Source of the DNA: Stenotrophobium rhamnosiphilum
GTDB lineage: Bacteria; Pseudomonadota; Gammaproteobacteria; Nevskiales; Nevskiaceae
Length of the DNA stretch: 64,000 bases
Direction: 5' to 3'
NCBI RefSeq assembly: GCF_003052265.1
Contig: NZ_QANS01000003.1
Coordinates: 1-64,000 of the forward strand
The first letter of the stretch is position 1. Each line of letters opens with the position of its first letter. A program made the position numbers and the translations under genes. Shown piece by piece: positions 1 through 64,000 of the stretch. The notes beneath the pieces are model-generated. The model made no database searches. It saw only the letters and a list, made by a program, of their open reading frames with translations, and had not been told where the DNA came from.

Positions 1-396
1 CTGCATCACGGCTCATTCGCTCGCTTGCTGATGCGATGTACAAGTGGCTTTGCTGTACCGGGTTCCCTTCGACAACGCCGAGCATCACAGCACTGATCGG
101 TTATTGCCGACGCTTCGCGTCGGGCGAGACAGGAGCCGAGCGTGCATGCCAGGCCATGGATGGCCTGTCACGCACCCCGATCAGTGCGAGAAGCGCAGGG
201 TACCCACACGTCTTTTTGTGTGGGCGTAGTCGCAGGGGGCCCTTTCTTTTGGTTACTTTTCTTTGGGCACGCAAAGAAAAGTAACTCGCGCCTCAGCGCG
301 AAATACGCCATCTCAATCAGAACAGGCAGTAGCCCGCGAAGCGCGTAAAAAGCTAAAACTGGATTCCCGCCTTCGCGGGAATGACAAGCGCCGCGC
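1..396. repeat. Non-coding composite of consecutive hairpin repeats
   Basis: I see no convincing gene here. Five perfect inverted repeats follow one another: 107-123 (arms CCGACGC/GCGTCGG), 151-166 (AGGCCAT/ATGGCCT), 203-224 (CCCACAC/GTGTGGG), 252-285 (14-bp arms, GTTACTTTTCTTTG, loop GGCACG) and 363-382 (ATTCCCGC/GCGGGAAT). The fourth unit resembles a dispersed intergenic element I recall from xanthomonad-type genomes; that is memory, not a search. The short open frames across the region have no recognisable protein content and run through the hairpins. The last hairpin lies just after the stop codon of the minus-strand gene at 397 and may limit read-through. Confidence 0.7.
363..382. repeat. 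ATTCCC-N8-GGGAAT inverted repeat (dRS3-like)
   Basis: The arms ATTCCCGC and GCGGGAAT flank a CTTC loop. This fits the ATTCCC-N8-GGGAAT pattern called dRS3 in Neisseria; similar short hairpins are widespread in other proteobacteria. It starts 15 bases beyond the stop of the minus-strand gene at 397, where it could also act as a weak transcript end, although there is no good T-tract. Confidence 0.6.
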
Positions 397-1380
397 CTAT
401 CTACCAAACATGTCCTTAAAACTCGCGTAGTTCGCCGCAAACAACAGCGGCAACACAATCAACAATCCCAAACCAAACGGTATCGAACCAATCAACGCGA
501 GCACAATCGCAATAAGTCCAAAGACAGAAATCGGCAACCAGTTCCGCAAACAAGCATTAAAACTTTGCTTCATCGCCTCACCCGCACTTTGGTTAGCAAA
601 AAACACCAAAGCTGGTGCATACATATACGCCATGATCACCGGCGCAATCAGCACAAGGAACAATGACAGCAACAGCAGCAACGAAAGCCCGCCGTTCGTA
701 AACAATTCGAGAGCGAACTGTTCCGGCGTTCCCGTGTGAGAACTCAAGGCACTGCCGATCAGCATAAACGCGAGAACGCCGCCAACAGCGAAGACGGCCA
801 AAACCATCAGCAAATAGAGCAAGCCCAGAATTACCAGCGCGCTGAATTTTTCTTTGAAGCCGATAAATAGCAAGCCGAGATCAGCGCTGCGATTGGTTGA
901 GACGCCGTGTGAAAAGGCCAGTACGCCAACTGCAAACGATGGCCCTAACAAAATGCCCGCTAGGCTGCCAAGGAACGGCACAAAGCTCAGTGCAATTTGC
1001 ACGAAAGCCCAGATCAGCAGCGCAGCAATCCACATGCCGGGGGAGACTTTGAACAGTTCCCAACCTTCACCAATCCAACTGGCGCCACGTCCAGCAGACA
1101 AACTTGCAGCAGGCACTTCAAAGCGCAAACCGGGCGCAAGCGTTTCGTCGTAAGAACTCTCGTCGCTTGCCAATGGCGGCGGACGTGGCGGCTGCGCGCC
1201 GCTAGAAAATGTGACACCGGTGCCTTGAAGAACAATTGCAGCGGCCTGCCAATCACCGAGGCCATCGCGCCACATCAGCGTCTGCGCTTGAATGATTCCG
1301 CGACTGCATTGGTCTTGGATTTCGGCAAGCGTGAATGGCCCTTTCTGCGCGCCATTTTCCGCAACGTAATATGCAGTCAT
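397..1380 (-). CDS. GYF_2-domain protein with BPSS1780-type multi-pass membrane region
   Basis: A 327-residue membrane protein of unknown function. Residues 3-50 form a GYF_2-type domain (YYVAENGAQKGPFTLAEI, then a conserved W at 37), a small fold thought to bind proline-rich peptides or partner proteins. A proline-rich linker (about 60-70) leads to a membrane region with about six hydrophobic segments (roughly 117-137, 141-160, 181-211, 231-258, 282-300, 302-318). The membrane part resembles proteins annotated as 'BPSS1780 family membrane protein' (DUF2189-like); the family assignment is from memory. The ATG at 1380 puts the GYF motif directly at the N-terminus as expected. It is co-directional with ndh but 37 bp separate them. 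No catalytic motif is visible. Confidence 0.8.
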   Translation of the reverse strand: MTAYYVAENGAQKGPFTLAEIQDQCSRGIIQAQTLMWRDGLGDWQAAAIVLQGTGVTFSSGAQPPRPPPLASDESSYDETLAPGLRFEVPAASLSAGRGASWIGEGWELFKVSPGMWIAALLIWAFVQIALSFVPFLGSLAGILLGPSFAVGVLAFSHGVSTNRSADLGLLFIGFKEKFSALVILGLLYLLMVLAVFAVGGVLAFMLIGSALSSHTGTPEQFALELFTNGGLSLLLLLSLFLVLIAPVIMAYMYAPALVFFANQSAGEAMKQSFNACLRNWLPISVFGLIAIVLALIGSIPFGLGLLIVLPLLFAANYASFKDMFGR

Positions 1381-1417
1381 CGAATCTCTCCTCGGACGGT
1401 CTGCCGAGAGTATAGAG

Positions 1418-2755
1418 CTAAGCGGACTTTTTACTCTCGCCGTCGTCCAAACGCTCTGCGCGCAGGCGCTGGGTGTTGGTGGGATTAGTGGTAATCAGGC
1501 GATCACCCGAGCGACGCGTGAAGTATTTCCAAGTCCACTGCATGAACACGCTGATGCGCTGCTCGGCACCAACCAGCGAGGCGACGTGGACAAAGGCCCA
1601 CAGGAACCAACCGATGATGCCGCTGACCTTGAACATCTTGAGGTCGCCGACTGCGTGGTTCATGCCGATCACGGCCATGCTGCCCATGTCGCGATACTTG
1701 AAGGACTTGATGGTTTTGTTGTTTGCACGCGCCAACAACAAATCAGCGACGTACTGACCCGCCTGCATTGCGCCTTGCGCCAAGCCCGGCACATCGCGTC
1801 CGGTGGCGTCGACAATTTTTGCGAGATCGCCGACAACAAAAATATTGTCGCGCTCTGGAATTGCACAGTCTGCATTGACGATGACGCGACCGCCACGATC
1901 ACGTTTAGCGCCGGTGCGATCAGCCACAATCTGACCGAAGGCTGATGCAGTTACGCCGGCAGCCCACAGCACTGTGCTGGTTGGAATGGTTTCACTCACA
2001 TCGCCGCGCTTGATTCGCACTGCGCCTTCGCTGATGTCTTCCACCATCGTCTCGGTCATCACGGTGACGCCGAGTTGCTCTAGTGATTTCTTCGCGGCCA
2101 AACGTAGCGATTCGTCATAAACCGGCAGCACGCCCTTCGCGCCTTCCACCAAAATTACTTTGGCGTCGCGCGGATCAATCGCGCGGAAATCTTTCACCAT
2201 CGTTTTGTGAGCGAGTTCGCCAATCGCGCCTGCGAGTTCTACGCCGGTGGGACCGCCACCAACGATGACGAAGGTCATCAACTGCGCGCGCTTGATTGGA
2301 TCTTCTGTGACTTCTGCCAGTTCAAACGCTTTGAAAATTTTGTGACGAATCTGAATGGCGTGCTCAACGGTTTTGAGGCCGGGCGCAAATTCTTTCCACT
2401 GATCTTTGCCGAAGTAGCTGTGCTTAACGCCGGTCGCAACAATCAGCGTGTCGTAGCTCAGCTCGCCATGTTCATGTTTGAGAATGCGCGCCTGCGGATC
2501 GAGATCGTAAGCCGTGGCTTGAATCACGCGCACGCTCGGATAATTACGCACGACCACGCGTTGTGGAATCGCGATATCGCCCGGGGGCAGCGAGCCTGTC
2601 GCAACCTGATACAGCAGCGGCTGGAACAACTGGAAGTTGCGCTTATCCAGCAGGGTGACGCGGCAACCCGCCTTGCCCAAACGCTTGGCCGCGTGGAGGC
2701 CGGCGAAACCGCCGCCAACGATGACAACGTGTTGTGACAGAGCAGGCTGGTTCAT
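1418..2755 (-). CDS. ndh: Type II NADH dehydrogenase (NDH-2)
   Basis: A 445-residue FAD-dependent, non-proton-pumping NADH:quinone oxidoreductase that feeds electrons into the respiratory chain from the inner face of the cytoplasmic membrane. The N-terminal FAD-binding Rossmann motif VVIVGGGFAGLHAAKRLG lies at about residues 10-27, and the second, NAD-binding motif FVIVGGGPTGVELAGAIGE at about 162-180. The FAD-contacting segment NIFVVGDLA and the quinone-side AQGAMQAGQYVA helix are present. A hydrophobic C-terminal stretch (MFKVSGIIGWFLWAFVHVAS) fits membrane association. Length is normal for the family. It is followed downstream by the GYF/membrane gene and preceded by the co-directional ecsC-like gene, with 88 bp between. 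Confidence 0.93.
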   Translation of the reverse strand: MNQPALSQHVVIVGGGFAGLHAAKRLGKAGCRVTLLDKRNFQLFQPLLYQVATGSLPPGDIAIPQRVVVRNYPSVRVIQATAYDLDPQARILKHEHGELSYDTLIVATGVKHSYFGKDQWKEFAPGLKTVEHAIQIRHKIFKAFELAEVTEDPIKRAQLMTFVIVGGGPTGVELAGAIGELAHKTMVKDFRAIDPRDAKVILVEGAKGVLPVYDESLRLAAKKSLEQLGVTVMTETMVEDISEGAVRIKRGDVSETIPTSTVLWAAGVTASAFGQIVADRTGAKRDRGGRVIVNADCAIPERDNIFVVGDLAKIVDATGRDVPGLAQGAMQAGQYVADLLLARANNKTIKSFKYRDMGSMAVIGMNHAVGDLKMFKVSGIIGWFLWAFVHVASLVGAEQRISVFMQWTWKYFTRRSGDRLITTNPTNTQRLRAERLDDGESKKSA

Positions 2756-2843
2756 AAGAAATGTCGATGTTGCAGTGCGGCAAAAATCATATCAGGCGCA
2801 CCGCCTTTACAACATGTTAGAAACGGCTCGTCGCTAGTGCTGC

Positions 2844-3659
2844 CTAACGCGGCAGATCAGCGTGCTTTTCCAGCAGCCAGCGCTCTTGGAAGACGTATTG
2901 CGCCACCTGCGCCACATCGTGCAGATACCAGGCGTTCACCGCGCCGCCGACCACTGCGCCAAGTACCGGCACCATGCCAGCGGCCTTGCGCTTGCCCAGT
3001 TGGAGGCCGATGCGTTGCGACAAGGTGTTGAGGCTGAACACGGCCGCATCTTTGGCCAACTGCCGCTCAGCGGCACGCTCAAGGCCATCACGCGCAGCAG
3101 AGGGCCCCAGTCCTTCGACATCGTTGCGCAAGGCGGTAATCGCGTCGGTTTTTTCTTCACGCGTGTTGGCAGATGCCAAAGCAAACACGCCAATAGCGAA
3201 TTCGCGACTGATGTCTTCGCCGTAGCAAAGACCAATGCGATGAACCGTGCGCATCGCCAGCGTCAGCAAAGTCGGCACATCGGCCACCAAACCTGCGGCA
3301 CCAAACACACCAAATGCGGCGCCACCGACGCCACCCATGCCCATGGCGCGACGCGTCTCGCTCTTGGCCAAGAGATCGCACTTTTCTAAGGACTGCACGC
3401 GCAGGCCCGCGAGATCACTAACGCCAGCGCGTTTCAACAATGCAGTTTCGCTGGAGAGTCGCTCAGCCAAACCATTAAATGAATTCAGCGCCAACTTGAG
3501 CGCGGATATCGGAATCACTTTTTGTACGACTTTGCCCGCCACACCTGCGGGCTTGGCCAGAAGGCGCGTGCCCCAATCCGGGCCTTGGCTCTGCCATTTA
3601 CGGAGTTTCTTTAGCTGGCGCGCTTCGTATTCATTCATCTTGGCGGTGCGTTCGTTCAT
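2844..3659 (-). CDS. EcsC family protein
   Basis: A 271-residue member of the EcsC family, named after the third protein of the Bacillus ecs locus; the biochemical role is unknown. The N-terminus (YEARQLKKLRKWQ) is charged. The centre (about 105-150) is a Gly/Ala-rich amphipathic or membrane-contacting region (GGVGGAAFGVFGAAGLVADV) typical of the family. Two start codons are possible, at 3659 and at Met8 (3638). Neither has a strong Shine-Dalgarno sequence and I kept the longer one. The gene is divergent from the NRDE gene, with start codons about 55 bp apart. Confidence 0.8.
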   Translation of the reverse strand: MNERTAKMNEYEARQLKKLRKWQSQGPDWGTRLLAKPAGVAGKVVQKVIPISALKLALNSFNGLAERLSSETALLKRAGVSDLAGLRVQSLEKCDLLAKSETRRAMGMGGVGGAAFGVFGAAGLVADVPTLLTLAMRTVHRIGLCYGEDISREFAIGVFALASANTREEKTDAITALRNDVEGLGPSAARDGLERAAERQLAKDAAVFSLNTLSQRIGLQLGKRKAAGMVPVLGAVVGGAVNAWYLHDVAQVAQYVFQERWLLEKHADLPR

Positions 3660-3714
3660 ACGATTGAGATCATAGGCGATTGACAGGCCCTCGTACGCTA
3701 CTCAAGCTGCGCGC

Positions 3715-4491
3715 ATGTGTCTGATCTCTCTTAATTGGCGCGCACATGCGCGCTACGAGTTGGTGCTAGTGGCCAACCGTGATGAATTCCATCATCGCCC
3801 AACCGCTGCTGCGGATTGGTGGGCTGATGCGCCTGATGTTTTTGGCGGCCGCGATTTATCGCAGGGCGGTGGTTGGCTGGCAGTGAGTCGTCAACGTCGA
3901 CTCGCGGCGGTCACCAATGTACGCCGCATGGTACAGCCCGATGCCAACGCACCTTCTCGCGGTGCATTGGTTGCAGACTTTATGCGCAGCACGCAATCGG
4001 CTGCAGAGTTTGCCAAACGTCTGCGTGGACGCGCTGATGCTTACGCCGGTTTTAATCTGCTGCTCTACGACGGCGAGAGTTTGCTCTACACCACCAATCA
4101 CGATGGCTTTCACAGCGAGCGACTCACGCCGGGCATTCACGCTGTCAGCAATGCTTCGCTAGATACGCCGTGGCCGAAACTTGTTCGTCTGCGTGATCGG
4201 ATGTCGTCGTGGACAGAACAAGCACAAACGGACGATGCCGCTTTATTCGCAGCGCTAGCCGATGATCAGATTGCAGACGATGCAGCGCTGCCCGATACCG
4301 GCGTTGGTCTTGAGCTGGAGCGTTTGCTATCGCCAGCTTTCATTCGCGGTCCGCAATACGGCACGCGTGCTTGCAGCGTGATTGCATTGAGCACGGACGG
4401 CACTTTGCAATTTAGCGAACGTCGCTTTGGCCCCGGTGGCTCTGCTCTCGGCGAAACGCGAGAAAGTTTTTCCACCATCTTGCGGTCTTAA
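3715..4491 (+). CDS. NRDE (TANGO2-like) family protein
   Basis: A 258-residue protein of the NRDE/TANGO2 family. It begins MCLISLNW, with the conserved Cys2 that would be exposed after Met removal, and carries the family signature NRDE at residues 21-24 (LVLVANRDEFHHRPT), followed by FGGRDLSQGGGWLAV. Bacterial members are poorly characterised; the Cys2 N-terminus suggests an Ntn-hydrolase-like fold, and eukaryotic TANGO2 has been linked to heme and lipid metabolism. Length is normal. It converges with the SDR gene at 4500, with 8 bp between the stops and no obvious terminator. Confidence 0.88.
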   Translation: MCLISLNWRAHARYELVLVANRDEFHHRPTAAADWWADAPDVFGGRDLSQGGGWLAVSRQRRLAAVTNVRRMVQPDANAPSRGALVADFMRSTQSAAEFAKRLRGRADAYAGFNLLLYDGESLLYTTNHDGFHSERLTPGIHAVSNASLDTPWPKLVRLRDRMSSWTEQAQTDDAALFAALADDQIADDAALPDTGVGLELERLLSPAFIRGPQYGTRACSVIALSTDGTLQFSERRFGPGGSALGETRESFSTILRS

Positions 4492-4499
4492 CTAGCGAC

Positions 4500-5237
4500 T
4501 TATTTCAGTCGCAGACCACCATCAACCGGCAACACAGCGCCGGTCATATAAGCCGCATCATCAGATAATAAAAAGCGTACGCAGCGAGCAATCTCTTTCG
4601 CGCCGCCGAGTCGACCCAAAGGCACACGCGACAATTCGCGTCGCTGATCCTCCTCGCTCATCTCCGCATATTCCGGCCACAGCATGTGGCCAGGCGCCAC
4701 ACCATTGACACGCAAGCGCGGCGCTAATTCCAAGGCCATTGCTTCAGTCAGCGTCCACAGTCCGGACTTAGCCGCGTGATACGCCGCAAAACCGCGCGCG
4801 GGTCGTTGCGCCAAGGCATCGACAATATTCACCACCGCTGCGCCATCGCTCATCAGCGGCGCACAAGCCTGCGTCAGCAATAACGGCGCACGCACGTTGC
4901 TCGCGGCGAGGTCATCAAATTGTGCGGCAGTGATTTGGCCAAACGGCGTCGGGTAATACACCGAGGCGTTGTTGACCAAGGCATCGAGGCGACCCCAACG
5001 CTCGTGCGCTTTTTTCGCCAAATTTATGAGCGCATCAGCATCGGCCAAATCGGCTTGCAGGGTGTGCGCAGACTGTGGGCGCGATGCCTCCAACTCCGCC
5101 GCAAGTGCCAGTGCCTCGTCGGCCGAACCGCGGTAATGGATCACTACATTCCAGCCCTCGGCATGCAGCTCGCGCACGATCGCGGCACCGATACGGCGCG
5201 CGGCGCCGGTGACCAGTGCGACTTTGCTTGGGTTCAT
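4500..5237 (-). CDS. folM: Pteridine reductase (FolM-type short-chain dehydrogenase)
   Basis: A 245-residue SDR enzyme. The cofactor loop reads TGAARRIG (residues 10-17), the arginine-containing variant typical of pteridine reductases (PTR1/FolM) rather than the usual TGxxxGxG. NNAS is at 89-92 and the catalytic Y153-xxx-K157 is in YHAAKSG. FolM reduces dihydromonapterin or dihydrofolate with NADPH in the cytoplasm. The C-terminal MTGAVLPVDGGLRL is a standard SDR end. The start at 5237 overlaps the upstream extension of the divergent uppP frame but not its likely true start. A generic SDR function remains possible; the loop motif favours pteridine reductase. Confidence 0.83.
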   Translation of the reverse strand: MNPSKVALVTGAARRIGAAIVRELHAEGWNVVIHYRGSADEALALAAELEASRPQSAHTLQADLADADALINLAKKAHERWGRLDALVNNASVYYPTPFGQITAAQFDDLAASNVRAPLLLTQACAPLMSDGAAVVNIVDALAQRPARGFAAYHAAKSGLWTLTEAMALELAPRLRVNGVAPGHMLWPEYAEMSEEDQRRELSRVPLGRLGGAKEIARCVRFLLSDDAAYMTGAVLPVDGGLRLK

Positions 5238-5293
5238 CGCGTATCCTTTATATCATTCAGTTTCTATCGCCAGTCTACCTTCGGATTTCTCCC

Positions 5294-6085
5294 GTGACCG
5301 ATCTTCTGCAAGTCATTCTCCTCGGCATCATCGAGGGCATCACCGAATTTCTGCCGATCTCCAGCACCGGTCATTTGCTGATCGCCGAAAAACTCGGCCT
5401 CGGCATGCGCTCGGATGTATTCAATGTGGTGATTCAAGCGGGCGCCATTCTGGCGGTCACCGTGTTGTACTGGCCGCGTTTGTGGAAACTCGCCAGCGAG
5501 TGGAACAAACCTGAGAACCGCGATTACATTCTCAAACTGCTCGTTGCATTCCTGATTACCGGCGTGCTCGGTCTGATCATCACCAAGCTTGGCTTTAAGC
5601 TGCCTACCGAAATCACCCCAATTGCTTGGGCGCTGGTGATTGGCGGCGTCTGGATGATTGTTGCGGAAAGAATGGCGGCGAATAGACCTGAGAGCTCGCA
5701 GATCACTTGGAAGGTTGCGATTCTGGTGGGTCTGGCACAGGTTGTTGCTGCGATGTTCCCTGGCACTTCACGCTCCGCCGCGACCATCTTTGTCGCGATG
5801 CTGGCGGGCACCAATAATCGTCCTGCTGCAACAGAGTTCGCATTTCTCGTTGGCATTCCGACGATGTTTGCCGCCAGCGGAAAATTACTTTGGGACACCT
5901 TCAAAGATGGCGGCGGTGCAGGCGCAGAAAACTGGGGCGAGTTGGGCATCGCATTTGTTGTCTCCACGATCACCGCATTTGTCGCAGTGAAATGGCTGCT
6001 CCGTTACATCCAAACACATCGCTTCACAGTGTTCGCTTGGTATCGAATTGTGCTGGGTGCGGGTCTACTACTTTTCGCACACTAA
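5294..6085 (+). CDS. uppP: Undecaprenyl-diphosphate phosphatase
   Basis: A 263-residue integral membrane enzyme (BacA/UppP) that dephosphorylates undecaprenyl diphosphate to recycle the lipid carrier for peptidoglycan and O-antigen synthesis. The two family signatures are present: EGITEFLPISSTGHL near residues 14-28 and PGTSRS near 156-161, with multiple hydrophobic helices. I chose the GTG at 5294 because it gives the family N-terminus (VTDLLQVILLGIIEG). The in-frame ATG at 5216 would add 26 non-family residues and overlap the divergent folM. There is no strong Shine-Dalgarno sequence upstream of the GTG. The sequence 6086-6307 after it separates it from the OmpA-family gene. Confidence 0.93.
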   Translation: MTDLLQVILLGIIEGITEFLPISSTGHLLIAEKLGLGMRSDVFNVVIQAGAILAVTVLYWPRLWKLASEWNKPENRDYILKLLVAFLITGVLGLIITKLGFKLPTEITPIAWALVIGGVWMIVAERMAANRPESSQITWKVAILVGLAQVVAAMFPGTSRSAATIFVAMLAGTNNRPAATEFAFLVGIPTMFAASGKLLWDTFKDGGGAGAENWGELGIAFVVSTITAFVAVKWLLRYIQTHRFTVFAWYRIVLGAGLLLFAH

Positions 6086-6307
6086 ACTCTGTGCGTTATA
6101 GCGCATAGGTGATTTATGTCCATTGTCAGGCACATTAAAGCCCCTTAACCTCCTGCCCAGTTTTACTGTCGGCAGTTCAGCTAACGTTCAGGCTCGCAAC
6201 CTACATTAGCCGGGCGTATATTCAGATCAATGGCTTATCGTAAAAAGGCCCCCAATACCTTTTGCGAATTTGCTGTCCGTCCTCTTCATAAGCAGGAAAA
6301 AAACACC

Positions 6308-7408
6308 ATGAAAATTACCTCAGGGCACAAACTATTAGCAGCCGCGCTTCTTGCGGGCGCATCACAGGTCAGCTTTGCAGCTGAAACCAACACCACACCT
6401 TATATGGGCATCATGGGAACGTATTTGTTCCCTGACCAAGATCGCGGCCTTGATGACGGCTTTGGCGGCACCTTGCTGTTCGGCTTCCCGGTTAACTCGT
6501 ATTTCGTTCCAGAAATTAACCTGTACGGCCTGCGCGCTGATCGCAATTACGCTAACGGCTACGACAAGATGTTCGGCGGCGGCGTTAACTTCAACGTCTT
6601 CCCGTTCACGCGTGATGTTGCAGTGGCTCCGTTCATCTCGATTGGTGGCGGCGCTGAAAATGACCGTACCCTTGCGATTGGCAACAAGACCAGCGGCGTA
6701 GCTCATGCTGGCGGCGGTTTCCTGATCGCGCTCAACAACTCGCGCACCGCTGCACTGCGTGTTGAAGCCGGTCGCTATGCGATCTTTAACGACGACTACA
6801 ATCCTGCTCGCAATCACATCCTGGACACGCGCATTAGCGCCGGTGTGCAGATTGCGCTTGGCGGCCGCGCTGCTCCGGTACCCGTGCCAGTTGAAGCACC
6901 ACCTCCGGCTCCAGTTGCAGCACCAGCTCCTCCTCCACCGCCTCCAGTCGTAGCTGCTCCGGTCGGACCGAAAGATAGCGACAACGATGGCGTGCTTGAC
7001 GGCAACGACCAGTGCCCAGACACCCCACGCGGCATGAAGGTTGATGCTAAGGGTTGTGCGATCAAGGCTGCATCAATCGTTCTGCGTGACATCACCTTTG
7101 AAACCAACAAGGCTGTGTTGACCACCGAAGCTAAGGCATCACTCGATAAGGTCGTTGCCGGCCTGAAGGGTCAGCCGTCGATGAATCTGCAGATTGATGG
7201 TCACACCGACTCCACCGCTTCGAATGCTTACAACTTGAAGCTCTCGAAAGAGCGTGCGGCCTCAGCCAAGAAGTATTTGGTTGATAGCGGTATCGACGCT
7301 TCACGCCTGCAGTCGCAAGGCTTTGGCGAGACCAAGCCAGTTGCTAGCAACAAGACCGCTGCTGGTCGCGCCGAAAACCGTCGCGTCGAGTTCAAGGTTC
7401 TGAAGTAA
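6308..7408 (+). CDS. OmpA-family outer-membrane protein
   Basis: A 366-residue outer-membrane protein that links the envelope to peptidoglycan. The ATG at 6308 gives a clean signal peptide (MKITSGHKLLAAALLAGA, cleavage after SFAA) and has an A-rich, AGGA-containing leader just upstream; the in-frame ATG at 6230 would put 26 polar residues before it. Residues about 25-190 form a beta-barrel-like domain with repeated short hydrophobic strands. A Pro/Ala-rich hinge (about 195-220) follows, then a thrombospondin type-3-like calcium-binding motif DSDNDGVLDGNDQCPDTP (about 221-240). The C-terminal OmpA domain (about 255-366) carries IDGHTDSTAS, LSKERA and GRAENRRVEF, which contact diaminopimelate in peptidoglycan. 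It is monocistronic, with a strong terminator after the stop. Confidence 0.92.
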   Translation: MKITSGHKLLAAALLAGASQVSFAAETNTTPYMGIMGTYLFPDQDRGLDDGFGGTLLFGFPVNSYFVPEINLYGLRADRNYANGYDKMFGGGVNFNVFPFTRDVAVAPFISIGGGAENDRTLAIGNKTSGVAHAGGGFLIALNNSRTAALRVEAGRYAIFNDDYNPARNHILDTRISAGVQIALGGRAAPVPVPVEAPPPAPVAAPAPPPPPPVVAAPVGPKDSDNDGVLDGNDQCPDTPRGMKVDAKGCAIKAASIVLRDITFETNKAVLTTEAKASLDKVVAGLKGQPSMNLQIDGHTDSTASNAYNLKLSKERAASAKKYLVDSGIDASRLQSQGFGETKPVASNKTAAGRAENRRVEFKVLK

Positions 7409-7423
7409 TTTGTAACTGATGCA

Positions 7424-7459
7424 AAAAGGCCCCGATCACGGAAGTGATCGGGGCCTTTT
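7424..7459. terminator. Bidirectional intrinsic terminator between the OmpA-family gene and cca
   Basis: A perfect 16-bp stem (AAAAGGCCCCGATCAC with its complement, loop GGAA) runs into T-tracts on both strands. It sits between two convergent genes (stops at 7408 and 7471) and can end both transcripts. Confidence 0.93.
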
Positions 7460-7470
7460 CTATATGCGTC

Positions 7471-8706
7471 TTAGTGAGACGAAACTTGCGTCGTCTTCCA
7501 ATCCTTCAAGGCCGCAATTCGTCGCGTCTTCAACTCTTCGCCGACTTTCACGCCGCTGAAACCCGCAGCCATCACATCCTTGGCTTGCACCGCTCGCGCA
7601 ACCTCCGCGGCGGCTTGCAGATAAGGCACTTGTGGATACTCACTCTGTTCAAAATCCTTGCGACCACGCGCATCGCTTAAGCAGGCTTGCAGCGCTTGTT
7701 CAAAAACTTCTGGCTTACGCAACGCCTGCATACGCTCCAACAAATCCAGCAAGGTTTGCGGCCGTAGTTCGGCGCAGCGATGCACATTCAGATGATCACG
7801 CGTCACCAGCACAGCAAGATCGCGATGATCGGATGGCACGCGCAATCGCGCACAGAATTCCTCAACCAGCGGCACGCCACGCACTTCATGCATGCGGTGA
7901 CTTGGCCACTCGGATTGCGGCGTGATCGCTTTACCCAGATCGTGCAGCAGCGTGGCTACGCGAACTTCCAGTGGCGCGTTCAACTTTGCCGCGACATCAA
8001 TACACATCAGCGTGTGGACGCCGGTGTCGATCTCAGGGTGATAGTCAGCCCGCTGTGGCACACCGAACAGCGCGTCAATTTCTGGCATCACACGCGCCAG
8101 CGCGCCGCACTCACGCAACGTGTAGAAAAATGTACTCGGCTGATCATGCATCAGCGCACGTTCGCATTCGCGCCAAACGCGCTCAGGCACAAGCGCGTCG
8201 GCTTCGCCGTCGGCAACCATCTGCCGCATCAGCGCGATGGTTTCTTCAGCGACACGAAAACCTAGCGGCGCAAAACGTGTCGCGAAGCGGGCGACGCGGA
8301 GAATGCGTACAGGGTCTTCTAAAAACGCAGGCGACACATGTCGCAAGATTTTGTCTTGCAGATCACGCTGGCCGCTATAAGGATCAATCAACGTTCCATC
8401 AGTATCTTGAGCGATAGCATTGACGGTGAGATCGCGCCGAATCAAATCATCTTCAAGCGTTACTTCTGGCCCCGCATGAAATGAAAAGCCGCGATAGCCG
8501 CGAGCGGTCTTTCGCTCGGTGCGTGCCAGCGCATATTCCTCTTTTGTTTGCGGATGCAGAAACACTGGAAAATCTTTACCGACCGGACGATAACCTTGCT
8601 CTGCCATTTCCTCTGGCGTAGCACCTGTCACCACCCAATCTTTCTCGCGCACGGGCAGGCCAAGCAAGGCATCGCGCACAGCACCGCCGACTAAATATTT
8701 CTTCAT
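7471..8706 (-). CDS. cca: CCA tRNA nucleotidyltransferase with HD domain
   Basis: A 411-residue enzyme that adds or repairs the 3' CCA end of tRNAs, of the bifunctional gammaproteobacterial type. The nucleotidyltransferase motif YLVGGAVRDALLG is at residues 4-16. The acidic pair reads E21-K-D23 instead of D-x-D; Glu at the first position occurs in other gammaproteobacterial copies as far as I recall. The RRDLTVNAIA motif follows, and an HD phosphohydrolase-type domain is marked by LLHDLGKAITP (about 257-267). The start overlaps the stop of the upstream slt-like gene by 4 bases (8703-8706), so translation is probably coupled. Confidence 0.95.
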   Translation of the reverse strand: MKKYLVGGAVRDALLGLPVREKDWVVTGATPEEMAEQGYRPVGKDFPVFLHPQTKEEYALARTERKTARGYRGFSFHAGPEVTLEDDLIRRDLTVNAIAQDTDGTLIDPYSGQRDLQDKILRHVSPAFLEDPVRILRVARFATRFAPLGFRVAEETIALMRQMVADGEADALVPERVWRECERALMHDQPSTFFYTLRECGALARVMPEIDALFGVPQRADYHPEIDTGVHTLMCIDVAAKLNAPLEVRVATLLHDLGKAITPQSEWPSHRMHEVRGVPLVEEFCARLRVPSDHRDLAVLVTRDHLNVHRCAELRPQTLLDLLERMQALRKPEVFEQALQACLSDARGRKDFEQSEYPQVPYLQAAAEVARAVQAKDVMAAGFSGVKVGEELKTRRIAALKDWKTTQVSSH

Positions 8707-10634
8707 GGCACCGCTTTGTTGATGGGCGTCAGCAAGCTAGAAAGATCCTGCGGCTTGCCGGTTTCTTTCCAGCCAAATACAGAGATGTGCCAGAGAATTC
8801 TCTGAACGTAGCTGCGCGTTTCGTTATACGGAATGTTTTCCATCCAGATATCTGCATCCATCGTCTGCGGAGGCAACCAACGCGCAACTGCTCCGGGGCC
8901 TGCATTGTAAGAACCCAAAGCTAACACGAGACTGCCGCCCCACTTGTCACGCACTTCACGCAGATAAGCAGAACCCAACAGCAAATTGGTTTCCGGATCA
9001 AATAACGTTTCTTGCGTCGGCACGGCTTGATTCCAACGCTTGGCGACACTACGCGCAGTCGACTGCAACAATTGCATTAAACCGTAAGCGTTGGCGGGAG
9101 AAACGGCTCTGGGATCAAACAAGCTCTCTTGCCGCATCACGCCATTAATCCACGCAGCGGGCAGGCCGCTCAGCGACTGTGCTTTTAGTGCTTGCGGCTC
9201 ATAGACCAGCGGATAGGTCAGCGCGAAATCATCGTAGGCGGACGCCGTGGCCAAAGTAGTGATGGCCTGCGAATGCCAGCCCCAACTCGATGCGAGCAAG
9301 CCCGCTTGCACACGCATCGCAGGTGTAGCGTCTTCCAGCGCCTTGCGCCATTCATTGTTCGCCCAATTGTCGCGGCCGGCCATGCGCAGTTCACGCGCAC
9401 GAATCAGCGCTTCGTTAGCATGCAATGCCGCTTGCACAGCAGCGTCTGACACTTGCGGCTGTGGCGTCGGCGTATGTGCGCGGCCTAAACGCCAGGACGA
9501 CAGCACAGCAAAAATATTGTTCTTCGTTGCCAAGCCTTGATAAATCGTCAGCGCCTGCTCACGGGTCTCTTTGCTTTGCTCCAGCCCGCGCGCACGCCAG
9601 TAAGTCCAACGATCTTGCATTGCGAATGTCTTCGGCAAACGCGCCGTCCACTCGCGCACCAACTCCCACTGTCCATTCCAAAGCGCAGCACGAACGCGCC
9701 ATTCCTGAACGCGATCATCCGCCGCAGTCTCCGGCAAGCGTTTGAAGTACTCCACCGCCTCAGGCAAGCGCGACCACGCCAGACCCAGCGCTAACGCCAC
9801 GGTGTAAGGCACCGCCGCATCACCTTGTAACTGCTGCGCATTTAGCAAAGGTTGGTAAATCTTTAAAGCATCTTCAGGATTCTTTCGTGCATAGCGAGAG
9901 AAACCATCGAGCAATGCATCTGCCTCGACCGGCTCATTGGGATCAGCGATCAAGACCTTGAGCTCATCACGCGGGGAGCGAATCAGTCGCGCCCAACGCA
10001 GCAAAGGTTTCGCACGCTCAGGCGATGCCATTTGCGCCATGTATTCAGCGAGTTCTACATTGCCTGCAACGAGCGCAAGACGCGAACGCTTTTCGGCAAG
10101 CGCCGGGGTGATCAAACTTTGCTGTCGCAACCAGTCAAATGCAGGCGTACAAACCTGCGGCATTTTCTGACCAGTCAACCAAATCTTCAGCGCGTCATCT
10201 CGCAGCGCTGGGTCTTCACCCGTTTTGATGCGCGCCCACAATTGCTGACAACGCAAAGAATCATCAGCGACATCGGAGCTATAGGCGGCAAGAAACGTTG
10301 GCCACACTTCACGCTGCGCCAGACTTTGTAACCATGCTCTTCGGATATCACGCGAGATTGGCCACGCGGCATGAATGCTTAAAAAATTTTGCGCACGCGC
10401 ATCGGCTTCATTCGTAGGCGCGTTTTTTAAATCGCGCAGCAAACGCGCGGCAGTGACATAGGGATACAGCAGGTAAGCGCTCAGCGCTTTGGAATCTGCG
10501 CTATCGACTTCACCTGCTTCGATGCGCGTCAGCGTCGCAGAAAATTCGGCGCGTGTTGTGGCTGCGTCATGCTGCGCGAATGCCAATGCTGGCAGTAACA
10601 ATAAAAGTGCAAGACCGCGGGTCAGTTGTTTCAT
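8703..10634 (-). CDS. slt: Soluble lytic murein transglycosylase (Slt70-like)
   Basis: A 643-residue periplasmic enzyme that cleaves the MurNAc-GlcNAc bond of peptidoglycan with 1,6-anhydro product formation. It starts with a signal peptide (LALLLLLPALAFA, cleaved near residue 20). A long alpha-helical superhelical region follows, as in Slt70, then the C-terminal SLT domain: the catalytic Glu is in MRQESLFDPRAVSP (about residue 502), followed by NAYGLMQLL and the GSYNAGPGAV motif. Size and order match Slt70. It overlaps cca downstream and is divergent from the TauE-type gene, with start codons about 55 bp apart. Confidence 0.94.
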   Translation of the reverse strand: MKQLTRGLALLLLLPALAFAQHDAATTRAEFSATLTRIEAGEVDSADSKALSAYLLYPYVTAARLLRDLKNAPTNEADARAQNFLSIHAAWPISRDIRRAWLQSLAQREVWPTFLAAYSSDVADDSLRCQQLWARIKTGEDPALRDDALKIWLTGQKMPQVCTPAFDWLRQQSLITPALAEKRSRLALVAGNVELAEYMAQMASPERAKPLLRWARLIRSPRDELKVLIADPNEPVEADALLDGFSRYARKNPEDALKIYQPLLNAQQLQGDAAVPYTVALALGLAWSRLPEAVEYFKRLPETAADDRVQEWRVRAALWNGQWELVREWTARLPKTFAMQDRWTYWRARGLEQSKETREQALTIYQGLATKNNIFAVLSSWRLGRAHTPTPQPQVSDAAVQAALHANEALIRARELRMAGRDNWANNEWRKALEDATPAMRVQAGLLASSWGWHSQAITTLATASAYDDFALTYPLVYEPQALKAQSLSGLPAAWINGVMRQESLFDPRAVSPANAYGLMQLLQSTARSVAKRWNQAVPTQETLFDPETNLLLGSAYLREVRDKWGGSLVLALGSYNAGPGAVARWLPPQTMDADIWMENIPYNETRSYVQRILWHISVFGWKETGKPQDLSSLLTPINKAVP

Positions 10635-10689
10635 GGCTCGCCTCCGGGTTCATGTACGATTCGCGCAATAGACGCATTGTAGGGTTTCA

Positions 10690-11496
10690 ATGGAACAGCT
10701 TGTTATTTTTCTCGCCACTGGCGCTATTGCAGGTGTGCTGGCCGGATTGTTCGGGGTGGGCGGCGGTCTGATCATCGTGCCCGCACTGGCCTGGTTGCTG
10801 CCGCGTCATGGCGTTGATGCCAGCGTCGTCATGCAACTCGCCATCGGCACGTCGCTGGCCGTGATCTCCGCGACCTCGATCTCGTCGACCTTCGCACACC
10901 ACAAGCGTTCTGGCGTTTTGTGGCCCATCTTGAAACGCCTTGCGCCGGGTCTGGTAGCTGGCGCCATTATGGGTGGCTTTGTCGCAGATGCTCTAACGGG
11001 TAACGCACTGAAGAAAATTGTCGGCATCGGTGCCCTGCTCGTTGCGCTGCAGATGTGGCTGGATCTGAAACCACAAACGCCTCGCATTCCACGGCCCCTC
11101 GGCAATATCGAACTGCTGAGCGCGGGTGGTGTGATCGGCATTCTCGCTGCGCTGATCGGAATTGGCGGCGGCTCGCTCACCGTTCCGTATCTTTCTCTAC
11201 GCGGCATCAGCATGCGCGAAGCTGTAGGCACTGCCGCTGCTGCGGGAATGCCGATTGCTTGGGCTGGCGCCATTGGCTTCATGCTGGCAGGTCATGGACA
11301 AGCGCATCTACCTGCATGGAGCTTGGGCTATGTCAGCCTCGCTGGATTTGTCGGTATCGCGAGCGCCAGCGTTCTCACTGCGCCAATAGGTGCACGTCTC
11401 GCACACACGCTGCCACCGAAAGCACTCAAGCGTGCTTTCGCCTTGATGCTTTTCTTGATTGGACTAGGAATGCTGCTGGACTCAGGCATAGCCTGA
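10690..11496 (+). CDS. TauE/SafE-family sulfite/organosulfonate exporter-like protein
   Basis: A 268-residue membrane protein with about eight hydrophobic helices and the two TauE/SafE repeats. Each repeat starts with a glycine-rich motif: GLFGVGGGLIIVPAL (about 20-34) and LIGIGGGSLTVPYLS (about 155-169). Members have been linked to export of sulfite, sulfoacetate or other small anions, but the substrate cannot be told from sequence. It is preceded by the divergent slt-like gene and converges towards oxyR across about 270 bp of non-coding DNA. Confidence 0.88.
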   Translation: MEQLVIFLATGAIAGVLAGLFGVGGGLIIVPALAWLLPRHGVDASVVMQLAIGTSLAVISATSISSTFAHHKRSGVLWPILKRLAPGLVAGAIMGGFVADALTGNALKKIVGIGALLVALQMWLDLKPQTPRIPRPLGNIELLSAGGVIGILAALIGIGGGSLTVPYLSLRGISMREAVGTAAAAGMPIAWAGAIGFMLAGHGQAHLPAWSLGYVSLAGFVGIASASVLTAPIGARLAHTLPPKALKRAFALMLFLIGLGMLLDSGIA

Positions 11497-11502
11497 TCCC
11501 TC

Positions 11503-11694
11503 TCAATAGAGATTGGATTTGTAGTCCTGCTGCAAACCTTTCTCCATCAGCCCGGGCACCGACAAAACAGTACGCACCAATGTCGCCTGAATGCCGCTCG
11601 TTTTATTAGCCTTAACGTGGGCGACCAGCATCGCTGCAGGATCGATTCCTTCAGCTCACGCTGCAATGCGCAGTTTTGAGTCACTACAGCCCAT
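11503..11694 (-). pseudogene. Possible small ORF broken by an in-frame TGA
   Basis: Reading minus from the ATG at 11694 gives 12 codons (MGCSDSKLRIAA), an in-frame TGA, then 50 more codons in the same frame ending GLQQDYKSNLY and a stop at 11503. The downstream part alone has a Met (AAMLVAHV). There is no good Shine-Dalgarno sequence and I do not recognise the protein. The segment lies between the oxyR terminator and the convergent TauE-type gene. It may be a decayed gene, a shorter ORF starting at the inner Met, or chance. A selenocysteine reading is not supported by anything visible. Confidence 0.25.
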
Positions 11695-11717
11695 TAGTAA
11701 ATTTCGTTGCGCCCAAT

Positions 11718-11745
11718 AAAAACGGCCCGTTTAAGGGCCGTTTTT
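11718..11745. terminator. Intrinsic terminator downstream of oxyR
   Basis: An 11-bp perfect stem (AAAAACGGCCC / GGGCCGTTTTT) with loop GTTTAA lies 19 bases past the oxyR stop codon. It has T-tracts in both directions and could also serve the plus strand. Confidence 0.9.
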
Positions 11746-11763
11746 AGATGAGTCGGGGGCAAT

Positions 11764-12708
11764 TCAATCTGTGCTTTCCTGGGCTTTTTCCTTGAGCAGG
11801 AAACTGGCGCCCTTCAGTTCAGTCGCAAGGATGGCTTCACGCAGCAGCTTGATCGCCTCGCGACGCGGGAAGGTTTTACGCCAAACCAAGGCCAGACGCC
11901 GCGCCGGTGCAGGGGCCGCCAGTGGGCGCCAAGTCAGCAATGCATTGTTGTCGCCGCGATTCTCAACCGACGTGCGCGGCACAACGGTAATGCCGAGGCC
12001 GCTGACGACCATATAACGAATGGTTTCCAAACTACTGCCAGTGCGCGGTCCGGGGCCATCGCCTTCTGCAGTGACGCACTTGGGGCAAGCCGAAATCACC
12101 TGATCACGGAAACAATGACCGGGGCCGAGCAGCAGTAGATTTTCTTCAGCGAGGCGTTTGGCAGGAATCTGTTCTTCGCTGGCCCAGCGATGATCTTGTG
12201 GCAGCAGCACAACAAAATCTTCGTCATACAAAGACCATGCGTTGAGGCCATGCAGATCAACCGGCAAGGCGATCACCGCAACATCGAGTTCGTTGTCGCG
12301 AAGTTGCTCAAGTAATTTTGCCGTGAAATTTTCTTCGATCACCAAAGGCATCAACGGCGCGCGTTCGCGCATCAGCGGAACGAGGCCCGGCAACAAGTAC
12401 GGCCCGACAGTGTAGATCGCACCAAAGCGCAGCGGACCAGAGAGTTCGTCACGGCCTTCACGCGCCATGTCTTCGACACGACCGGCTTCCGCCAACACTT
12501 TGCGCGCCTGCACGATGATGCGCTCGCCAACAGGCGTTGGCCGCACTTCACCACGATTACGCTCGAACAACATCACACCTAAATCGTCTTCGAGTTTTTT
12601 AACCGCGACCGATAGCGTTGGCTGCGAAACGAAAGAACGTTCTGCTGCGCGACCGAAGTGACGCTCTTTGTCGAGATTCACCAGATAGCGAAGCTCAGTC
12701 AGCGTCAT
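11764..12708 (-). CDS. oxyR: Hydrogen peroxide-sensing LysR regulator OxyR
   Basis: A 314-residue LysR-type transcription factor that activates peroxide-defence genes. The N-terminal winged helix-turn-helix begins [15 protein letters not shown] and contains [18 protein letters not shown]. The redox pair is preserved: with the start at 12708, the cysteines of [12 protein letters not shown] fall exactly at 199 and 208, the positions of the E. coli disulfide. That numbering, and the ATGA overlap with the hemF stop (12705-12708), favour this start over the in-frame ATG at 12720. It is the last gene of the tsaC-hemF-oxyR run; coupling to heme synthesis makes sense because heme is needed for catalase. 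Confidence 0.95.
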
Positions 12709-13628
12709 GGCTTGAGCCAATCGGTGGGCTTCAAATATTTATCCATCAACGCCGCTTCAGCGCTACCGGCTTCAGGATGATGGTCATAACGCCAGCTTGC
12801 GAGTGGCGGCATCGACATCAGAATCGATTCAGTGCGACCACCGGACTGCAAACCAAAGTGCGTGCCGCGATCCCAGACCAGATTGAATTCAACGTAACGA
12901 CCGCGGCGATACAACTGCCATTCGCGCTCACGCTGACCATACGGCGTGTCTTTGCGTAGTTGCACCAGCGGCTGATACGCGGGGATGAAGTGATCGCCAA
13001 CGCTCTTCATCAAACCAAAAGCATTGTCGAAACCGCCTTCACTCCAATCATCGAAGAACAAACCGCCGATGCCGCGCGGCTCGTTGCGATGCTTGAGGAA
13101 GAAATATTCGTCGCACCAATTCTTCAACTTGGGATGCACATGCGCGCCGTAAGGTGCACAAGCTGCAGCGCCGATGGAATGCCAGTGACGGCAGTCCATG
13201 TCGTAACCGTAGTACGGCGTCAGATCGAAGCCGCCACCAAACCACCAGACCGGTTCTTCGTTCTCGCGCTCGGCGATGAAGAAGCGAACATTGGCGTGCG
13301 CAGTAGGCACATGCGGATTCAGCGGATGAATAACCAGCGAGACACCCATCGCGCGCCATTGGCGGCCGATTAACTCTGGACGATGCGCAGTCGCGGAAGG
13401 TGGCAGCTGCGTGCCTTGCACCATCGAGAAGGCAACACCAGCGCGCTCGAACACTTCGCCGTCAGCGAGGATGCGGGTGTCGCCACCACCGCCAGTAATA
13501 GCGCCACTGCTTTCGCCGCGCGTCCAACGATCACTTTTAAATTGCGCAGTGCCGTCGGCACTTTCCAAAGAAGTACAAATCCGCGACTGCAGATTTCTTA
13601 AGTATTGTTCGACGTCGGCGGCGTTCAT
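12705..13628 (-). CDS. hemF: Oxygen-dependent coproporphyrinogen III oxidase
   Basis: A 307-residue cytoplasmic enzyme that converts coproporphyrinogen III to protoporphyrinogen IX with O2, in heme biosynthesis. Family blocks are plain: [72 protein letters not shown], the FFDD segment and the C-terminal [19 protein letters not shown]. Length is standard (about 300). The start overlaps the tsaC stop by 4 bases (13625-13628) and the stop overlaps the oxyR start, so the three genes are probably translated as one unit. Confidence 0.97.
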
Positions 13629-14182
13629 GGCCTTAGCAGTGTACCGCTACGCAGGTCACGAATCTGCGTCGGCTTGTCGAGACCGCCTAATGCGCCGCTC
13701 ACAATGGCATCCACCTGCATACCGAAGCGCAGACGCACTTGCGTGCCGCTCATTGCTGGAGCTTGGCCTGCGCGGTTGGCGCTGGTGGAAACAATGGCGC
13801 CGCCATAAGCGCGGCACAGCGCAGACGCGACAGGATGAGCAGTAACGCGGACAGCGATGCTGTCGTGCTCACCACGTACCCATTCAGGCGTGTACTTAGA
13901 TGCGGGAAACAGCCAGGTTGCAGGACCAGGCCATGTTTTGAGCGCGGGCGCTAATTCTTTTGCGCTGAGCGTTTCGACATAAGGCTCAAGCTGCGAGAAA
14001 TCTGCGGCGATGATGATCATGCCTTTGCGCCAATCTCGTTCTTTGAGATCCAACAACTTGATGCAGGCGTCCTGATTCTGCGGCTCGCAACCAAAACCCC
14101 AAACCGCTTCGGTGGGGTAAGCAATAACGCCGCCTGCACTAAGAGAGTGACAGGCGGCGCGTAATTGCAGCGTTGAAGCCAT
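13625..14182 (-). CDS. tsaC: Threonylcarbamoyl-AMP synthase (YrdC/Sua5 family)
   Basis: A 185-residue single-domain enzyme that makes threonylcarbamoyl-AMP from threonine, bicarbonate and ATP for the t6A37 modification of ANN-decoding tRNAs. The YrdC motif appears as [16 protein letters not shown] near the N-terminus, followed by [13 protein letters not shown] and the [15 protein letters not shown] and [13 protein letters not shown] blocks. The length fits TsaC rather than the longer two-domain Sua5. It lies between topA (3 bp upstream) and hemF (4-base overlap), a common gammaproteobacterial neighbourhood. Confidence 0.95.
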
Positions 14183-14185
14183 ACC

Positions 14186-16657
14186 TTATTTTTTCTTGGT
14201 GGCAGCTTTCTTAGCAGCCACTTTCTTCGCCGCTACTTTCTTGGCCGGTGCTTTTTTAGCTGCGGCTTTTTTTGCGGGCGCTTTCTTCACAGCAGCTTTT
14301 TTGACTGCTGTTTTCTTCGCTGGCGCTTCGGCTTTGTCAGTTGCAGCCTTTTTCTTGGCTCCGCCTTTCTTCGCCGGTTTCTTTAGATTTTCCGCTTCGG
14401 TCAAGAATGCTTCGCACTCGAATACGCTGAGTGTTTCTGGCGTTTTGGTCTTGGGGATACGCGCTTTACGCGTGCCGTCGGTGATGTACGGACCGAACTT
14501 GCCTTTGACGATGCGGATCGTCGTGCCTTCGAACAAGCGAATCGTCGCTGCTTCAATTGCTGCAGCTTTGAGTTCAATCAATTCGATTGCGCGCGGCAAT
14601 TCCACCGTGAACGGATCGTCTTCTTTCTTCAGCGAGACAAAGTTCTTGCCGTAGCGAACGTAAGGGCCAAAGCGACCAATGTTCACTTCGACTTCGTAAC
14701 CGTCTGGCGTCTGTCCGAGTTTGCGTGGCAGCTTGAACAGTTCCAGCGCCTGCTCCAGCGTAATCGTGTCGATACGCTGAGTCGCACGCAATGAAGCAAA
14801 GCGTGGCTTGTCTTCATCTTCCTTGGTGCCGATCTGTACGAACGGACCAAAGCGGCCGATACGCGCCGACACCGGTTTGCCGCTCGTAGGATCAACGCCG
14901 ATCTGACGCGCCTGCGAAACTTCTTCGCGCTTGAGTTCCATCTTCTCGTCAACGCGCGGCTTGAAGTCTTTCCAGAACGAGGCGAGCAATGGCACCCACT
15001 GTTTTTCGCCGCGCGACACAGCATCGAGATCATCTTCGAGATGCGCGGTGAATTCGTAGTCGACGTATTGCGTGAAATGTTCGGTGAGGAATCGATTCAC
15101 GACCATGCCAACGTCCGTCGGCGAGAAAGCCTTGCCGTCGAGGCGCACGTAGTCGCGGCCCTGTAGCGTGGCGATGATGCTGGCGTAAGTTGAAGGACGA
15201 CCGATGTCGTACTCTTCCAAGGTCTTCACCAATGAAGCTTCAGTGAAACGCGGTGGCGGTTCAGTGAAGTGTTGATCGGTGATGACTTCGATCAATTTGA
15301 CGGTGTCGCCTTCAACCAGAATGGGCAGACGCTTTTCATCGTCCTCGTCATCCGGCTCGTCGGTGCTCTGCATGTAAACGGCGATGAAGCCCGGCTCAAC
15401 CAACACCGAACCACTGGCGCGGAAGGCATGCGGTTCGCCGGCGCGGAGTTCTGCGGTGACGGTGTCATACACAGCCTGCGTCATCTGCGAGGCCATCGTG
15501 CGCTTCCAGATCAGTTCATACAGCTTGGCCTGATCCGGCGACATGTATTTAGCAACTTGCTCAGGCGTACGCGCAGCGGACGACGGGCGCACAGCTTCAT
15601 GCGCTTCTTGTGCGTTCTTTGATTTGGCTTTGAACACGCGCGCTTCAGCAGGCACGGAGGCCTTACCGAACTTGCTACCAATCACTTCACGAATTTCCGT
15701 CAGCGCATCCTGCGCAAGATTCACGGAGTCGGTACGCATGTAAGTAATGAGACCGACGGTTTCGCCGCCCAGATCAATACCTTCATACAACTGCTGCGCG
15801 GTGCGCATGGTACGGCTGGAAGTGAACCCGAGTTTACGGTTGCCTTCCTGCTGCAGCGTTGAGGTTGTGAACGGCGGCGCGGGATTACGGCGACGCTGTT
15901 TCTTTTCAACACTAGCAACACGCAACACACCATTGGCGGCTGCGAGAATTTTTTGCTTGGCGGCTTCAGAACCGCCAGCATCCGTCAGCGAGAACTGTTC
16001 GACTTTCTTGCGATCGAGCTCAATCAGCTTCGATGTAAACACCGAGCCTTTCTCGCCGCGCGCTTCAATCGTCCAGTATTCCTGCGGCTTGAACGCGCGA
16101 ATTTCCAGCTCGCGTTCGCAGATCAGGCGAAGCGCCGGGCTCTGCACGCGACCAGCCGAAAGACCGGTCTGAATCTTGCGCCACAACAGCGGCGACAGAT
16201 TAAAGCCTACGAGATAGTCCAGCGCGCGACGCGCCTGCTGGGCGTTGACCAAGTCCTGCGCGATATCGCGCGGTTCAGCGATGGCCTTCTGCACTTCGCG
16301 CTGCGTGATTTCATAAAACACCACGCGCTTGACCGGCTTGTTCTTGATCGCGTTGCGCTCTTTGAGCAGCTCGAGCAAATGCCAAGCGATGGCTTCCCCC
16401 TCTCTATCAGGGTCAGTCGCCAGAAAAAGGTTGTCAGCATTCTTCAGCGCGGCTTGAATCGCCCGCACATGCTTATCGTTCTTCTCGATCGCCTGATACT
16501 TCATGGCGAAGGCGTTAGTGGTATCTACGGCGCCGTCTTTAGGGACCAAATCACGCACGTGGCCGTACGAAGCCAGGACTTCGTAGTCTGAACCGAGGTA
16601 CTTCTTGATCGTCTTGGCTTTCGCCGGCGACTCAACAATGACGAGGTTTTTACTCAT
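14186..16657 (-). CDS. topA: DNA topoisomerase I with lysine-rich tail
   Basis: An 823-residue type IA topoisomerase that relaxes negative supercoils. The TOPRIM domain begins LVIVESPAKAKTIKKYLG. DPDREGEAIAWHL carries the acidic metal ligands, and the catalytic tyrosine is Tyr306 in GLITYMRTDSVNLA. After about residue 590 there are three topo-C repeats, each with a RFGPF/RFGPY or KFGPY motif, and no C4 zinc fingers. The last 70 or so residues (about 755-823) are nearly pure Lys/Ala/Pro repeats (KKAPAKKAAAKK type), a histone-H1-like tail likely to bind DNA non-specifically. It is preceded by smg and followed by tsaC at 3 bp. Confidence 0.97.
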   Translation of the reverse strand: MSKNLVIVESPAKAKTIKKYLGSDYEVLASYGHVRDLVPKDGAVDTTNAFAMKYQAIEKNDKHVRAIQAALKNADNLFLATDPDREGEAIAWHLLELLKERNAIKNKPVKRVVFYEITQREVQKAIAEPRDIAQDLVNAQQARRALDYLVGFNLSPLLWRKIQTGLSAGRVQSPALRLICERELEIRAFKPQEYWTIEARGEKGSVFTSKLIELDRKKVEQFSLTDAGGSEAAKQKILAAANGVLRVASVEKKQRRRNPAPPFTTSTLQQEGNRKLGFTSSRTMRTAQQLYEGIDLGGETVGLITYMRTDSVNLAQDALTEIREVIGSKFGKASVPAEARVFKAKSKNAQEAHEAVRPSSAARTPEQVAKYMSPDQAKLYELIWKRTMASQMTQAVYDTVTAELRAGEPHAFRASGSVLVEPGFIAVYMQSTDEPDDEDDEKRLPILVEGDTVKLIEVITDQHFTEPPPRFTEASLVKTLEEYDIGRPSTYASIIATLQGRDYVRLDGKAFSPTDVGMVVNRFLTEHFTQYVDYEFTAHLEDDLDAVSRGEKQWVPLLASFWKDFKPRVDEKMELKREEVSQARQIGVDPTSGKPVSARIGRFGPFVQIGTKEDEDKPRFASLRATQRIDTITLEQALELFKLPRKLGQTPDGYEVEVNIGRFGPYVRYGKNFVSLKKEDDPFTVELPRAIELIELKAAAIEAATIRLFEGTTIRIVKGKFGPYITDGTRKARIPKTKTPETLSVFECEAFLTEAENLKKPAKKGGAKKKAATDKAEAPAKKTAVKKAAVKKAPAKKAAAKKAPAKKVAAKKVAAKKAATKKK

Positions 16658-16726
16658 CTATATAAGGAATCCAAGTGATTGGGGGCGCGGCGATAGGCCG
16701 CGGCACAGGCGGCTTATACGCGGAAG

Positions 16727-16770
16727 AACCGGCGACTGTCCAGAATTTCATTTTCTGGACGGTGCCGGTT
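16727..16770. terminator. Long imperfect hairpin between smg and topA
   Basis: The outer arms AACCGGC/GCCGGTT (727-733 / 764-770) and inner arms GTCCAGAA/TTCTGGAC (738-745 / 753-760) are separated by a small internal loop. It lies just downstream of the smg stop on the minus strand and upstream of topA. There is only a weak T-run after it, so it may be an attenuator or mRNA-processing stem rather than a full terminator. Confidence 0.5.
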
Positions 16771-16780
16771 GGGCGCGGTT

Positions 16781-17248
16781 TTAGTGCAGAAAATCGCCTT
16801 GGTAATAGAGCATGTCTTCCAACTGCATGAAGGCTTCTTCGGCCTCCGGCTGGTTGATCAGCACTAGCAAACACACCCATTTCACGCGCTCGAGATCGAT
16901 CTCTTCCGTGATCGCCAGCAGGCGATCAATGACGAGTTCGCGCGAGTCGGCGGTGAGAATGCCGAGCTGCTCTAAATAAAGGAGAAAGCCGCGGCATTCG
17001 GTGGAAATGCGCTCCATCTCGTCATGCGTATACAAACGCATGGCGCCTTCGGGGCCAAACACCAGCGGAAGCTGGCGTTGCTGCGCGAGACCGTCCAACC
17101 AAGCAAAGGCGTGACGGACCTCATCTTCAGGAAATCCTGCGGCGACAAGCTCATCGCGCAGTGTGTCCTGATTGCCTGTGTCGGCGAACTCACCAGTCTG
17201 GTAGTTCTCTAGCAGGTACATCAGCACATCTAGGACGGTTTCTTTCAT
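16781..17248 (-). CDS. smg: Smg family protein (DUF494)
   Basis: A 155-residue cytoplasmic protein of the Smg/DUF494 family, function unknown. It begins MKETVLDVLMYLLENY, the conserved family start, and is rich in acidic residues, with a C-terminal LINQPEAEEAFMQLEDML helix. The gene is normally found next to dprA/smf and topA, as here. The name comes from 'smf-associated gene'. The 232 bp upstream (17249-17480) is AT-rich and contains the motif TTACTAAATA at 17348-17357. Confidence 0.92.
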   Translation of the reverse strand: MKETVLDVLMYLLENYQTGEFADTGNQDTLRDELVAAGFPEDEVRHAFAWLDGLAQQRQLPLVFGPEGAMRLYTHDEMERISTECRGFLLYLEQLGILTADSRELVIDRLLAITEEIDLERVKWVCLLVLINQPEAEEAFMQLEDMLYYQGDFLH

Positions 17249-17480
17249 GGCAAGCCAACTCCCGTTCTGTGTTGATTTAGTGTATTTGAAAAAATTGTTA
17301 TTGAAAATACCTCTGAGCGTGCCATTCGCTTATGCGCATGTGCTTTTTTACTAAATATTGCTCGAAAGTAACTTTATTTAACAAAATAGCACATAAATTT
17401 GCTGATTTGCGGGCGACAGCCCCACAACTTAGTTACCGCAATCTCTATACCAATTGCGGATGACGAGATGGTTTCAGCGC

Positions 17481-18026
17481 CTAAAATTCGCCGCGCTTGA
17501 AGAGCGAGAAAAAGTTGTACGAGGGATCTGCAAGGCCCGGCTGACCAATGTAAGCGCCGCTTAGAAACGGATGATCCATCTGCACTTTGCTGGGCTCTGC
17601 CGGATACGCCCAATCCGCGACGATGGCGCGATGACTGAATTTCCACTGGCCATCGCGCTTTTCGTATTTATCGAAATAACGTCCGCCAATGAGCACATCA
17701 AACAAACCGTTTTCGCCCTTCACTTGGTGAAACGCCAAGATATAAACCTCGCCCTCGGCGCGATCTCCATCGAGTTTCAAATTAATCGTGGTGACGTTGT
17801 GATGCAGGATCGCCATCGCCTTTTGAATTTCTGGCAGCTTGGCAATGAACTCGCTCGCCAATCCCTTCGCAAAATGGCCGTGATCGTCGATGGCATCCGG
17901 GTGATACAGCGCCTGCATCTTTGCGTGATCGTGGCGATCCGCCGCGTTGCAATAAGCGTTGATCAATTCCGTGATCGCTTGCTTGTCGAGTAACTCGCGG
18001 AGTTGCTGTTCTAGTTGGCTATCCAT
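17481..18026 (-). CDS. NTF2/SnoaL-like protein
   Basis: A 181-residue protein with the cone-shaped NTF2/SnoaL fold signature: N-terminal helices LLDKQAITELINAYCNAADRH, HDHAKMQALYHPDAID, then beta strands AEGEVYILAFHQV, GGRYFDKYEKRDGQWKFSHR. The His/Asp/Tyr pattern in the pocket (YCNAADRHD, HPDA, Y...W) is like that of polyketide cyclases, scytalone dehydratase and steroid-side enzymes, but the substrate cannot be assigned. It interrupts the usual dprA-smg adjacency, suggesting that it was inserted there. Confidence 0.75.
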   Translation of the reverse strand: MDSQLEQQLRELLDKQAITELINAYCNAADRHDHAKMQALYHPDAIDDHGHFAKGLASEFIAKLPEIQKAMAILHHNVTTINLKLDGDRAEGEVYILAFHQVKGENGLFDVLIGGRYFDKYEKRDGQWKFSHRAIVADWAYPAEPSKVQMDHPFLSGAYIGQPGLADPSYNFFSLFKRGEF

Positions 18027-18066
18027 GCTCGAAAGTGCTTTCCATGAAGGTGAAACGAATTGCTTG

Positions 18067-19158
18067 CTAACCGCGCCTTATGCGCTGATACCGCCCGCCT
18101 GACGCAGCCACAACCTGTCCATCCATTTCTAAACGCAACAGCGCCGTGCTGAGTGCATCGACTCGCAAGCCGCTCCGCGTGACGATTTCGTCAAAGCTCA
18201 AAGGATCGTCGCCAAACGTCTCGAGCAAGGCCGCGTCTTGTGAATCGCTTTCCGCCGCTTTTGCGCGCACTGGCGCGTGGCGCGCGATGTGCGGCGCAAT
18301 CTCCTCGAGAATATCGTCGACTGTTTCCACCAACTTGGCGCCTTGGCGAATCAGCTTGTGACAACCGCGCACCATCGGATTGTGAATGGAGCCGGGGATC
18401 GCAAATACATCGCGCCCTTGTTCGTTGGCAAAACGCGCGGTGATCAGAGAGCCAGACTCGAGCGTTGCTTCAACCACCAGCACGCCCAGCGACAGACCAC
18501 TGATGATGCGATTGCGCCGTGGAAAATGTCCTGCCTGTCCGCTAACGCCCGGCGAAAATTCTGAGATCAACAAACCTTTTTCAGCGATGCGATGCGCCAG
18601 ATCGCGATGGCGCGCGGGATAAACACGATCCAAGCCGGTGCCGAACACTGCGGTAGTCAACCCATCGACATCCAAAGCGCCTTGATGCGCGGCGCCGTCG
18701 ATACCCAAGGCCAAACCGCTGGTGACGATCAAGCCGCGCTTAGCGAGCTCCGCCGCAAACGCGCGCGCATTTTCCAAACCTTGAGGCGACGCAGAACGCG
18801 CGCCAACGATGCCGAGCTGCGGCAGTGGGAGTAATTCGGTATCGCCCTGCGTGAACAAGGCCAGCGGCGCGCCCGTGGTCTCGCGCAGTAGCACGGGATA
18901 GCGCGGGTCTTCGATGGTGATTAAGTCGCGCCCTGGCGCTTCCAGCCAGCGCAGATCTTTTTCAACCAAATCCCAGTCGGGCTTGGCGAGACCTTCGAAT
19001 CGATTGGCTTCCAAACCAATGCTGCGCCAACCACGAGGGCCAGCGGCAAAAATACCTTCAGCGGTATGGAAAGCTTCCAACAGCTGCACTGATCGCGCGG
19101 GCCCGATACCGGGCGCGCGGATCAATGCCAGCCAATGTTTGCGGGCCTCTGCGTCCAT
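18067..19158 (-). CDS. dprA: DNA processing protein DprA (Smf)
   Basis: A 363-residue protein that loads RecA on incoming single-stranded DNA during natural transformation. The N-terminal helical (HhH/SAM-like) part carries PGIGPARSVQLLE. The central Rossmann-like domain contains GIVGARSASPQGLENA, VTSGLALGIDGAAHQGAL, TTAVFGTGLDRVYPARH and NRIISGLSLGVLVVEA, followed by GSLITARFANEQGRDVFAIPG. The C-terminal winged helix (DALSTALLRLEMDGQV) is present. Length is typical. It lies just downstream of the LysM gene, in the conserved def/fmt neighbourhood. Confidence 0.95.
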   Translation of the reverse strand: MDAEARKHWLALIRAPGIGPARSVQLLEAFHTAEGIFAAGPRGWRSIGLEANRFEGLAKPDWDLVEKDLRWLEAPGRDLITIEDPRYPVLLRETTGAPLALFTQGDTELLPLPQLGIVGARSASPQGLENARAFAAELAKRGLIVTSGLALGIDGAAHQGALDVDGLTTAVFGTGLDRVYPARHRDLAHRIAEKGLLISEFSPGVSGQAGHFPRRNRIISGLSLGVLVVEATLESGSLITARFANEQGRDVFAIPGSIHNPMVRGCHKLIRQGAKLVETVDDILEEIAPHIARHAPVRAKAAESDSQDAALLETFGDDPLSFDEIVTRSGLRVDALSTALLRLEMDGQVVAASGGRYQRIRRG

Positions 19159-19175
19159 TGGCGCGCGCGAGGGCG

Positions 19176-20297
19176 CTAGTCGGAGCTGGGCTTGACGGCC
19201 TTGTCGAGCACTTTGATTGAGCGCGTCGCATCCATGATCAGCGCAAAACTTACACGTGGGGCAACCTTGAACACCATCATCGTGCCGGCTTTCGCATCCG
19301 GCAGTTTGACGCGGCTGTTGCCGAGAGTAGCGTAGGGATCTTTGGCAATACGGTTGGACTGCATCACTGTGAGCACATGGCCCAATTCGATGCCGTCACG
19401 ACTGCCGCGATTCAACACAACGACCTGGTATTGGCCGATCTGCGTCACGCCGTCATAAACCGAGATGATGGTGCCGTTCACATTGTTTTTAGGCGCATGC
19501 GGATAGAAGAAAGCATCGAAGCTTTCAGCATCTACCGGAATCAAATAGTCGCCAACCAGCACTTCGCGCGTGGTCTTGGTCAACAAGGCAATGCCTGGAT
19601 CTTTGGCAGCGCTTTCGATTTCAGCGTAGCCCACGTCCGTAGCCTGATAGCCCAACAACTCGTCGCTCTGCGGATCTTTATACGGCGGACCCAAGCGCAC
19701 AACGTTGTAGTCGACCGTCGCGTCATTCACCGGCAGCCTGCGCACATAGAACTTAGACGCAGCGCCGGCCATCAAGTGTTCATCGACAAAGTCGAGCACA
19801 TAAGGCGCTTTCTTCATCTGCTCTTTAGTGACAATACGAGGCGACGACAAGAAATCGCGGATCGCGTCAATTGGAATTGCGGCAATCGGCTGATCCAGCG
19901 TGCTAGCACGCACCTGCGGCGACAAACGATCTTCCATCGTTGGCGTCTGCACGACCAACTGCGGACGACCATTGCGCACCATCAGCGACAGCACGTCACC
20001 GGGATAAATTTTGTGCGGATTGCGAACCTGACCATTTACGAACCAGATTTCCGGCCACTCCCAAGCATTGAGCAAGAAGTGATTCGAGATGCTCCACAGC
20101 GTGTCGCCCTTCTTGACGACGTACTGCAACGGCACCTGCTCGCGTAGAGCGGGCGTGGTTTTGCCGGCGGGCTGAGCAGCCGCACTCTCCTGAGCATCCG
20201 GCGCTGGCGTGATCGCTGCAAACGCAGACGTCGTGCCCAACAGCAAGGAACCCAGCAGCAAAACTTTGACTCGCACTAAACCGTTATAATTGACCAT
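19176..20297 (-). CDS. LysM-domain periplasmic/cell-wall-associated protein
   Basis: A 373-residue secreted protein with one LysM peptidoglycan-binding motif (YVVKKGDTLWSISNHF, then NPHKIYPGDVLSL) right after the signal peptide. The chosen start (20297, MVNYNGLVRVKVLLLG) gives an N-terminal signal peptide ending at TTSAFAA; the longer frame from 20354 would place 19 polar residues in front. The rest (about 120-370) is an uncharacterised domain found with LysM in proteins encoded next to dprA in gammaproteobacteria. It is divergent from def, with start codons about 95 bp apart in the shared promoter region. Confidence 0.88.
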   Translation of the reverse strand: MVNYNGLVRVKVLLLGSLLLGTTSAFAAITPAPDAQESAAAQPAGKTTPALREQVPLQYVVKKGDTLWSISNHFLLNAWEWPEIWFVNGQVRNPHKIYPGDVLSLMVRNGRPQLVVQTPTMEDRLSPQVRASTLDQPIAAIPIDAIRDFLSSPRIVTKEQMKKAPYVLDFVDEHLMAGAASKFYVRRLPVNDATVDYNVVRLGPPYKDPQSDELLGYQATDVGYAEIESAAKDPGIALLTKTTREVLVGDYLIPVDAESFDAFFYPHAPKNNVNGTIISVYDGVTQIGQYQVVVLNRGSRDGIELGHVLTVMQSNRIAKDPYATLGNSRVKLPDAKAGTMMVFKVAPRVSFALIMDATRSIKVLDKAVKPSSD

Positions 20298-20392
20298 CAC
20301 TGCGATACCCCCATCGGTTTGTGCCGATTCTTGCACAAAACCTTGTCGCGGCAAACAGTTGGCGCTTAATTCAGCAGTAACTTCGTAAGAAA

Positions 20393-20896
20393 ATGGCTAT
20401 CCTCGAAATTCTCCACCATCCCGATCCACGCCTGCGTCTCAAGACCAAGCCCGTGACCGTGTTCGATGACGCGCTACAGGCCTTGATCAAAGACCTGTTC
20501 GAAACCATGTACGACGCCCCCGGCGTTGGCCTGGCCGCCAATCAGGTCGGCATCGACAAGCGTCTGGCGGTGATGGACTGCGCGGACGACAAAGCTAAGC
20601 CTCAGCCCTTTGTGCTGATCAATCCCGAAATCATCGAATCTTCCGCCAAGGAAGAGATGGAAGAAGGCTGCCTGTCGGTTCCCGGCATTTTTGACAAGGT
20701 TCAGCGCTTTGCGCGCCTCAAAGTGCGCGCACTGGATCGCGACGGCAAGCCATTCGAACTGGAAGCTGAAGGCCTGATGGCGCAAGCGATTCAGCATGAG
20801 ATCGACCATCTCGACGGCAAGCTCTACATCGATTACCTGTCCTCGCTCAAACGCGAGCGCATCAAGAAAAAGTTGCAGAAACAGGCGTCGAGATGA
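20393..20896 (+). CDS. def: Peptide deformylase
   Basis: A 167-residue metalloenzyme that removes the N-formyl group from nascent proteins. All three motifs are present: [10 protein letters not shown] (about 45-54), EEGCLSVPG with the metal-ligand Cys, and QHEIDHLDG with the HExxH catalytic Glu and two His ligands. It is the first gene of the def-fmt-rsmB operon; its stop overlaps the fmt start by 4 bases. Confidence 0.97.
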
Positions 20897-21816
20897 GAAT
20901 TGCATTTGCCGGCACGCCGGAATTTTCGGTCGCCGCGCTTGATGCCCTCCACGCCGCGGGTCACACCATTGTTGGTGTGTTCACGCAGCCGGATCGCCCC
21001 GCGGGTCGCGGACAAAAGCTGACTTCATCGCCGGTGGCACAGCGCGCTGAAGTGCTGAATATCCCGACTTTCAAGCCGCTCAAGATGAATGCCGAAGCGC
21101 AGGATGATCTGCGCATGCTGCACGCAGAACTGATGGTGGTAGTGGCTTACGGTTTGATTTTGCCCGCCGCTGCACTGGGCATTCCGCGCCACGGCTGCTT
21201 CAACATTCACGCGTCCTTGCTGCCACGCTGGCGCGGTGCTGCGCCGATTCAACGCGCAATTCTTGCGGGCGATAGCGAAACCGGCATCACCATCATGCGC
21301 ATGGATCCAGGCCTTGATACCGGCCCGATGCTGCTCAAAGAATCTCTGCACATCACTGGCGACACCAACGCTGCAAGCTTGCACGATGCACTGGCAACGA
21401 TGGGCGCCAAATTGATTGTTGAAGCCGTCGACAAACTCTCACGCGACGAACTGCGCGAAGAAGTTCAGCCTGCGGATGGCGCAACTTACGCCAAGAAAAT
21501 CAGCAAAGACGAAGCACGTCTCGAATGGTCCTTGTCGGCAGAAGAACTTGCGCGCCGCGTGCGCGGCTATAACCCAATGCCGGTTGCATGGACCGAACTC
21601 GCAGGCGAGCGCATACGCATTTATGAAGCGCGCATGGAACCAGGCAATGCTGACGCGGCGCCGGGGACCATCATCGCAGCAGAAAACGATGGCATTCGCG
21701 TGGCTTGCGGCGCAGGTATGCTCGACATTCTCAAACTCCAACGCCCCGGCGGAAAACCGCTGAGCGCTGCTGAAGCCATTCGCGGCCGACCATTGCTCGG
21801 CGAGATGTTCAACTAG
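20893..21816 (+). CDS. fmt: Methionyl-tRNA formyltransferase
   Basis: A 307-residue enzyme that formylates initiator Met-tRNA using 10-formyl-THF. The N-terminal domain begins [19 protein letters not shown] and has the formyl-THF-binding motif [17 protein letters not shown] at 104-120, then DTGPMLL. The C-terminal OB-like domain carries [14 protein letters not shown]. The 4-base overlap with def indicates translational coupling, and rsmB follows 9 bp later. Confidence 0.97.
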
Positions 21817-21825
21817 GTCGCCGCC

Positions 21826-23208
21826 ATGTCAGAAGAAACCACTCCTCCGAGCCGCCCTGCAAGTCCTTGGGGCAAAAAGTCAGCCGCTGAGTCAACGCCT
21901 GCGGCACCTGCCTCTAGCTCCGCCAAAGCTCGCGTTGAAGCTGCTCGCGTGATTGCGCACGTGATGGCCGGCACCAATTTGGATAACGCATTGGCGCGTG
22001 TCGATGTTGAAGAAATTACGCCGCAACAGATGCCAATGCTGCGCGCACTCTGCAACGGCGTGCTGCGCGACTGGTCGCTGCTCAACGGCCTGCTGACACG
22101 CATGATGGAAAAGCCGCTGAACAAAGAGCCAGAATTGCAGGCGCTGATTCTTGGCGGATTGTTCCAACTGCGTTCGATGCGCGTCGCACAACATGCAGCT
22201 GTCAACGAAACCGTTGATGCCGTTACGCTGCTTGGCAAAGACAAATTGCGTGGCCTGGTCAATGCACTACTGCGCCGCTACCAGCGCGAACGCGAAACGT
22301 TGGAAGCCGATTTGCCAACGCATCCAGCCAAGCAATATTCGTATCCGAGCTGGCTCGCAGATCAAATTCAAGGTGACTGGCCTAACTGGCCAACCATTCT
22401 GGCCGCAGGCAATGAACAGGGTCCGCTGACGCTGCGCGTGAATCGCCGTCGCATGACGCGCGATGAATATCTGAAGGTGCTGGAAGACGCAGGCATCGCC
22501 GCGACAGCAACGCCGTTTGCAGAAGATGCAGTGACGTTAGCCACCGCAATCCCAGTCGAAAAAATTCCGTTGTTCTCCAACGGAACGGTGTCAGTACAAG
22601 ACGCCGCCGCGCAGCTTGCTGCTGATCTACTGCAAGTAAAACCCGGCATGCGCGTGCTCGATGCTTGCGCGGCTCCCGGCGGCAAGACTGCGCATTTGCT
22701 TGAGCATTACGACCATCTTGATCTGTTAGCGATGGATCACGACCCGATGCGCTTGAAGCGCGTGTACGACAACCTGCGCCGCCTTGAGCTTGATGCGCCG
22801 CTGGTTCGTGGTGATGCAACCGATACGCGCGAATGGTGGGATCACAATAGTTTTGATCGCATTCTGCTCGACGCGCCTTGCTCTGGCAGTGGCGTGATTC
22901 GTCGTCATCCTGATATCAAATGGCTGCGCCGCCACACGGATATTCCGCAGCTCGCAGAAACGCAGTTGCTGATGCTGAACTCGCTGTGGCCTCTGCTCGC
23001 ACCGGGCGGCGTGTTGCTCTACGCAACCTGTTCCATTTTGAGAATGGAAGGCGAGAGCGTGATTAAGAACTTCCTCAAGAATCAACCGGGCGCTAAACAT
23101 TCGCCGATTGAAGCGGAGTGGGGCGAAGGTCGCACGGTTGGCAGACGCATCGCACCGGGCGGCTCGTTTGATGGCTTCTACTACGCTCGTTTGATCAAAC
23201 CGAAATAA
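21826..23208 (+). CDS. rsmB: 16S rRNA m5C967 methyltransferase RsmB
   Basis: A 460-residue SAM-dependent enzyme that makes 5-methylcytosine 967 in 16S rRNA. After a low-complexity N-terminus rich in Ala/Ser/Pro (about 1-35), a NusB-like RNA-binding domain (about 36-170) is followed by the methyltransferase domain. The SAM loop is VLDACAAPGGKTAHLLE (about 278-294). The two cysteines are Cys352 in DAPCSGSGVIRRHPDIKW and Cys402 in YATCS. The N-terminal tail is longer than in E. coli. It is the last gene of def-fmt-rsmB, ended by a hairpin that starts within its own stop codon region. Confidence 0.96.
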   Translation: MSEETTPPSRPASPWGKKSAAESTPAAPASSSAKARVEAARVIAHVMAGTNLDNALARVDVEEITPQQMPMLRALCNGVLRDWSLLNGLLTRMMEKPLNKEPELQALILGGLFQLRSMRVAQHAAVNETVDAVTLLGKDKLRGLVNALLRRYQRERETLEADLPTHPAKQYSYPSWLADQIQGDWPNWPTILAAGNEQGPLTLRVNRRRMTRDEYLKVLEDAGIAATATPFAEDAVTLATAIPVEKIPLFSNGTVSVQDAAAQLAADLLQVKPGMRVLDACAAPGGKTAHLLEHYDHLDLLAMDHDPMRLKRVYDNLRRLELDAPLVRGDATDTREWWDHNSFDRILLDAPCSGSGVIRRHPDIKWLRRHTDIPQLAETQLLMLNSLWPLLAPGGVLLYATCSILRMEGESVIKNFLKNQPGAKHSPIEAEWGEGRTVGRRIAPGGSFDGFYYARLIKPK

Positions 23209-23240
23209 GCCTGCGCAGTCGGTGTTTTTTGCGCAGGCTT
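23207..23240. terminator. Terminator hairpin after rsmB
   Basis: An 11-bp perfect stem (AAGCCTGCGCA / TGCGCAGGCTT) encloses a 12-base loop containing six T residues, starting inside the rsmB stop codon. It lies between the convergent rsmB and DUF2799-lipoprotein genes. The T-run is in the loop, not after the stem, so termination may rely on a shorter alternative pairing. Confidence 0.65.
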
Positions 23241-23252
23241 CCTTGCCGCCAG

Positions 23253-23873
23253 TTAGCGATACTTTTCAGCCTCGCGCACTGCATTCGGATAAGGAATGCC
23301 GCTGCGCCAACCGCCATCGTCGTAATACGGCGGATCGAAGCCCGCGTTGACCGCACGCTCGGCTTGACCGTACTGACTCTGGATAAAAGATTTTTCACGT
23401 TCCAAATAACGCGCGTTCTGATCCATCTGTTTGTACAGATCAAGGTCTTTCAACCCGTCTTGCGCGCGACGCGCTGAATCAATCAGCCCTTGCACTTCTT
23501 GGATATCGTTCTTGACCGCACGCAGAGCGGTTCCACGCCGATAAATAACCGCGAACTGCGCGCCGTTTTCTCCGCCACACACTTGATGATATCCGCTGCC
23601 ATTGATGCCTAACTGCAGCGCGTTTTCTAGTGTGCAGTACTGGCGCAAACCTTCTTCACGACCGACTCGATAGGCGTCCGCATCAGGCGCAATGTTGTAT
23701 CGACGGCAGGCATCCATATGACTGCCGAGGCGCGCTGACTCATACCCCTGAGCGCCTTCGGCACGACCCAGTTCACGCCAATCAATCGCACGACATTCGC
23801 TCTCGCTGAGCGTTGCGCAGCTGGATAACAGCAGCACCAACAACAAGGGTAAAGCTCGCTTCATGTGCTTCAT
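23253..23873 (-). CDS. DUF2799-type lipoprotein
   Basis: A 206-residue predicted outer-membrane or periplasmic lipoprotein. The signal peptide LPLLLVLLLSSCATLSE contains a lipobox (LSSC, lipidated Cys near residue 19). The region after it (ESECRAIDWRELGRAEGAQG...DACRRYNIAPDADAYRVGREEG) matches the DUF2799 pattern as I remember it, with conserved Cys, Trp and a repeated RxGxxxG-type motif. A coiled-coil-like C-terminal half (DIQEVQGLIDSARRAQDGL...REKSFIQSQYGQAERA) follows. Function is unknown. It lies in the opposite-strand block separating rsmB from trkA. The start may be the first Met (23873) or Met4 (23864). Confidence 0.8.
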   Translation of the reverse strand: MKHMKRALPLLLVLLLSSCATLSESECRAIDWRELGRAEGAQGYESARLGSHMDACRRYNIAPDADAYRVGREEGLRQYCTLENALQLGINGSGYHQVCGGENGAQFAVIYRRGTALRAVKNDIQEVQGLIDSARRAQDGLKDLDLYKQMDQNARYLEREKSFIQSQYGQAERAVNAGFDPPYYDDGGWRSGIPYPNAVREAEKYR

Positions 23874-23984
23874 AAAACCCCGACGATCCCGGTCTTTAAA
23901 TTCGCTTGCGGCTGTCGAGCCGCGCGCGTGGAGAATAACCGGAGATTGGGGTTATTGAATATTGTGGGCTTGATGATTCGCCAT

Positions 23985-24025
23985 AAGAAAAGCCCCAATC
24001 GCCAGTGCATCTAGCGATTGGGGCT
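23985..24025 (-). terminator. Intrinsic terminator of the giant lipoprotein gene
   Basis: A 12-bp perfect stem (AGCCCCAATCGC / GCGATTGGGGCT) with an 11-base loop lies about 30 bases past the stop of the minus-strand giant gene. It is followed on that strand by a T-rich tail (TTTCTT). Confidence 0.88.
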
Positions 24026-24055
24026 CGTATGCAGCCTTACTTAATAGCGTCTAAC

Positions 24056-27000
24056 TCAAGGAACAGTTGCGAAGAGATAGTTGCCATCCTGATCGTAAAT
24101 GCGCGCTTGCACAACATCACCGTTAGCATTGCCAAGATTCGACAAGTCCGCCGTACAGCTGATGCCCACACCGATCTGACATGTCGCATTGCGCGTGGCT
24201 TTCACCACACCCGCGCGCAGCACAACGATATCGCCACGTGCCGCCAACTGACCGACGCTGGCCCACGGACGGAAGCTACAGGTGTCGCAAATCGCTGCAT
24301 CACCGGTCACCCCAACATACGGGAACGCTGAGCCGCTGTAGCTCTTGGGATAACTGACACTGCGACTCGATGCACTGAAGCTTGCCGTATTGCTATTACG
24401 CGTCGCAGTGACGCCGCTGGCGCTAGCCCAAGGTTTTACGCGGAACGCATTTGAGACCAAGCCATACGCTGACGGTGCGCGATTCTTGCGAACCATGCCG
24501 TTGACGCGGAAGCGGTACTGACCTTCTGGCGTACTACCGAGACGCGCAGGGAAGGCGCTGTAGGCTTCGAAGTTCGCCGTCCATTTCCATTCCTGCGTGC
24601 CGGTGTACGCCGCGATCACGCCGGGAATTCCTTGTGGCCATGCAACGCGGGTCTGCACTTCGCCGCTCATATCCGCAAATTGGGTCCATTCACTATTTTG
24701 CGTACAAGGCTGCGGATACAGCGTACAGCGTTCGACCGTTACCAGCGGATTGTCCTGCGCCGTTGTACCGCCACGCCAGCTGAATGTTGCTGCAGCAAAA
24801 CGTGTGACGTCTTGTGGTTGCGCCAATGCCGCGACAGGGCCCATATCGTCTGCCAGCACAGCATGGAAGCCATCGTACGCAGCCGATGTTGCTTGGCCCA
24901 GCACAACGGCCAACGCTTGCTGTCGCAGCTCATCCACTTGCGCGACTGCGTTATGCGCTTCAGGCACATAGTCGGCCCCGCCTTTGAGTTGTGCAGCCAT
25001 ACGCACCAGGCGCGTCGCCATGTAATCAGCCGTATGCGGGCCGTAACTGGTGAGCGCTTTGCGATAACTGTCGCGATTCATGTATTCGCGATAGCTCAAG
25101 GTGTAGCCGTTGTAATCACCGGCATGACCGACCGCCACTGGCAATTTATAGCCATCAAGAATTCCAAGATCCTGGATTTCTTCCTTGGTGAAATTACCCC
25201 AGATCTTGTTGATGTCGGCAGACTCCGCATTTGCCAACGCAACGTTCTGAGCAGAATCCCAACCACGCGCGTCGTTATGCACCTGTGCGCGCATGCGTGC
25301 GATCAAGCTCACATTGTTCTTACCCGCGGCGGTGCCGGGGATCAAGGTCGCGTTGAGTGGATCGGTCGGATCAAAATATTTCTTCTGCGTTTCGCAAGCG
25401 GCAACGTACTTCGGATCACCCGAGTACTGCGGCATCAAGCAAGCCCAGTCGAAGCCGTCGTAGATGTTGTTGCGCTGCGCATCGAGTCGCGATTTGATGT
25501 TGAGTACTAAATCGTTCTGCGCTTCGCAGGCACATGAGGCCAACAGAATTTCGCCGAGACGGAAGGCTTGCAACTTCAAGCGCAGATTTTCTTCCACTGC
25601 ACTAAAGGCCGGCACATCGTAATGCTCTGGCACTGGCACACCTTCGGCTCTTAGCAGCGCGTAGATCATGCCGCCTTGCGTGACGTTGGTGATTTCCTGC
25701 CAACCATCAAACAGCGGACCACTGATCGCGCCGCCATCTAGATCTATCGCCGTGTCGCGACGTGCGCAATCCGGCAAGCCTGCTGCAGGAATACCGAGAT
25801 CGCCTTCAAGCGTCGTCTGCGTGCGGCAGTTGGAGATGCTGGGATATGGATGTGACAACGGGCCCGGCACCCAAGCATTGGCATAGTCGACCGGGAAATT
25901 GCGCGTCAGCGGAATCACCACATCGGCATCACCATTGCCAATCTTGTTCCAAGCCTTGACCACATCATCCGCGAGGAAGCGTGCATTGCGTTCGGTTTGC
26001 GCATAGCCCTTGTGCTCCCAATCACGCAATGCGCCCTGACCGAATGGACAATGGCTGGCATCCGTGCGCGTGCCGCAAACGGTACCGTCATCGGCATTGC
26101 GCTGATCGGTATTGCCACTGCTTTCTGAACTACCAACATCGCCTTGGCTAAACACCAAAGGCGCGCCCGTTTCGCGTTCAACCCAACGCTCCAACGGACC
26201 GAGGTAATCGGCGCTGTGCAAGTTGTAGCCGTCGAGACTTTCGGGGTGTTCACCCCAATTCATCCACGTGGCGATGGGTTTGCTGAAGTTGCCGTTGGCA
26301 TCAACTGAGTCAAAGCGCACAACCGTCAAACCATGATCGTTGTATTCCAGCGGATATCCGGCAGGCGTGCCGTCATCAGCATTCGCAGTGCGCACGATAT
26401 TGCCTTTGTAGATACGGTGTTTGATTACCGTTGCACCCATGCGAGCCGGTTTCATATTCCCTGCGGCAATTTCGATAGCTGCTGCTAAACGACGCGCCTG
26501 ATTTTCGAAGAAGCGCGGATCAAACGCATCCTGGAACACGGTGAGGCCAACGGCAGGAGAAGACGAATACGCAGCGCTATGGTTGTGCGAGACGTGATAC
26601 AGAATCTGCTCATAGCCGATGCCCGATTGGCCCTGATCCAGAATCTGTCCCACGCGTCGAATCAGGAAATCCTGCGCGACATAGTTATCGCTCTTGAGCA
26701 ACGCAATCTTCTTGCCGTTGCTGCCTTCGATAACAATCGCTCGCGCGGTGAGACGCGACTGCACGCCGTAGCTGGTCTTCTTCAGCTTGTGCGTTAGATA
26801 TGGATCAATGTCGCCACCAGCAAGGCCATCAAGAATGTCGGTGTACTCGCAGTACTGACCTGCGCAGTAACCCACATCAGGCGTCATATCGACAACGCCA
26901 ACACCGACGCGCACCTTGGAGCCTGATGGCGTACCGAATACAACTTGCGTCAGGTCATTGACCAAGCCACCGATAATGCCAACGAGTGAACCATCGCCTG

Positions 27001-30000
27001 CCAGCACATGACTCACCGTGCCGCTGACCGTACCCGCGCCACCGGTGTAGAGCAGGCGGTTCAAGCCATCCACAACATAAGCCAGCGCGCGATTACCAAC
27101 GCCGAGAATTTCATCAACACTTAGCAATGCCAATGCACCCAGCAAGTTTTGGATTTGCGCGCCGACACCCGAGAGGTAGTTGAGTACGCCGCCTTGCGTT
27201 GCACCTGCGCCCAGCGCTGGAATACCCGGACGCGGAACCACCACTGGCAACAAAGGGATACGCACGTTATTCGCGTAAGGCTCGGCGACATTGGCTGGCG
27301 TTGAAGTTGGCACCATGAACTGCCACTGCTGACCATCGACTTCAGTGATTGGCTTGCCGAGCAAGAAGGCATTGTCAGTATCGTGCGTGATCAAATAGTG
27401 AATGCCATGTTCGCCGTACGCACCTTGACGATCTGCACAGGTCAATTGCGCGTAAGGCTTGTTGGCAATCGCGGCGTAGCCGGCACGTACCTTTGCATCA
27501 GTCGTGGAATCACCTGGATACGGACGCTGCACGGGATCATCCCCGGTGCCGTCATCAAGACAAGCGTCGTCGCGGTAGTACGGAACCACAATCGGATTTA
27601 CGACCGAAGTACCGCCCTTCATCTCAAAGGTATAAACCAGCGAACCGTTACGACCTTTGCCTGAAACCTGCTCCCAACTATCAAAGGCCAAAGGCAGATT
27701 GAAAGTCGGATCCGGGAAATCAAAGAACGCCGGTTGTCCGAACAGATTATCGATCTGGCCGACGTCATCGTTCACGCCATCAATCGGCACGCCCTGAGGG
27801 CGCAGCATCGTGTAGTAGCGGCCACCCTTGATGCCCTGCTGCGCTTCAGCAGTCGTCGGAATCATTGCACTGCGGTTGTAATCCCACGCCGTGTACAAAC
27901 CATCTGGCGGAATCGGATGCACGCGCACGTGATAGCGATACGTCACGTTGCCGCGATAGAAGGTTTCCGTCTTGGTAACGTTGGTGCCAGAGTCCGCGCC
28001 CCAAACTTCTCGCATGCAGCGCACAGGGCCGCAGCGCTCACCGAGCAGCGTGGAGTTGGCTTCCCAATTCACCTGCTCGTCTTCGAAGCCGACGAGAGAA
28101 ATGATCGAGTCTGGCGATTGCTGGAAGGCACGTCCTTTCCAACGATCAATCAAGTCAGAACCGTAGAGGCCCGGATGATCCGGATCGGCAACACTAATTT
28201 CACGCACCATCCAACGGCCTGTTGCGCGCCACACGTATTGATCGGTGGTAACGGTGACGCCATCACGCGCAAAGCGATCGGTTGAATCACAGAGGCGATT
28301 AGCACCAGTACCCGTGCACGCAGCCGGATTGCCGAAGTAACCATTTCCCGGCGCAACCTTGCCGTGATGATTCGGTCCGTAATTGGTATTGCTGGTGCCG
28401 AGTTTCTGTGGATCTTCATCGCGGAAGAAATTGCGATCGATCCATTGATCCGCATTGTCATCACGCGTGTAACTGACGTAATGACTCTGGCCATGCCACT
28501 GGTTGGCGGTGCCGGACTTCTTAACGCCGATGTAAACAAACTTGGTGCTGGTTGGATCTTTGCTCAGCGGATCCAGCAGCGCGACTTCTTGCAGTCCGAA
28601 AGTCGTATCAAGATTCGGATCGCTAGGCAGTGACAAGGTCAGCGCATGCGCGCCAGCGTCGCTGTACATGAATGCAATTTCGTCATCATCGTCAAAGCCG
28701 CTGACCGGATCCTGCATCGTCGATGCAAAATGCGCGACAGGGTCGGATGAATCCGCATTACTCCAACGCTCCACATCCCACTGATAGGTCAGCTCTTCAT
28801 CAGTGCCGGAATAAACCGAGAAGCTGGAGCCTGCATTTGCGAGAAAGAACGGGAACTTCTGATCGACCTGCACCGGAATTTCGACAAACGCGTTGCCCTT
28901 CCACGCATACGCAGCAATGCGTTCAACTGGGATGCCCATTGGCGCTTTGGAATCATCTGCCGATGGATACAAGATGATGCCGTTGTGTGCATCGCGTACT
29001 TCGCCCAGATGCAGCGGATCACGCAGTGGATCGAGCACGGACAACTGACCCGCCTCATCACTTTGACCCGTGATGTTTGCACCCGATGGATACGGATACG
29101 GCACGCCTTGCGCAGAACGCACCGACAAGCCCAGCACTTGCGAGCCGGTCAAGATCACTGGCGCGGCTTCGCGCTTGGCGGAAACCGCATTCGCCAACAC
29201 GATTTGCGGGTCACGGCCTAAGCCCAATACGCCGGGGAAACCTGCTGCCGTCAATGTCGACGCGTTGTGATTGAGATTACCCAAGGCCGTTTGCAATGCA
29301 GTGCCCGTGCCTTCTGCATCGCCCGACAACATTGCGGCGATCATGCCATTGAGATCCGCCATGAACTGGCTCAATGCACCAAGCGCACCTTCGCCATAAG
29401 GGGAAGTGCCGCCCGGGGGCGTGGTGCCCGGCGCAACGCCTAAGGAGTTGCAGACGGCAACCGGCAACTTTGCATCCATACAAGGCTGATACAGCGGCGT
29501 CTTTGGATCGAGCAGATCGCAGAACGCTTCAGCTTGTTCACGCGCATCACCCGGCACATTCGAAGCCAGATTGCTGCGGCAAGTTTCTGCATACGAGCGT
29601 TGGATGTAATCCAGCTGCAGCATCTGACGCCACACCAAGCAAGCATTGCTTGCCGGGTTGCTGGAACAAGCGGCCAGTGATGGCGGGATGTTGCGCGGAT
29701 CGGTTGTCGAAATTCCAAACAACGGGTTGTACGCCGTGAGGCGTAACAAGGGCGCAGTTAAAGGCCCGAGCGATACAAACTCTTCGTAGCCCGTGAACGG
29801 CAACACAAAACCTGCGCTGCCAGAAGCATCGAGATAGCTGAACTCATCTTCCGGAATGATGTAACCGAAGGAGTTATGCGTGAGTCCGAACAACATCATG
29901 TTCTTGTTTTGCGTCAACGCACGGATGTATTGACCGTAGCTGTTCGTGGTTTCGCCGGGAACCGTGACGATTTCCAAACCACTACCCGAGCCACCAATCG

Positions 30001-33000
30001 TGATGCGCGAAACCAGCGTTGTTGCCGTCGTTGCGACTTGCGGCAGATTGGGTTGCTGCGCAGCGAGCTCTACGCCAACCACCGGCACTTGCGCCAAAGG
30101 CACCAAACTAAAGTCGTAATAACGACTGATCTGCCCCGATGCACCAAGCGCGAGGAACAATGGATTGGTGACTGGCAACGTCGCCGTCTTCTGCGCAATT
30201 TCAATTGTCGGATTCAGTTCGGTCTGACGAACTGTGTTGCGCTTGAGCTTGGAGAAGCTGCACACCGAAAGCTGCGGATTCAACAAGGCCAGCGCACTCT
30301 GCGCGAGACACTGCCCGCGTGAACGCACGCGTTCGTAATCGTTCGCACCAACGGTATCGCCGCCCGGTGACGCATCAGCGATTGGACCGTTGTAGTAGAG
30401 CGTGGTCGCGCCGCCGCTGGCCGCTTCCATCGCATCTTCAAGACCGAGCACGTAATCGGCATGCACGATGCGTCCGTTACTGCCGTTGGAATCTTCGCCA
30501 ATGGTTGTTGGATGCGCGGCGTATTGCACGATGGTGCCGAGCACATTGTCGTTGTTGTCTTTAGCTTGTAGCACCGACAAGTTCGGATCGGTCTTAGCAT
30601 TGAGGTCAACACGCGGACGACGATAGTTGGCGAATGCTGCGTCTTCGCCCGTTGCGTAAGTCAGCTTGGCTGGCAGTGCTGCATCCTTCGCCGACTTGGC
30701 CGCTTGCGCTGCCATCTTGTACAGCGTGTTGCGAACCCACTCATCAGGCACACCGCCCCACAGACCCTGCAAATCTGCAGACGCATGGGAATGCGTTTGG
30801 CCGATCAGAATCAGATCCGCCGGAATGCCGGTCACAGCTGTGATCGCCGCCTTCATGCCGTCTTGAATCAAGTTGCCTGCACCCACCGCATCGATAGTGA
30901 CAAACATCAACTGCTTATTCGCACCACCGCTTACAGGCTGCGACAGATAGAACGCACGCACCCAAGTTTGGTCGCGCAGTTCAACGCTGCAATTTTCTGA
31001 GGTGTAATCACGGCAGTAATAGCCATGACGCGCCTGCTCACCCGAGATGCAGGTGTCTGTGCCGGGGAAGCAAGTGCGATCACTGAACACACCGCCCGTC
31101 ACTGTTTGCAGCAGCTTGGAAAATTCAAAAGGTCCAAACCCATAACCGCCCAGATGGAACTGTTGCAATACTGAGGCGCCGGGTAAACGTTGTTCTTGCA
31201 CACCATCAAGGAAAGATTTTGATGGCGCGATGCTGCGCTTGGCTGCACCTGCACACAGTTTTCCTAGCGCACACAAGGTCGCTGGGTTGTCATCGACAAT
31301 CGTGCCGATCGCACGCGAGCGCGAAAGCGTCGCGTTGACTGGCGCAGACAATTGCACTGCGAATTTTTTATCCGGTGCCTTTATCGAATGCCGAATGATG
31401 GTGATTGGAATGGTCTTGCTGGTTTCACCCGGATTGAAATTCAAGATGCCGCTTGCTGCGGTGTAATCAGCACCAGCAAGCGCGCTGCCATCTTCCGTGG
31501 CGTAACTGACGGTGATGATTTGGCTGCTAGCCGCAGGCAAGGTCACGGTGAAATTGATCACGCCTGCAGATTGCGGCGCTGAAGCATCTGCAATCGTCAT
31601 CGGCGGTTCTAGCGCTGCTGGCTGCACCGTCACGTCAACAGTGTCGCTGGCACTCACGCCTTGGTTGTCTGTAACGGTGAGACCGAATTGCAGCGTGGTA
31701 TTGCTGGTCACTGTCGGTGCAACGAATTGCGCAGTCGCTGTTGTTGCGTTAGAGATTTGTACTTGCGGCGTGCCGATTTGATCCCACCGATAAGTCAGCG
31801 GTTGACCTTCAGGATCAGTGCCAGTCCCTGGCAGCGATACCATCGCACCTGAATTAACGATCTGGTCCTGCCCTGCATTCGCAGTCGGCGGCAGATTGCT
31901 AGGCTGATCCGGCCGCTTGTTTACTGTGACCGTGACATCGCTGCTGCTCATCGCGCCGTTGTTATCGGTCGCAGTCAAACGGAATGTATAAATCGTAGCT
32001 TGCGTAACCGTCGGCGCGATGAATTGCAGCGTGAGTGTTGTTGCGCCGACCAAGGTCACCGGAGCGTTGTGATCAATCTGCGTCCACGCGACTGATGCAA
32101 CGGTGCCGTCGGTATCGCTGGCACTGCCAGCCAGACTGACGGCATCACCACTGGTCACGGTTCTTGCTGACCCTGCAGAAACAATCGGTCCGATATTTCC
32201 TGAACTTCGGTTTACATTGATGGTGACGCGCGAAGGCTGCGAGCGGCCGGCATCGTTATCCGTCACTACCAAGGCAAAAACCAAAGCCTGTGCTTGCGCA
32301 GCTGATGGAGAGGTGAAAGTAGGTGCAGCGCTGTTGTCATTCGACAACGTGACCGGCGCGCCACTGAGCTGCGTCCATTCATAAGCAACGATGCTGCCAT
32401 CGGGATCAGCGCCTGAACCCGACAATGAAACCAATGCAGCCGCATTGACTGTTTGCTCATCGCCTGCAGCTGCAGCAGGCAAACGATTGGGCGCGCCGTT
32501 GGCAATAATTTGGTTGGCGGTCGCTTGCAGTTCTTGTTGCGCCGATGCGAGCGTGATGAGGCCGCGCCCTGTTGCCAGCATTACAAACCGTTGCGCGGGG
32601 CTGTTGGGCGCATCGAACACATTGAACGCCACATCAAAACGGATGGCATTCACGTTGCTGCAATTGCTTGCCAATGTGCTTGTGGCCGCTGTGATCTCAA
32701 TGCCATTGCGCCAATCGCCGTCGGCATCCAACGCGCCCAACAAGCGCGCCATGTTGGTCAGGGCTACCGGGTTTTGTATAACCGGCGTGTGGATTGATGC
32801 GCCAGTCACCAAATCAAACGGCGTGATCACCGGCTTGCCGATGGAGCTGCCCAGCTCAAGGCATCCGACTTTGAAAGCCAGCGTTTCACGTTCCAGATAA
32901 GTGAAGCCACCATCAACGGCAGTCGAGCCGCTATGAGCCGGCGACGTGTAGGTCAGACCAAAGACCGGCGAGTCGACGAAAACGCCGCTCATGGTTCTTG

Positions 33001-33091
33001 CAGGCGGGCTGCTGGGGATTCCTTTACTGCCGTCGCAAGCGGCTAATAAAAGTGAAATGCACAGCGCTGCCCCACGGATGGTGACGTTCAC
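24056..33091 (-). CDS. Giant lipoprotein with two neutral-ceramidase-like modules
   Basis: About 3,011 residues. I chose the GTG at 33091 because a GGAGAG Shine-Dalgarno lies 5 bases upstream and it gives a tight lipoprotein signal (VNVTIRGAALCISLLLAAC, Cys19); the frame is open up to 33136. Order: three PKD/Ig-like repeats (about 205-295, 300-390, 395-493; DPDGSIVAYEWTQLSG type), a Calx-beta-like repeat (about 495-603), a first ceramidase-like module (about 605-1220; H767-x-H769 in QTHSHAS, YAAHPT, then NGPIADASPGG), an 800-residue region I cannot assign, and a second module (about 2054-2890; H2169-x-H2171 in VSHNHS, NWGEHPESL, SQGDVGSS) ending in a ceramidase-type C-terminal Ig domain (FSWRGG ... 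YRFRVNG). A 120-residue tail follows. Neutral ceramidases are zinc amidases that cleave ceramide; the retained His and Ser positions suggest both modules could be active. The true substrate is unknown. Likely surface-anchored or exported. Confidence 0.85.
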   Translation of the reverse strand: MNVTIRGAALCISLLLAACDGSKGIPSSPPARTMSGVFVDSPVFGLTYTSPAHSGSTAVDGGFTYLERETLAFKVGCLELGSSIGKPVITPFDLVTGASIHTPVIQNPVALTNMARLLGALDADGDWRNGIEITAATSTLASNCSNVNAIRFDVAFNVFDAPNSPAQRFVMLATGRGLITLASAQQELQATANQIIANGAPNRLPAAAAGDEQTVNAAALVSLSGSGADPDGSIVAYEWTQLSGAPVTLSNDNSAAPTFTSPSAAQAQALVFALVVTDNDAGRSQPSRVTINVNRSSGNIGPIVSAGSARTVTSGDAVSLAGSASDTDGTVASVAWTQIDHNAPVTLVGATTLTLQFIAPTVTQATIYTFRLTATDNNGAMSSSDVTVTVNKRPDQPSNLPPTANAGQDQIVNSGAMVSLPGTGTDPEGQPLTYRWDQIGTPQVQISNATTATAQFVAPTVTSNTTLQFGLTVTDNQGVSASDTVDVTVQPAALEPPMTIADASAPQSAGVINFTVTLPAASSQIITVSYATEDGSALAGADYTAASGILNFNPGETSKTIPITIIRHSIKAPDKKFAVQLSAPVNATLSRSRAIGTIVDDNPATLCALGKLCAGAAKRSIAPSKSFLDGVQEQRLPGASVLQQFHLGGYGFGPFEFSKLLQTVTGGVFSDRTCFPGTDTCISGEQARHGYYCRDYTSENCSVELRDQTWVRAFYLSQPVSGGANKQLMFVTIDAVGAGNLIQDGMKAAITAVTGIPADLILIGQTHSHASADLQGLWGGVPDEWVRNTLYKMAAQAAKSAKDAALPAKLTYATGEDAAFANYRRPRVDLNAKTDPNLSVLQAKDNNDNVLGTIVQYAAHPTTIGEDSNGSNGRIVHADYVLGLEDAMEAASGGATTLYYNGPIADASPGGDTVGANDYERVRSRGQCLAQSALALLNPQLSVCSFSKLKRNTVRQTELNPTIEIAQKTATLPVTNPLFLALGASGQISRYYDFSLVPLAQVPVVGVELAAQQPNLPQVATTATTLVSRITIGGSGSGLEIVTVPGETTNSYGQYIRALTQNKNMMLFGLTHNSFGYIIPEDEFSYLDASGSAGFVLPFTGYEEFVSLGPLTAPLLRLTAYNPLFGISTTDPRNIPPSLAACSSNPASNACLVWRQMLQLDYIQRSYAETCRSNLASNVPGDAREQAEAFCDLLDPKTPLYQPCMDAKLPVAVCNSLGVAPGTTPPGGTSPYGEGALGALSQFMADLNGMIAAMLSGDAEGTGTALQTALGNLNHNASTLTAAGFPGVLGLGRDPQIVLANAVSAKREAAPVILTGSQVLGLSVRSAQGVPYPYPSGANITGQSDEAGQLSVLDPLRDPLHLGEVRDAHNGIILYPSADDSKAPMGIPVERIAAYAWKGNAFVEIPVQVDQKFPFFLANAGSSFSVYSGTDEELTYQWDVERWSNADSSDPVAHFASTMQDPVSGFDDDDEIAFMYSDAGAHALTLSLPSDPNLDTTFGLQEVALLDPLSKDPTSTKFVYIGVKKSGTANQWHGQSHYVSYTRDDNADQWIDRNFFRDEDPQKLGTSNTNYGPNHHGKVAPGNGYFGNPAACTGTGANRLCDSTDRFARDGVTVTTDQYVWRATGRWMVREISVADPDHPGLYGSDLIDRWKGRAFQQSPDSIISLVGFEDEQVNWEANSTLLGERCGPVRCMREVWGADSGTNVTKTETFYRGNVTYRYHVRVHPIPPDGLYTAWDYNRSAMIPTTAEAQQGIKGGRYYTMLRPQGVPIDGVNDDVGQIDNLFGQPAFFDFPDPTFNLPLAFDSWEQVSGKGRNGSLVYTFEMKGGTSVVNPIVVPYYRDDACLDDGTGDDPVQRPYPGDSTTDAKVRAGYAAIANKPYAQLTCADRQGAYGEHGIHYLITHDTDNAFLLGKPITEVDGQQWQFMVPTSTPANVAEPYANNVRIPLLPVVVPRPGIPALGAGATQGGVLNYLSGVGAQIQNLLGALALLSVDEILGVGNRALAYVVDGLNRLLYTGGAGTVSGTVSHVLAGDGSLVGIIGGLVNDLTQVVFGTPSGSKVRVGVGVVDMTPDVGYCAGQYCEYTDILDGLAGGDIDPYLTHKLKKTSYGVQSRLTARAIVIEGSNGKKIALLKSDNYVAQDFLIRRVGQILDQGQSGIGYEQILYHVSHNHSAAYSSSPAVGLTVFQDAFDPRFFENQARRLAAAIEIAAGNMKPARMGATVIKHRIYKGNIVRTANADDGTPAGYPLEYNDHGLTVVRFDSVDANGNFSKPIATWMNWGEHPESLDGYNLHSADYLGPLERWVERETGAPLVFSQGDVGSSESSGNTDQRNADDGTVCGTRTDASHCPFGQGALRDWEHKGYAQTERNARFLADDVVKAWNKIGNGDADVVIPLTRNFPVDYANAWVPGPLSHPYPSISNCRTQTTLEGDLGIPAAGLPDCARRDTAIDLDGGAISGPLFDGWQEITNVTQGGMIYALLRAEGVPVPEHYDVPAFSAVEENLRLKLQAFRLGEILLASCACEAQNDLVLNIKSRLDAQRNNIYDGFDWACLMPQYSGDPKYVAACETQKKYFDPTDPLNATLIPGTAAGKNNVSLIARMRAQVHNDARGWDSAQNVALANAESADINKIWGNFTKEEIQDLGILDGYKLPVAVGHAGDYNGYTLSYREYMNRDSYRKALTSYGPHTADYMATRLVRMAAQLKGGADYVPEAHNAVAQVDELRQQALAVVLGQATSAAYDGFHAVLADDMGPVAALAQPQDVTRFAAATFSWRGGTTAQDNPLVTVERCTLYPQPCTQNSEWTQFADMSGEVQTRVAWPQGIPGVIAAYTGTQEWKWTANFEAYSAFPARLGSTPEGQYRFRVNGMVRKNRAPSAYGLVSNAFRVKPWASASGVTATRNSNTASFSASSRSVSYPKSYSGSAFPYVGVTGDAAICDTCSFRPWASVGQLAARGDIVVLRAGVVKATRNATCQIGVGISCTADLSNLGNANGDVVQARIYDQDGNYLFATVP

Positions 33092-33136
33092 GGTTTCTCT
33101 CCTTGGTCGTCGGGCTGATGCCCGCTCTTCACACAA

Positions 33137-33436
33137 CGGCCGGTGATCCGGCTCATGAGATCAGTGTGTAGGAAATTTCTTACTTAACGACATAGTAAAA
33201 CCAGCCCTGCGTCCGAGACTTAGCTGCATTGGCCTTTTTACTCAGTGCTTACAATAAGAGTTTTTATTTAGTAAATAAATTATTTATATTTATCTTTTAA
33301 GCACAAATATAGGCTTTCTGATGCCCCTCAAAAGACACATCAGCATTTACAGCCTCGTCTATATATAGAGTGAGCACATGCCCTCCCATAAAGACGTATT
33401 GCGCAGTAAACCGCCTCGGCGTAAGGTGCGCGCCGC
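33137..33436. promoter_or_regulatory. AT-rich divergent control region between the giant lipoprotein gene and trkA
   Basis: This 300-bp stretch is markedly AT-rich (about 33235-33320) compared with its surroundings. It contains TATTTAGTAA at 33265-33274 (the complement of TTACTAAATA, shared with other intergenic regions), a perfect 12-bp palindrome TCTATATATAGA at 33358-33369 and a 20-codon ORF (33378-33440). Promoters for both directions are expected here, but I cannot place -35/-10 boxes with confidence. Confidence 0.5.
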
Positions 33437-33440
33437 ATGA
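33378..33440 (+). CDS. 20-residue basic leader ORF overlapping trkA by ATGA
   Basis: ATG at 33378 opens 20 codons ([20 protein letters not shown]) ending in a TGA that overlaps the trkA ATG (ATGA at 33437-33440). Seven of the 20 residues are Lys/Arg. A GAGTGAG sequence lies shortly before the ATG. The precise overlap suggests that it is translated and that trkA initiation is coupled to it. It could also be a non-functional upstream reading frame. No family is recognised. Confidence 0.4.
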
Positions 33441-34813
33441 AGATCATTATTTTGGGCGCCGGCCAAGTGGGTTCGACGCTGGCCGAGAACTTGGCCAGTG
33501 AGCAGAACGACGTCACCGTCGTTGATAGCAATCCGGCTGCGCTCGAAGACCTGCAAGAACGCCTCGATATCCGCACGGTCACCGGCCATGCCTCGCATCC
33601 GAGCGTACTGCGCCTCGCGGGTGCCGATGACGCCGACATGATCATCGCCGTCACCAGCAGTGACGAAACCAATATGTTGGCCTGCAAGATCGCCAGCACG
33701 CTGTTCCAAACACAGACCAAGATCGCTCGCGTCCGCGCGACTGACTATCTCAAGGAAGAGAAACTGTTCAGCGCCGATGCGCTGCCAGTGGACATGCGCA
33801 TTTCGCCGGAGCAGTTGGTCACCGATCTGATTCAGCGCTTGATTGAATATCCGGGCGCGTTGCAGGTCGTTGAGTTTGCCGAAGGTCGCGTGCGCCTCGT
33901 TGGCGTGAAGGCGTATTACGGCGGCCCGCTGGTTTCACGCCAGCTCAAAGAATTACCGCAACATCTTCCGGGCATCGATGCACGCGTTGCTGCGATCTAT
34001 CGTCGCGGACGGCCGATCCTGCCTGAAGGCGACACCGTGATTGAAGCCGAGGACGAAGTGTTCTTCGTCGCTGCGCGCACTCATATTCCAAAGATCATTG
34101 CTGAACTACGTCGTCTCGAAAAACCCGTCAAGCGCGTGATGCTGGTGGGTGGCGGCAACATTGGTTTGCGTCTGGCCAAGGTGCTCGAAGCGAGCAAGAT
34201 CCAAGTCAAGATCATCGAGAAGTTCAAAGAGCGCGCCGTGTTCCTCGCGCAGCAACTTGAACACACCATCGTGCTGACCGGCGATGGTGCCAATGAAATT
34301 TTGCTGCGCGAAGAAAACATCGAAGACGTTGATGTGTTCTGCGCGATTACCAACGATGACGAAGCCAACATCCTTTCAGCGATGCTGGCCAAGCGTCTCG
34401 GCGCCAAGAAAGCGCTGTGTCTGATCAACCGTCTTTCCTATGTTGATCTGGTTGAAGGCGGCGCGATTGATATTGCGATCTCGCCACAACAGTCGACGGT
34501 TTCTGCATTGCTCGCACGCGTGCGTCGCGGCGATGTGGTCAAAGTGCATTCACTGCGTCGCGGTGCGGCGGAAGCGATTGAAGCCGTCGCTCACGGCGAT
34601 CGTAATAATTCGCGCGTTGTCGGTCGTCGTCTCGACGAAATCAAAATGCCGCCCGGCACTACGATCGGGGCCATCGTTCGCGGTGAAGAAGTCATCATTG
34701 CTCACCATGACACGGTGATCGAAGCTGAAGATCACGTGATCCTGTTCCTTGTCGACAAGAAGCGCGTCAAGGACGTCGAGAAGTTGTTCCAGGTTAACGC
34801 GAGCTTCTTCTAA
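33437..34813 (+). CDS. trkA: Trk potassium uptake system NAD-binding regulator TrkA
   Basis: A 458-residue cytoplasmic RCK protein that gates the TrkH K+ channel by binding NAD(H) or nucleotides. It has two tandem RCK units: a Rossmann motif [16 protein letters not shown] at residues 3-18 and a second one, [17 protein letters not shown], about 235-251, each followed by an RCK-C domain. The NAD-ribose acidic residue follows beta2 (VVDSNPAAL). Length equals that of E. coli TrkA. trkH follows 16 bp later. In many gammaproteobacteria trkA directly follows rsmB; here 10 kb of opposite-strand DNA lies between them. Confidence 0.97.
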
Positions 34814-34829
34814 TGAGCGCCTCTCGCTG

Positions 34830-36323
34830 ATGGTCTACACCGACAAACGGACCTACGCGAGTCCAGCCCGACGCTTCGCGGCTGTCCAGCGCATTACCGG
34901 CGTTCTGCTGATGATGTTCTCGCTGAGCATGCTGCCGCCAATGTTGATCAGCCTTCTGTATAGCGAAGGTGTGGTTTACGCTTTCATGGAAGGCTTTTGG
35001 ATCACGCTGCTAACGGGCGCGATCATCTACTGGCCGGTACGACACACACGCGCAGAATTGAAAACACGCGATGGCTTTTTAGTCGTCGTCGCGTTCTGGG
35101 CCGTGCTCTCGGTCTTCGGTTCGATTCCGTTCTATTTCACGCATGTCGGTTGGCACACGTTCATCGACGCATTGTTTGAATCCGTTTCGGGACTCACCAC
35201 CACCGGTGCCACCGTCATTCCGAGCGGCATCGACAATCTTCCGCACGCCATTAACTACTACCGCGCGCAGCTGTCTTGGCTCGGCGGCATGGGCATCATC
35301 GTTCTCGCTGTCGCCATTCTTCCGATGCTCGGCGTCGGTGGTATGCAGTTGTACAAGGCCGAAACACCGGGCCCGATGAAGGACTCCAAACTGACGCCAC
35401 GCATTGCCGAAACCGCGCGCGCGCTGTGGATCGTTTATCTCTCGCTAACCGTGCTCTGCGGTTTCTCATTCTGGCTGGCAGGCATGCCGCCGTTCGACGC
35501 GATCGTGCATTCAATGTCGACGATGGCCACCGGTGGCTTTTCAAATCACGATGCCAGCATCGGCTATTACAACAGCCCCCTGATCGAATACGTCGTCATC
35601 TTCTTCATGATGCTGGGCGCGCTAAATTTCGCGACGCACTTTGCGGTGTGGCGCTCACGCAGCTTAGGCGCTTATCTGCGCGACACCGAAGCAGCGACTT
35701 CTGTCTTCATCGTGCTCGGCTTCACCGTGCTGATCATGATTCCGTTGTTCATCGCGCACACCTACGATGGCTTTGAAGTCACGTTGCGTAAAGCGCTGTT
35801 CCACGTTGTGTCTTACGGCTCCACCACCGGCTTCGGTACCTCAGACCCAAGCATTTGGCCATCGTATGCGCCGGTCATGTTGATCCTGACGTTCTATATG
35901 GTCGGCTGCGCTGGCTCGACCGCAGGTGGCGTTAAAGTGGTTCGCTTGATGTTGTTCGTTAAACAAGCGGCACGTGAAATGCAGCGCCTGATTCATCCCA
36001 GTGCAGAACTGCCGATCAAGCTTGGCGGCAAGGTTGTGCCAGATCCGATTGTTTACGCCATCGGCGGTTTCTTCTCGGTCTACATCGGCGCCACGCTGAT
36101 CTTGATCACCGCAATGATTGCGACCGGCCTTGATCCACTCGCCGCGTTCGCAACGGTTTCTGCTTGCATCAACAACTCTGGACCTGGCCTCGGCGCTCAC
36201 AATACGTCGATGGCTTCTGTATCCGAAGCCGGCAAATGCATTCTGATCTTCACGATGCTGCTGGGTCGTCTCGAAATTTTCTCACTGCTGATCATCTTCA
36301 CGCCGGCGTTCTGGCGGCGCTGA
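34830..36323 (+). CDS. trkH: Trk potassium transporter TrkH
   Basis: A 497-residue K+ channel-like membrane subunit of the Trk uptake system. The start at 34830 (MVYTDKRTYASPARRFAAVQR) is preferred; an in-frame ATG at 34749 lies inside trkA and encodes a Ser/Arg-rich stretch with no family similarity. The four pore-loop signatures are visible: SGLTTTGATVI (about residues 112-122), the loop around MATGGFSNHD, YGSTTGFGTSDP and CINNSGPGLG near the end. KVVRLMLFVKQA lies on the cytoplasmic face. It is a close partner of trkA upstream. Confidence 0.97.
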   Translation: MVYTDKRTYASPARRFAAVQRITGVLLMMFSLSMLPPMLISLLYSEGVVYAFMEGFWITLLTGAIIYWPVRHTRAELKTRDGFLVVVAFWAVLSVFGSIPFYFTHVGWHTFIDALFESVSGLTTTGATVIPSGIDNLPHAINYYRAQLSWLGGMGIIVLAVAILPMLGVGGMQLYKAETPGPMKDSKLTPRIAETARALWIVYLSLTVLCGFSFWLAGMPPFDAIVHSMSTMATGGFSNHDASIGYYNSPLIEYVVIFFMMLGALNFATHFAVWRSRSLGAYLRDTEAATSVFIVLGFTVLIMIPLFIAHTYDGFEVTLRKALFHVVSYGSTTGFGTSDPSIWPSYAPVMLILTFYMVGCAGSTAGGVKVVRLMLFVKQAAREMQRLIHPSAELPIKLGGKVVPDPIVYAIGGFFSVYIGATLILITAMIATGLDPLAAFATVSACINNSGPGLGAHNTSMASVSEAGKCILIFTMLLGRLEIFSLLIIFTPAFWRR

Positions 36324-36460
36324 CCCCTCTGATTTGCTGATCAACGTGCAGACTTACGCTGCGCGTAGGGGTATGTTTTGTTTATATTAATTTTGACTAA
36401 AGCTCCCTAGCATCGGCGCCCGTGAAAGACCGTCTTGCGGTCATCCCTCCGGAGAACCCG

Positions 36461-36898
36461 ATGCAAAACCATTTCAAGCTGTTTGTGACTGGGCTGGCCA
36501 TGGCGCTTGTTAGCGCTTGCAGCTCCGTGCCTTTGGCATCATCGGACGCCGATGCCGCAGCCAAAAAATTCGAACCGACTCCAGGCAAAGTAAATTTCTA
36601 TATCTATCGCCACGAGATCTACGGCGATGATCGATCAATGGCGATCTCTATCGATGGCAAAGTCGTTGGTCACACCCGATCATGCACCTACGTTTTGAAA
36701 ACGGTGGAGCCGGGCATTCATACGATCACTTCGCAAGAAGACAGCAAGACCGATTTGAAAATCGAAAACTTCGCCGGTCAAAATCAATTCATCTGGATAG
36801 AAGTCGTCACTGGCTTGGTCCCAGCCACTTCAGCGCTGCATCCGGTTGATGCGACGACTGGGCAAACTGAAATTGAGCGGTGCAAGCTCGTTCGCTGA
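36461..36898 (+). CDS. Small lipoprotein with DUF2846-like domain
   Basis: A 145-residue predicted lipoprotein. The ATG at 36461 gives a signal with lipobox LVSAC (Cys20) and has GGAG 8 bases upstream. The mature part (GKVNFYIYRHEIYGDDRSMAISIDGKVVGHTRSCTYVLKTV..., split by a turn before PGIHTI) looks like the DUF2846 fold: a short beta-sandwich with a YIYR motif, an ISIDGK hairpin and a GIHTI strand. Function is unknown. It is the first of several small envelope genes after trkH. Confidence 0.75.
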   Translation: MQNHFKLFVTGLAMALVSACSSVPLASSDADAAAKKFEPTPGKVNFYIYRHEIYGDDRSMAISIDGKVVGHTRSCTYVLKTVEPGIHTITSQEDSKTDLKIENFAGQNQFIWIEVVTGLVPATSALHPVDATTGQTEIERCKLVR

Positions 36899-37043
36899 GA
36901 CTTAACAGCAGTTGCGTTGCAGAGCGCGTTGCGCTCAAATTCATCCTGCATTGATCGAATTCAAAAGTCGGCTTTAACCGACACCAAGCAGCGCCGATCA
37001 AAATAAACCTGCCACTCGATGGCATGACCTCAGGAGAAAATGG

Positions 37044-37541
37044 ATGAAACTTATTGGGCCTCTACGGCTTTTGCTCGCGTCTGCCGTTGCCGTTTTCCTG
37101 ATATCAGCACCTGCGATTGTTGAAGCACGCACGAAGGTGCTGCAACCCGTATTTTTGTTCGACGTTGCCAACACAACAGCCCAGCAAACCGAAATAGCCT
37201 TGCGCCGCTCACTTGCCGGCCGACATTGGAACATTACGCGTGACACACCAAACGATATCGAAGCAAAGCTGAACGTCCGCGATCACTCCATCACAACAAG
37301 ATTTTCGTGGACAGCAACACAAGTCAGCATTGTCTATGTCGGCAGTGAGAACATGGACTACGAAGTCGATGGCGCCAAAACTTACATTGACCGCTATTAC
37401 TACCGCTGGCTTAAATTCATAAAGAAAGACGTCATCAACTACAGCCAACGTGCGAATGCATCAGGCGCACTCCCACAGAACTTGCCTGCCGATAATGATG
37501 ATGCGGATGACGACGACTCTCCCGCAAAAGCAGGAAAGTGA
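37044..37541 (+). CDS. Secreted protein of unknown function
   Basis: A 165-residue protein with a signal peptide (LLLASAVAVFLISAPAIVEA, cleaved near residue 28). An AGGAGA Shine-Dalgarno precedes the ATG at 37044 by 6 bases. The mature region has alternating beta-strand-like segments (RHWNITRDTPNDIEAKL, ITTRFSWTATQVSIVYVG) and a Tyr-rich segment (YIDRYYYRWLKFIKK), ending in an Asp-rich tail (DNDDADDDDSPAKAG). It resembles small periplasmic proteins seen in gammaproteobacteria, but I cannot name a family. A strong terminator follows. Confidence 0.7.
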   Translation: MKLIGPLRLLLASAVAVFLISAPAIVEARTKVLQPVFLFDVANTTAQQTEIALRRSLAGRHWNITRDTPNDIEAKLNVRDHSITTRFSWTATQVSIVYVGSENMDYEVDGAKTYIDRYYYRWLKFIKKDVINYSQRANASGALPQNLPADNDDADDDDSPAKAGK

Positions 37542-37558
37542 TCTCAACGGATCGATTC

Positions 37559-37592
37559 AACAACGCCCCGGATTCGGGGCGTTGTTCGTTTT
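37559..37592 (+). terminator. Intrinsic terminator
   Basis: A 12-bp perfect stem (AACAACGCCCCG / CGGGGCGTTGTT) with loop GATT is followed by CGTTTT. It lies 18 bases beyond the stop of the secreted protein gene. Confidence 0.88.
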
Positions 37593-37651
37593 GGCCTTGC
37601 CACAAACTTAGCGTAGTCTCACAGCCTCACGAACGCTGCATCGGAGGCACC

Positions 37652-38074
37652 ATGTTTCTGGGACTGCTGCTGATCACTTTTCTGCTCGCTCTATCTGTCG
37701 CTGCGATTGTTGCGCGCATGTTCGCCGATCCACTCGATCGCATTCTCAAACGCATCATTGCCGACGAAATCAGCGCGGCATGGCTGAAGTACATGAAGTT
37801 CGCGATTCTGGTTGTCGGCGTTTCTTCCGGCGTGCGCATTTATGAGTTGGAGAAATACATCACGCCTCCGGCTTACGTAAAAGACGCGCAGATCGTGCAA
37901 CTCACGGCCGACCGTTGGGTGCTGGAAATTTATCGCACCATCATCGAGACCCTGCAGGGCATCGCTTGGATGCTGCTGGTGTTCTTTGTGTTTGCGCTGA
38001 TCGCCTATGTGATCGTGCGTCTCGCAGAGATGCGTAAAAAGTCGGCGGATGAAACGTCCGGCACTCGCCCTTAA
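37652..38074 (+). CDS. Small membrane protein of unknown function
   Basis: A 140-residue membrane protein. The start at 37652 (MFLGLLLITFLLALSVA) has CGGAGG 5 bases upstream and puts a transmembrane helix at the N-terminus. An in-frame ATG at 37538 would read through the preceding terminator. Three hydrophobic segments are seen (about 1-22, 44-60, 103-127). The middle has an amphipathic DEISAAWLKYMKF segment, and residues 70-100 contain LTADRWVLEIYRTIIE, which may lie on the periplasmic face. It is followed at 12 bp by the DUF2834-type gene, probably in one transcript with it and the VOC gene. Confidence 0.75.
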   Translation: MFLGLLLITFLLALSVAAIVARMFADPLDRILKRIIADEISAAWLKYMKFAILVVGVSSGVRIYELEKYITPPAYVKDAQIVQLTADRWVLEIYRTIIETLQGIAWMLLVFFVFALIAYVIVRLAEMRKKSADETSGTRP

Positions 38075-38086
38075 ATCGGAGTCTTC

Positions 38087-38413
38087 ATGTCCATCACGCT
38101 CTATCGCACACTGCTCTGGTTGCTGGCACTGGGATTCGCTGCCGCCTTCTGCATCATCGCGCTACCCGCCGCGCTGCAAGAAACCAATCCGCTGCGCTTT
38201 GTCACGGATGCTTATGTGAACCCTTACGCCGCGGGCTACGCCACCGACACTTTGACGTGCTGGGCCGTGTTGGCCGTGTGGGTTTGCTATGAGGCCAAGA
38301 CTACGAACATTCGCCACGGCTGGGTCGCGCTGCTGCTTGGTGTCGTACCGGGCGTGGCAACCGGCTTTGCGGCTTATCTGTTGATCCGCTCCAAACAGCA
38401 GGTCGCATCATGA
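38087..38413 (+). CDS. DUF2834-type membrane protein
   Basis: A 108-residue protein with about three transmembrane segments (roughly 5-27, 54-70, 78-98). The PYAAGYATDTLTCWAVLAVWV region fits DUF2834 as I recall it, a short membrane family of unknown function. Its stop overlaps the start of the VOC gene by 4 bases (38410-38413), so the two are probably co-translated. Confidence 0.7.
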   Translation: MSITLYRTLLWLLALGFAAAFCIIALPAALQETNPLRFVTDAYVNPYAAGYATDTLTCWAVLAVWVCYEAKTTNIRHGWVALLLGVVPGVATGFAAYLLIRSKQQVAS

Positions 38414-38775
38414 TTCAGGGCCTGCGCACCGTCATTTACCCCGTCAGCGATTTGGCCGCGGCCAAGGCTTGGTATAACGCCGTACTGGCGATCACGCCTT
38501 ACTTCGACGAGCCCTTTTACGTCGGTTACGCGGTGGGCGGGTTTGAGCTGGGATTGATCCCAGACGGCAAGCCCGGCACCGCAGGTGCGCTCGCGTATTG
38601 GGGCGTGCCCGACGCCGCGGCTGAACTGGCTCGCCTTCAAGGGCTGGGCGCAACCGTGCACGAGGAACTCAAGGACGTTGGTGGTGGCATCAAGGTCACT
38701 GCGGTGCTCGATCCCTTCGGCAATGCATTCGGCATCATCGAAAACCCACATTTCGATCTCAAAGCCGTGCGCTAG
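38410..38775 (+). CDS. VOC (glyoxalase/bleomycin-resistance) family protein
   Basis: A 121-residue single VOC domain: RTVIYPVSDLAAAKAWYNAVL at the N-terminus, a central GALAYWGVPDAAAELARLQ strand-helix, and a C-terminal VLDPFGNAFGIIENP with the typical DPFGN turn. VOC proteins include glyoxalases, dioxygenases and drug-binding proteins; the metal-ligand residues do not allow a choice here. The ATGA overlap with the DUF2834 gene suggests joint expression. Confidence 0.85.
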   Translation: MIQGLRTVIYPVSDLAAAKAWYNAVLAITPYFDEPFYVGYAVGGFELGLIPDGKPGTAGALAYWGVPDAAAELARLQGLGATVHEELKDVGGGIKVTAVLDPFGNAFGIIENPHFDLKAVR

Positions 38776-38835
38776 CTAGGGACTCCAAGGCGCGCAGGCG
38801 TTAAACTTGCGCATCTTTTAGCCAGAAGCACCCCC

Positions 38836-39699
38836 ATGTCCGCCGCACCCGACACGCTCCGCCGCGATTTACGCGAAGCCAGCAAGCTCAACAAGCGCCT
38901 CCGCCGCAACGTCGGCCAAGCGATCATGGACTACAACATGATCGTCGATGGCGATCGCGTGATGGTGTGTCTCTCGGGCGGTAAAGACAGCTACACCATG
39001 CTCGACATGCTGATGCAGCTTCAGCAGAAAGCGCCGGTGAAGTTCGAATTAGTTGCAGTCAACCTCGATCAGAAGCAGCCGAATTTTCCTGAGCATGTAT
39101 TGCCGGAATATCTGAAATCAGTCGGCGTGCCTTTTCACATTCTTGAGCAAGACACTTACTCAGTTGTGAAGCGAGTTATCCCGGAAGGCAAAACCATGTG
39201 CAGCCTGTGCTCGCGCATGCGTCGCGGCGCGCTGTATCGCTACGCCATCGAACAGGGCTTCACCAAAATCGCACTGGGTCATCATCGCGACGACATCATC
39301 GCGACGTTCTTCCTCAATCTATTCCACGGCGGCAAGCTCTCGGCGATGCCGCCGAAGTTGTTGTCAGACGACGGCAAGAACGTTGTCATTCGTCCACTCG
39401 CTTATTGCCGCGAACAAGATCTGCTGGATTACGCTGATCTCAAACAATTCCCGATCATTCCGTGCACGCTCTGCGGCTCGCAAGAAAACCTGCAACGCAA
39501 ACAAGTGCGCAAACAGATGGATGAATGGGAGCGCAACAATCCAGGTCGTTTGGATCAAATCTTTGGCGCGCTCACCAACATCGCGCCATCGCAGCTCGCA
39601 GATCCAAAACTGTTCGACTTCGCCAGTCTCGGTGGCGATCGCAAGGACGCACACAACTGGTTGATGCAGGAAGCATCCTCAGACGAACATGTTCAATAA
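38836..39699 (+). CDS. ttcA: tRNA 2-thiocytidine synthetase TtcA
   Basis: A 287-residue Fe-S-dependent enzyme that thiolates cytidine 32 in tRNA. The PP-loop ATPase motif SGGKDS is at 47-52. Two CxxC pairs, Cys122/Cys125 ([11 protein letters not shown]) and Cys210/Cys213 (PCTLCG), hold the cluster. The GHHRDDI segment is present. Length is standard. The isomerase-like gene that follows overlaps the ttcA stop by 11 bases. Confidence 0.97.
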
Positions 39700-40360
39700 A
39701 CCGAACCATCTGTATTACTTTTTCGACTTTCTTTCGCATAACGCATGGCTGGCTTGGCAACGCAGCGCAAAACTCGCCACACAACATGACCTGATTCTGG
39801 AACCCGTGCCTGTCGTATTTGCGGGCCTGCTGAAAGCGCACAACCAAGTCGGCCCCGGCGAAGTTCCAGCAAAACTGCGCTGGATGACATGGAATGTTTT
39901 GCGAAAGTCCAAACAACACGGCATCGCCTTTGCACCGCCGCACACACATCCTTTCAATCCATTAATCGCCTTGCGCGTCAGCTGCTGCGATCTACCGCGC
40001 GCACAACGATTCGATTTGATCACTCGATTGTTCAGCGCCACATGGGCCGAAAGCCGTGCGGTGTCGGAACCTGATGTCGTCAGCGCGGTCATTACTGAAG
40101 CAGGCCTCAACGCCGATGCGCTGATGGCTGAAGCACAGACGGATGCAGTGAAAGCACGACTGCGCGAAAACACCGATGCAGCTATCGCCGCTGGTGTTTT
40201 TGGCGTGCCGACGATGCTCGTGCGTAATGAATTATTCTGGGGTTTCGATGATCTCGAAAATCTAGAAAATTTCTTGGACGGCGCTGATCCGATTGGTAGC
40301 GATAAAGAGATTTACGCTGGCTGGTTCAATTTGCGTGCAAGCGCACAGAGGAAAAGATGA
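39689..40360 (+). CDS. DsbA-fold 2-hydroxychromene-2-carboxylate isomerase-like protein
   Basis: A 223-residue thioredoxin-fold (GST-kappa/DsbA) protein of the 2-hydroxychromene-2-carboxylate isomerase family. The N-terminal strand-turn [17 protein letters not shown] has the Ser in place of the DsbA Cys-x-x-Cys, and the C-terminal [26 protein letters not shown] contains the family cis-Pro loop (GVPT). Homologues isomerise aromatic intermediates or act as glutathione enzymes; the real substrate cannot be assigned, since no aromatic-degradation genes are nearby. It overlaps ttcA upstream and the TraB-VOC gene downstream (4 bases), which suggests a three-gene operon. Confidence 0.85.
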
Positions 40361-41715
40361 AACATTTACTCTCGTGTCTGCTGACTGGCCTGCTGCTTTG
40401 CAGCGCTGGCGCAAGCTGGGCGGCGAGCGACGCGCCCTTCCTTTGGGAAATCCAGGGCGCTAAGGCCAAGCATTATTTAATGGGCTCGGTGCACTTATTG
40501 CCTGCGTCGACGCAGCCACTGCCCGCTGCGCTGGAGAATGCTTACAGCAAGGCCAGTGGCGTTGCGTTTGAAAGTGATCTGGCCACACTCGGCGAGCCGC
40601 AATCACAGATGGCGATGTTCAATGCCGCTGCTGCACCCAATGGCCTGCGCTCACTGATCAGCAAAGAAGTTTACGAACGCCTACAGAAAGGCGCGCGCGA
40701 TCTGAACATGCCGCTGGCCGATACCTGTGAACCATATAAGCCATGGTTCTGCGCGATCACGATGGAAATTTTTGCTTTCCAACGCGCTGGCTTCAAAGCT
40801 GAATTCGGCCTTGATCAGTTCTTTTTCACGCGCGCACTTAAAGACGGCAAGCCGATACGCTGGCTGGAAGAACCACAAGCGCAAATTGATCTGTTCGCAA
40901 AAATGCCTGACAAACTCGGCGAGCAATTTCTTATTAGCACGCTCGAAGAACAAGGCGATGCCGATCAAAATCCAGAAGGCCTGCTGCGCACTTGGCGCGA
41001 TGGCGATTTGACCGAACTCGAAAAGCTCGCACGTGAGATGAAAACGCACCAGCCACAGGCGTATGCGCGTTTATTGTCTGATCGCAATCGCGCATGGATG
41101 CCCAAGCTCGAAAAGATTTTGGCCAGCGACAAAGTTCAGCTCATCATTGTGGGCGCTGCACACAATGCGGGCCCCGACGGCTTACTCGCACTGCTGAAAG
41201 CCAAAGGCTATGACGTTCGTGCAGTTAGCACCGAGGCCAGCAAAGCTGAGCCGGCGCGTACGCCTGCAACGCGTGCAGCTTGGCTGGTGCCAACGCTGAA
41301 TGCGCGTGATGGTGACGCTGCTTATGCTTTCTATCAAAAAGCATTTGGCTTCGAAGCCGGCGCGCAAACGCGCGATGACAAAGGCAAGCTCACACGCGGC
41401 GAACTCAAGTATCACGATGCAGTGATTTTGCTCACACCTGAAAACAGCAAACGCGCATCGCCAGTCACCAGTAAATCTGCCGCGCCTTCACCGATCACGC
41501 TTTATGTCGACAATCTGGATGCGGCTATCGCACGCGCCAAAAAAGCTGGCGCAGAAATTGTTGAGGCTGCCGCTGATCAAGCGTGGGGAGAACGCAATGC
41601 GCTGCTGCGCGATCCTGATGGTTATCTCTGGACGCTAACGATGCCCATACCGCCAAAGACCGTCTCGCTGCGAGTTAACCCGCCAACGCAAAGTTATTCC
41701 GACCCGCGTTCTTAA
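40357..41715 (+). CDS. TraB/GumN-type protein fused to a VOC domain
   Basis: A 452-residue two-part protein. After a signal peptide (LLSCLLTGLLLCSAGASWAA, cleaved near residue 22), residues about 25-285 match the TraB/GumN family: FLWEIQGAKAKHYLMGSVHLLP near the start, RWLEEPQAQIDLFAKMP, and VQLIIVGAAHNAGPDGLLALLKAKGYDV near the end. TraB-type proteins have conserved Glu and His residues proposed to form a metalloprotease-like centre. Residues about 303-430 form a VOC domain (NARDGDAAYAFYQKAFGFE, then AWGERNALLRDPDGYLWTL). No frameshift or stop separates the two. The 3' end overlaps the convergent diguanylate cyclase gene by 41 bases (41675-41715). Confidence 0.85.
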   Translation: MKHLLSCLLTGLLLCSAGASWAASDAPFLWEIQGAKAKHYLMGSVHLLPASTQPLPAALENAYSKASGVAFESDLATLGEPQSQMAMFNAAAAPNGLRSLISKEVYERLQKGARDLNMPLADTCEPYKPWFCAITMEIFAFQRAGFKAEFGLDQFFFTRALKDGKPIRWLEEPQAQIDLFAKMPDKLGEQFLISTLEEQGDADQNPEGLLRTWRDGDLTELEKLAREMKTHQPQAYARLLSDRNRAWMPKLEKILASDKVQLIIVGAAHNAGPDGLLALLKAKGYDVRAVSTEASKAEPARTPATRAAWLVPTLNARDGDAAYAFYQKAFGFEAGAQTRDDKGKLTRGELKYHDAVILLTPENSKRASPVTSKSAAPSPITLYVDNLDAAIARAKKAGAEIVEAAADQAWGERNALLRDPDGYLWTLTMPIPPKTVSLRVNPPTQSYSDPRS

Positions 41716-43192
41716 CCTGATACAGCATTTCATCTGCTGTTCGGTAAGCCGTTCCAAAAGATTCATTCGGCCCGACAACTGCAGCGCCGATGCTGCAGGT
41801 CAGCACGCCACGATCGGCGTTGCGATTTTCGATTTTCATTTCTGCGATGGCTTGCACCAGTTCCGCCAACCGCGCGCGCGCGTTTTCTGCATCGCAGTCA
41901 TAAAGCAGCAGCGCAAACTCTTCGCCACCCAGTCGCGCTGACATATCCAGCGAGCGGCGAGCGAACTGCGCAAGCGTCAATGCAATCTCAGCCAAAGCAC
42001 CGTCGCCATAGTCGTGGCCGTAATCGTCGTTGAGCTTTTTGAAGTGATCAAGATCGAGCACGGCAAGCACGAGCTGTTTTTTCTCGCTGCGCGCCAATGC
42101 TCGTGTCACGCGCTCATAGTGATCTTCAAATGCACGACGATTGGGCAAGCCGGTTAAGGAATCGCGATAAGCCATCAATTGCAGCAGTACATTGGCTGCC
42201 CATTGCCGCCGCGATGACAGCTTCGACCAGATAGCAGCCATCATCACAATGGTTAACAGCAGAACTTCTAGCAGCCAGCCTGTCGGCCCACGCGTGCGGA
42301 CTTCATCTGGCCACCGCATCGCTTCGTAAATCAAAACCCAAAAGTACAAAGCAATTAAGGCGACATTAAAGATGTTGCGCAGTCGCACTTGGCGGGGATT
42401 CTGTAAGGGAATTTTCTGCAGAAATGCGCCAAGTAGCAGCAGCGCTAACAACATCAGATTGATGGTCCACGCGACGACACCATCGATCTCAGAGCCTTTG
42501 CCCCACCAAAATGGCTCTGACGCCAAGATCAAAAAATAGATCGCGATAAATAGAAAATTCAGGCTCACGCGCAAGCGTGCCATCGCGATGACGGCGACAG
42601 GCACTAAGACGGAAATGGATGGCTCAACTGAATAGCCAAGCTGTTCCGCCTGCTGTCGAACGATCTCAACAAAGACCGCCTCAAATACCAGCGCAGCAAT
42701 CAGCAGCCATTCTGCAAAGTCCGAGGCTAGATAGCGCACCTGCACAAAGGTGACCGCGGCAAACAATGGGACGATCAGACCAAGCGATGCGATAGTCATC
42801 AGCTCTTGGCTTTGTTTTGGAATGCCGAGCACAGACACCCAAAGCGGAATGGTGAGGTATACCACCGCCGTCATCAGCACCAAGCTGATTCGCGCAGCGC
42901 GGCTGCTTTCACGAACGTAGTTTTGGAACATGCGCTCGATGCGCGAAGGGAAGGTGTATTGCCGCGATGAGCCCGCAGCTATTTGACCCAGCTTTTGGGC
43001 CTCTTCAGCCGTCAACTCAATTTCGCCAATGCGACGAGTCGTGGATTTGAATCCGAGCAAGCTCAGTGTGGCGCGATGCAAACGCGCCAAGCGCCCAAGC
43101 AGTACAAGGTCGCCACTCACGCTTTTGTCTCTGTAGCACAGACAACAATTTTGACCCGCCGAGCAATCTCGGCAGTCAGCATCAGGGCGCAT
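41675..43192 (-). CDS. Membrane-bound diguanylate cyclase (GGDEF)
   Basis: A 505-residue c-di-GMP synthase. A transmembrane region (about 95-330, some 6-7 helices) precedes a GGDEF domain (about 340-505). The active site reads GGEEF at 422-426, and an RxxD inhibitory site (RSLD, 413-416) lies five residues before it, so product inhibition is likely. The N-terminus carries five cysteines in 13 residues (C7, C10, C16, C17, C19), which could bind a metal or heme. That depends on the start at 43192 being right; later in-frame starts would remove the cluster. The 3' end overlaps the convergent TraB-VOC gene. Confidence 0.88.
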   Translation of the reverse strand: MRPDADCRDCSAGQNCCLCYRDKSVSGDLVLLGRLARLHRATLSLLGFKSTTRRIGEIELTAEEAQKLGQIAAGSSRQYTFPSRIERMFQNYVRESSRAARISLVLMTAVVYLTIPLWVSVLGIPKQSQELMTIASLGLIVPLFAAVTFVQVRYLASDFAEWLLIAALVFEAVFVEIVRQQAEQLGYSVEPSISVLVPVAVIAMARLRVSLNFLFIAIYFLILASEPFWWGKGSEIDGVVAWTINLMLLALLLLGAFLQKIPLQNPRQVRLRNIFNVALIALYFWVLIYEAMRWPDEVRTRGPTGWLLEVLLLTIVMMAAIWSKLSSRRQWAANVLLQLMAYRDSLTGLPNRRAFEDHYERVTRALARSEKKQLVLAVLDLDHFKKLNDDYGHDYGDGALAEIALTLAQFARRSLDMSARLGGEEFALLLYDCDAENARARLAELVQAIAEMKIENRNADRGVLTCSIGAAVVGPNESFGTAYRTADEMLYQVKNAGRNNFALAG

Positions 43193-43684
43193 CGAAGAGA
43201 AGTGTCAGGCGCGTGGCTGGCGCTTGGCATTGTCGAATCCATTTGAACTGCCGCCATGATACGGAAATTCCCTACAAATCGGGGCGTTGTAGGCCGCTCA
43301 AGCCTGAGTTCTACCTCGGCAATCGAGCGCGTCACTACGTCCTAAACGCTTTTTGAGCGTGCGTTCTTTAATGCTTACTAAATAATCTATATTATATATT
43401 TAATAACAATCGTAATTCGCGAATTTGCGCGCACGTGCGAGTCGCAAAAGTAACCCGCGGATTCAATTTGAACCACCCATACGTCAGCACGTCTGATGAT
43501 CTGGAATCACTGATGCGATGTGTGGCTCCACAAACGTTTAAAACAATCATCGCGAACATCTCCTCATCGATTGCAAACGCTTCTACAGACGAATCACTGC
43601 GACCCTCGGAAAAGACTGACTACAAATGCTAGGTGTGAAATCAAAAATAGGGCGGCAGTATTCACGGTTGCTAGAATGTACCTA
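43193..43684. promoter_or_regulatory. Divergent control region between the diguanylate cyclase gene and tamA
   Basis: About 490 bp without a convincing gene. An AT-rich core at 43368-43415 contains TTACTAAATA (43375-43384), also seen upstream of smg and of trkA. A 65-codon open frame (43435-43632) has no recognisable content and I do not call it. Promoters for both flanking genes are expected here. Confidence 0.55.
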
Positions 43685-45406
43685 ATGAAAATGCGATCAC
43701 TTGCCTTGCTGTTTTTCGTCGTCACAACCCCCGCGTGGGCGGATGTAGACGTCAAAATCAGCGGCCTGGAAGGCGAAGAACTCGCCAACGTCGAGCAACG
43801 CCTCGCAATCAAAACCCTGGCAAACCGCGACGACTTCGATCAGTTGCTGGTTGAGCGCTTACATCAGCAGTCGGAAAACGATATCCGCAGCGCCTTGCAG
43901 CCGTTTGGCTATTACACCCCTGTGATTACCAGCGCACTTAGCGGCGGCCCCAAAAAATGGAAGGCGAGCTACGACGTTCAACTCGGCCCACGCACGCGTA
44001 TCCGCAAGGTTGATATCGCGGTTGATGGCGAGGCTGCGGATTTTCCAGCGATACGCGAGCGACTCGCAAAAATGCCGGTGCACGAAGGTGACGCGCTTCT
44101 GCACAACAATTACGAAATCGCAAAAGCTCAATTGTTACAGGCCGCGTATGCAGGCGGTTTTCTCGATGCGCGCTACACCACTAGTGAACTGCGCGTTGAA
44201 CCTGAAGTGCAAGCCGCGGACATTGAACTCAAACTCAGCAGCGGGCCGCGATTTTTCATCGGCCCCATTCGCATTGAACAAGAAGGCCTAGACCCAGCGC
44301 TTGTCGCGCGCTACATCACCATTCGCGAAGGCGAGCCGTTCGATCCGCAGAAAGTTTTGAAAACGCAGTTTGCACTGACCGATTTGGGTTATTTCCAAAC
44401 CGTTTCGATTGAGCCATTGCGCAAAGAAGAAGTGAATCGTCACATCCCCATCGTCATTCACACGTCTCCACGCCCCAAAGCGCGTTACCAATTTGGTGGC
44501 GGCTACGGCACCGACACTGGCCCCCGCATTTCTGCTGGGCTGGATCTGCGCAGGCTGAATGACGACGGCCATAAGTTCAGCAGCACGCTACGCTTATCCA
44601 AGATTCAAAGTGCACTCACCAATGAGTACCGCATTCCGCTAGGCAGTTCGCCGATTGATAGCCTTAGCTTTACCGCAGCAGCTGCGTACGAAGTTTTGCC
44701 AGATGGTGACGACACCAAATACACCTTTGGCGCCAGCCTGAATCGCTCGCCCGGAAAATGGCAGCGTCGAATTTATTTTGATCTGATTCACGAGCGCACC
44801 AATCTCGACGACGCGCCGACAGCCTCCAACTTATTTATGCCGGGCATCTCGTTCACGCGCGGCGAATACGATGATCCGATCCATACGCGTCGTGGCTGGT
44901 TTGGATTTATCGACGTGCATGGCGCCGATAAAAAAGCTTTTTCTACAGCAACCTTCGTACAGGTCCACGGCATTCTCCGTGGCGCCTATCCATTGGGCAG
45001 CCGCTTCACCTTGTTTGCTCGCGCCGAGATGGGCGCCAGCTTCACACCTGACTTTCAAGACTTACCGCCTAGCCAACGTTACTTTGCGGGTGGCGATCAA
45101 AGCGTGCGCGGTTATTCCTATCAATCGATCGGCCCGCGCAATATGGCAGGTGACGTAGTCGGCGGAAAATATCTCAGCGTATTTAGCATCGAACCCGACT
45201 ATCGCGTAACCCAAAACTGGAGCGCGGCGGTGTTCTACGATCTGGGCGGTGTTGATGATGATCCAGCACCGAAACTATTAGGTGGCGTCGGCGCGGGCGT
45301 ACGTTATCGCGCGCCATTCGGCGAAGTCCGCGTTGATCTGGCGCATCCGCTGCAAGGTGATGATAGCGGCGTGCGTCTGCATATCGGCGTGAGAGTCGGA
45401 CTATGA
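43685..45406 (+). CDS. tamA: Translocation and assembly module outer-membrane protein TamA
   Basis: A 573-residue Omp85-superfamily protein of the outer membrane that works with TamB in autotransporter assembly and lipid transport. The start at 43685 gives a signal peptide (MKMRSLALLFFVVTTPAWA). Three POTRA-like repeats (about 20-260) are followed by a beta-barrel with the family pieces FGGGYGTDTGPRISAGLD, DGHKFSSTLRLSK and the conserved loop motif RYFAGGDQSVRGYSYQSIG, ending IGVRVGL. The frame is open further upstream (to 43520), but that part has no signal or POTRA features. The stop overlaps the tamB start by 4 bases. Confidence 0.94.
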   Translation: MKMRSLALLFFVVTTPAWADVDVKISGLEGEELANVEQRLAIKTLANRDDFDQLLVERLHQQSENDIRSALQPFGYYTPVITSALSGGPKKWKASYDVQLGPRTRIRKVDIAVDGEAADFPAIRERLAKMPVHEGDALLHNNYEIAKAQLLQAAYAGGFLDARYTTSELRVEPEVQAADIELKLSSGPRFFIGPIRIEQEGLDPALVARYITIREGEPFDPQKVLKTQFALTDLGYFQTVSIEPLRKEEVNRHIPIVIHTSPRPKARYQFGGGYGTDTGPRISAGLDLRRLNDDGHKFSSTLRLSKIQSALTNEYRIPLGSSPIDSLSFTAAAAYEVLPDGDDTKYTFGASLNRSPGKWQRRIYFDLIHERTNLDDAPTASNLFMPGISFTRGEYDDPIHTRRGWFGFIDVHGADKKAFSTATFVQVHGILRGAYPLGSRFTLFARAEMGASFTPDFQDLPPSQRYFAGGDQSVRGYSYQSIGPRNMAGDVVGGKYLSVFSIEPDYRVTQNWSAAVFYDLGGVDDDPAPKLLGGVGAGVRYRAPFGEVRVDLAHPLQGDDSGVRLHIGVRVGL

Positions 45407-48400
45407 TCCGCAGCCTCGGACGCATCAGCGCTGTTCTACTGAAAATTGTTTTTGGCTTAACCATCGGCGCAGTGATTCTGCTGTTGGTGACAACGACAGG
45501 TCTGCGCGTCGGCCTTGATCTCGCCAGTGCATTGACCGATCAATCCATCCGCTACACCGAAGCCTCAGGCCGACTGCTTGGGCACGTTGAACTGCGCGGT
45601 TTCGTCTACGAAGATCTATACGTCAAAGTCGATATCGATCACGCAAAGCTCGCGTTGATGATGCCCAGCCTGCTGATTGGCCGACTACAGGTCCGTGAGC
45701 TTGATGCAGGCGACATCAAAATTGCGATCAAGCATGCGCCGAAGAAAGAACCCAGCGAACCTTTTACCCAATTACCATTTCCGCTAATCATTGATAACGC
45801 GGCTATTGCACGTCTGCGTTTGCAATCCACGCCAGAATCTTCATGGCTGGATTTCAATAAAGTTGAACTCAGCGCAGCGTGGTTTGACGACATCGTCGAC
45901 ATTGATCATCTCGCTACCGATTTCATGATGTTCGGTCCGATCAAAGCGAACGGACGTTTACAGTTTTTGCCAGACGGCCTCCGCATTGAAGACACCGCAC
46001 TACACGGCCCCGGTGATTTCACTCTCAATATGTTGATCGGCTACGAAGATCACTTTGAAGCCGATGCCGAATGGACACGCCTGCAATGGCCTCCGTCAGG
46101 CGAGGCGATGGTGACCAGCAAGAAAGGCCACCTGCGTGCCGCTGGCTCTTGGGAAAACTACGAATACGCGCTGAGCAGCGTCTTACGTGTTCAAGGCGTA
46201 GATATGGATGCCGTGGCGCAAGGCAAGGGTAGTCTCGAAGCGCTAGATGTGGCGTCACTCAAAGCCAAATTGCTGGCAGGCGAAGTCAACGCGCGTGGCC
46301 GCGTGCAGTGGTCGCCGCAAATACGCATAGACGCAGAAGGCAAAGCCACTGACTTGAATCCGGCTGTACTAGCCAAAGAATGGCCGGGCAAAATTGGCGG
46401 GCAATTCAAGATCGCAACGGTTTTCCCGAATGACCAACCTTTGGTGAAGTTCGATGCAGACCTGCGCAACTCGCGTCTGCGTAACTATCCCTTCAATCTT
46501 GAAGCGCATGGCAGTTGGCGTGAAGACGCGCTACAACTCGACGATGCACTGCTGCAGTCAGGTGCCAGCACATTGCATGCAAGCGGTCGCGCATTGCCAC
46601 CTTTCGATATCAGCGCGCAATTACGCAGTCCGGATCTCGGACAGTTTTGGCCCGGCTTGCGTGGCCGCGCCAATCTCGATGGAAAACTTCGCGGCACACT
46701 TGAAACACCAACGCTGAGTGCGCACGGCCAAGCCGATGCTGTCGGCTGGCAAACGTATAGCGCACGTCTGATCAAATTGGATGCGGAGCTTGATGCGCGC
46801 GGTTCATCGATGCTGGATTTCAAAACCACTGAGTTGCAAATCGGCGATATCACTTCATCCGTGCACTTGCGCGGCACTGGCACTGTCAATCAACACACGC
46901 TAGATCTGGATGTGAACAGCAAGCCGATTAATTTTCATCTCGGCGCCAGCGGCGCACTCAATCTTAAAAACCGTAGCTGGCAAGGTCAGATCAGTGAAGG
47001 CAAGCTCGCACCTGCGCAACTCGGTGCATGGACGCTGGAAGACCCCGCAGAACTTTTTACCAATCTCGACGGCGTCACGTTAGAGCCTGCGTGCTGGGAT
47101 AGCGGGGACAGCCGCGCCTGCTTCAAGATTGTGAAAGCTGCACAAGGCGAAATGGGCTTTGCCTTCCGCGTTCAAGATTTTGCCTTGGCTTATTTCAAAC
47201 CTTTCATGCCGACAGGCTGGACGCTGGATGGAAAGGTGAGCGGCACCGGCGATTTATTGAGCCGCAGCATCAACACCGCACACATTGATATCGCCACAAC
47301 CGAAGGGCGACTCGGCGTTGGTGATCGCTCAGTGCTGAATTTCAAACCCAGCAGCATCAAACTGTTTGGGCAAGATGGATCACTGATCTCAACCGTCGAC
47401 ATGCCGCTGGAACACGGCGCAGTATCGATGAACGCAACGTTAGCGCCCGGCGAAGATTTTGGCGCTCGCGCACTTTCCGGCCAAATTAATTTGGATCTTC
47501 CTGATCTTGGTTGGCTGCGTTTGCTAACACGCGAGATCGATAACGCTACCGGTCATCTGCAAGGCCAGTTACAACTCGCCGGAACCGTTAGTGATCCTGC
47601 ATTTAACGGCAGCGTGCAGCTCGACAAGGGCAAATTGCGACTGACGACGCCGGGCATTGAATTGTCACCGTTGAATCTGAAAATTACCGGCAACAGCGAC
47701 GGCAAGTTGATCCTGAATGCAGACGCAATGTCTGGCGGTGGCACACTCACAGTGCTTGGCACGCTAGACGCCAAGGCAGAAAAAACCACGCTGCACTTCG
47801 ACGTGAAAGGCGACAAATTCCAAGCGCTGAATATTCCTGATGCGCGCGTCTGGGTTGCACCAGATTTGAAGATTGATGTGGTCGGCCGCAAGGTTGATGT
47901 CACTGGCGATGTGTTGGTGCCGAAAGCTGAGATCACACCAACTTCGTTTGATAGCGGCGTGGGCCCCAGTAGCGATCAAGTGATCGTGACATCGCAAGGC
48001 AAGCCAGCAACAGATAGTCCGTGGCTGATCAGCGCCAACGTCAATCTCAAGCTCGGCGATAAAGTCAGCTTCAATGGCTTCGGCTTGAAAGCGCCGCTCA
48101 CTGGCTCGATCACCGCTATCGAAGAGCCCGGCCGATTCACCACAGGTCGCGGATCGATTGATCTTGAAGGCGGGCGTTACAAAGCCTACGGCCAAGATCT
48201 GACAATCACGACAGGTCGACTGATTTTTGACGGCGGTCCGATCACACAGCCTGCAGTTGAAATTCGTGCTGAGCGCAAACCAACTGACGAAATCACCGTC
48301 GGTGTTTACGTGCGCGGCACGCTCGATGCGCCGCAGTTCAGTCTCTATTCGACGCCGACCATGCCGCAGGAGCGCCAGCTGTCATGGTTAGTACTGGGCC

Positions 48401-48741
48401 GCTCGTTAGACGAAAGCACGAGCAACAGCGATCGCTCTGCCGTCTCTGCCGCCGCGCTGTCGCTAGGCCTGAGTGGTAGCGGCTTGCTCGCAGAAAAAGT
48501 GACGCAGCGGATTGGCATCGATGAAGTGTCGGTGGGCAGCAAGCCTGGGCAGGACACTTCGCTGGCGATGCTCACCATCGGCAAATATCTCTCGCCAAAA
48601 TTGTTTATTAGCTACGGCGTTGGACTATTCCAGCGTGGTTATAGCTTCCGCCTGCAATACGACATCGGCCACGGTTTTAAGCTGCAAACAGAAACGGGCG
48701 TGGAATCGGGCGGCGATATTCTTTATTCGATCGAGCGCTAA
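45403..48741 (+). CDS. tamB: Translocation and assembly module inner-membrane protein TamB
   Basis: An 1112-residue AsmA-like, bridge-forming protein that spans the periplasm between inner and outer membrane. An N-terminal anchor (SAVLLKIVFGLTIGAVILLL) is followed by a long series of beta-rich repeats with hydrophobic groove residues. The C-terminal DUF490/TamB domain (about 780-1112) carries VRGTLDAPQFSLYSTPTMPQ, SWLVLGRSLDE and KYLSPKLFISYGVGLFQ. It starts in an ATGA overlap with tamA. A strong 17-bp terminator follows. Such bridge proteins are now linked to phospholipid transport to the outer membrane. Confidence 0.94.
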   Translation: MIRSLGRISAVLLKIVFGLTIGAVILLLVTTTGLRVGLDLASALTDQSIRYTEASGRLLGHVELRGFVYEDLYVKVDIDHAKLALMMPSLLIGRLQVRELDAGDIKIAIKHAPKKEPSEPFTQLPFPLIIDNAAIARLRLQSTPESSWLDFNKVELSAAWFDDIVDIDHLATDFMMFGPIKANGRLQFLPDGLRIEDTALHGPGDFTLNMLIGYEDHFEADAEWTRLQWPPSGEAMVTSKKGHLRAAGSWENYEYALSSVLRVQGVDMDAVAQGKGSLEALDVASLKAKLLAGEVNARGRVQWSPQIRIDAEGKATDLNPAVLAKEWPGKIGGQFKIATVFPNDQPLVKFDADLRNSRLRNYPFNLEAHGSWREDALQLDDALLQSGASTLHASGRALPPFDISAQLRSPDLGQFWPGLRGRANLDGKLRGTLETPTLSAHGQADAVGWQTYSARLIKLDAELDARGSSMLDFKTTELQIGDITSSVHLRGTGTVNQHTLDLDVNSKPINFHLGASGALNLKNRSWQGQISEGKLAPAQLGAWTLEDPAELFTNLDGVTLEPACWDSGDSRACFKIVKAAQGEMGFAFRVQDFALAYFKPFMPTGWTLDGKVSGTGDLLSRSINTAHIDIATTEGRLGVGDRSVLNFKPSSIKLFGQDGSLISTVDMPLEHGAVSMNATLAPGEDFGARALSGQINLDLPDLGWLRLLTREIDNATGHLQGQLQLAGTVSDPAFNGSVQLDKGKLRLTTPGIELSPLNLKITGNSDGKLILNADAMSGGGTLTVLGTLDAKAEKTTLHFDVKGDKFQALNIPDARVWVAPDLKIDVVGRKVDVTGDVLVPKAEITPTSFDSGVGPSSDQVIVTSQGKPATDSPWLISANVNLKLGDKVSFNGFGLKAPLTGSITAIEEPGRFTTGRGSIDLEGGRYKAYGQDLTITTGRLIFDGGPITQPAVEIRAERKPTDEITVGVYVRGTLDAPQFSLYSTPTMPQERQLSWLVLGRSLDESTSNSDRSAVSAAALSLGLSGSGLLAEKVTQRIGIDEVSVGSKPGQDTSLAMLTIGKYLSPKLFISYGVGLFQRGYSFRLQYDIGHGFKLQTETGVESGGDILYSIER

Positions 48742-48752
48742 ATTCGCTATAC

Positions 48753-48790
48753 AAACAACAACGCCGACATTTCTGTCGGCGTTGTTGTTT
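48753..48790 (+). terminator. Intrinsic terminator of tamA-tamB
   Basis: A 17-bp perfect stem (AAACAACAACGCCGACA with its complement) and a TTTC loop lie 12 bases after the tamB stop. The right arm ends in GTTGTTGTTT. Confidence 0.93.
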
Positions 48791-48809
48791 GAAGCTTGAT
48801 TGCCAAGCG

Positions 48810-49484
48810 TTACGGCAAAACTTTCCGCAGCCACAAACCAATCGCGTCGATTTCATCAGCGCAAACCTGATGCTGCATCGGATAGCTGCGCCAATCGACT
48901 TCGTAGCCCTCTGCACGCAGGATTTCAGCAGACGATTCACCCAAGGCCAGCGGCAACACTCCATCGTAATCGCCGTGACACATCAAAATCGGCAGATCAC
49001 GATTAGCGGCGCTCACTTCAGTCGCCAACTTGTCGGTGAGCGGCAGATAGGTCGACAGCGGTAGCAGACCCGCCAAACGCTGCGGATACCGCAGCGCGGT
49101 GTGCAAGGCGATCGCGCCGCCCTGCGAGAAACCCGCGATCACGATGCGATTGACGGGAATCCCCAAGCTCAGCTCCTGCCGAATAACCCCGTGCACGAGC
49201 GCTTCGGAGGCGCGGATGCCCGCATCGTCCTGCTTATCCATACGAGCGAGACTGAGAATGTCGTACCAAGCCCGCATCGGCATGCCGTTGTTGATCGTCA
49301 CCGGCCGCACGGGCGCATGCGGAAAGATGAAGCGGATGCTGTGGTCCTTTGGCAAACCCAGCTCCGGCACGATCGATACAAAGTCGTGCCCGTCTGCACC
49401 CAAACCATGCAGCCAAATCACGGTGCCGGTGGCGGCAGAGGGCGGGTTGATGGTGACGGAGGATTTGGTTTCGTGGATCTTCAT
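48810..49484 (-). CDS. Carboxylesterase/phospholipase-type alpha/beta hydrolase
   Basis: A 224-residue esterase of the carboxylesterase/acyl-protein-thioesterase group. An oxyanion-side motif WLHGLGADGHDF is near residue 25, the nucleophile elbow is GFSQGGAIAL (Ser about 120), the Asp is in CHGDYDGVLP (about 172) and the His in YPMQHQV (about 204). The length fits this family. Likely a broad-specificity esterase of short-chain acyl esters. It is convergent with tamB and divergent from lptM. Confidence 0.88.
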   Translation of the reverse strand: MKIHETKSSVTINPPSAATGTVIWLHGLGADGHDFVSIVPELGLPKDHSIRFIFPHAPVRPVTINNGMPMRAWYDILSLARMDKQDDAGIRASEALVHGVIRQELSLGIPVNRIVIAGFSQGGAIALHTALRYPQRLAGLLPLSTYLPLTDKLATEVSAANRDLPILMCHGDYDGVLPLALGESSAEILRAEGYEVDWRSYPMQHQVCADEIDAIGLWLRKVLP

Positions 49485-49610
49485 GGGCTTATTTAGGATA
49501 GGAATCAGAATTTAAGGCCGCGATTGTCCATCAAGGGCCTGTTAATGCCAATTTCACGCCAGCGGCGGGGGCAAATGCACGGTAAAATTCCTGCCCCGCG
49601 GAGTTGATCT

Positions 49611-49841
49611 ATGTCCCCTCGTATCGCCTGTCTCACACTGGTCTTGTTATCACTCACCGCCTGCGGTCAGGCCGGCAAGCTGGTGCTGCCAGAAAAAGAC
49701 GTTCCGACTCCCAAGGCAGCTGAAGCCAAAGCCACGGTCGTTGATCCCGTGTCGAGCGAGACGCCAAATCCGACGCCGGACACAACGCCGACAACACCTG
49801 CGCAAACTGCGCCCGCCGCACCCAAGAAGGAAAAGCCGTAG
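49611..49841 (+). CDS. lptM: LPS translocon maturation chaperone LptM (YifL-like lipoprotein)
   Basis: A 76-residue lipoprotein. The signal ends in a lipobox LSLTAC with Cys18, followed by the family hallmark CGQAGKLVLPEKD (CGQKGPLYLP type). The rest is a Pro/Thr/Ala-rich tail. LptM helps LptD form correct disulfides in the outer membrane. It lies directly upstream of lysA, the conserved neighbourhood, and its stop overlaps the lysA GTG by one base. Confidence 0.88.
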   Translation: MSPRIACLTLVLLSLTACGQAGKLVLPEKDVPTPKAAEAKATVVDPVSSETPNPTPDTTPTTPAQTAPAAPKKEKP

Positions 49842-51088
49842 TGGAATATTTTGATTATCGTGACGGCGAACTGTTCGCCGAAGATGTCCGCGCTTCTGAA
49901 CTCGCAACGCGCTACGGCACGCCTTGCTACGTCTACTCGCGCACCGCACTAGAAAATCGCTATCGCGCTTTTGATGAAGCGTTATCGCCTGTGCCGCATC
50001 AGGTTTGCTACGCGGTCAAAGCCAATTCCAATATCGCGGTGCTGAATGTACTGGCACGCTTGGGTAGCGGCTTCGATATCGTCTCTGGAGGCGAACTGTT
50101 CCGCGTGCTGCGTGCAGGCGGCGATCCTTCCAAGATCGTGTTCTCTGGCGTGGGCAAAACCGCAGAAGAAATGCGCGATGCGCTGAACGCAAACATTTAC
50201 TGCTTCAACGTTGAGTCAGAATCCGAACTGCATCGCCTCAATAGCGTTGCGCACAAGCGCGGCCAGCGCGCACGCATCGCTCTGCGTGTGAATCCAGACG
50301 TTGATGCCAAGACACACCCGTACATTTCTACCGGTCTTAAGAACAATAAGTTCGGCGTGGATATTGCGATTGCAGAACGCCTCTACGCTGAAGCCGCCAA
50401 GATGCCGGGCATCGAGATCATCGGCGTCGCCAGTCACATTGGCTCGCAGTTACTGGATGTACAGCCGCTGCTCGATGCAATGGATCGCGTGCTCGCACTG
50501 ATTGATCGCCTCAAAGCAATCGGAATTAACCTTCAGCACATCGACGTTGGCGGCGGCTTAGGCGTTCGTTACAACGACGAACAGCCACTAGAGCCCGGCA
50601 CTTGGGCACGCGCGCTACTGCCGAAGTTGTCGGGTCGCGATCTTAAAGTGATGACCGAACCGGGCCGCGCGATTGTTGGCAACGCTGGTCTGCTGATCAC
50701 GCGCGTTGAGACGATCAAGTGCAATAACGAAAAAAACTTCGCCGTGATTGATGCGGCAATGAACGATCTGATTCGTCCTACGCTGTACCAGGCATGGATG
50801 AAGATTGTTCGCGTTAACGAAAAGTCCAGCGCTGAAGTAAAGAACTACGACATCGTCGGCCCTGTTTGTGAAAGCGGCGATTGGCTCGGCAAAGATCGTG
50901 AACTCGCACTGGAAGAAGGCGATCTACTCGCCGTGCGCACCGCTGGTGCATACGGCTTCACGATGGCCAGCAACTACAACACGCGTCCACGCGCAGTTGA
51001 AGTCATGGTCGACGGCGAACGCCACACCATCATCCGCGCCCGCGAAACGCTGGACGATCTGGTGCGCGGAGAAGCACTGCTGCCGTGA
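49841..51088 (+). CDS. lysA: Diaminopimelate decarboxylase
   Basis: A 415-residue PLP enzyme that converts meso-diaminopimelate to lysine. The PLP lysine is Lys60 in CYAVKANSN. HIDVGGGLGVRY and MTEPGRAIVGNAG bind the phosphate, and GPVCESGDWLGKDREL carries the active-site Cys. Start is GTG at 49841, one base into the lptM stop. The usual next gene dapF is absent; polA follows in a GTGA overlap. Confidence 0.96.
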   Translation: MEYFDYRDGELFAEDVRASELATRYGTPCYVYSRTALENRYRAFDEALSPVPHQVCYAVKANSNIAVLNVLARLGSGFDIVSGGELFRVLRAGGDPSKIVFSGVGKTAEEMRDALNANIYCFNVESESELHRLNSVAHKRGQRARIALRVNPDVDAKTHPYISTGLKNNKFGVDIAIAERLYAEAAKMPGIEIIGVASHIGSQLLDVQPLLDAMDRVLALIDRLKAIGINLQHIDVGGGLGVRYNDEQPLEPGTWARALLPKLSGRDLKVMTEPGRAIVGNAGLLITRVETIKCNNEKNFAVIDAAMNDLIRPTLYQAWMKIVRVNEKSSAEVKNYDIVGPVCESGDWLGKDRELALEEGDLLAVRTAGAYGFTMASNYNTRPRAVEVMVDGERHTIIRARETLDDLVRGEALLP

Positions 51089-53874
51089 GTACGATCAACG
51101 GCCCGCTGGTTCTTATTGACGGTTCATCATGGTTGTTTCGTGCGTATCACGCACTGCCACCCCTGACGAACCCCGCGGGTCAGCCCACCGGCGCTGTGTT
51201 CGGCATGGGCAATATGTTGCGTCGTCTCAGCAAGGACTATTTGCCTGAGCGCATCTGCGTTGTGTTCGATGCGCCCGGCAAAACATTCCGTGAAGCGATT
51301 TACGCCGAGTACAAAGCCAATCGCGATGAAACGCCGGAAGATCTTTCGGTGCAGTTCGCACCCATCATCGAGATGGCAGAAGCGCTGGGTTTACCGGTCA
51401 TTCAAATGTCCGGCGTTGAAGCGGATGATGTGATTGGCACACTCACACGCCAAGGCCGCGCGGCTGGGCTTGATGTATTGATTGTCACCAGCGACAAAGA
51501 CATGGCGCAGTTGGTGGATGAGCATGTGAGCCTGCTCGACACCATGAAGAATCGCCGTATGGATCCCGCAGGTGTCGTTGAGAAATTCGGCGTGCCGCCT
51601 GCGCTCATCATCGACATGCTCGCCTTGATGGGTGACACCAGCGACAACATTCCTGGCGTGCCGGGAGTGGGCCCAGTTACGGCTGCAAAGTGGCTCAACA
51701 CTTACGGTTCATTGGATGTGCTGGTTGAGAACGCCGAAAAAATTGGCGGCAAGATCGGCGACAAATTCCGCGCGCATTTGGCAACGGGCTTGCTGCCTGT
51801 TGCTAAAGACCTTGCAACGATTCGTTGCGAGTTGGAGATGCCGCTGACGATTGAAGCGCTCGTGCCACGCGCTCCCGACGTTGAGAAACTTGCAGCGCTG
51901 TACAAGCGCATGGGCTTTCATCGTTGGCTGGAAGAACTCGGTGGCGCGCCTGCGTCAGCAGAACCTGTCGCAGCAAAATCTTTTGATAAACCGGTAACGG
52001 CTTACACAACGATTGCTTCGCCTGCGCAAAGCGAAATCGTTGTGCCCACTGAGCAAATCAAAACGCGCGTTGAGCTTGTGCTTGATGACGCTGCACTTGA
52101 AGCGCTCGCACTGAAACTCGAAAGCGCTGAACTGTTCTGTTTTGATACTGAAACCGACAGCCTAGAATCCAATCAAGCAAATCTTGTTGGCCTCGCCTTC
52201 GCCGTCGAAGCGGGTCACGGCTGGTATGTACCTGTAGGCCACAACTACATGGGCGCACCGGCGCAGTTGTCGCTAGAAAAAGTGTTGAATCGTCTACGTG
52301 GCGTGATGGAAGACGATAGCCGCGCCAAGGTCGGCCAACACATCAAGTTCGATCTCAATGTGCTTGCACGCCACGGCTTACACGTTCGCGGCGTACGTCA
52401 CGACACGATGCTGCAAAGCTACGTGATCGACGCTGCAGGCAGCCGTCACGACATGGACACGCTGGCACAGAAGTATCTGGGCCACACGACTATCGCGTTC
52501 TCGGATGTCGCAGGCAAAGGTAAAAACCAAATCACTTTTAATCAGGTGGCTTTGGATGTCGCCGCCGATTATTCCGCAGAAGATGCGGATATCACTTTGC
52601 GTCTGCACCAAACGCTATATCCACGCGTTTGTGAAATCGAAGCGCTGAAACGCGTTTACGAAACCATCGAGATGCCGCTGGTGCCTGTGCTCGCACAGAT
52701 GGAGCAGACGGGCGTTCGCGTTGATGCAGCGCTACTCGGGCGCATCAGCGCCGAACTCGCCACGCGCATGGCGCAAATTCAGACTGAAGTTTTTAAAGAG
52801 GCAGGTCAAGAATTCAATCTTGGCTCGCCTAAACAGTTGCAACATATCCTCTACGAGAAATTGCAGTTGCCGGTACTCGGCAAAACGCCGAAGGGCGATC
52901 CGTCTACCGCCGAAGATGTGCTGGAAGAGCTCGCCGCACAACACGCGCTGCCGCGTTTGATTCTGGAATGGCGTGGCATGTCGAAGCTTCGCTCGACGTA
53001 CACCGAGAGCCTGCCGCTACAGATCAATCCTCGCACCGGTCGCATTCACACCAGCTATCACCAAGCGGTTGCGGCGACAGGTCGTTTGTCTTCGCAAGAT
53101 CCGAATCTGCAGAACATTCCGATTCGCACCGCAGAAGGTCGTCGCATTCGTCAGGCCTTTATCGCTGCGTCGGGCTGCGCTTTGCTATCCATCGACTACT
53201 CACAAATTGAATTGCGTTTGATGGCGCATTTCTCTGGCGACGAAAAGTTGGTGCAGGCGTTCATAGATGGTCGCGACATTCACCAAGCCACCGCCGCAGA
53301 AGTGCATGGCATCGCGCTCGATCAAGTCAGCGGTGAACAACGTCGCGCAGCTAAGGCAACCAACTTTGGTTTGATTTACGGCATGTCTGCGTTCGGTCTG
53401 GCGCGTCAACTCGGCATTCCGCGCGGCGAAGCGCAGGCCTATATCGACACTTTCTTCGCCCGCTATCCCGGCGTGAAAGAGTTCATGGACAACACCCGTG
53501 AGTTCGCACGTCGTGCAGGCTATGTCGAAACCCTGTTCGGCCGTCGTTTGTACCTGCCCAACATCAATTCCAAGAACGCGAACTTCCGCCAATACGCCGA
53601 AAGAACCGCGATTAATGCCCCGCTTCAAGGCACCGCAGCTGATTTGATCAAGCTAGCGATGATCGATTTAAAGGCGTTTTTAGAGCAGAAGGCGCCTGAT
53701 ACCCGCATGATCATGCAAGTTCACGACGAATTGATCTTTGAAGGCCCTGAGGCTGAACTCCAGAGCCTGGCCCCTGAACTTGCCCGTCGCATGTGCGAGA
53801 TCACCGCGCTTAAGGTGCCTTTGATCGCGGAACCAGGCCTCGGCGCTAACTGGGATGCCGCCCATAATGTGTAA
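51085..53874 (+). CDS. polA: DNA polymerase I
   Basis: A 929-residue repair and replication polymerase with all three domains. The 5'-3' exonuclease (about 1-290) has VLIDGSSWLFRAYHALPP, VFDAPGKTFRE and GDTSDNIPGVPGVGP. The 3'-5' exonuclease (about 330-520) has FCFDTETDSLESN. In the polymerase domain, motif A is LLSIDYSQIELRLMAHFS, motif B is RRAAKATNFGLIYGMSAFGL and motif C is MQVHDELIFE. It starts with GTG in a GTGA overlap with lysA. Downstream there is a non-coding region that appears to hold a small RNA. Confidence 0.97.
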   Translation: MSTINGPLVLIDGSSWLFRAYHALPPLTNPAGQPTGAVFGMGNMLRRLSKDYLPERICVVFDAPGKTFREAIYAEYKANRDETPEDLSVQFAPIIEMAEALGLPVIQMSGVEADDVIGTLTRQGRAAGLDVLIVTSDKDMAQLVDEHVSLLDTMKNRRMDPAGVVEKFGVPPALIIDMLALMGDTSDNIPGVPGVGPVTAAKWLNTYGSLDVLVENAEKIGGKIGDKFRAHLATGLLPVAKDLATIRCELEMPLTIEALVPRAPDVEKLAALYKRMGFHRWLEELGGAPASAEPVAAKSFDKPVTAYTTIASPAQSEIVVPTEQIKTRVELVLDDAALEALALKLESAELFCFDTETDSLESNQANLVGLAFAVEAGHGWYVPVGHNYMGAPAQLSLEKVLNRLRGVMEDDSRAKVGQHIKFDLNVLARHGLHVRGVRHDTMLQSYVIDAAGSRHDMDTLAQKYLGHTTIAFSDVAGKGKNQITFNQVALDVAADYSAEDADITLRLHQTLYPRVCEIEALKRVYETIEMPLVPVLAQMEQTGVRVDAALLGRISAELATRMAQIQTEVFKEAGQEFNLGSPKQLQHILYEKLQLPVLGKTPKGDPSTAEDVLEELAAQHALPRLILEWRGMSKLRSTYTESLPLQINPRTGRIHTSYHQAVAATGRLSSQDPNLQNIPIRTAEGRRIRQAFIAASGCALLSIDYSQIELRLMAHFSGDEKLVQAFIDGRDIHQATAAEVHGIALDQVSGEQRRAAKATNFGLIYGMSAFGLARQLGIPRGEAQAYIDTFFARYPGVKEFMDNTREFARRAGYVETLFGRRLYLPNINSKNANFRQYAERTAINAPLQGTAADLIKLAMIDLKAFLEQKAPDTRMIMQVHDELIFEGPEAELQSLAPELARRMCEITALKVPLIAEPGLGANWDAAHNV

Positions 53875-54023
53875 AGCTGTAACTTACTAATTAATAATAA
53901 AATTTAGTTTTAAATTTGTTGAAATTGGCCCTTAACGTAGATTTACGCAGGCCATAACTTATTGATTAGTAAGAAACTGTGCAGGCCGTTCAAGGCATCT
54001 ATTTCAGCCCATGAAAGCGGCCG

Positions 54024-54053
54024 TTGAACTAAACCGTCCTGCCCACATCTAAT
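54024..54053 (+). promoter_or_regulatory. Predicted sigma70 promoter of the polA-linked sRNA
   Basis: -35 TTGAAC at 54024-54029 and -10 TCTAAT at 54048-54053, with an 18-bp spacer. The transcription start would be near 54060. It matches the consensus at 4 of 6 (-35) and 5 of 6 (-10) positions. It lies just ahead of the hairpin cluster, which supports independent transcription. Confidence 0.6.
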
Positions 54054-54059
54054 CCTTCG

Positions 54060-54175
54060 AGTACGGATTCTCCCTTTCCTACTCCCCGCCGCGTAACTCC
54101 CTAGGCGGGTCCGGTTTCCCCCAAGCCGGAGCTCCTTGGCCCGATAGGTCTCCCCCTGATCTATCGGGCTTTTTT
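54060..54175 (+). ncRNA. Small RNA candidate with three C-rich hairpin loops (sX13/ErsA/Spot 42 locus position)
   Basis: About 115 nt. A C/U-rich single-stranded 5' part (ATTCTCCCTTTCCTACTCCC) precedes hairpin 1 (stem CCCGCC/GGCGGG, 54085-54090 with 54104-54109, loop containing CTCCCT), hairpin 2 (8-bp stem 54110-54117 with 54123-54130, loop CCCCC) and hairpin 3 (12-bp stem 54139-54150 with 54158-54169, loop TCCCCCT) followed by TTTTTT, an intrinsic terminator. All three loops are C-rich, as in sRNAs that pair with the G-rich Shine-Dalgarno region of target mRNAs. A position right after polA is where enterobacterial Spot 42, Pseudomonas ErsA and Xanthomonas sX13 lie (from memory); sX13 also has C-rich loops and is about 115 nt long. 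No coding potential is seen. Confidence 0.78.
54139..54175 (+). terminator. Terminator hairpin of the sRNA
   Basis: A 12-bp stem (GCCCGATAGGTC pairing with GATCTATCGGGC, one G-T wobble) with loop TCCCCCT, followed by six T residues. It is both the third C-rich loop and the transcript end. Confidence 0.9.
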
Positions 54176-54212
54176 ATGTACAGGAAGTACGGTACCCCAC
54201 GGGCGCATGGAT

Positions 54213-54359
54213 GCGCAGGAGTGGGGTTCTCGCCTCGCTCACTAAACTTTAAAAAAAGAACGCGCAGGAGCGGAGGTGTTTGTGCAGAGATGTCATCTCC
54301 AAACAAGAACACGCAGGAGTGGAGCTCTCGCCCCGCTCACTAAACTCTTAAAAAAGCCC
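54213..54359. repeat. Three tandem 49-bp REP-like units
   Basis: Units start at 54213, 54262 and 54311, each beginning (G/A)CGCAGGAG(T/C)GG. The first and third share CGCTCACTAAACT and an A-rich tail; the second has diverged after 12 bases. Within units 1 and 3, GAGTGG can pair with a downstream CCGCTC/CTCGCTC, giving a REP-style hairpin. They lie in the 3' region of the minus-strand S15 gene. Confidence 0.7.
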
Positions 54360-54391
54360 CGCTAACACGGAAGCACCTGTGCAGCGACGCC

Positions 54392-56377
54392 CTAAGAACC
54401 CCCACCATTCAACTGCCCCACAGGCACAAGCGGCAACACCACACTAGAAGCATGCGCCACATCGCCATAGATACTCAGAACCCCAGCAGCCGAATCAACC
54501 ACACCCGGCAACGGCATTAACGCAAACGGAAAATTGCTAGCACCCACAGAAATGCGCAGCTTGTGACCTTTGCGAATCAACGCACTCGTCGGAAAAATTT
54601 CTACCGGCACTTTAACGATGTTGCCGCTGCCAACCGCCTGCAGTGATTCGAAAGTAAACGGATGCCAAGGCTGAATCATTTCGCCATCGAGATAGCGTGA
54701 TTTGCTTTCGTCTACGGCGCGAAACGAGGCGGTGAGTAGTCCACTGGTCAATGCGTGCGCACTACCGTCGGGATACAAATCAGAAACGCGCACAACGACA
54801 CCTGCATTCTGCGCAGTCGTCGACATCCAGATGTCCGCGAGGATGGGGCCATTGATGTACATGTCCTCTTCCAAAGTTGCGGTGTCGAATGTTGCTTCCA
54901 ATGTTTGCGCGACGTTGTCTTTGTAGAAGCAATCAATCGGCGCATAGCCAGTGAGTCCCAGTGATATCTGCAAAGTACTTTCCGAACAGATGCCATTAAC
55001 GGGTTGTTGAATGATCGTGCTTGGCGCGGGATTGGTCGTCGGCGCTGTGTTATCCAAACGTCCGCCACTTTGCAAAAAATAACGCGCTGCCTGTGCATGC
55101 GGATTGGGCCAATCGCTACTCGTCGAGAAGTGCTCGTGCCCCCAAACCCATTGCGTAACATTTGGCAGCTTCTCGGCACCGTTGCGCATGTTCTTTAGAT
55201 AACGATCGAACCACATCAGCGCAATGTGATCGAGCACGGGCACGCCTTCACGCGGCAGGCCATCACCGGTCGCAGCTTCTAAGTGATGCCAAGGGCCAAT
55301 CAATAATTTTGTTGTGGTGTGATTCTTCAGCGCTTCGTAATTGAGCGGTTCACTGCGCTGGAAAATATCGAACAGGCCACCGACGACAAAGGTCGGTACT
55401 TTCAAGCCATCAGAAACTTCCAACGGGGCTTTCGTCGCCCAGTACTCGTTATCGAAAGCACTATCTTCCGCTCCAGAAACAACGCCAACGGTTCGCGGAA
55501 TCAAAAACTGATTGAGCCCCAGCAAGTGTTGATTAACGGCTGAGAGATATTGATCAGGCTGCGAATAGAACTGCGGATCTACCGTCGCTAACAGTGTGAC
55601 TGCGCCCATCCACGCTGGGAGAAACGCGATGCTGGCCTGACCACCGACAAATACAACGTCGCGATAAATATCGCCATGCGGCACGATCGGAAAAACGGCT
55701 TTGATCGCGGGATGGCCGTGACTCGCTGCGAATAGAGAGGTTGTCGCCGTGGCAGAAATTCCCCACATGCCGATGACGCCATCGCTCCATGGCTGCGCGA
55801 CAATCCAATCAAGAACCTGCGGATAATCTTGCAACTCACGAGCGCTGAAAGGATCCCACGCACCACCAGAACGCCCGGTGCCGCGCACATCAATCAACAC
55901 ATGGTTGTAGCCATGCGAAACAAAATAAGGATTGATGCCGCCGCCGAGCGGAATCGTGTCGCCGACATTTTTGTTGTACGGCGTAAACGTGACGATGGTG
56001 GGCAAGGGACTCGTTGAAAACTTACCGGCCTTGGTCGGACGCACCAACTTCAATGTGATGCTGATGCCGTCATCCATCGCAACACTGACATTGTCTTCAG
56101 CAGCGCTGCCGTCGTAGCTGGCAGGTGGGTTGTAGTCGACCCATTTCCCATCGGCGTTTTTCGTGATCGCTTCGTTTGGCCGACTCGCGTGCTGACGATT
56201 GCCCAGCGTGGTCCAGTCGCTATTGCCCCCTGCATCGCCATCGACAGAAGGCGAGCGGCTACACGCGGCAACCGCCACAAGGACAGCGCCCATCGATAAG
56301 GCTAAAAATAAAGAATGACCCAAGCGTCCGACGATGCGACGCGCAACCCCATTGCTGCCCGAATGCTCTGCTCGCAT
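54392..56377 (-). CDS. CocE/NonD (S15 X-Pro dipeptidyl-peptidase-like) hydrolase lipoprotein
   Basis: About 661 residues. The start at 56377 (MRAEHSGSNGVARR) fits a predicted promoter whose transcript would begin near 56405; the frame is open up to 56422, but that part overlaps the promoter. A long basic n-region and a hydrophobic segment end in VAVAAC (lipobox, Cys39). The alpha/beta hydrolase domain has VDVRGTGRSGGAWDPFS-like text, the nucleophile in MWGISATATTS, an Asp in VVGGLFDIFQRS and a His in GPWHHLE. The C-terminal jelly-roll X-Pro domain (about 490-660; SRYLDGEMIQPWHPF, HKLRISVGASNFPF) is complete. Such enzymes hydrolyse esters or X-Pro peptides; the substrate is unknown. It is divergent from, and probably controlled by, the adjacent TetR protein. 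Confidence 0.88.
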   Translation of the reverse strand: MRAEHSGSNGVARRIVGRLGHSLFLALSMGAVLVAVAACSRSPSVDGDAGGNSDWTTLGNRQHASRPNEAITKNADGKWVDYNPPASYDGSAAEDNVSVAMDDGISITLKLVRPTKAGKFSTSPLPTIVTFTPYNKNVGDTIPLGGGINPYFVSHGYNHVLIDVRGTGRSGGAWDPFSARELQDYPQVLDWIVAQPWSDGVIGMWGISATATTSLFAASHGHPAIKAVFPIVPHGDIYRDVVFVGGQASIAFLPAWMGAVTLLATVDPQFYSQPDQYLSAVNQHLLGLNQFLIPRTVGVVSGAEDSAFDNEYWATKAPLEVSDGLKVPTFVVGGLFDIFQRSEPLNYEALKNHTTTKLLIGPWHHLEAATGDGLPREGVPVLDHIALMWFDRYLKNMRNGAEKLPNVTQWVWGHEHFSTSSDWPNPHAQAARYFLQSGGRLDNTAPTTNPAPSTIIQQPVNGICSESTLQISLGLTGYAPIDCFYKDNVAQTLEATFDTATLEEDMYINGPILADIWMSTTAQNAGVVVRVSDLYPDGSAHALTSGLLTASFRAVDESKSRYLDGEMIQPWHPFTFESLQAVGSGNIVKVPVEIFPTSALIRKGHKLRISVGASNFPFALMPLPGVVDSAAGVLSIYGDVAHASSVVLPLVPVGQLNGGGS

Positions 56378-56399
56378 ATCCAACCCCGTCAGTATCCAC

Positions 56400-56458
56400 T
56401 TGGCTACATTCAAAGTAGCCAACTGTATACCTAACTGTCAACACTGGCTAAACTAGCC
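56400..56458. promoter_or_regulatory. TetR-type operator overlapping a divergent promoter
   Basis: An 8-bp perfect inverted repeat TTGGCTAC-N7-GTAGCCAA (56400-56422) shares GGCTA/TAGCC half-sites with a second repeat GGCTA-N3-TAGCC (56446-56458) just before the tetR ATG. On the minus strand, -35 TTGACA (56436-56441) and -10 TACTTT (56412-56417), 18 bp apart, would transcribe the hydrolase gene; the first inverted repeat covers this -10. Binding there would block that promoter, and the second site may give autoregulation. Confidence 0.7.
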
Positions 56459-56460
56459 CC

Positions 56461-57114
56461 ATGAACACCCCGCAAGCTACACAACAGGACGTGGGCGGCC
56501 CAGCCAGCGGCAAGCAGCGCTTGGTCGAAGCGGCCCTGCGATTAGCTGCGCGTGACGGCACGACCCTGTCGGCAGTCGGCCTGCGCGAGATGGCCCGCGA
56601 AGCTGGCCTCAATCACAACACTTTCTATCGTCATTTTCGGAATGCCGAAGATCTCGTCGGGGCGGCCGCAGAAGAGATCGCGGCGCAATTAATGGTGGGG
56701 CTCAAAGCCGTACGCCAGAGCGCGGCACGTCATGCCGATGCAACGGTTGGCGCGGTGGAGTACTTCCTTGATTTCGTCGAAGCCAATCCAGATGTGATCG
56801 TCGTCGGCACACGTGAGTTGCACAGCTTGGCCAGTCCGATGCGAGCGGTTTTGCAGCGAGTGCTGGAAACGATTGCGCAGGAAAGCGTTGCTCAAATCAC
56901 ATCGCAGAATTTGGTAAAGCTGGAGAGTCGCGAGCAGCTTTTTCAGGTCTCGCTGGATATCACGCGGTATATGTTTTCCCACGGACTCGATTTGATTGAT
57001 CGTCCGCAGGACCGCCGCGTTATCGCAGCAAAGTTGGTGGCGCATATTCGCCGACAGTTCTTAGGCTCGATTGCAGTTCAACAGCTTGAAGCGCGCAAGC
57101 AGCTCGAGACTTAA
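56461..57114 (+). CDS. TetR family transcriptional regulator
   Basis: A 217-residue repressor. The N-terminal helix-turn-helix (about 20-65) reads GLREMAREAGLNHNTFYRHF, a classic TetR recognition helix, and a ligand-binding C-terminal half follows (about 75-217). It is divergent from the S15 hydrolase gene, whose promoter carries a matching palindrome, so it probably controls that gene and its own. The ligand is unknown. A shared bidirectional terminator with mdh follows. Confidence 0.9.
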   Translation: MNTPQATQQDVGGPASGKQRLVEAALRLAARDGTTLSAVGLREMAREAGLNHNTFYRHFRNAEDLVGAAAEEIAAQLMVGLKAVRQSAARHADATVGAVEYFLDFVEANPDVIVVGTRELHSLASPMRAVLQRVLETIAQESVAQITSQNLVKLESREQLFQVSLDITRYMFSHGLDLIDRPQDRRVIAAKLVAHIRRQFLGSIAVQQLEARKQLET

Positions 57115-57134
57115 AGCTTTCCTTCGTAAACAAG

Positions 57135-57169
57135 AAAGCCCGACCACGCTAAGCGTGGCCGGGCTTTTT
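57135..57169. terminator. Bidirectional terminator between tetR and mdh
   Basis: Arms AAAGCCCGACCACGC and GCGTGGCCGGGCTTT pair except for one A-C position on the plus strand (a G-T wobble on the minus strand). T residues follow the right arm and A residues (T on the minus strand) precede the left arm. It lies between the stops of the convergent genes. Confidence 0.88.
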
Positions 57170-57188
57170 CACATCTTGAAGCGAAGAA

Positions 57189-58166
57189 TTACTTCAGCAG
57201 TTCTTCAATCGCTGCGCGCTCTTCACGCAGTTCCTGTTCGGTAGCGTCCATCTTGCCACGCGAGAACGCGTCGACTTCAAGACCCTGCACGATTTCGTAC
57301 TTGCCATCTTTCACGGTGACTGGGTAGCCATAAACGATGCCCGGTTTGATGCCGTAGCTGCCGTCGGAAGGAATGCCCATGCTGACCCACTTGCCGTTGG
57401 TGCCCAGCGCCCAATCGCGCATGTGGTCAACTGCAGCCGAAGCTGCCGATGCTGCTGACGAAGCGCCACGTGCCTTGATGATGGCGGCGCCGCGCTGCTG
57501 CACGGTTGGGATGAAGTCGGTTTCGATCCAGTTCTGATCGACCAAGCCCTTAGCGGCCTTGCCGTTCACCAGAGTGTTGGTGATGTCTGGGTACTGCGTG
57601 GAGCTGTGGTTGCCCCAGATGATCATCTTTTCGATGTCGTTGCTGTGCGTGCCGGTCTTGCTGGCGAGCTGGCTCAGCGCGCGGTTGTGGTCGAGACGAA
57701 CCATCGCGGTGAACTGCTTAGGGTCGAGCGACTTGGCAGCCGATGCAGCGATCAGTGCGTTGGTGTTGGCAGGGTTGCCGACAACCAGAACCTTGACGTC
57801 GCGGCTAGCGTAGTCGGACAGAGCCTTGCCCTGAGGTCCGAAGATGCCACCGTTGGCGGTGAGCAGATCTTTGCGCTCCATGCCTGGGCCGCGAGGACGG
57901 GCGCCGACGAGCAGTGCGTAGTCGGTCTTGTCGAAAGCTTCTTCGAGCTTGTCGGTGGCGATAACGCCAGCAACGAGCGGGAAGGCGCAGTCATTGAGTT
58001 CCATCACAACGCCGTTGAGCGCAGGCAGAGCCGGGGTGATTTCGAGCAACTGCAGAATGACTGGCTGATCCGGGCCGAGCATGGAGCCCGAAGCGATGCG
58101 GAAAATCAGCGAGTAGGAAATCTGGCCTGCGGCACCAGTGATGGTGACGCGAACGGGCTTCTTCAT
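57189..58166 (-). CDS. mdh: Malate dehydrogenase
   Basis: A 325-residue NAD-dependent TCA-cycle enzyme. The start at 58166 ([20 protein letters not shown]) gives the family N-terminus with the GAAGQI NAD-binding loop; the frame runs 25 codons further upstream without similarity. [19 protein letters not shown] contains the mobile active-site loop arginines, [11 protein letters not shown] the Asn, [14 protein letters not shown] the Asp-His relay and [10 protein letters not shown] the catalytic His. This type (about 325 residues) is typical of xanthomonads, betaproteobacteria and actinobacteria rather than of enteric Mdh. Confidence 0.97.
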
Positions 58167-58280
58167 GAGGGCGCTCCTGAGCGAAATCTTGGGGGATAAA
58201 TTGCGCGCGGGAGAATACTTTATTGCGCCCCCTTCATCCACTCGTACGCAGACAAGAAAGTGCCAATAGACTACTAACTA

Positions 58281-58298
58281 TAATATTTGTAAATATTA
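58281..58298. repeat. Perfect AT inverted repeat upstream of mdh
   Basis: TAATATTT-GT-AAATATTA, 8-bp perfect arms with no G or C, about 115 bp upstream of the mdh start and in an AT-rich island. It could be a regulator-binding palindrome; no family is recognised. Confidence 0.45.
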
Positions 58299-58343
58299 AA
58301 TCTCAATTGATCTGCCACTACGGACGTCGCTGGCGGGGAACGC

Positions 58344-58664
58344 CTAGACCTTTGTCACAGAGTCCGTCCCTTTTGCGGCACGCGGAGCGCGCAAATGCAG
58401 TGCGCGCAACTTCCGGCGGCGAGAAGCCAACGTGTGCTCAGACTGGCGAACCATGACGCGAAATACAGCCGTCGTCGCCGCAGCCACCATCAGCAAGGCC
58501 AGCGCGATGAATCTGTAGCCATGCGGGTCTTCGATTTTGATTGCCGAAAAAACTGCAGCGAGAAATACGAGGCCTGACGCCCAAAGCGGCGTCGCAAGCA
58601 ACAAGGCGTGCAACACATCGGGATGCGCATGGTCCTGCTTGCTCTGGATCGAAATGTGATTCAT
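58344..58664 (-). CDS. Small two-helix membrane protein, paralogue 1
   Basis: A 106-residue protein starting at 58664 (MNHISIQSKQDHAHPD) with GGAGG 6 bases upstream. Two hydrophobic segments (about 17-40 and 50-73) are followed by a basic tail (RQSEHTLASRRRKLRALHLR). The N-terminal half shares the pattern PDVxxAxxLxTPLWAxG with the next gene upstream at 58884, so the two are tandem paralogues. Function is unknown. Confidence 0.7.
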   Translation of the reverse strand: MNHISIQSKQDHAHPDVLHALLLATPLWASGLVFLAAVFSAIKIEDPHGYRFIALALLMVAAATTAVFRVMVRQSEHTLASRRRKLRALHLRAPRAAKGTDSVTKV

Positions 58665-58883
58665 GACGGCCTCCGCTAAAACGCTACAACACTTGCGATC
58701 AAACATACGCAGTCGCTCTCACGAAAAACGGCGCAGCAGGCAGGCGCGGGGAACAAGCAGATTAGCGGTCAGGCTCGTTATCCATCAGCAAAAAAAGACC
58801 AGCGCTGTGAGCGCCGATAGTTGAACTTAGGATTTAACGGGCGCAGAAAATGCGCGCCAGCTGCGCTGTTTTTTGAACGCGTT

Positions 58884-59126
58884 TTAAGTGCGCCGCAAGT
58901 TACCAGCCATCACTCGCAGCGCAGCCATAGTGGCCAACACGATGTTGAGAAGAGACAACGCTACGAATAGCGGGCCCTCCCAAGGTCCAACATCGCCCGT
59001 CAAAAAAATGACGGCGAGCAGCATCCAACCAGTGGCCCACAGTGGTGTAGAAAGAATGACTGCTTGAACAACATCAGGCCGTTTTTTATTTTGCTGGCTC
59101 TGAAAATTAAAGTACGAAATAACCAT
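58884..59126 (-). CDS. Small two-helix membrane protein, paralogue 2
   Basis: An 80-residue protein (MVISYFNFQSQQNKKRPD...) with PDVVQAVILSTPLWATGWML and a second hydrophobic segment PLFVALSLLNIVLATMAAL. The text parallels paralogue 1 (PDVLHALLLATPLWASGLVF), supporting a duplication. The start at 59126 is directly preceded by a GGGGGG run, which is too close for an ideal Shine-Dalgarno; an upstream start up to 59273 is possible but has no matching similarity. The basic tail of paralogue 1 is missing here. Confidence 0.65.
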   Translation of the reverse strand: MVISYFNFQSQQNKKRPDVVQAVILSTPLWATGWMLLAVIFLTGDVGPWEGPLFVALSLLNIVLATMAALRVMAGNLRRT

Positions 59127-59275
59127 CCCCCCGGTGGTAATCCATGTGCAGAATCTAACATGCCGTACGCTAACTGCCACCACCACGAGCTGTACGCTTT
59201 TTGCGCCGCCAACGGTGAGGCCGTTTCGGCAGACGCGCACAGATAAAATATTTGCACCGCGTGAATGTCCCATCC

Positions 59276-59305
59276 AAAAAATCGGCCCGCACTAGGCGGG
59301 CCGAT
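59276..59305 (-). terminator. Intrinsic terminator of the His-rich protein gene
   Basis: A 10-bp perfect stem (ATCGGCCCGC / GCGGGCCGAT) with loop ACTAG is followed on the minus strand by TTTTTT. It lies about 30 bases beyond the stop codon. Confidence 0.93.
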
Positions 59306-59335
59306 GTTGATGCAAACACTGGACTAATCAATCAA

Positions 59336-59773
59336 TTAGTGATGGTCTCGGTCTTTGTCATGTCCGCGACCTTTTCCGTTTCCATGACCTTTGCCGCGAT
59401 GATCGCCACGATCATGGTCATGGCCACGGTCGTGGTGACCACCGCCATGGTGTTCGTTGTAGTACGGCACATACTGCTGGCTGTACCAACTGTCGCGAAC
59501 GAAATAAACCGGTCTGCCGCATGCGTTGTAAGCGCCGCAATGTTTGCGCCAGTGTTTAGCATGGCCGGGTGGAACGCGCAGATAAATTGGCGAGCCAATC
59601 ACAGTCCGTTCAATCACTCGCGGCTCTGCATAAATCACCTGAGGTCTCGGCGCACTACCGACGTCAATCTGTCCGTAAAAACCGGGCTGACCAACGCTCA
59701 CCGATACGCCAACCTGAGCAAATGCTGGAACTGCAGCTACAGCCAGTACAGCAGCAAATAAAATCCTTTTCAT
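59336..59773 (-). CDS. Secreted His/Gly-rich protein
   Basis: A 145-residue protein. The start at 59773 gives a signal peptide (MKRILFAAVLAVAAVPAFAQ). The mature part begins with a strand-rich segment (VGVSVSVGQPGFYGQIDVG, then YAEPRVIERTVIGSPIYLRV), then a Cys-containing segment with a paired HCGAYNACGRPVYFVRDSWY. The C-terminal 38 residues are a His/Gly/Asp/Lys run (HHGGGHHDRGHDHDRGDHRG and on) that could bind metal ions. It resembles small envelope proteins often annotated as hypothetical in gammaproteobacteria. The frame is open up to 59905, but that part lacks a signal. Confidence 0.75.
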   Translation of the reverse strand: MKRILFAAVLAVAAVPAFAQVGVSVSVGQPGFYGQIDVGSAPRPQVIYAEPRVIERTVIGSPIYLRVPPGHAKHWRKHCGAYNACGRPVYFVRDSWYSQQYVPYYNEHHGGGHHDRGHDHDRGDHRGKGHGNGKGRGHDKDRDHH

Positions 59774-59903
59774 GTGAACGTCTCCTAAAATTTTGTACTT
59801 CCGCCGATTCATTCCGGCATGAGCGCAGATTACGTTAGCGTCCTGAACCCAAGGTGAACGCAGGCAAAGTGAGTTCGAATCAAGAAAGTTAAGTTGCGTA
59901 TAC

Positions 59904-59931
59904 ACAAATGCCGGCGTGTGCCGGCATTTGT
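59904..59931 (-). terminator. Terminator hairpin after the ybbP-like gene
   Basis: A 12-bp perfect stem (ACAAATGCCGGC / GCCGGCATTTGT) with loop GTGT lies about 26 bases past the permease stop on the minus strand, followed by TGTA. Confidence 0.8.
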
Positions 59932-59956
59932 ATAAACAAGCTTTTAAGTCACTTTT

Positions 59957-62437
59957 TCAAGCTTGTTGAAGCACGATCGTAGGGGGCGTGCGCAATACGC
60001 GACGCAAAGATATCCAACCAAGCAAAGTAACAATCGCGCATCCTGTCAGCGCGCCCGCAAGCCAGATCAGGGGCCGTGGTCCGTAAGGAATATTGAACAT
60101 ATTTACCGCCAGCACCCAGGCAATGACTTGTGCAGCGAGTGCAGACACGGCACCCGCCAACAAACCCAACACTGCGTATTCAGCCAGCAAGCCTCGCGTG
60201 ATCACACGCGAGCTCGCGCCAAGTGCACGCAAGAGGCCTGTCTCACGCACGCGTTCACTACGCGTGCTCTCAATCGCCGCAAGCAACACCGTCAGACCTG
60301 CCGCGAGTGCAAATAAGAAAATAAATTCCACCGCATTGATGATGCGATCCATGATGCCGCGCACTTGCGCCATCGCTGCGCCAATATCCAGTGGCGTCAC
60401 ATTTGGAAAGGCTGTGATCAATTCGCGTAGCACCTGATTCTTGCCGGCTGGAAGATAGAAACTGGTGATCCACTGTTGTGGCACCCCATCCAGCACGCCA
60501 CTTGGTGTCAGCAAAAAGAAATTGGGTTTGAAACTATCCCAGCGAACGATGCGTGTACTGCGCACAGTGAATTCAACCGGCGTGCCGGCGAAATCCAGCG
60601 TGACGCGATCACCCAGTTTTACTTTCAGCCGTTCAAACGCGTACTTGTCTAGCGATAACCACTTTTGTCCATGACCTGTAGCGCCCCACCATTCGCCGCT
60701 CGTGAGTTTGTTGTCTGGACGCAGAATGTCTGTAGACGACAAATTGAAATCGCGATTGATCCAGCGCTGCGTTTCCGGATCATCGAAATCATTTGCAGTC
60801 ACTGACTTTCCATTGATCGCCGCGAGACGGCCGCGTGCCATCGGCATGATTTCAAGATCGGGATATCCGCGTTCATCAAAGAATTTCTTTAGCGCCGGCA
60901 ATTGCTCAGTTTGAATATTGATCAGGAACTGATTCGGCGTATCCGCAGGTAACTGCGAACGCCAGGTCACTAATAAATCCTGACGCACAACGGTAATCAG
61001 CAGCAGCGCATGCAGCGCCATGCCGAGTGCCACTGCCTGCGCAACCGTGGCGCCGCGACGCCGCGAGATATTGCCCAAACCAAAACGCCAAGAAGCTCCG
61101 ACCGTTTGTTTGAGTGGCTTGAGCGTGCGCACCAGGAGCCATGCCAAGGCTGCGAGCGTTGTCAAAGTCGCGAACGTGCCGCCGAGTACATACAACGCGA
61201 GCTTTGCTTCGCCAGTTTGCAGCCAGAGCAACGCGCCGACCGTCAGCATGGCGGCAAATGAAACCCAGCGCGTCATGCCACTGTCACTGAGATCTCTTTG
61301 GAATACACGAATCGGCGTAACGCGCCGCGCTTGCAGAATTGGCGGCACCGCAAATCCGAGCAACATCAACAGACCCAAGCCCCAGGCATAGAACAACGGC
61401 GTCAGTGATACCGCAGGCAAATCGAGCATCAACACACTCGATAACAAATTGGCGATCACACTTTGCGCCGCCCAGCCTATTGCCGCGCCGACGATTCCTG
61501 CAGCCAGACCCAGCAGCAAAAGATTCAATATCAACGCCATGCCTAAAAAGTTCTGACGTGCGCCGAGGCATTTGAGCAAAGCAATTTCGTCACGCAATTT
61601 TGTGCCGTGCTGGTGTGCGCTTAGGGCAATCGCTGCAGCGGCAAGCAAAGTCGCAGCAAGCACCGCGATATCCAGAAATTGCCCAGCACGATTAATCGCG
61701 TTACGAACTTCAGGCCGGGCATCTTGAGGCGATACGCGTTTCACGCCTTTAGGCAAAGTGAACGCGTTCAACACTTCGCGCTGCGTGTCATTGCCTACTG
61801 CCATTAGCGCGTACTGCGCACGCGAGCCGGGGCCTAGCAATTGACTTGCAGGAAGATCATCTGCATTCATCAGAAAACGCGGCGCAAGATCCATGAAGCC
61901 GCCGCCGCGATCTGGCTCACTATCAACGATCGCACTCACGCGGAACTTACTGGCTCCGGCTTGTACAACAGCACCTGACTTAAGGCCCAGCGCAGTCCAC
62001 AGTTTGAGATCAACCCAAGCTTCTCCGCGTGGCGGCGTGCCTTCCGCCGATCGCACAACGCCAAACGGTTGATCCGTAATACGCAGAACACCGCGCAAGG
62101 GGTAGTTGCCACTCACCGCTTTAACCGATGCGAGCGTTGTTGCATCACCATTCAGCACAACGCTAGGGAACTGCATCGCCTGTGCGGCTGCAGTTGCATT
62201 CGCATTCACGAACTTCGTTACATCCGCCGTAAACGGATCGCGTGATGTGAAGATCAGATCGGCGCCCATCGTGTCGCCGGACTGATTCACTAATGCAGTG
62301 CGCACACGCTGTGAGAACAAACCAACTGCGGAGACTGCAGCGACGGCAACAACCAAGGCTAGTGCCATAATCACCAGCTCACCTGATCGCCAGCTGCGGC
62401 GCAAACGACGAATCGCAAACTTCAGCGCGGCGATCAC
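59957..62437 (-). CDS. ybbP: FtsX-type ABC permease (YbbP-like)
   Basis: An 826-residue inner-membrane protein of the MacB/FtsX/LolC-E permease superfamily. It starts with an N-terminal helix (LVIMALALVVAVAAVSAVGL) and a large periplasmic domain (about 60-260), followed by FtsX-like helices (ILAATLLAAAAIALSAH... and a second FtsX repeat at the C-terminus, ESTRSERVRETGLLRALGAS, EYAVLGLLAGAVSALAA). Such two-repeat permeases work with a YbbA/LolD-type ATPase. The substrate is unknown; E. coli YbbAP is linked to lipid or hydrophobic-compound release. The ATPase gene is upstream at a 24-bp interval. Confidence 0.9.
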   Translation of the reverse strand: MIAALKFAIRRLRRSWRSGELVIMALALVVAVAAVSAVGLFSQRVRTALVNQSGDTMGADLIFTSRDPFTADVTKFVNANATAAAQAMQFPSVVLNGDATTLASVKAVSGNYPLRGVLRITDQPFGVVRSAEGTPPRGEAWVDLKLWTALGLKSGAVVQAGASKFRVSAIVDSEPDRGGGFMDLAPRFLMNADDLPASQLLGPGSRAQYALMAVGNDTQREVLNAFTLPKGVKRVSPQDARPEVRNAINRAGQFLDIAVLAATLLAAAAIALSAHQHGTKLRDEIALLKCLGARQNFLGMALILNLLLLGLAAGIVGAAIGWAAQSVIANLLSSVLMLDLPAVSLTPLFYAWGLGLLMLLGFAVPPILQARRVTPIRVFQRDLSDSGMTRWVSFAAMLTVGALLWLQTGEAKLALYVLGGTFATLTTLAALAWLLVRTLKPLKQTVGASWRFGLGNISRRRGATVAQAVALGMALHALLLITVVRQDLLVTWRSQLPADTPNQFLINIQTEQLPALKKFFDERGYPDLEIMPMARGRLAAINGKSVTANDFDDPETQRWINRDFNLSSTDILRPDNKLTSGEWWGATGHGQKWLSLDKYAFERLKVKLGDRVTLDFAGTPVEFTVRSTRIVRWDSFKPNFFLLTPSGVLDGVPQQWITSFYLPAGKNQVLRELITAFPNVTPLDIGAAMAQVRGIMDRIINAVEFIFLFALAAGLTVLLAAIESTRSERVRETGLLRALGASSRVITRGLLAEYAVLGLLAGAVSALAAQVIAWVLAVNMFNIPYGPRPLIWLAGALTGCAIVTLLGWISLRRVLRTPPTIVLQQA

Positions 62438-62461
62438 AGCATCACTCCCAACAACACACGC

Positions 62462-63130
62462 TTACTCATACAAGCGACCCTGACGGAGCGTGACGGTGCG
62501 CTGACAACGTACTGCGAGTGCGGTGTCGTGCGTCACCAGAATCAATGTGGCGCTACTGCCGCGATTGAGTTCAAACAACAGATCGATGATGCGTGCGCCG
62601 GTCGCCGTGTCGAGATTGCCGGTAGGCTCATCGGCAAAAAGAATTTTGGGCTCACCCGCAAACGCACGCGCAATGGCAACGCGTTGCTGCTCGCCGCCAG
62701 ATAACTGATAGGGATAGTGCGTTAAACGTTTGCCGAGACCCACTTGCTCCAGTGCTGCACGAGCGCGATCGCTAGCATCTGCGCGACCTGCAAGCTCCGC
62801 AGGCAACATCACGTTCTCCAGCGCAGTGAATCCAGCCAGCAGCTGAAAAGACTGAAACACGAAACCAACGCGGCCAGCCCGCAACGCGGCACGCGCATCT
62901 TCGTTCATGCCATTGAGCGTCTGCCCGGCGAGGGCAATTTCACCGCTGCTCGGTAGATCAAGCCCGGCAAGCAAAGACAGCAAAGTGGTTTTGCCGGAGC
63001 CGCTGGCGCCGACGATGGCGAGCGATTCACCCGCCGCAACTTTCAGATCAACTCCATCCAATATCGTCAGCGGTTCGCTGCCACTGGTAATCTGTTTGCT
63101 CACTTTTCTGGCAACGACGGCGTCTGACAT
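62462..63130 (-). CDS. ybbA: ABC transporter ATPase (YbbA/LolD-like)
   Basis: A 222-residue ATPase: Walker A GASGSGKTTLLSLLAGLD (about 40-58), Q-loop FQSFQLLAGFTALENV, signature LSGGEQQRVAIARA and Walker B ILFADEPTGNLD. The D-loop and the H-loop (LVTHDTALA) are intact. It pairs with the adjacent FtsX-type permease. It is divergent from tesA, and the two start codons overlap: its ATG occupies 63128-63130 on the minus strand and the tesA ATG 63129-63131. Confidence 0.93.
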   Translation of the reverse strand: MSDAVVARKVSKQITSGSEPLTILDGVDLKVAAGESLAIVGASGSGKTTLLSLLAGLDLPSSGEIALAGQTLNGMNEDARAALRAGRVGFVFQSFQLLAGFTALENVMLPAELAGRADASDRARAALEQVGLGKRLTHYPYQLSGGEQQRVAIARAFAGEPKILFADEPTGNLDTATGARIIDLLFELNRGSSATLILVTHDTALAVRCQRTVTLRQGRLYE

Positions 63131-63755
63131 GTTTGCTCGGCTCTTGAGATTGAATGTTTTTTTAGGCTGCTTATTGTTTTGCCTGACCGCATCAGCGGCG
63201 GCACCGCCGACGATTCTGGTACTCGGCGACAGCCTCAGCGCAGCCTATGGCATCAGTATTGACCGCGGCTGGGTCGCTTTGTTGCGCGAACGTTTGGCGC
63301 AGGCAGGCTACCCGCACCGCGTGGTCAACGCCAGCATCAGCGGCGAGACCACCAGCGGTGGACTGCAACGTCTGCCCGCAGCGCTGGAGACGCATCGCCC
63401 AAAGATTGTGCTGATTGAACTTGGCGGCAACGATGGCCTGCGTGCGCAACCGCTGAAACTGATGCGCGCCAATCTCGAAGCGATGGCGAAGCTCAGCAAA
63501 GCGCAGCAAGCTCAACCGGTGATTTTTGAAATGCGGATTCCGGCCAATTACGGCGCAACTTATGCCGATGGATTTCACGCTACGTTTGGCGAAGTCGCGA
63601 AAAGCGCGAAGTTGCCGATGGTGCCGTTCTGGCTCAACGCCATCGCAACCGACCCTAAAGCGTTTCAGGACGATGGCATCCATCCAAACGAAGTGGTGCA
63701 AGCAAAACTGCTCGATGCAGTCTGGCCGACATTGAAACCGCTTCTAAAGAAATAA
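63129..63755 (+). CDS. tesA: GDSL arylesterase/thioesterase I (TesA)
   Basis: A 208-residue periplasmic SGNH hydrolase (thioesterase I/lysophospholipase L1). The signal peptide is LNVFLGCLLFCLTASAA. All four blocks are present: GDSLSAAYG (block I, catalytic Ser), SISGETTSGG (II), ELGGNDGLR (III) and DGIHPN (V, catalytic Asp and His). The frame is open from 62907, but the family begins at 63129. It is divergent from ybbA as in E. coli, with overlapping start codons. A terminator follows. Confidence 0.95.
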   Translation: MFARLLRLNVFLGCLLFCLTASAAAPPTILVLGDSLSAAYGISIDRGWVALLRERLAQAGYPHRVVNASISGETTSGGLQRLPAALETHRPKIVLIELGGNDGLRAQPLKLMRANLEAMAKLSKAQQAQPVIFEMRIPANYGATYADGFHATFGEVAKSAKLPMVPFWLNAIATDPKAFQDDGIHPNEVVQAKLLDAVWPTLKPLLKK

Positions 63756-63760
63756 AAAGG

Positions 63761-63782
63761 CCCGCCAATCGGCGGGTTTTTT
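63761..63782 (+). terminator. Intrinsic terminator of tesA
   Basis: A 6-bp GC stem (CCCGCC/GGCGGG, loop AATC) followed by six T residues, 5 bases after the tesA stop codon. Confidence 0.88.
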
Positions 63783-63984
63783 AATTGTGAAGCGACGACA
63801 AGAAATACAAAATCACTGCATCCCATGTTCGAGAAGTCACGTATCAGTAAATAGATCCTGATATCGAAATTCCGATTTAGTCAGAATGTTATTAAGTAAA
63901 CATTAAATTAACTATGATTAATATATTGGCACATGCCATTGGCCTATCCTGCAAGGAGCGGATCCATAAGATTGGGAGCTGCGC

Positions 63985-64000
63985 ATGAAGATCGCAGTGA
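63985..64000 (+). CDS. Start of a further gene, cut by the window edge
   Basis: ATG at 63985 opens five codons (MKIAV) before the window ends. GGGAG lies 7 bases upstream, and 200 bp of AT-rich non-coding DNA precedes it, as expected for a promoter region. The product cannot be named from five codons. Confidence 0.5.

Follow-up and report, generated by a model that had tools for sequence, protein, structure and literature searches.

A conserved small RNA gene with C-rich hairpin loops and a sigma-E-type promoter motif behind polA in Stenotrophobium rhamnosiphilum

The DNA analysed here, called the window below, is a stretch of 64,000 nucleotides from Stenotrophobium rhamnosiphilum, and the feature under study is a small RNA gene that has the orientation of polA and starts 184 nt past its stop codon (Table 1). 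As the original prediction had stated, the RNA lies behind polA and outside the protein genes; the stretch is intergenic, and the sole open reading frame of at least 60 codons over it is an antisense frame of 77 codons (54079-54312). A coding RNA could be ruled out, as 54059-54175 contains not a single ATG or GTG, and so could a leader of the downstream gene, as the next gene past the RNA (54392-56422) runs in the opposite direction. Because of the position of the -10 element and the beginning of the first hairpin, the start of the RNA was predicted at 54059, instead of the 5' end near 54060 proposed before. Between polA and the RNA promoter there is a 15-nt AT-rich inverted repeat (53883-53897 and 53959-53973), and just 3' of the RNA a 45-nt direct repeat (54214-54258 and 54312-54356) whose copies are 89% identical and 98 nt apart.

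Table 1. Features at the locus, with position in the window, strand, description and evidence.
Small RNA gene	54059..54175	+	117 nt, predicted start	73.1 bits, E 6.7e-15 with model R1; R3 match at the same coordinates
polA, conserved upstream neighbour	51085..53874	+		
Sigma-E/AlgU-type promoter motif	54026..54052	+	GAACTA 54026-54031, 16 nt, TCTAA 54048-54052	letters checked, kept in relatives
Hairpin H1	54059..54084	+	loop TTCTCCCTT at 54068-54076	fold; two-sided changes in all 6 modelled pairs
Hairpin H2	54085..54109	+	loop GCGTAACTCCCTA at 54091-54103	fold, alignment
Hairpin H3	54110..54130	+	loop CCCCC at 54118-54122	fold, alignment
Hairpin H4 with T run, intrinsic terminator	54138..54175	+	loop TCCCCCT at 54151-54157	two-sided changes in all 12 modelled pairs

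Folding of 54060-54177 gave an energy of -49.1 kcal/mol, which is 16 kcal/mol lower than the mean of 200 dinucleotide shuffles and below every one of them (z -4.79). The C-rich loops CTCCCT, CCCCC and TCCCCCT expected from the original prediction are all present in the fold, and a terminator scan found the stem 54138-54170 followed by a T run, so that the last hairpin is indeed the proposed intrinsic terminator. Three hairpins had been described; H2 to H4 are as claimed, but the total is four, as H1 had been overlooked. What had been taken for a C/U-rich lead is this hairpin with its own CUCCCU loop, all modelled pairs of which change on both sides among the relatives.

A covariance model (R1) was built from nine well-aligned relatives, excluding the copy at 54059-54175, and its structure was written by hand, because H1 and H4 were misaligned in a plain MAFFT alignment, for which RNAalifold gave 14 pairs. 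R1 recovered the excluded copy with the score given in Table 1. A second model (R2) was built on 72 copies aligned to R1 (38 loci, 67 distinct), and a third (R3) has 56 rows with sX13 and ErsA rows added; 38 chosen sources were used for alignment A9, rows L025 and L030 were left out before alignments A1/A2, and L026, L029 and L120 (overlaps) before A7. In the 72 copies 97.5% of the pair cells are kept and 25 of the 30 pairs show two-sided changes, and in the R3 alignment (56 rows) 95.1% of the cells are paired, with two-sided changes in 29 of the 30 pairs; these counts lean towards the structure, because the alignments were fitted to it. Covariation in the 72 copies reached 0.595, compared with 0.186 for shuffled alignments and at most 0.107 for slid structures, and all 28 rows of A2 have the CTCCCT of the H2 loop without exception. 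With blastn the RNA stretch was detected in 25 of 61 genomes, own genome counted, and conservation behind polA in close relatives, named beforehand as a point on which the original prediction could be refuted, was observed with polA beside the RNA at 26 of 30 loci. In the family, R2 detected the RNA in 57 of 58 genomes (49 of 49 good-quality genomes, 12 of 12 genera), many of which are training genomes. Among named organisms, Nevskia and Solimonas have the most similar PolA (68-69%), which agrees with a placement in Nevskiaceae as defined by GTDB. By these comparisons, the RNA gene is real and conserved.

Several genomes of the same family carry two to five copies according to R2, some in tandem and some on other contigs. 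Extra copies at L027, L028 and L030 have fetched flanks without polA, and the same genomes also have a polA-linked copy. The own genome has a single copy by R2 and R3. A hit of the sX13 model at G000:C2:143683 (32.2 bits) was rejected as a second copy, as it had no R3 match at E 1, and an R3 match at 17568-17664 of the window (E 0.14) was taken as chance.

For the promoter, a -35/-10 pair had been proposed, and the letters TTGAAC-N18-TCTAAT do exist; however, they are missing from the list of a sigma-70 scan, and the relatives keep a sigma-E/AlgU pattern. The kept upstream letters are GAACT, one further base, a spacer of 16 nt in 52 cases and of 17 nt in 11 cases, and then TCnnA; this GAACT...TC pattern is the consensus for sigma-E in E. 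coli and for AlgU in Pseudomonas. From 99 listed copies 96 distinct upstreams were obtained, and the strict motif precedes 63 of them (shuffles: mean 0.36, maximum 3 in 200); with up to two mismatches allowed it was found in 88 of 96 (about 1.5 expected). At the 50 class-wide loci described below the strict motif was detected 31 times (0.6 expected) and with at most one mismatch 39 times (0.86 expected), and a motif of the sigma-E type also precedes the Rudaea sX13 copy and the Pseudomonas ErsA copy (L086). A relaxed sigma-70 pattern was found in 0 of 69 upstreams of the two nearest families and in 1 of 27 of the others, and a sigma-70 promoter was rejected on these counts and its absence from the scan list. 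Judged by its letters, the promoter is of the sigma-E/AlgU type and not sigma-70, and the RNA would be expected to depend on sigma-E. The genome contains an RpoE gene (307.3 bits to TIGR02939), and GAACTT-N16-TCTCA, a single site and weak alone, lies about 157 nt upstream of the matched stretch of this gene, where an autoregulatory promoter of rpoE would be expected. A search of the own genome for the exact pattern GAACTT-N15-17-TCTAA gave no more than 2 places versus 7 for the reversed control, and it misses the RNA's own promoter.

Across the class, R3 (E ≤0.01) gave matches in 198 of 370 genomes and 153 of 273 genera. Fifty class-wide loci were inspected, the 30 best-scoring and 20 hand-picked to include weaker hits, which is a non-random set that includes the RNA studied here (L146) and whose genomes may overlap with the named training loci. 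Within the fetched flanks, polA was found upstream on the same strand at 30 loci and engB downstream at 32, at least one of them at 43 and both at 19; three loci lie between rimO and hslV, and four are without polA, engB or rimO-hslV. The C-loop RNAs between rimO and hslV (L145, L147 and L155, 1501-1615) each have a strict promoter motif. Rfam names 4 of the 40 class-wide loci scanned, all as anti-hemB. In the own genome the contig of the RNA also carries engB, but at a distance of about 246 kb, and the RNA has stayed with polA. With a match to a model untrained on it, polA upstream, the promoter motif and the loops, the RNA described here falls within the proposed grouping of polA/engB-linked C-loop RNAs with sigma-E-type promoters.

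Arrays of three to six copies between polA and engB were present in the nine inspected genomes of one genus of the same order (g17), with three copies each at L112, L113, L115, L116 and L117, four at L111 and L119 (one of the latter 1.3 kb off from the others), five at L120 and six at L114 (G047:C2) as counted with R1. All six units of L114 have their own strict promoter motif and terminator. A tenth genome of the genus (G044) gave five R3 matches and an eleventh (G060) no match by the sX13 model. The genus is presumably Salinisphaera, because L113 shares copies with Salinisphaera shabanensis (L033).

We were further interested in how the RNA is related to named families. At their own cutoffs the Rfam models name nothing in the window. 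The best match below cutoff was anti-hemB (RF02837; 44.3 bits, cutoff 49.5, E 3.8e-9), located at the RNA, and the sX13 model (RF02232) gave 35.9 bits for the copy at 54059-54175, where its cutoff of 50 was not reached; the Rfam check suggested at the outset returned no family above cutoff. The model of the alphaproteobacterial RNA BjrC80 remained far below its cutoff (22.6 bits versus 80, E 0.031). RF01719 (ErsA/Pseudomon-1) did not match anywhere in 53870-54400 with the limit relaxed to E 10, and RF00021 (Spot 42) none in the window at cutoff and none at the RNA even at E 10. Both Solimonas flava copies pass the anti-hemB cutoff, as do seven copies from 5 of the 20 related loci, and the sX13 cutoff is passed by 0 of 61 relatives; the sX13 model also matches 1 of 14 control genomes (Thermus composti).

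When 80 named loci around polA were scanned with R1 and R2, all 27 R1 matches (E ≤0.031) and all 31 R2 matches (E ≤0.015; in 25 of the 80 loci) were on the plus strand within about 570 nt behind polA; L032 and L033 had been used to train R2, and the score of L031 resembles that of a training row. R2 left 55 of the 80 loci unmatched at E 0.015, so not every polA is followed by the RNA. The Rudaea RNA, named sX13 by Rfam and used for training neither model, was matched by R1 with 34.4 bits (E 3e-5) and by R2 with 48.2 bits (E 1e-8), which turns the suggested kinship with sX13 into homology. The equally untrained Pseudomonas RNA, ErsA according to Rfam, obtained 18.7 bits (E 0.12) with R1 and 26.3 bits (E 0.0016) with R2, and the kinship with ErsA, also suggested before, is probable, although RF01719 found nothing at the locus. 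The third suggested relative, Spot 42, had to be given up, as R2 and R3 had no match behind polA in the five enteric loci among the 80, including the Morganella locus, where the RNA is Spot 42 by Rfam, and as RF00021 did not match the RNA. Weak R3 matches just behind polA at L076 (7721-7854) and L085 (7818-7921), with E 0.003 and 0.02, come from two marine gammaproteobacteria, have no Rfam name and may be diverged members. By the Rfam cutoffs the RNA here is in none of sX13, ErsA and anti-hemB, yet it lies between them, with a firm link to sX13, a good one to anti-hemB and a probable one to ErsA.

Possible targets were searched by their ribosome-binding sites. AGGGAGT-N2-9-ATG occurs at 15 places in the own genome versus 5 for the reversed pattern; eight of the 15 are followed by open frames of at least 80 codons and seven by frames of less than 50 codons. 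The longer frames encode an OMP_b-brl protein, a TonB plug, two MFS proteins, a DUF4845 protein, a P450 and one protein without Pfam match, the eighth lying outside the Pfam search, and among the eight Pfam identifies just two as outer-membrane proteins. GGGG precedes the start in 11 of 19 inspected OMP homologues (own gene included) versus 7 of 54 control genes, and GGGG or GGGAG in 15 of 19 versus 15 of 54, a comparison in which the homologues are not independent, the control is small (54 genes) and start codons were chosen by eye. The 19 homologues come from 30 loci, the others being weaker, partial or second pieces. In the loop-pairing test, where the start codon is a few bases off in two genes (G008 and G019), the OMP leader ranked within the top 4 of 54 for 7 of the 12 gene-RNA pairs and failed to do so for the remaining 5. 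The mRNA of the outer-membrane beta-barrel protein (OMP_b-brl) is the best predicted target, i.e. a candidate and not a demonstrated target. As a conserved target hfq was rejected: it is a target of sX13, whereas here its start in the own genome is not preceded by a G-run.

From these data, the RNA is likely a stand-alone, trans-acting small RNA that is driven by sigma-E (RpoE/AlgU) and masks G-rich ribosome-binding sites with its C-rich loops. Under envelope stress, sigma-E would be freed and would transcribe the RNA gene from 54026-54052, and the RNA's own terminator would end transcription. The RNA would be nearly all folded with four C-rich loops (CUCCCU or CCCCC) exposed. By pairing with AGGGAG or GGGG in G-rich ribosome-binding sites, these loops would keep ribosomes from entering, and as an outcome less outer-membrane and transport protein would be made during envelope repair. 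The Hfq link assumed originally found no support; an hfq gene is present in the genome, yet sX13 acts without Hfq according to passages of its description (PMC3771888), and the RNA here probably does so as well. The RNA gene, its structure and conserved loops, its conservation, promoter motif and locus as well as the relation to sX13 are established at the level of sequence, from which we infer expression, sigma-E dependence, independence of Hfq, target pairing and repression by the RNA.

If the RNA were instead a sigma-70-driven, Hfq-dependent, polA-linked metabolic regulator homologous to Spot 42, this would agree with the presence of hfq and with the position of Spot 42 at the same locus in E. 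coli, where the order is polA-spf-yihA/engB. Given the lack of a Spot 42 match in the window, of R2 or R3 matches behind polA in the five enteric loci and of the relaxed sigma-70 pattern in all but one of the upstreams counted above, such a regulator is extremely improbable. The short distance to the polA stop, the common strand and the terminator at its end could also mean that the RNA serves mainly as terminator or 3' UTR for polA and is no more than a processed piece of its message, with no promoter of its own. This is very unlikely in view of the promoter motif kept in register before the RNA, the separate motif and terminator of each of the six L114 array units and the copies without polA in the fetched flanks; moreover, a terminator would not need conserved loops in three upstream hairpins. 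Binding of a protein by the loops instead of mRNAs, with the RNA as a sponge for an RNA-binding regulator, is very unlikely as well, even though titration would be suited by the repeated, near-identical loops in each RNA and by the multi-copy arrays. We know of no protein with a CUCCCU site of such kind. In addition, the related sX13 represses reporters via its loops and G-rich motifs, as stated in parts of the same source (PMC3771888).

The RNA appears to belong, as a single copy, to a regulator that is widespread in bacteria and has so far been described piecemeal under different names. We lean towards the view that sX13, ErsA, anti-hemB and the RNA here represent one ancient polA-engB lineage that is under sigma-E control in all its members and occurs in over half of the Gammaproteobacteria sampled (as GTDB defines them). 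It would act as an envelope-stress repressor in gammaproteobacteria outside the enterics, would have multiplied in one genus to arrays of as many as six copies, each with its own promoter, and would have been lost or replaced by Spot 42 at the same locus in enterics. For RNAs that carry three separate Rfam names or none, the common sigma-E-type promoter would suggest one testable function, the repression under envelope stress of mRNAs whose ribosome-binding sites are G-rich. This link was not found in the open-licence literature, which is weak evidence of absence; two of the names Pseudomon-1, ErsA and sX13 do not occur together in any paper there, and the single paper with both sX13 and rpoE mentions them in unrelated places.

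Among known systems, the LhrC RNAs of Listeria contain UCCC motifs. LhrC1-5 are multicopy small RNAs induced by cell-envelope stress, as described in passages of PMC4132741, and they resemble the arrays in being multicopy, but they belong to another phylum and are under LisRK two-component control, which makes this an analogy only. The RNA anti-hemB corresponds to Burkholderia RNA 7 and to ncS04 in B. cenocepacia (in parts of PMC5688073); its Rfam model covers 81 positions and leaves H1 outside, and its name implies an antisense action on hemB. ErsA is described in excerpts as strictly sigma-22 dependent and as a repressor of the porin OprD (PMC7565897), and a passage elsewhere calls its effect on amrZ Hfq-independent with 'data not shown' (PMC5819304). 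Like the RNA here, the Pseudomonas copy (L086) lies behind polA with a matching promoter motif, and its loops contain CUCUCCCU and CCCUCCCC by eye; unlike for sX13, the link by model scores is weak, and the RNA here has no RF01719 match. For sX13 from Xanthomonadaceae, Hfq-independent repression via C-rich loops and GGGG motifs and an increased level with salt and at 37 degrees are reported in sections of PMC3771888. As the RNA here, sX13 is located behind polA, has C-rich loops and, in the Rudaea copy, a sigma-E-type promoter. The three stem-loops with 4C/5C loops by which sX13 is defined are found in H2 to H4 (CUCCCU, CCCCC and CCCCC), to which the RNA described here adds H1 as a fourth, 5' hairpin with a C-rich loop.
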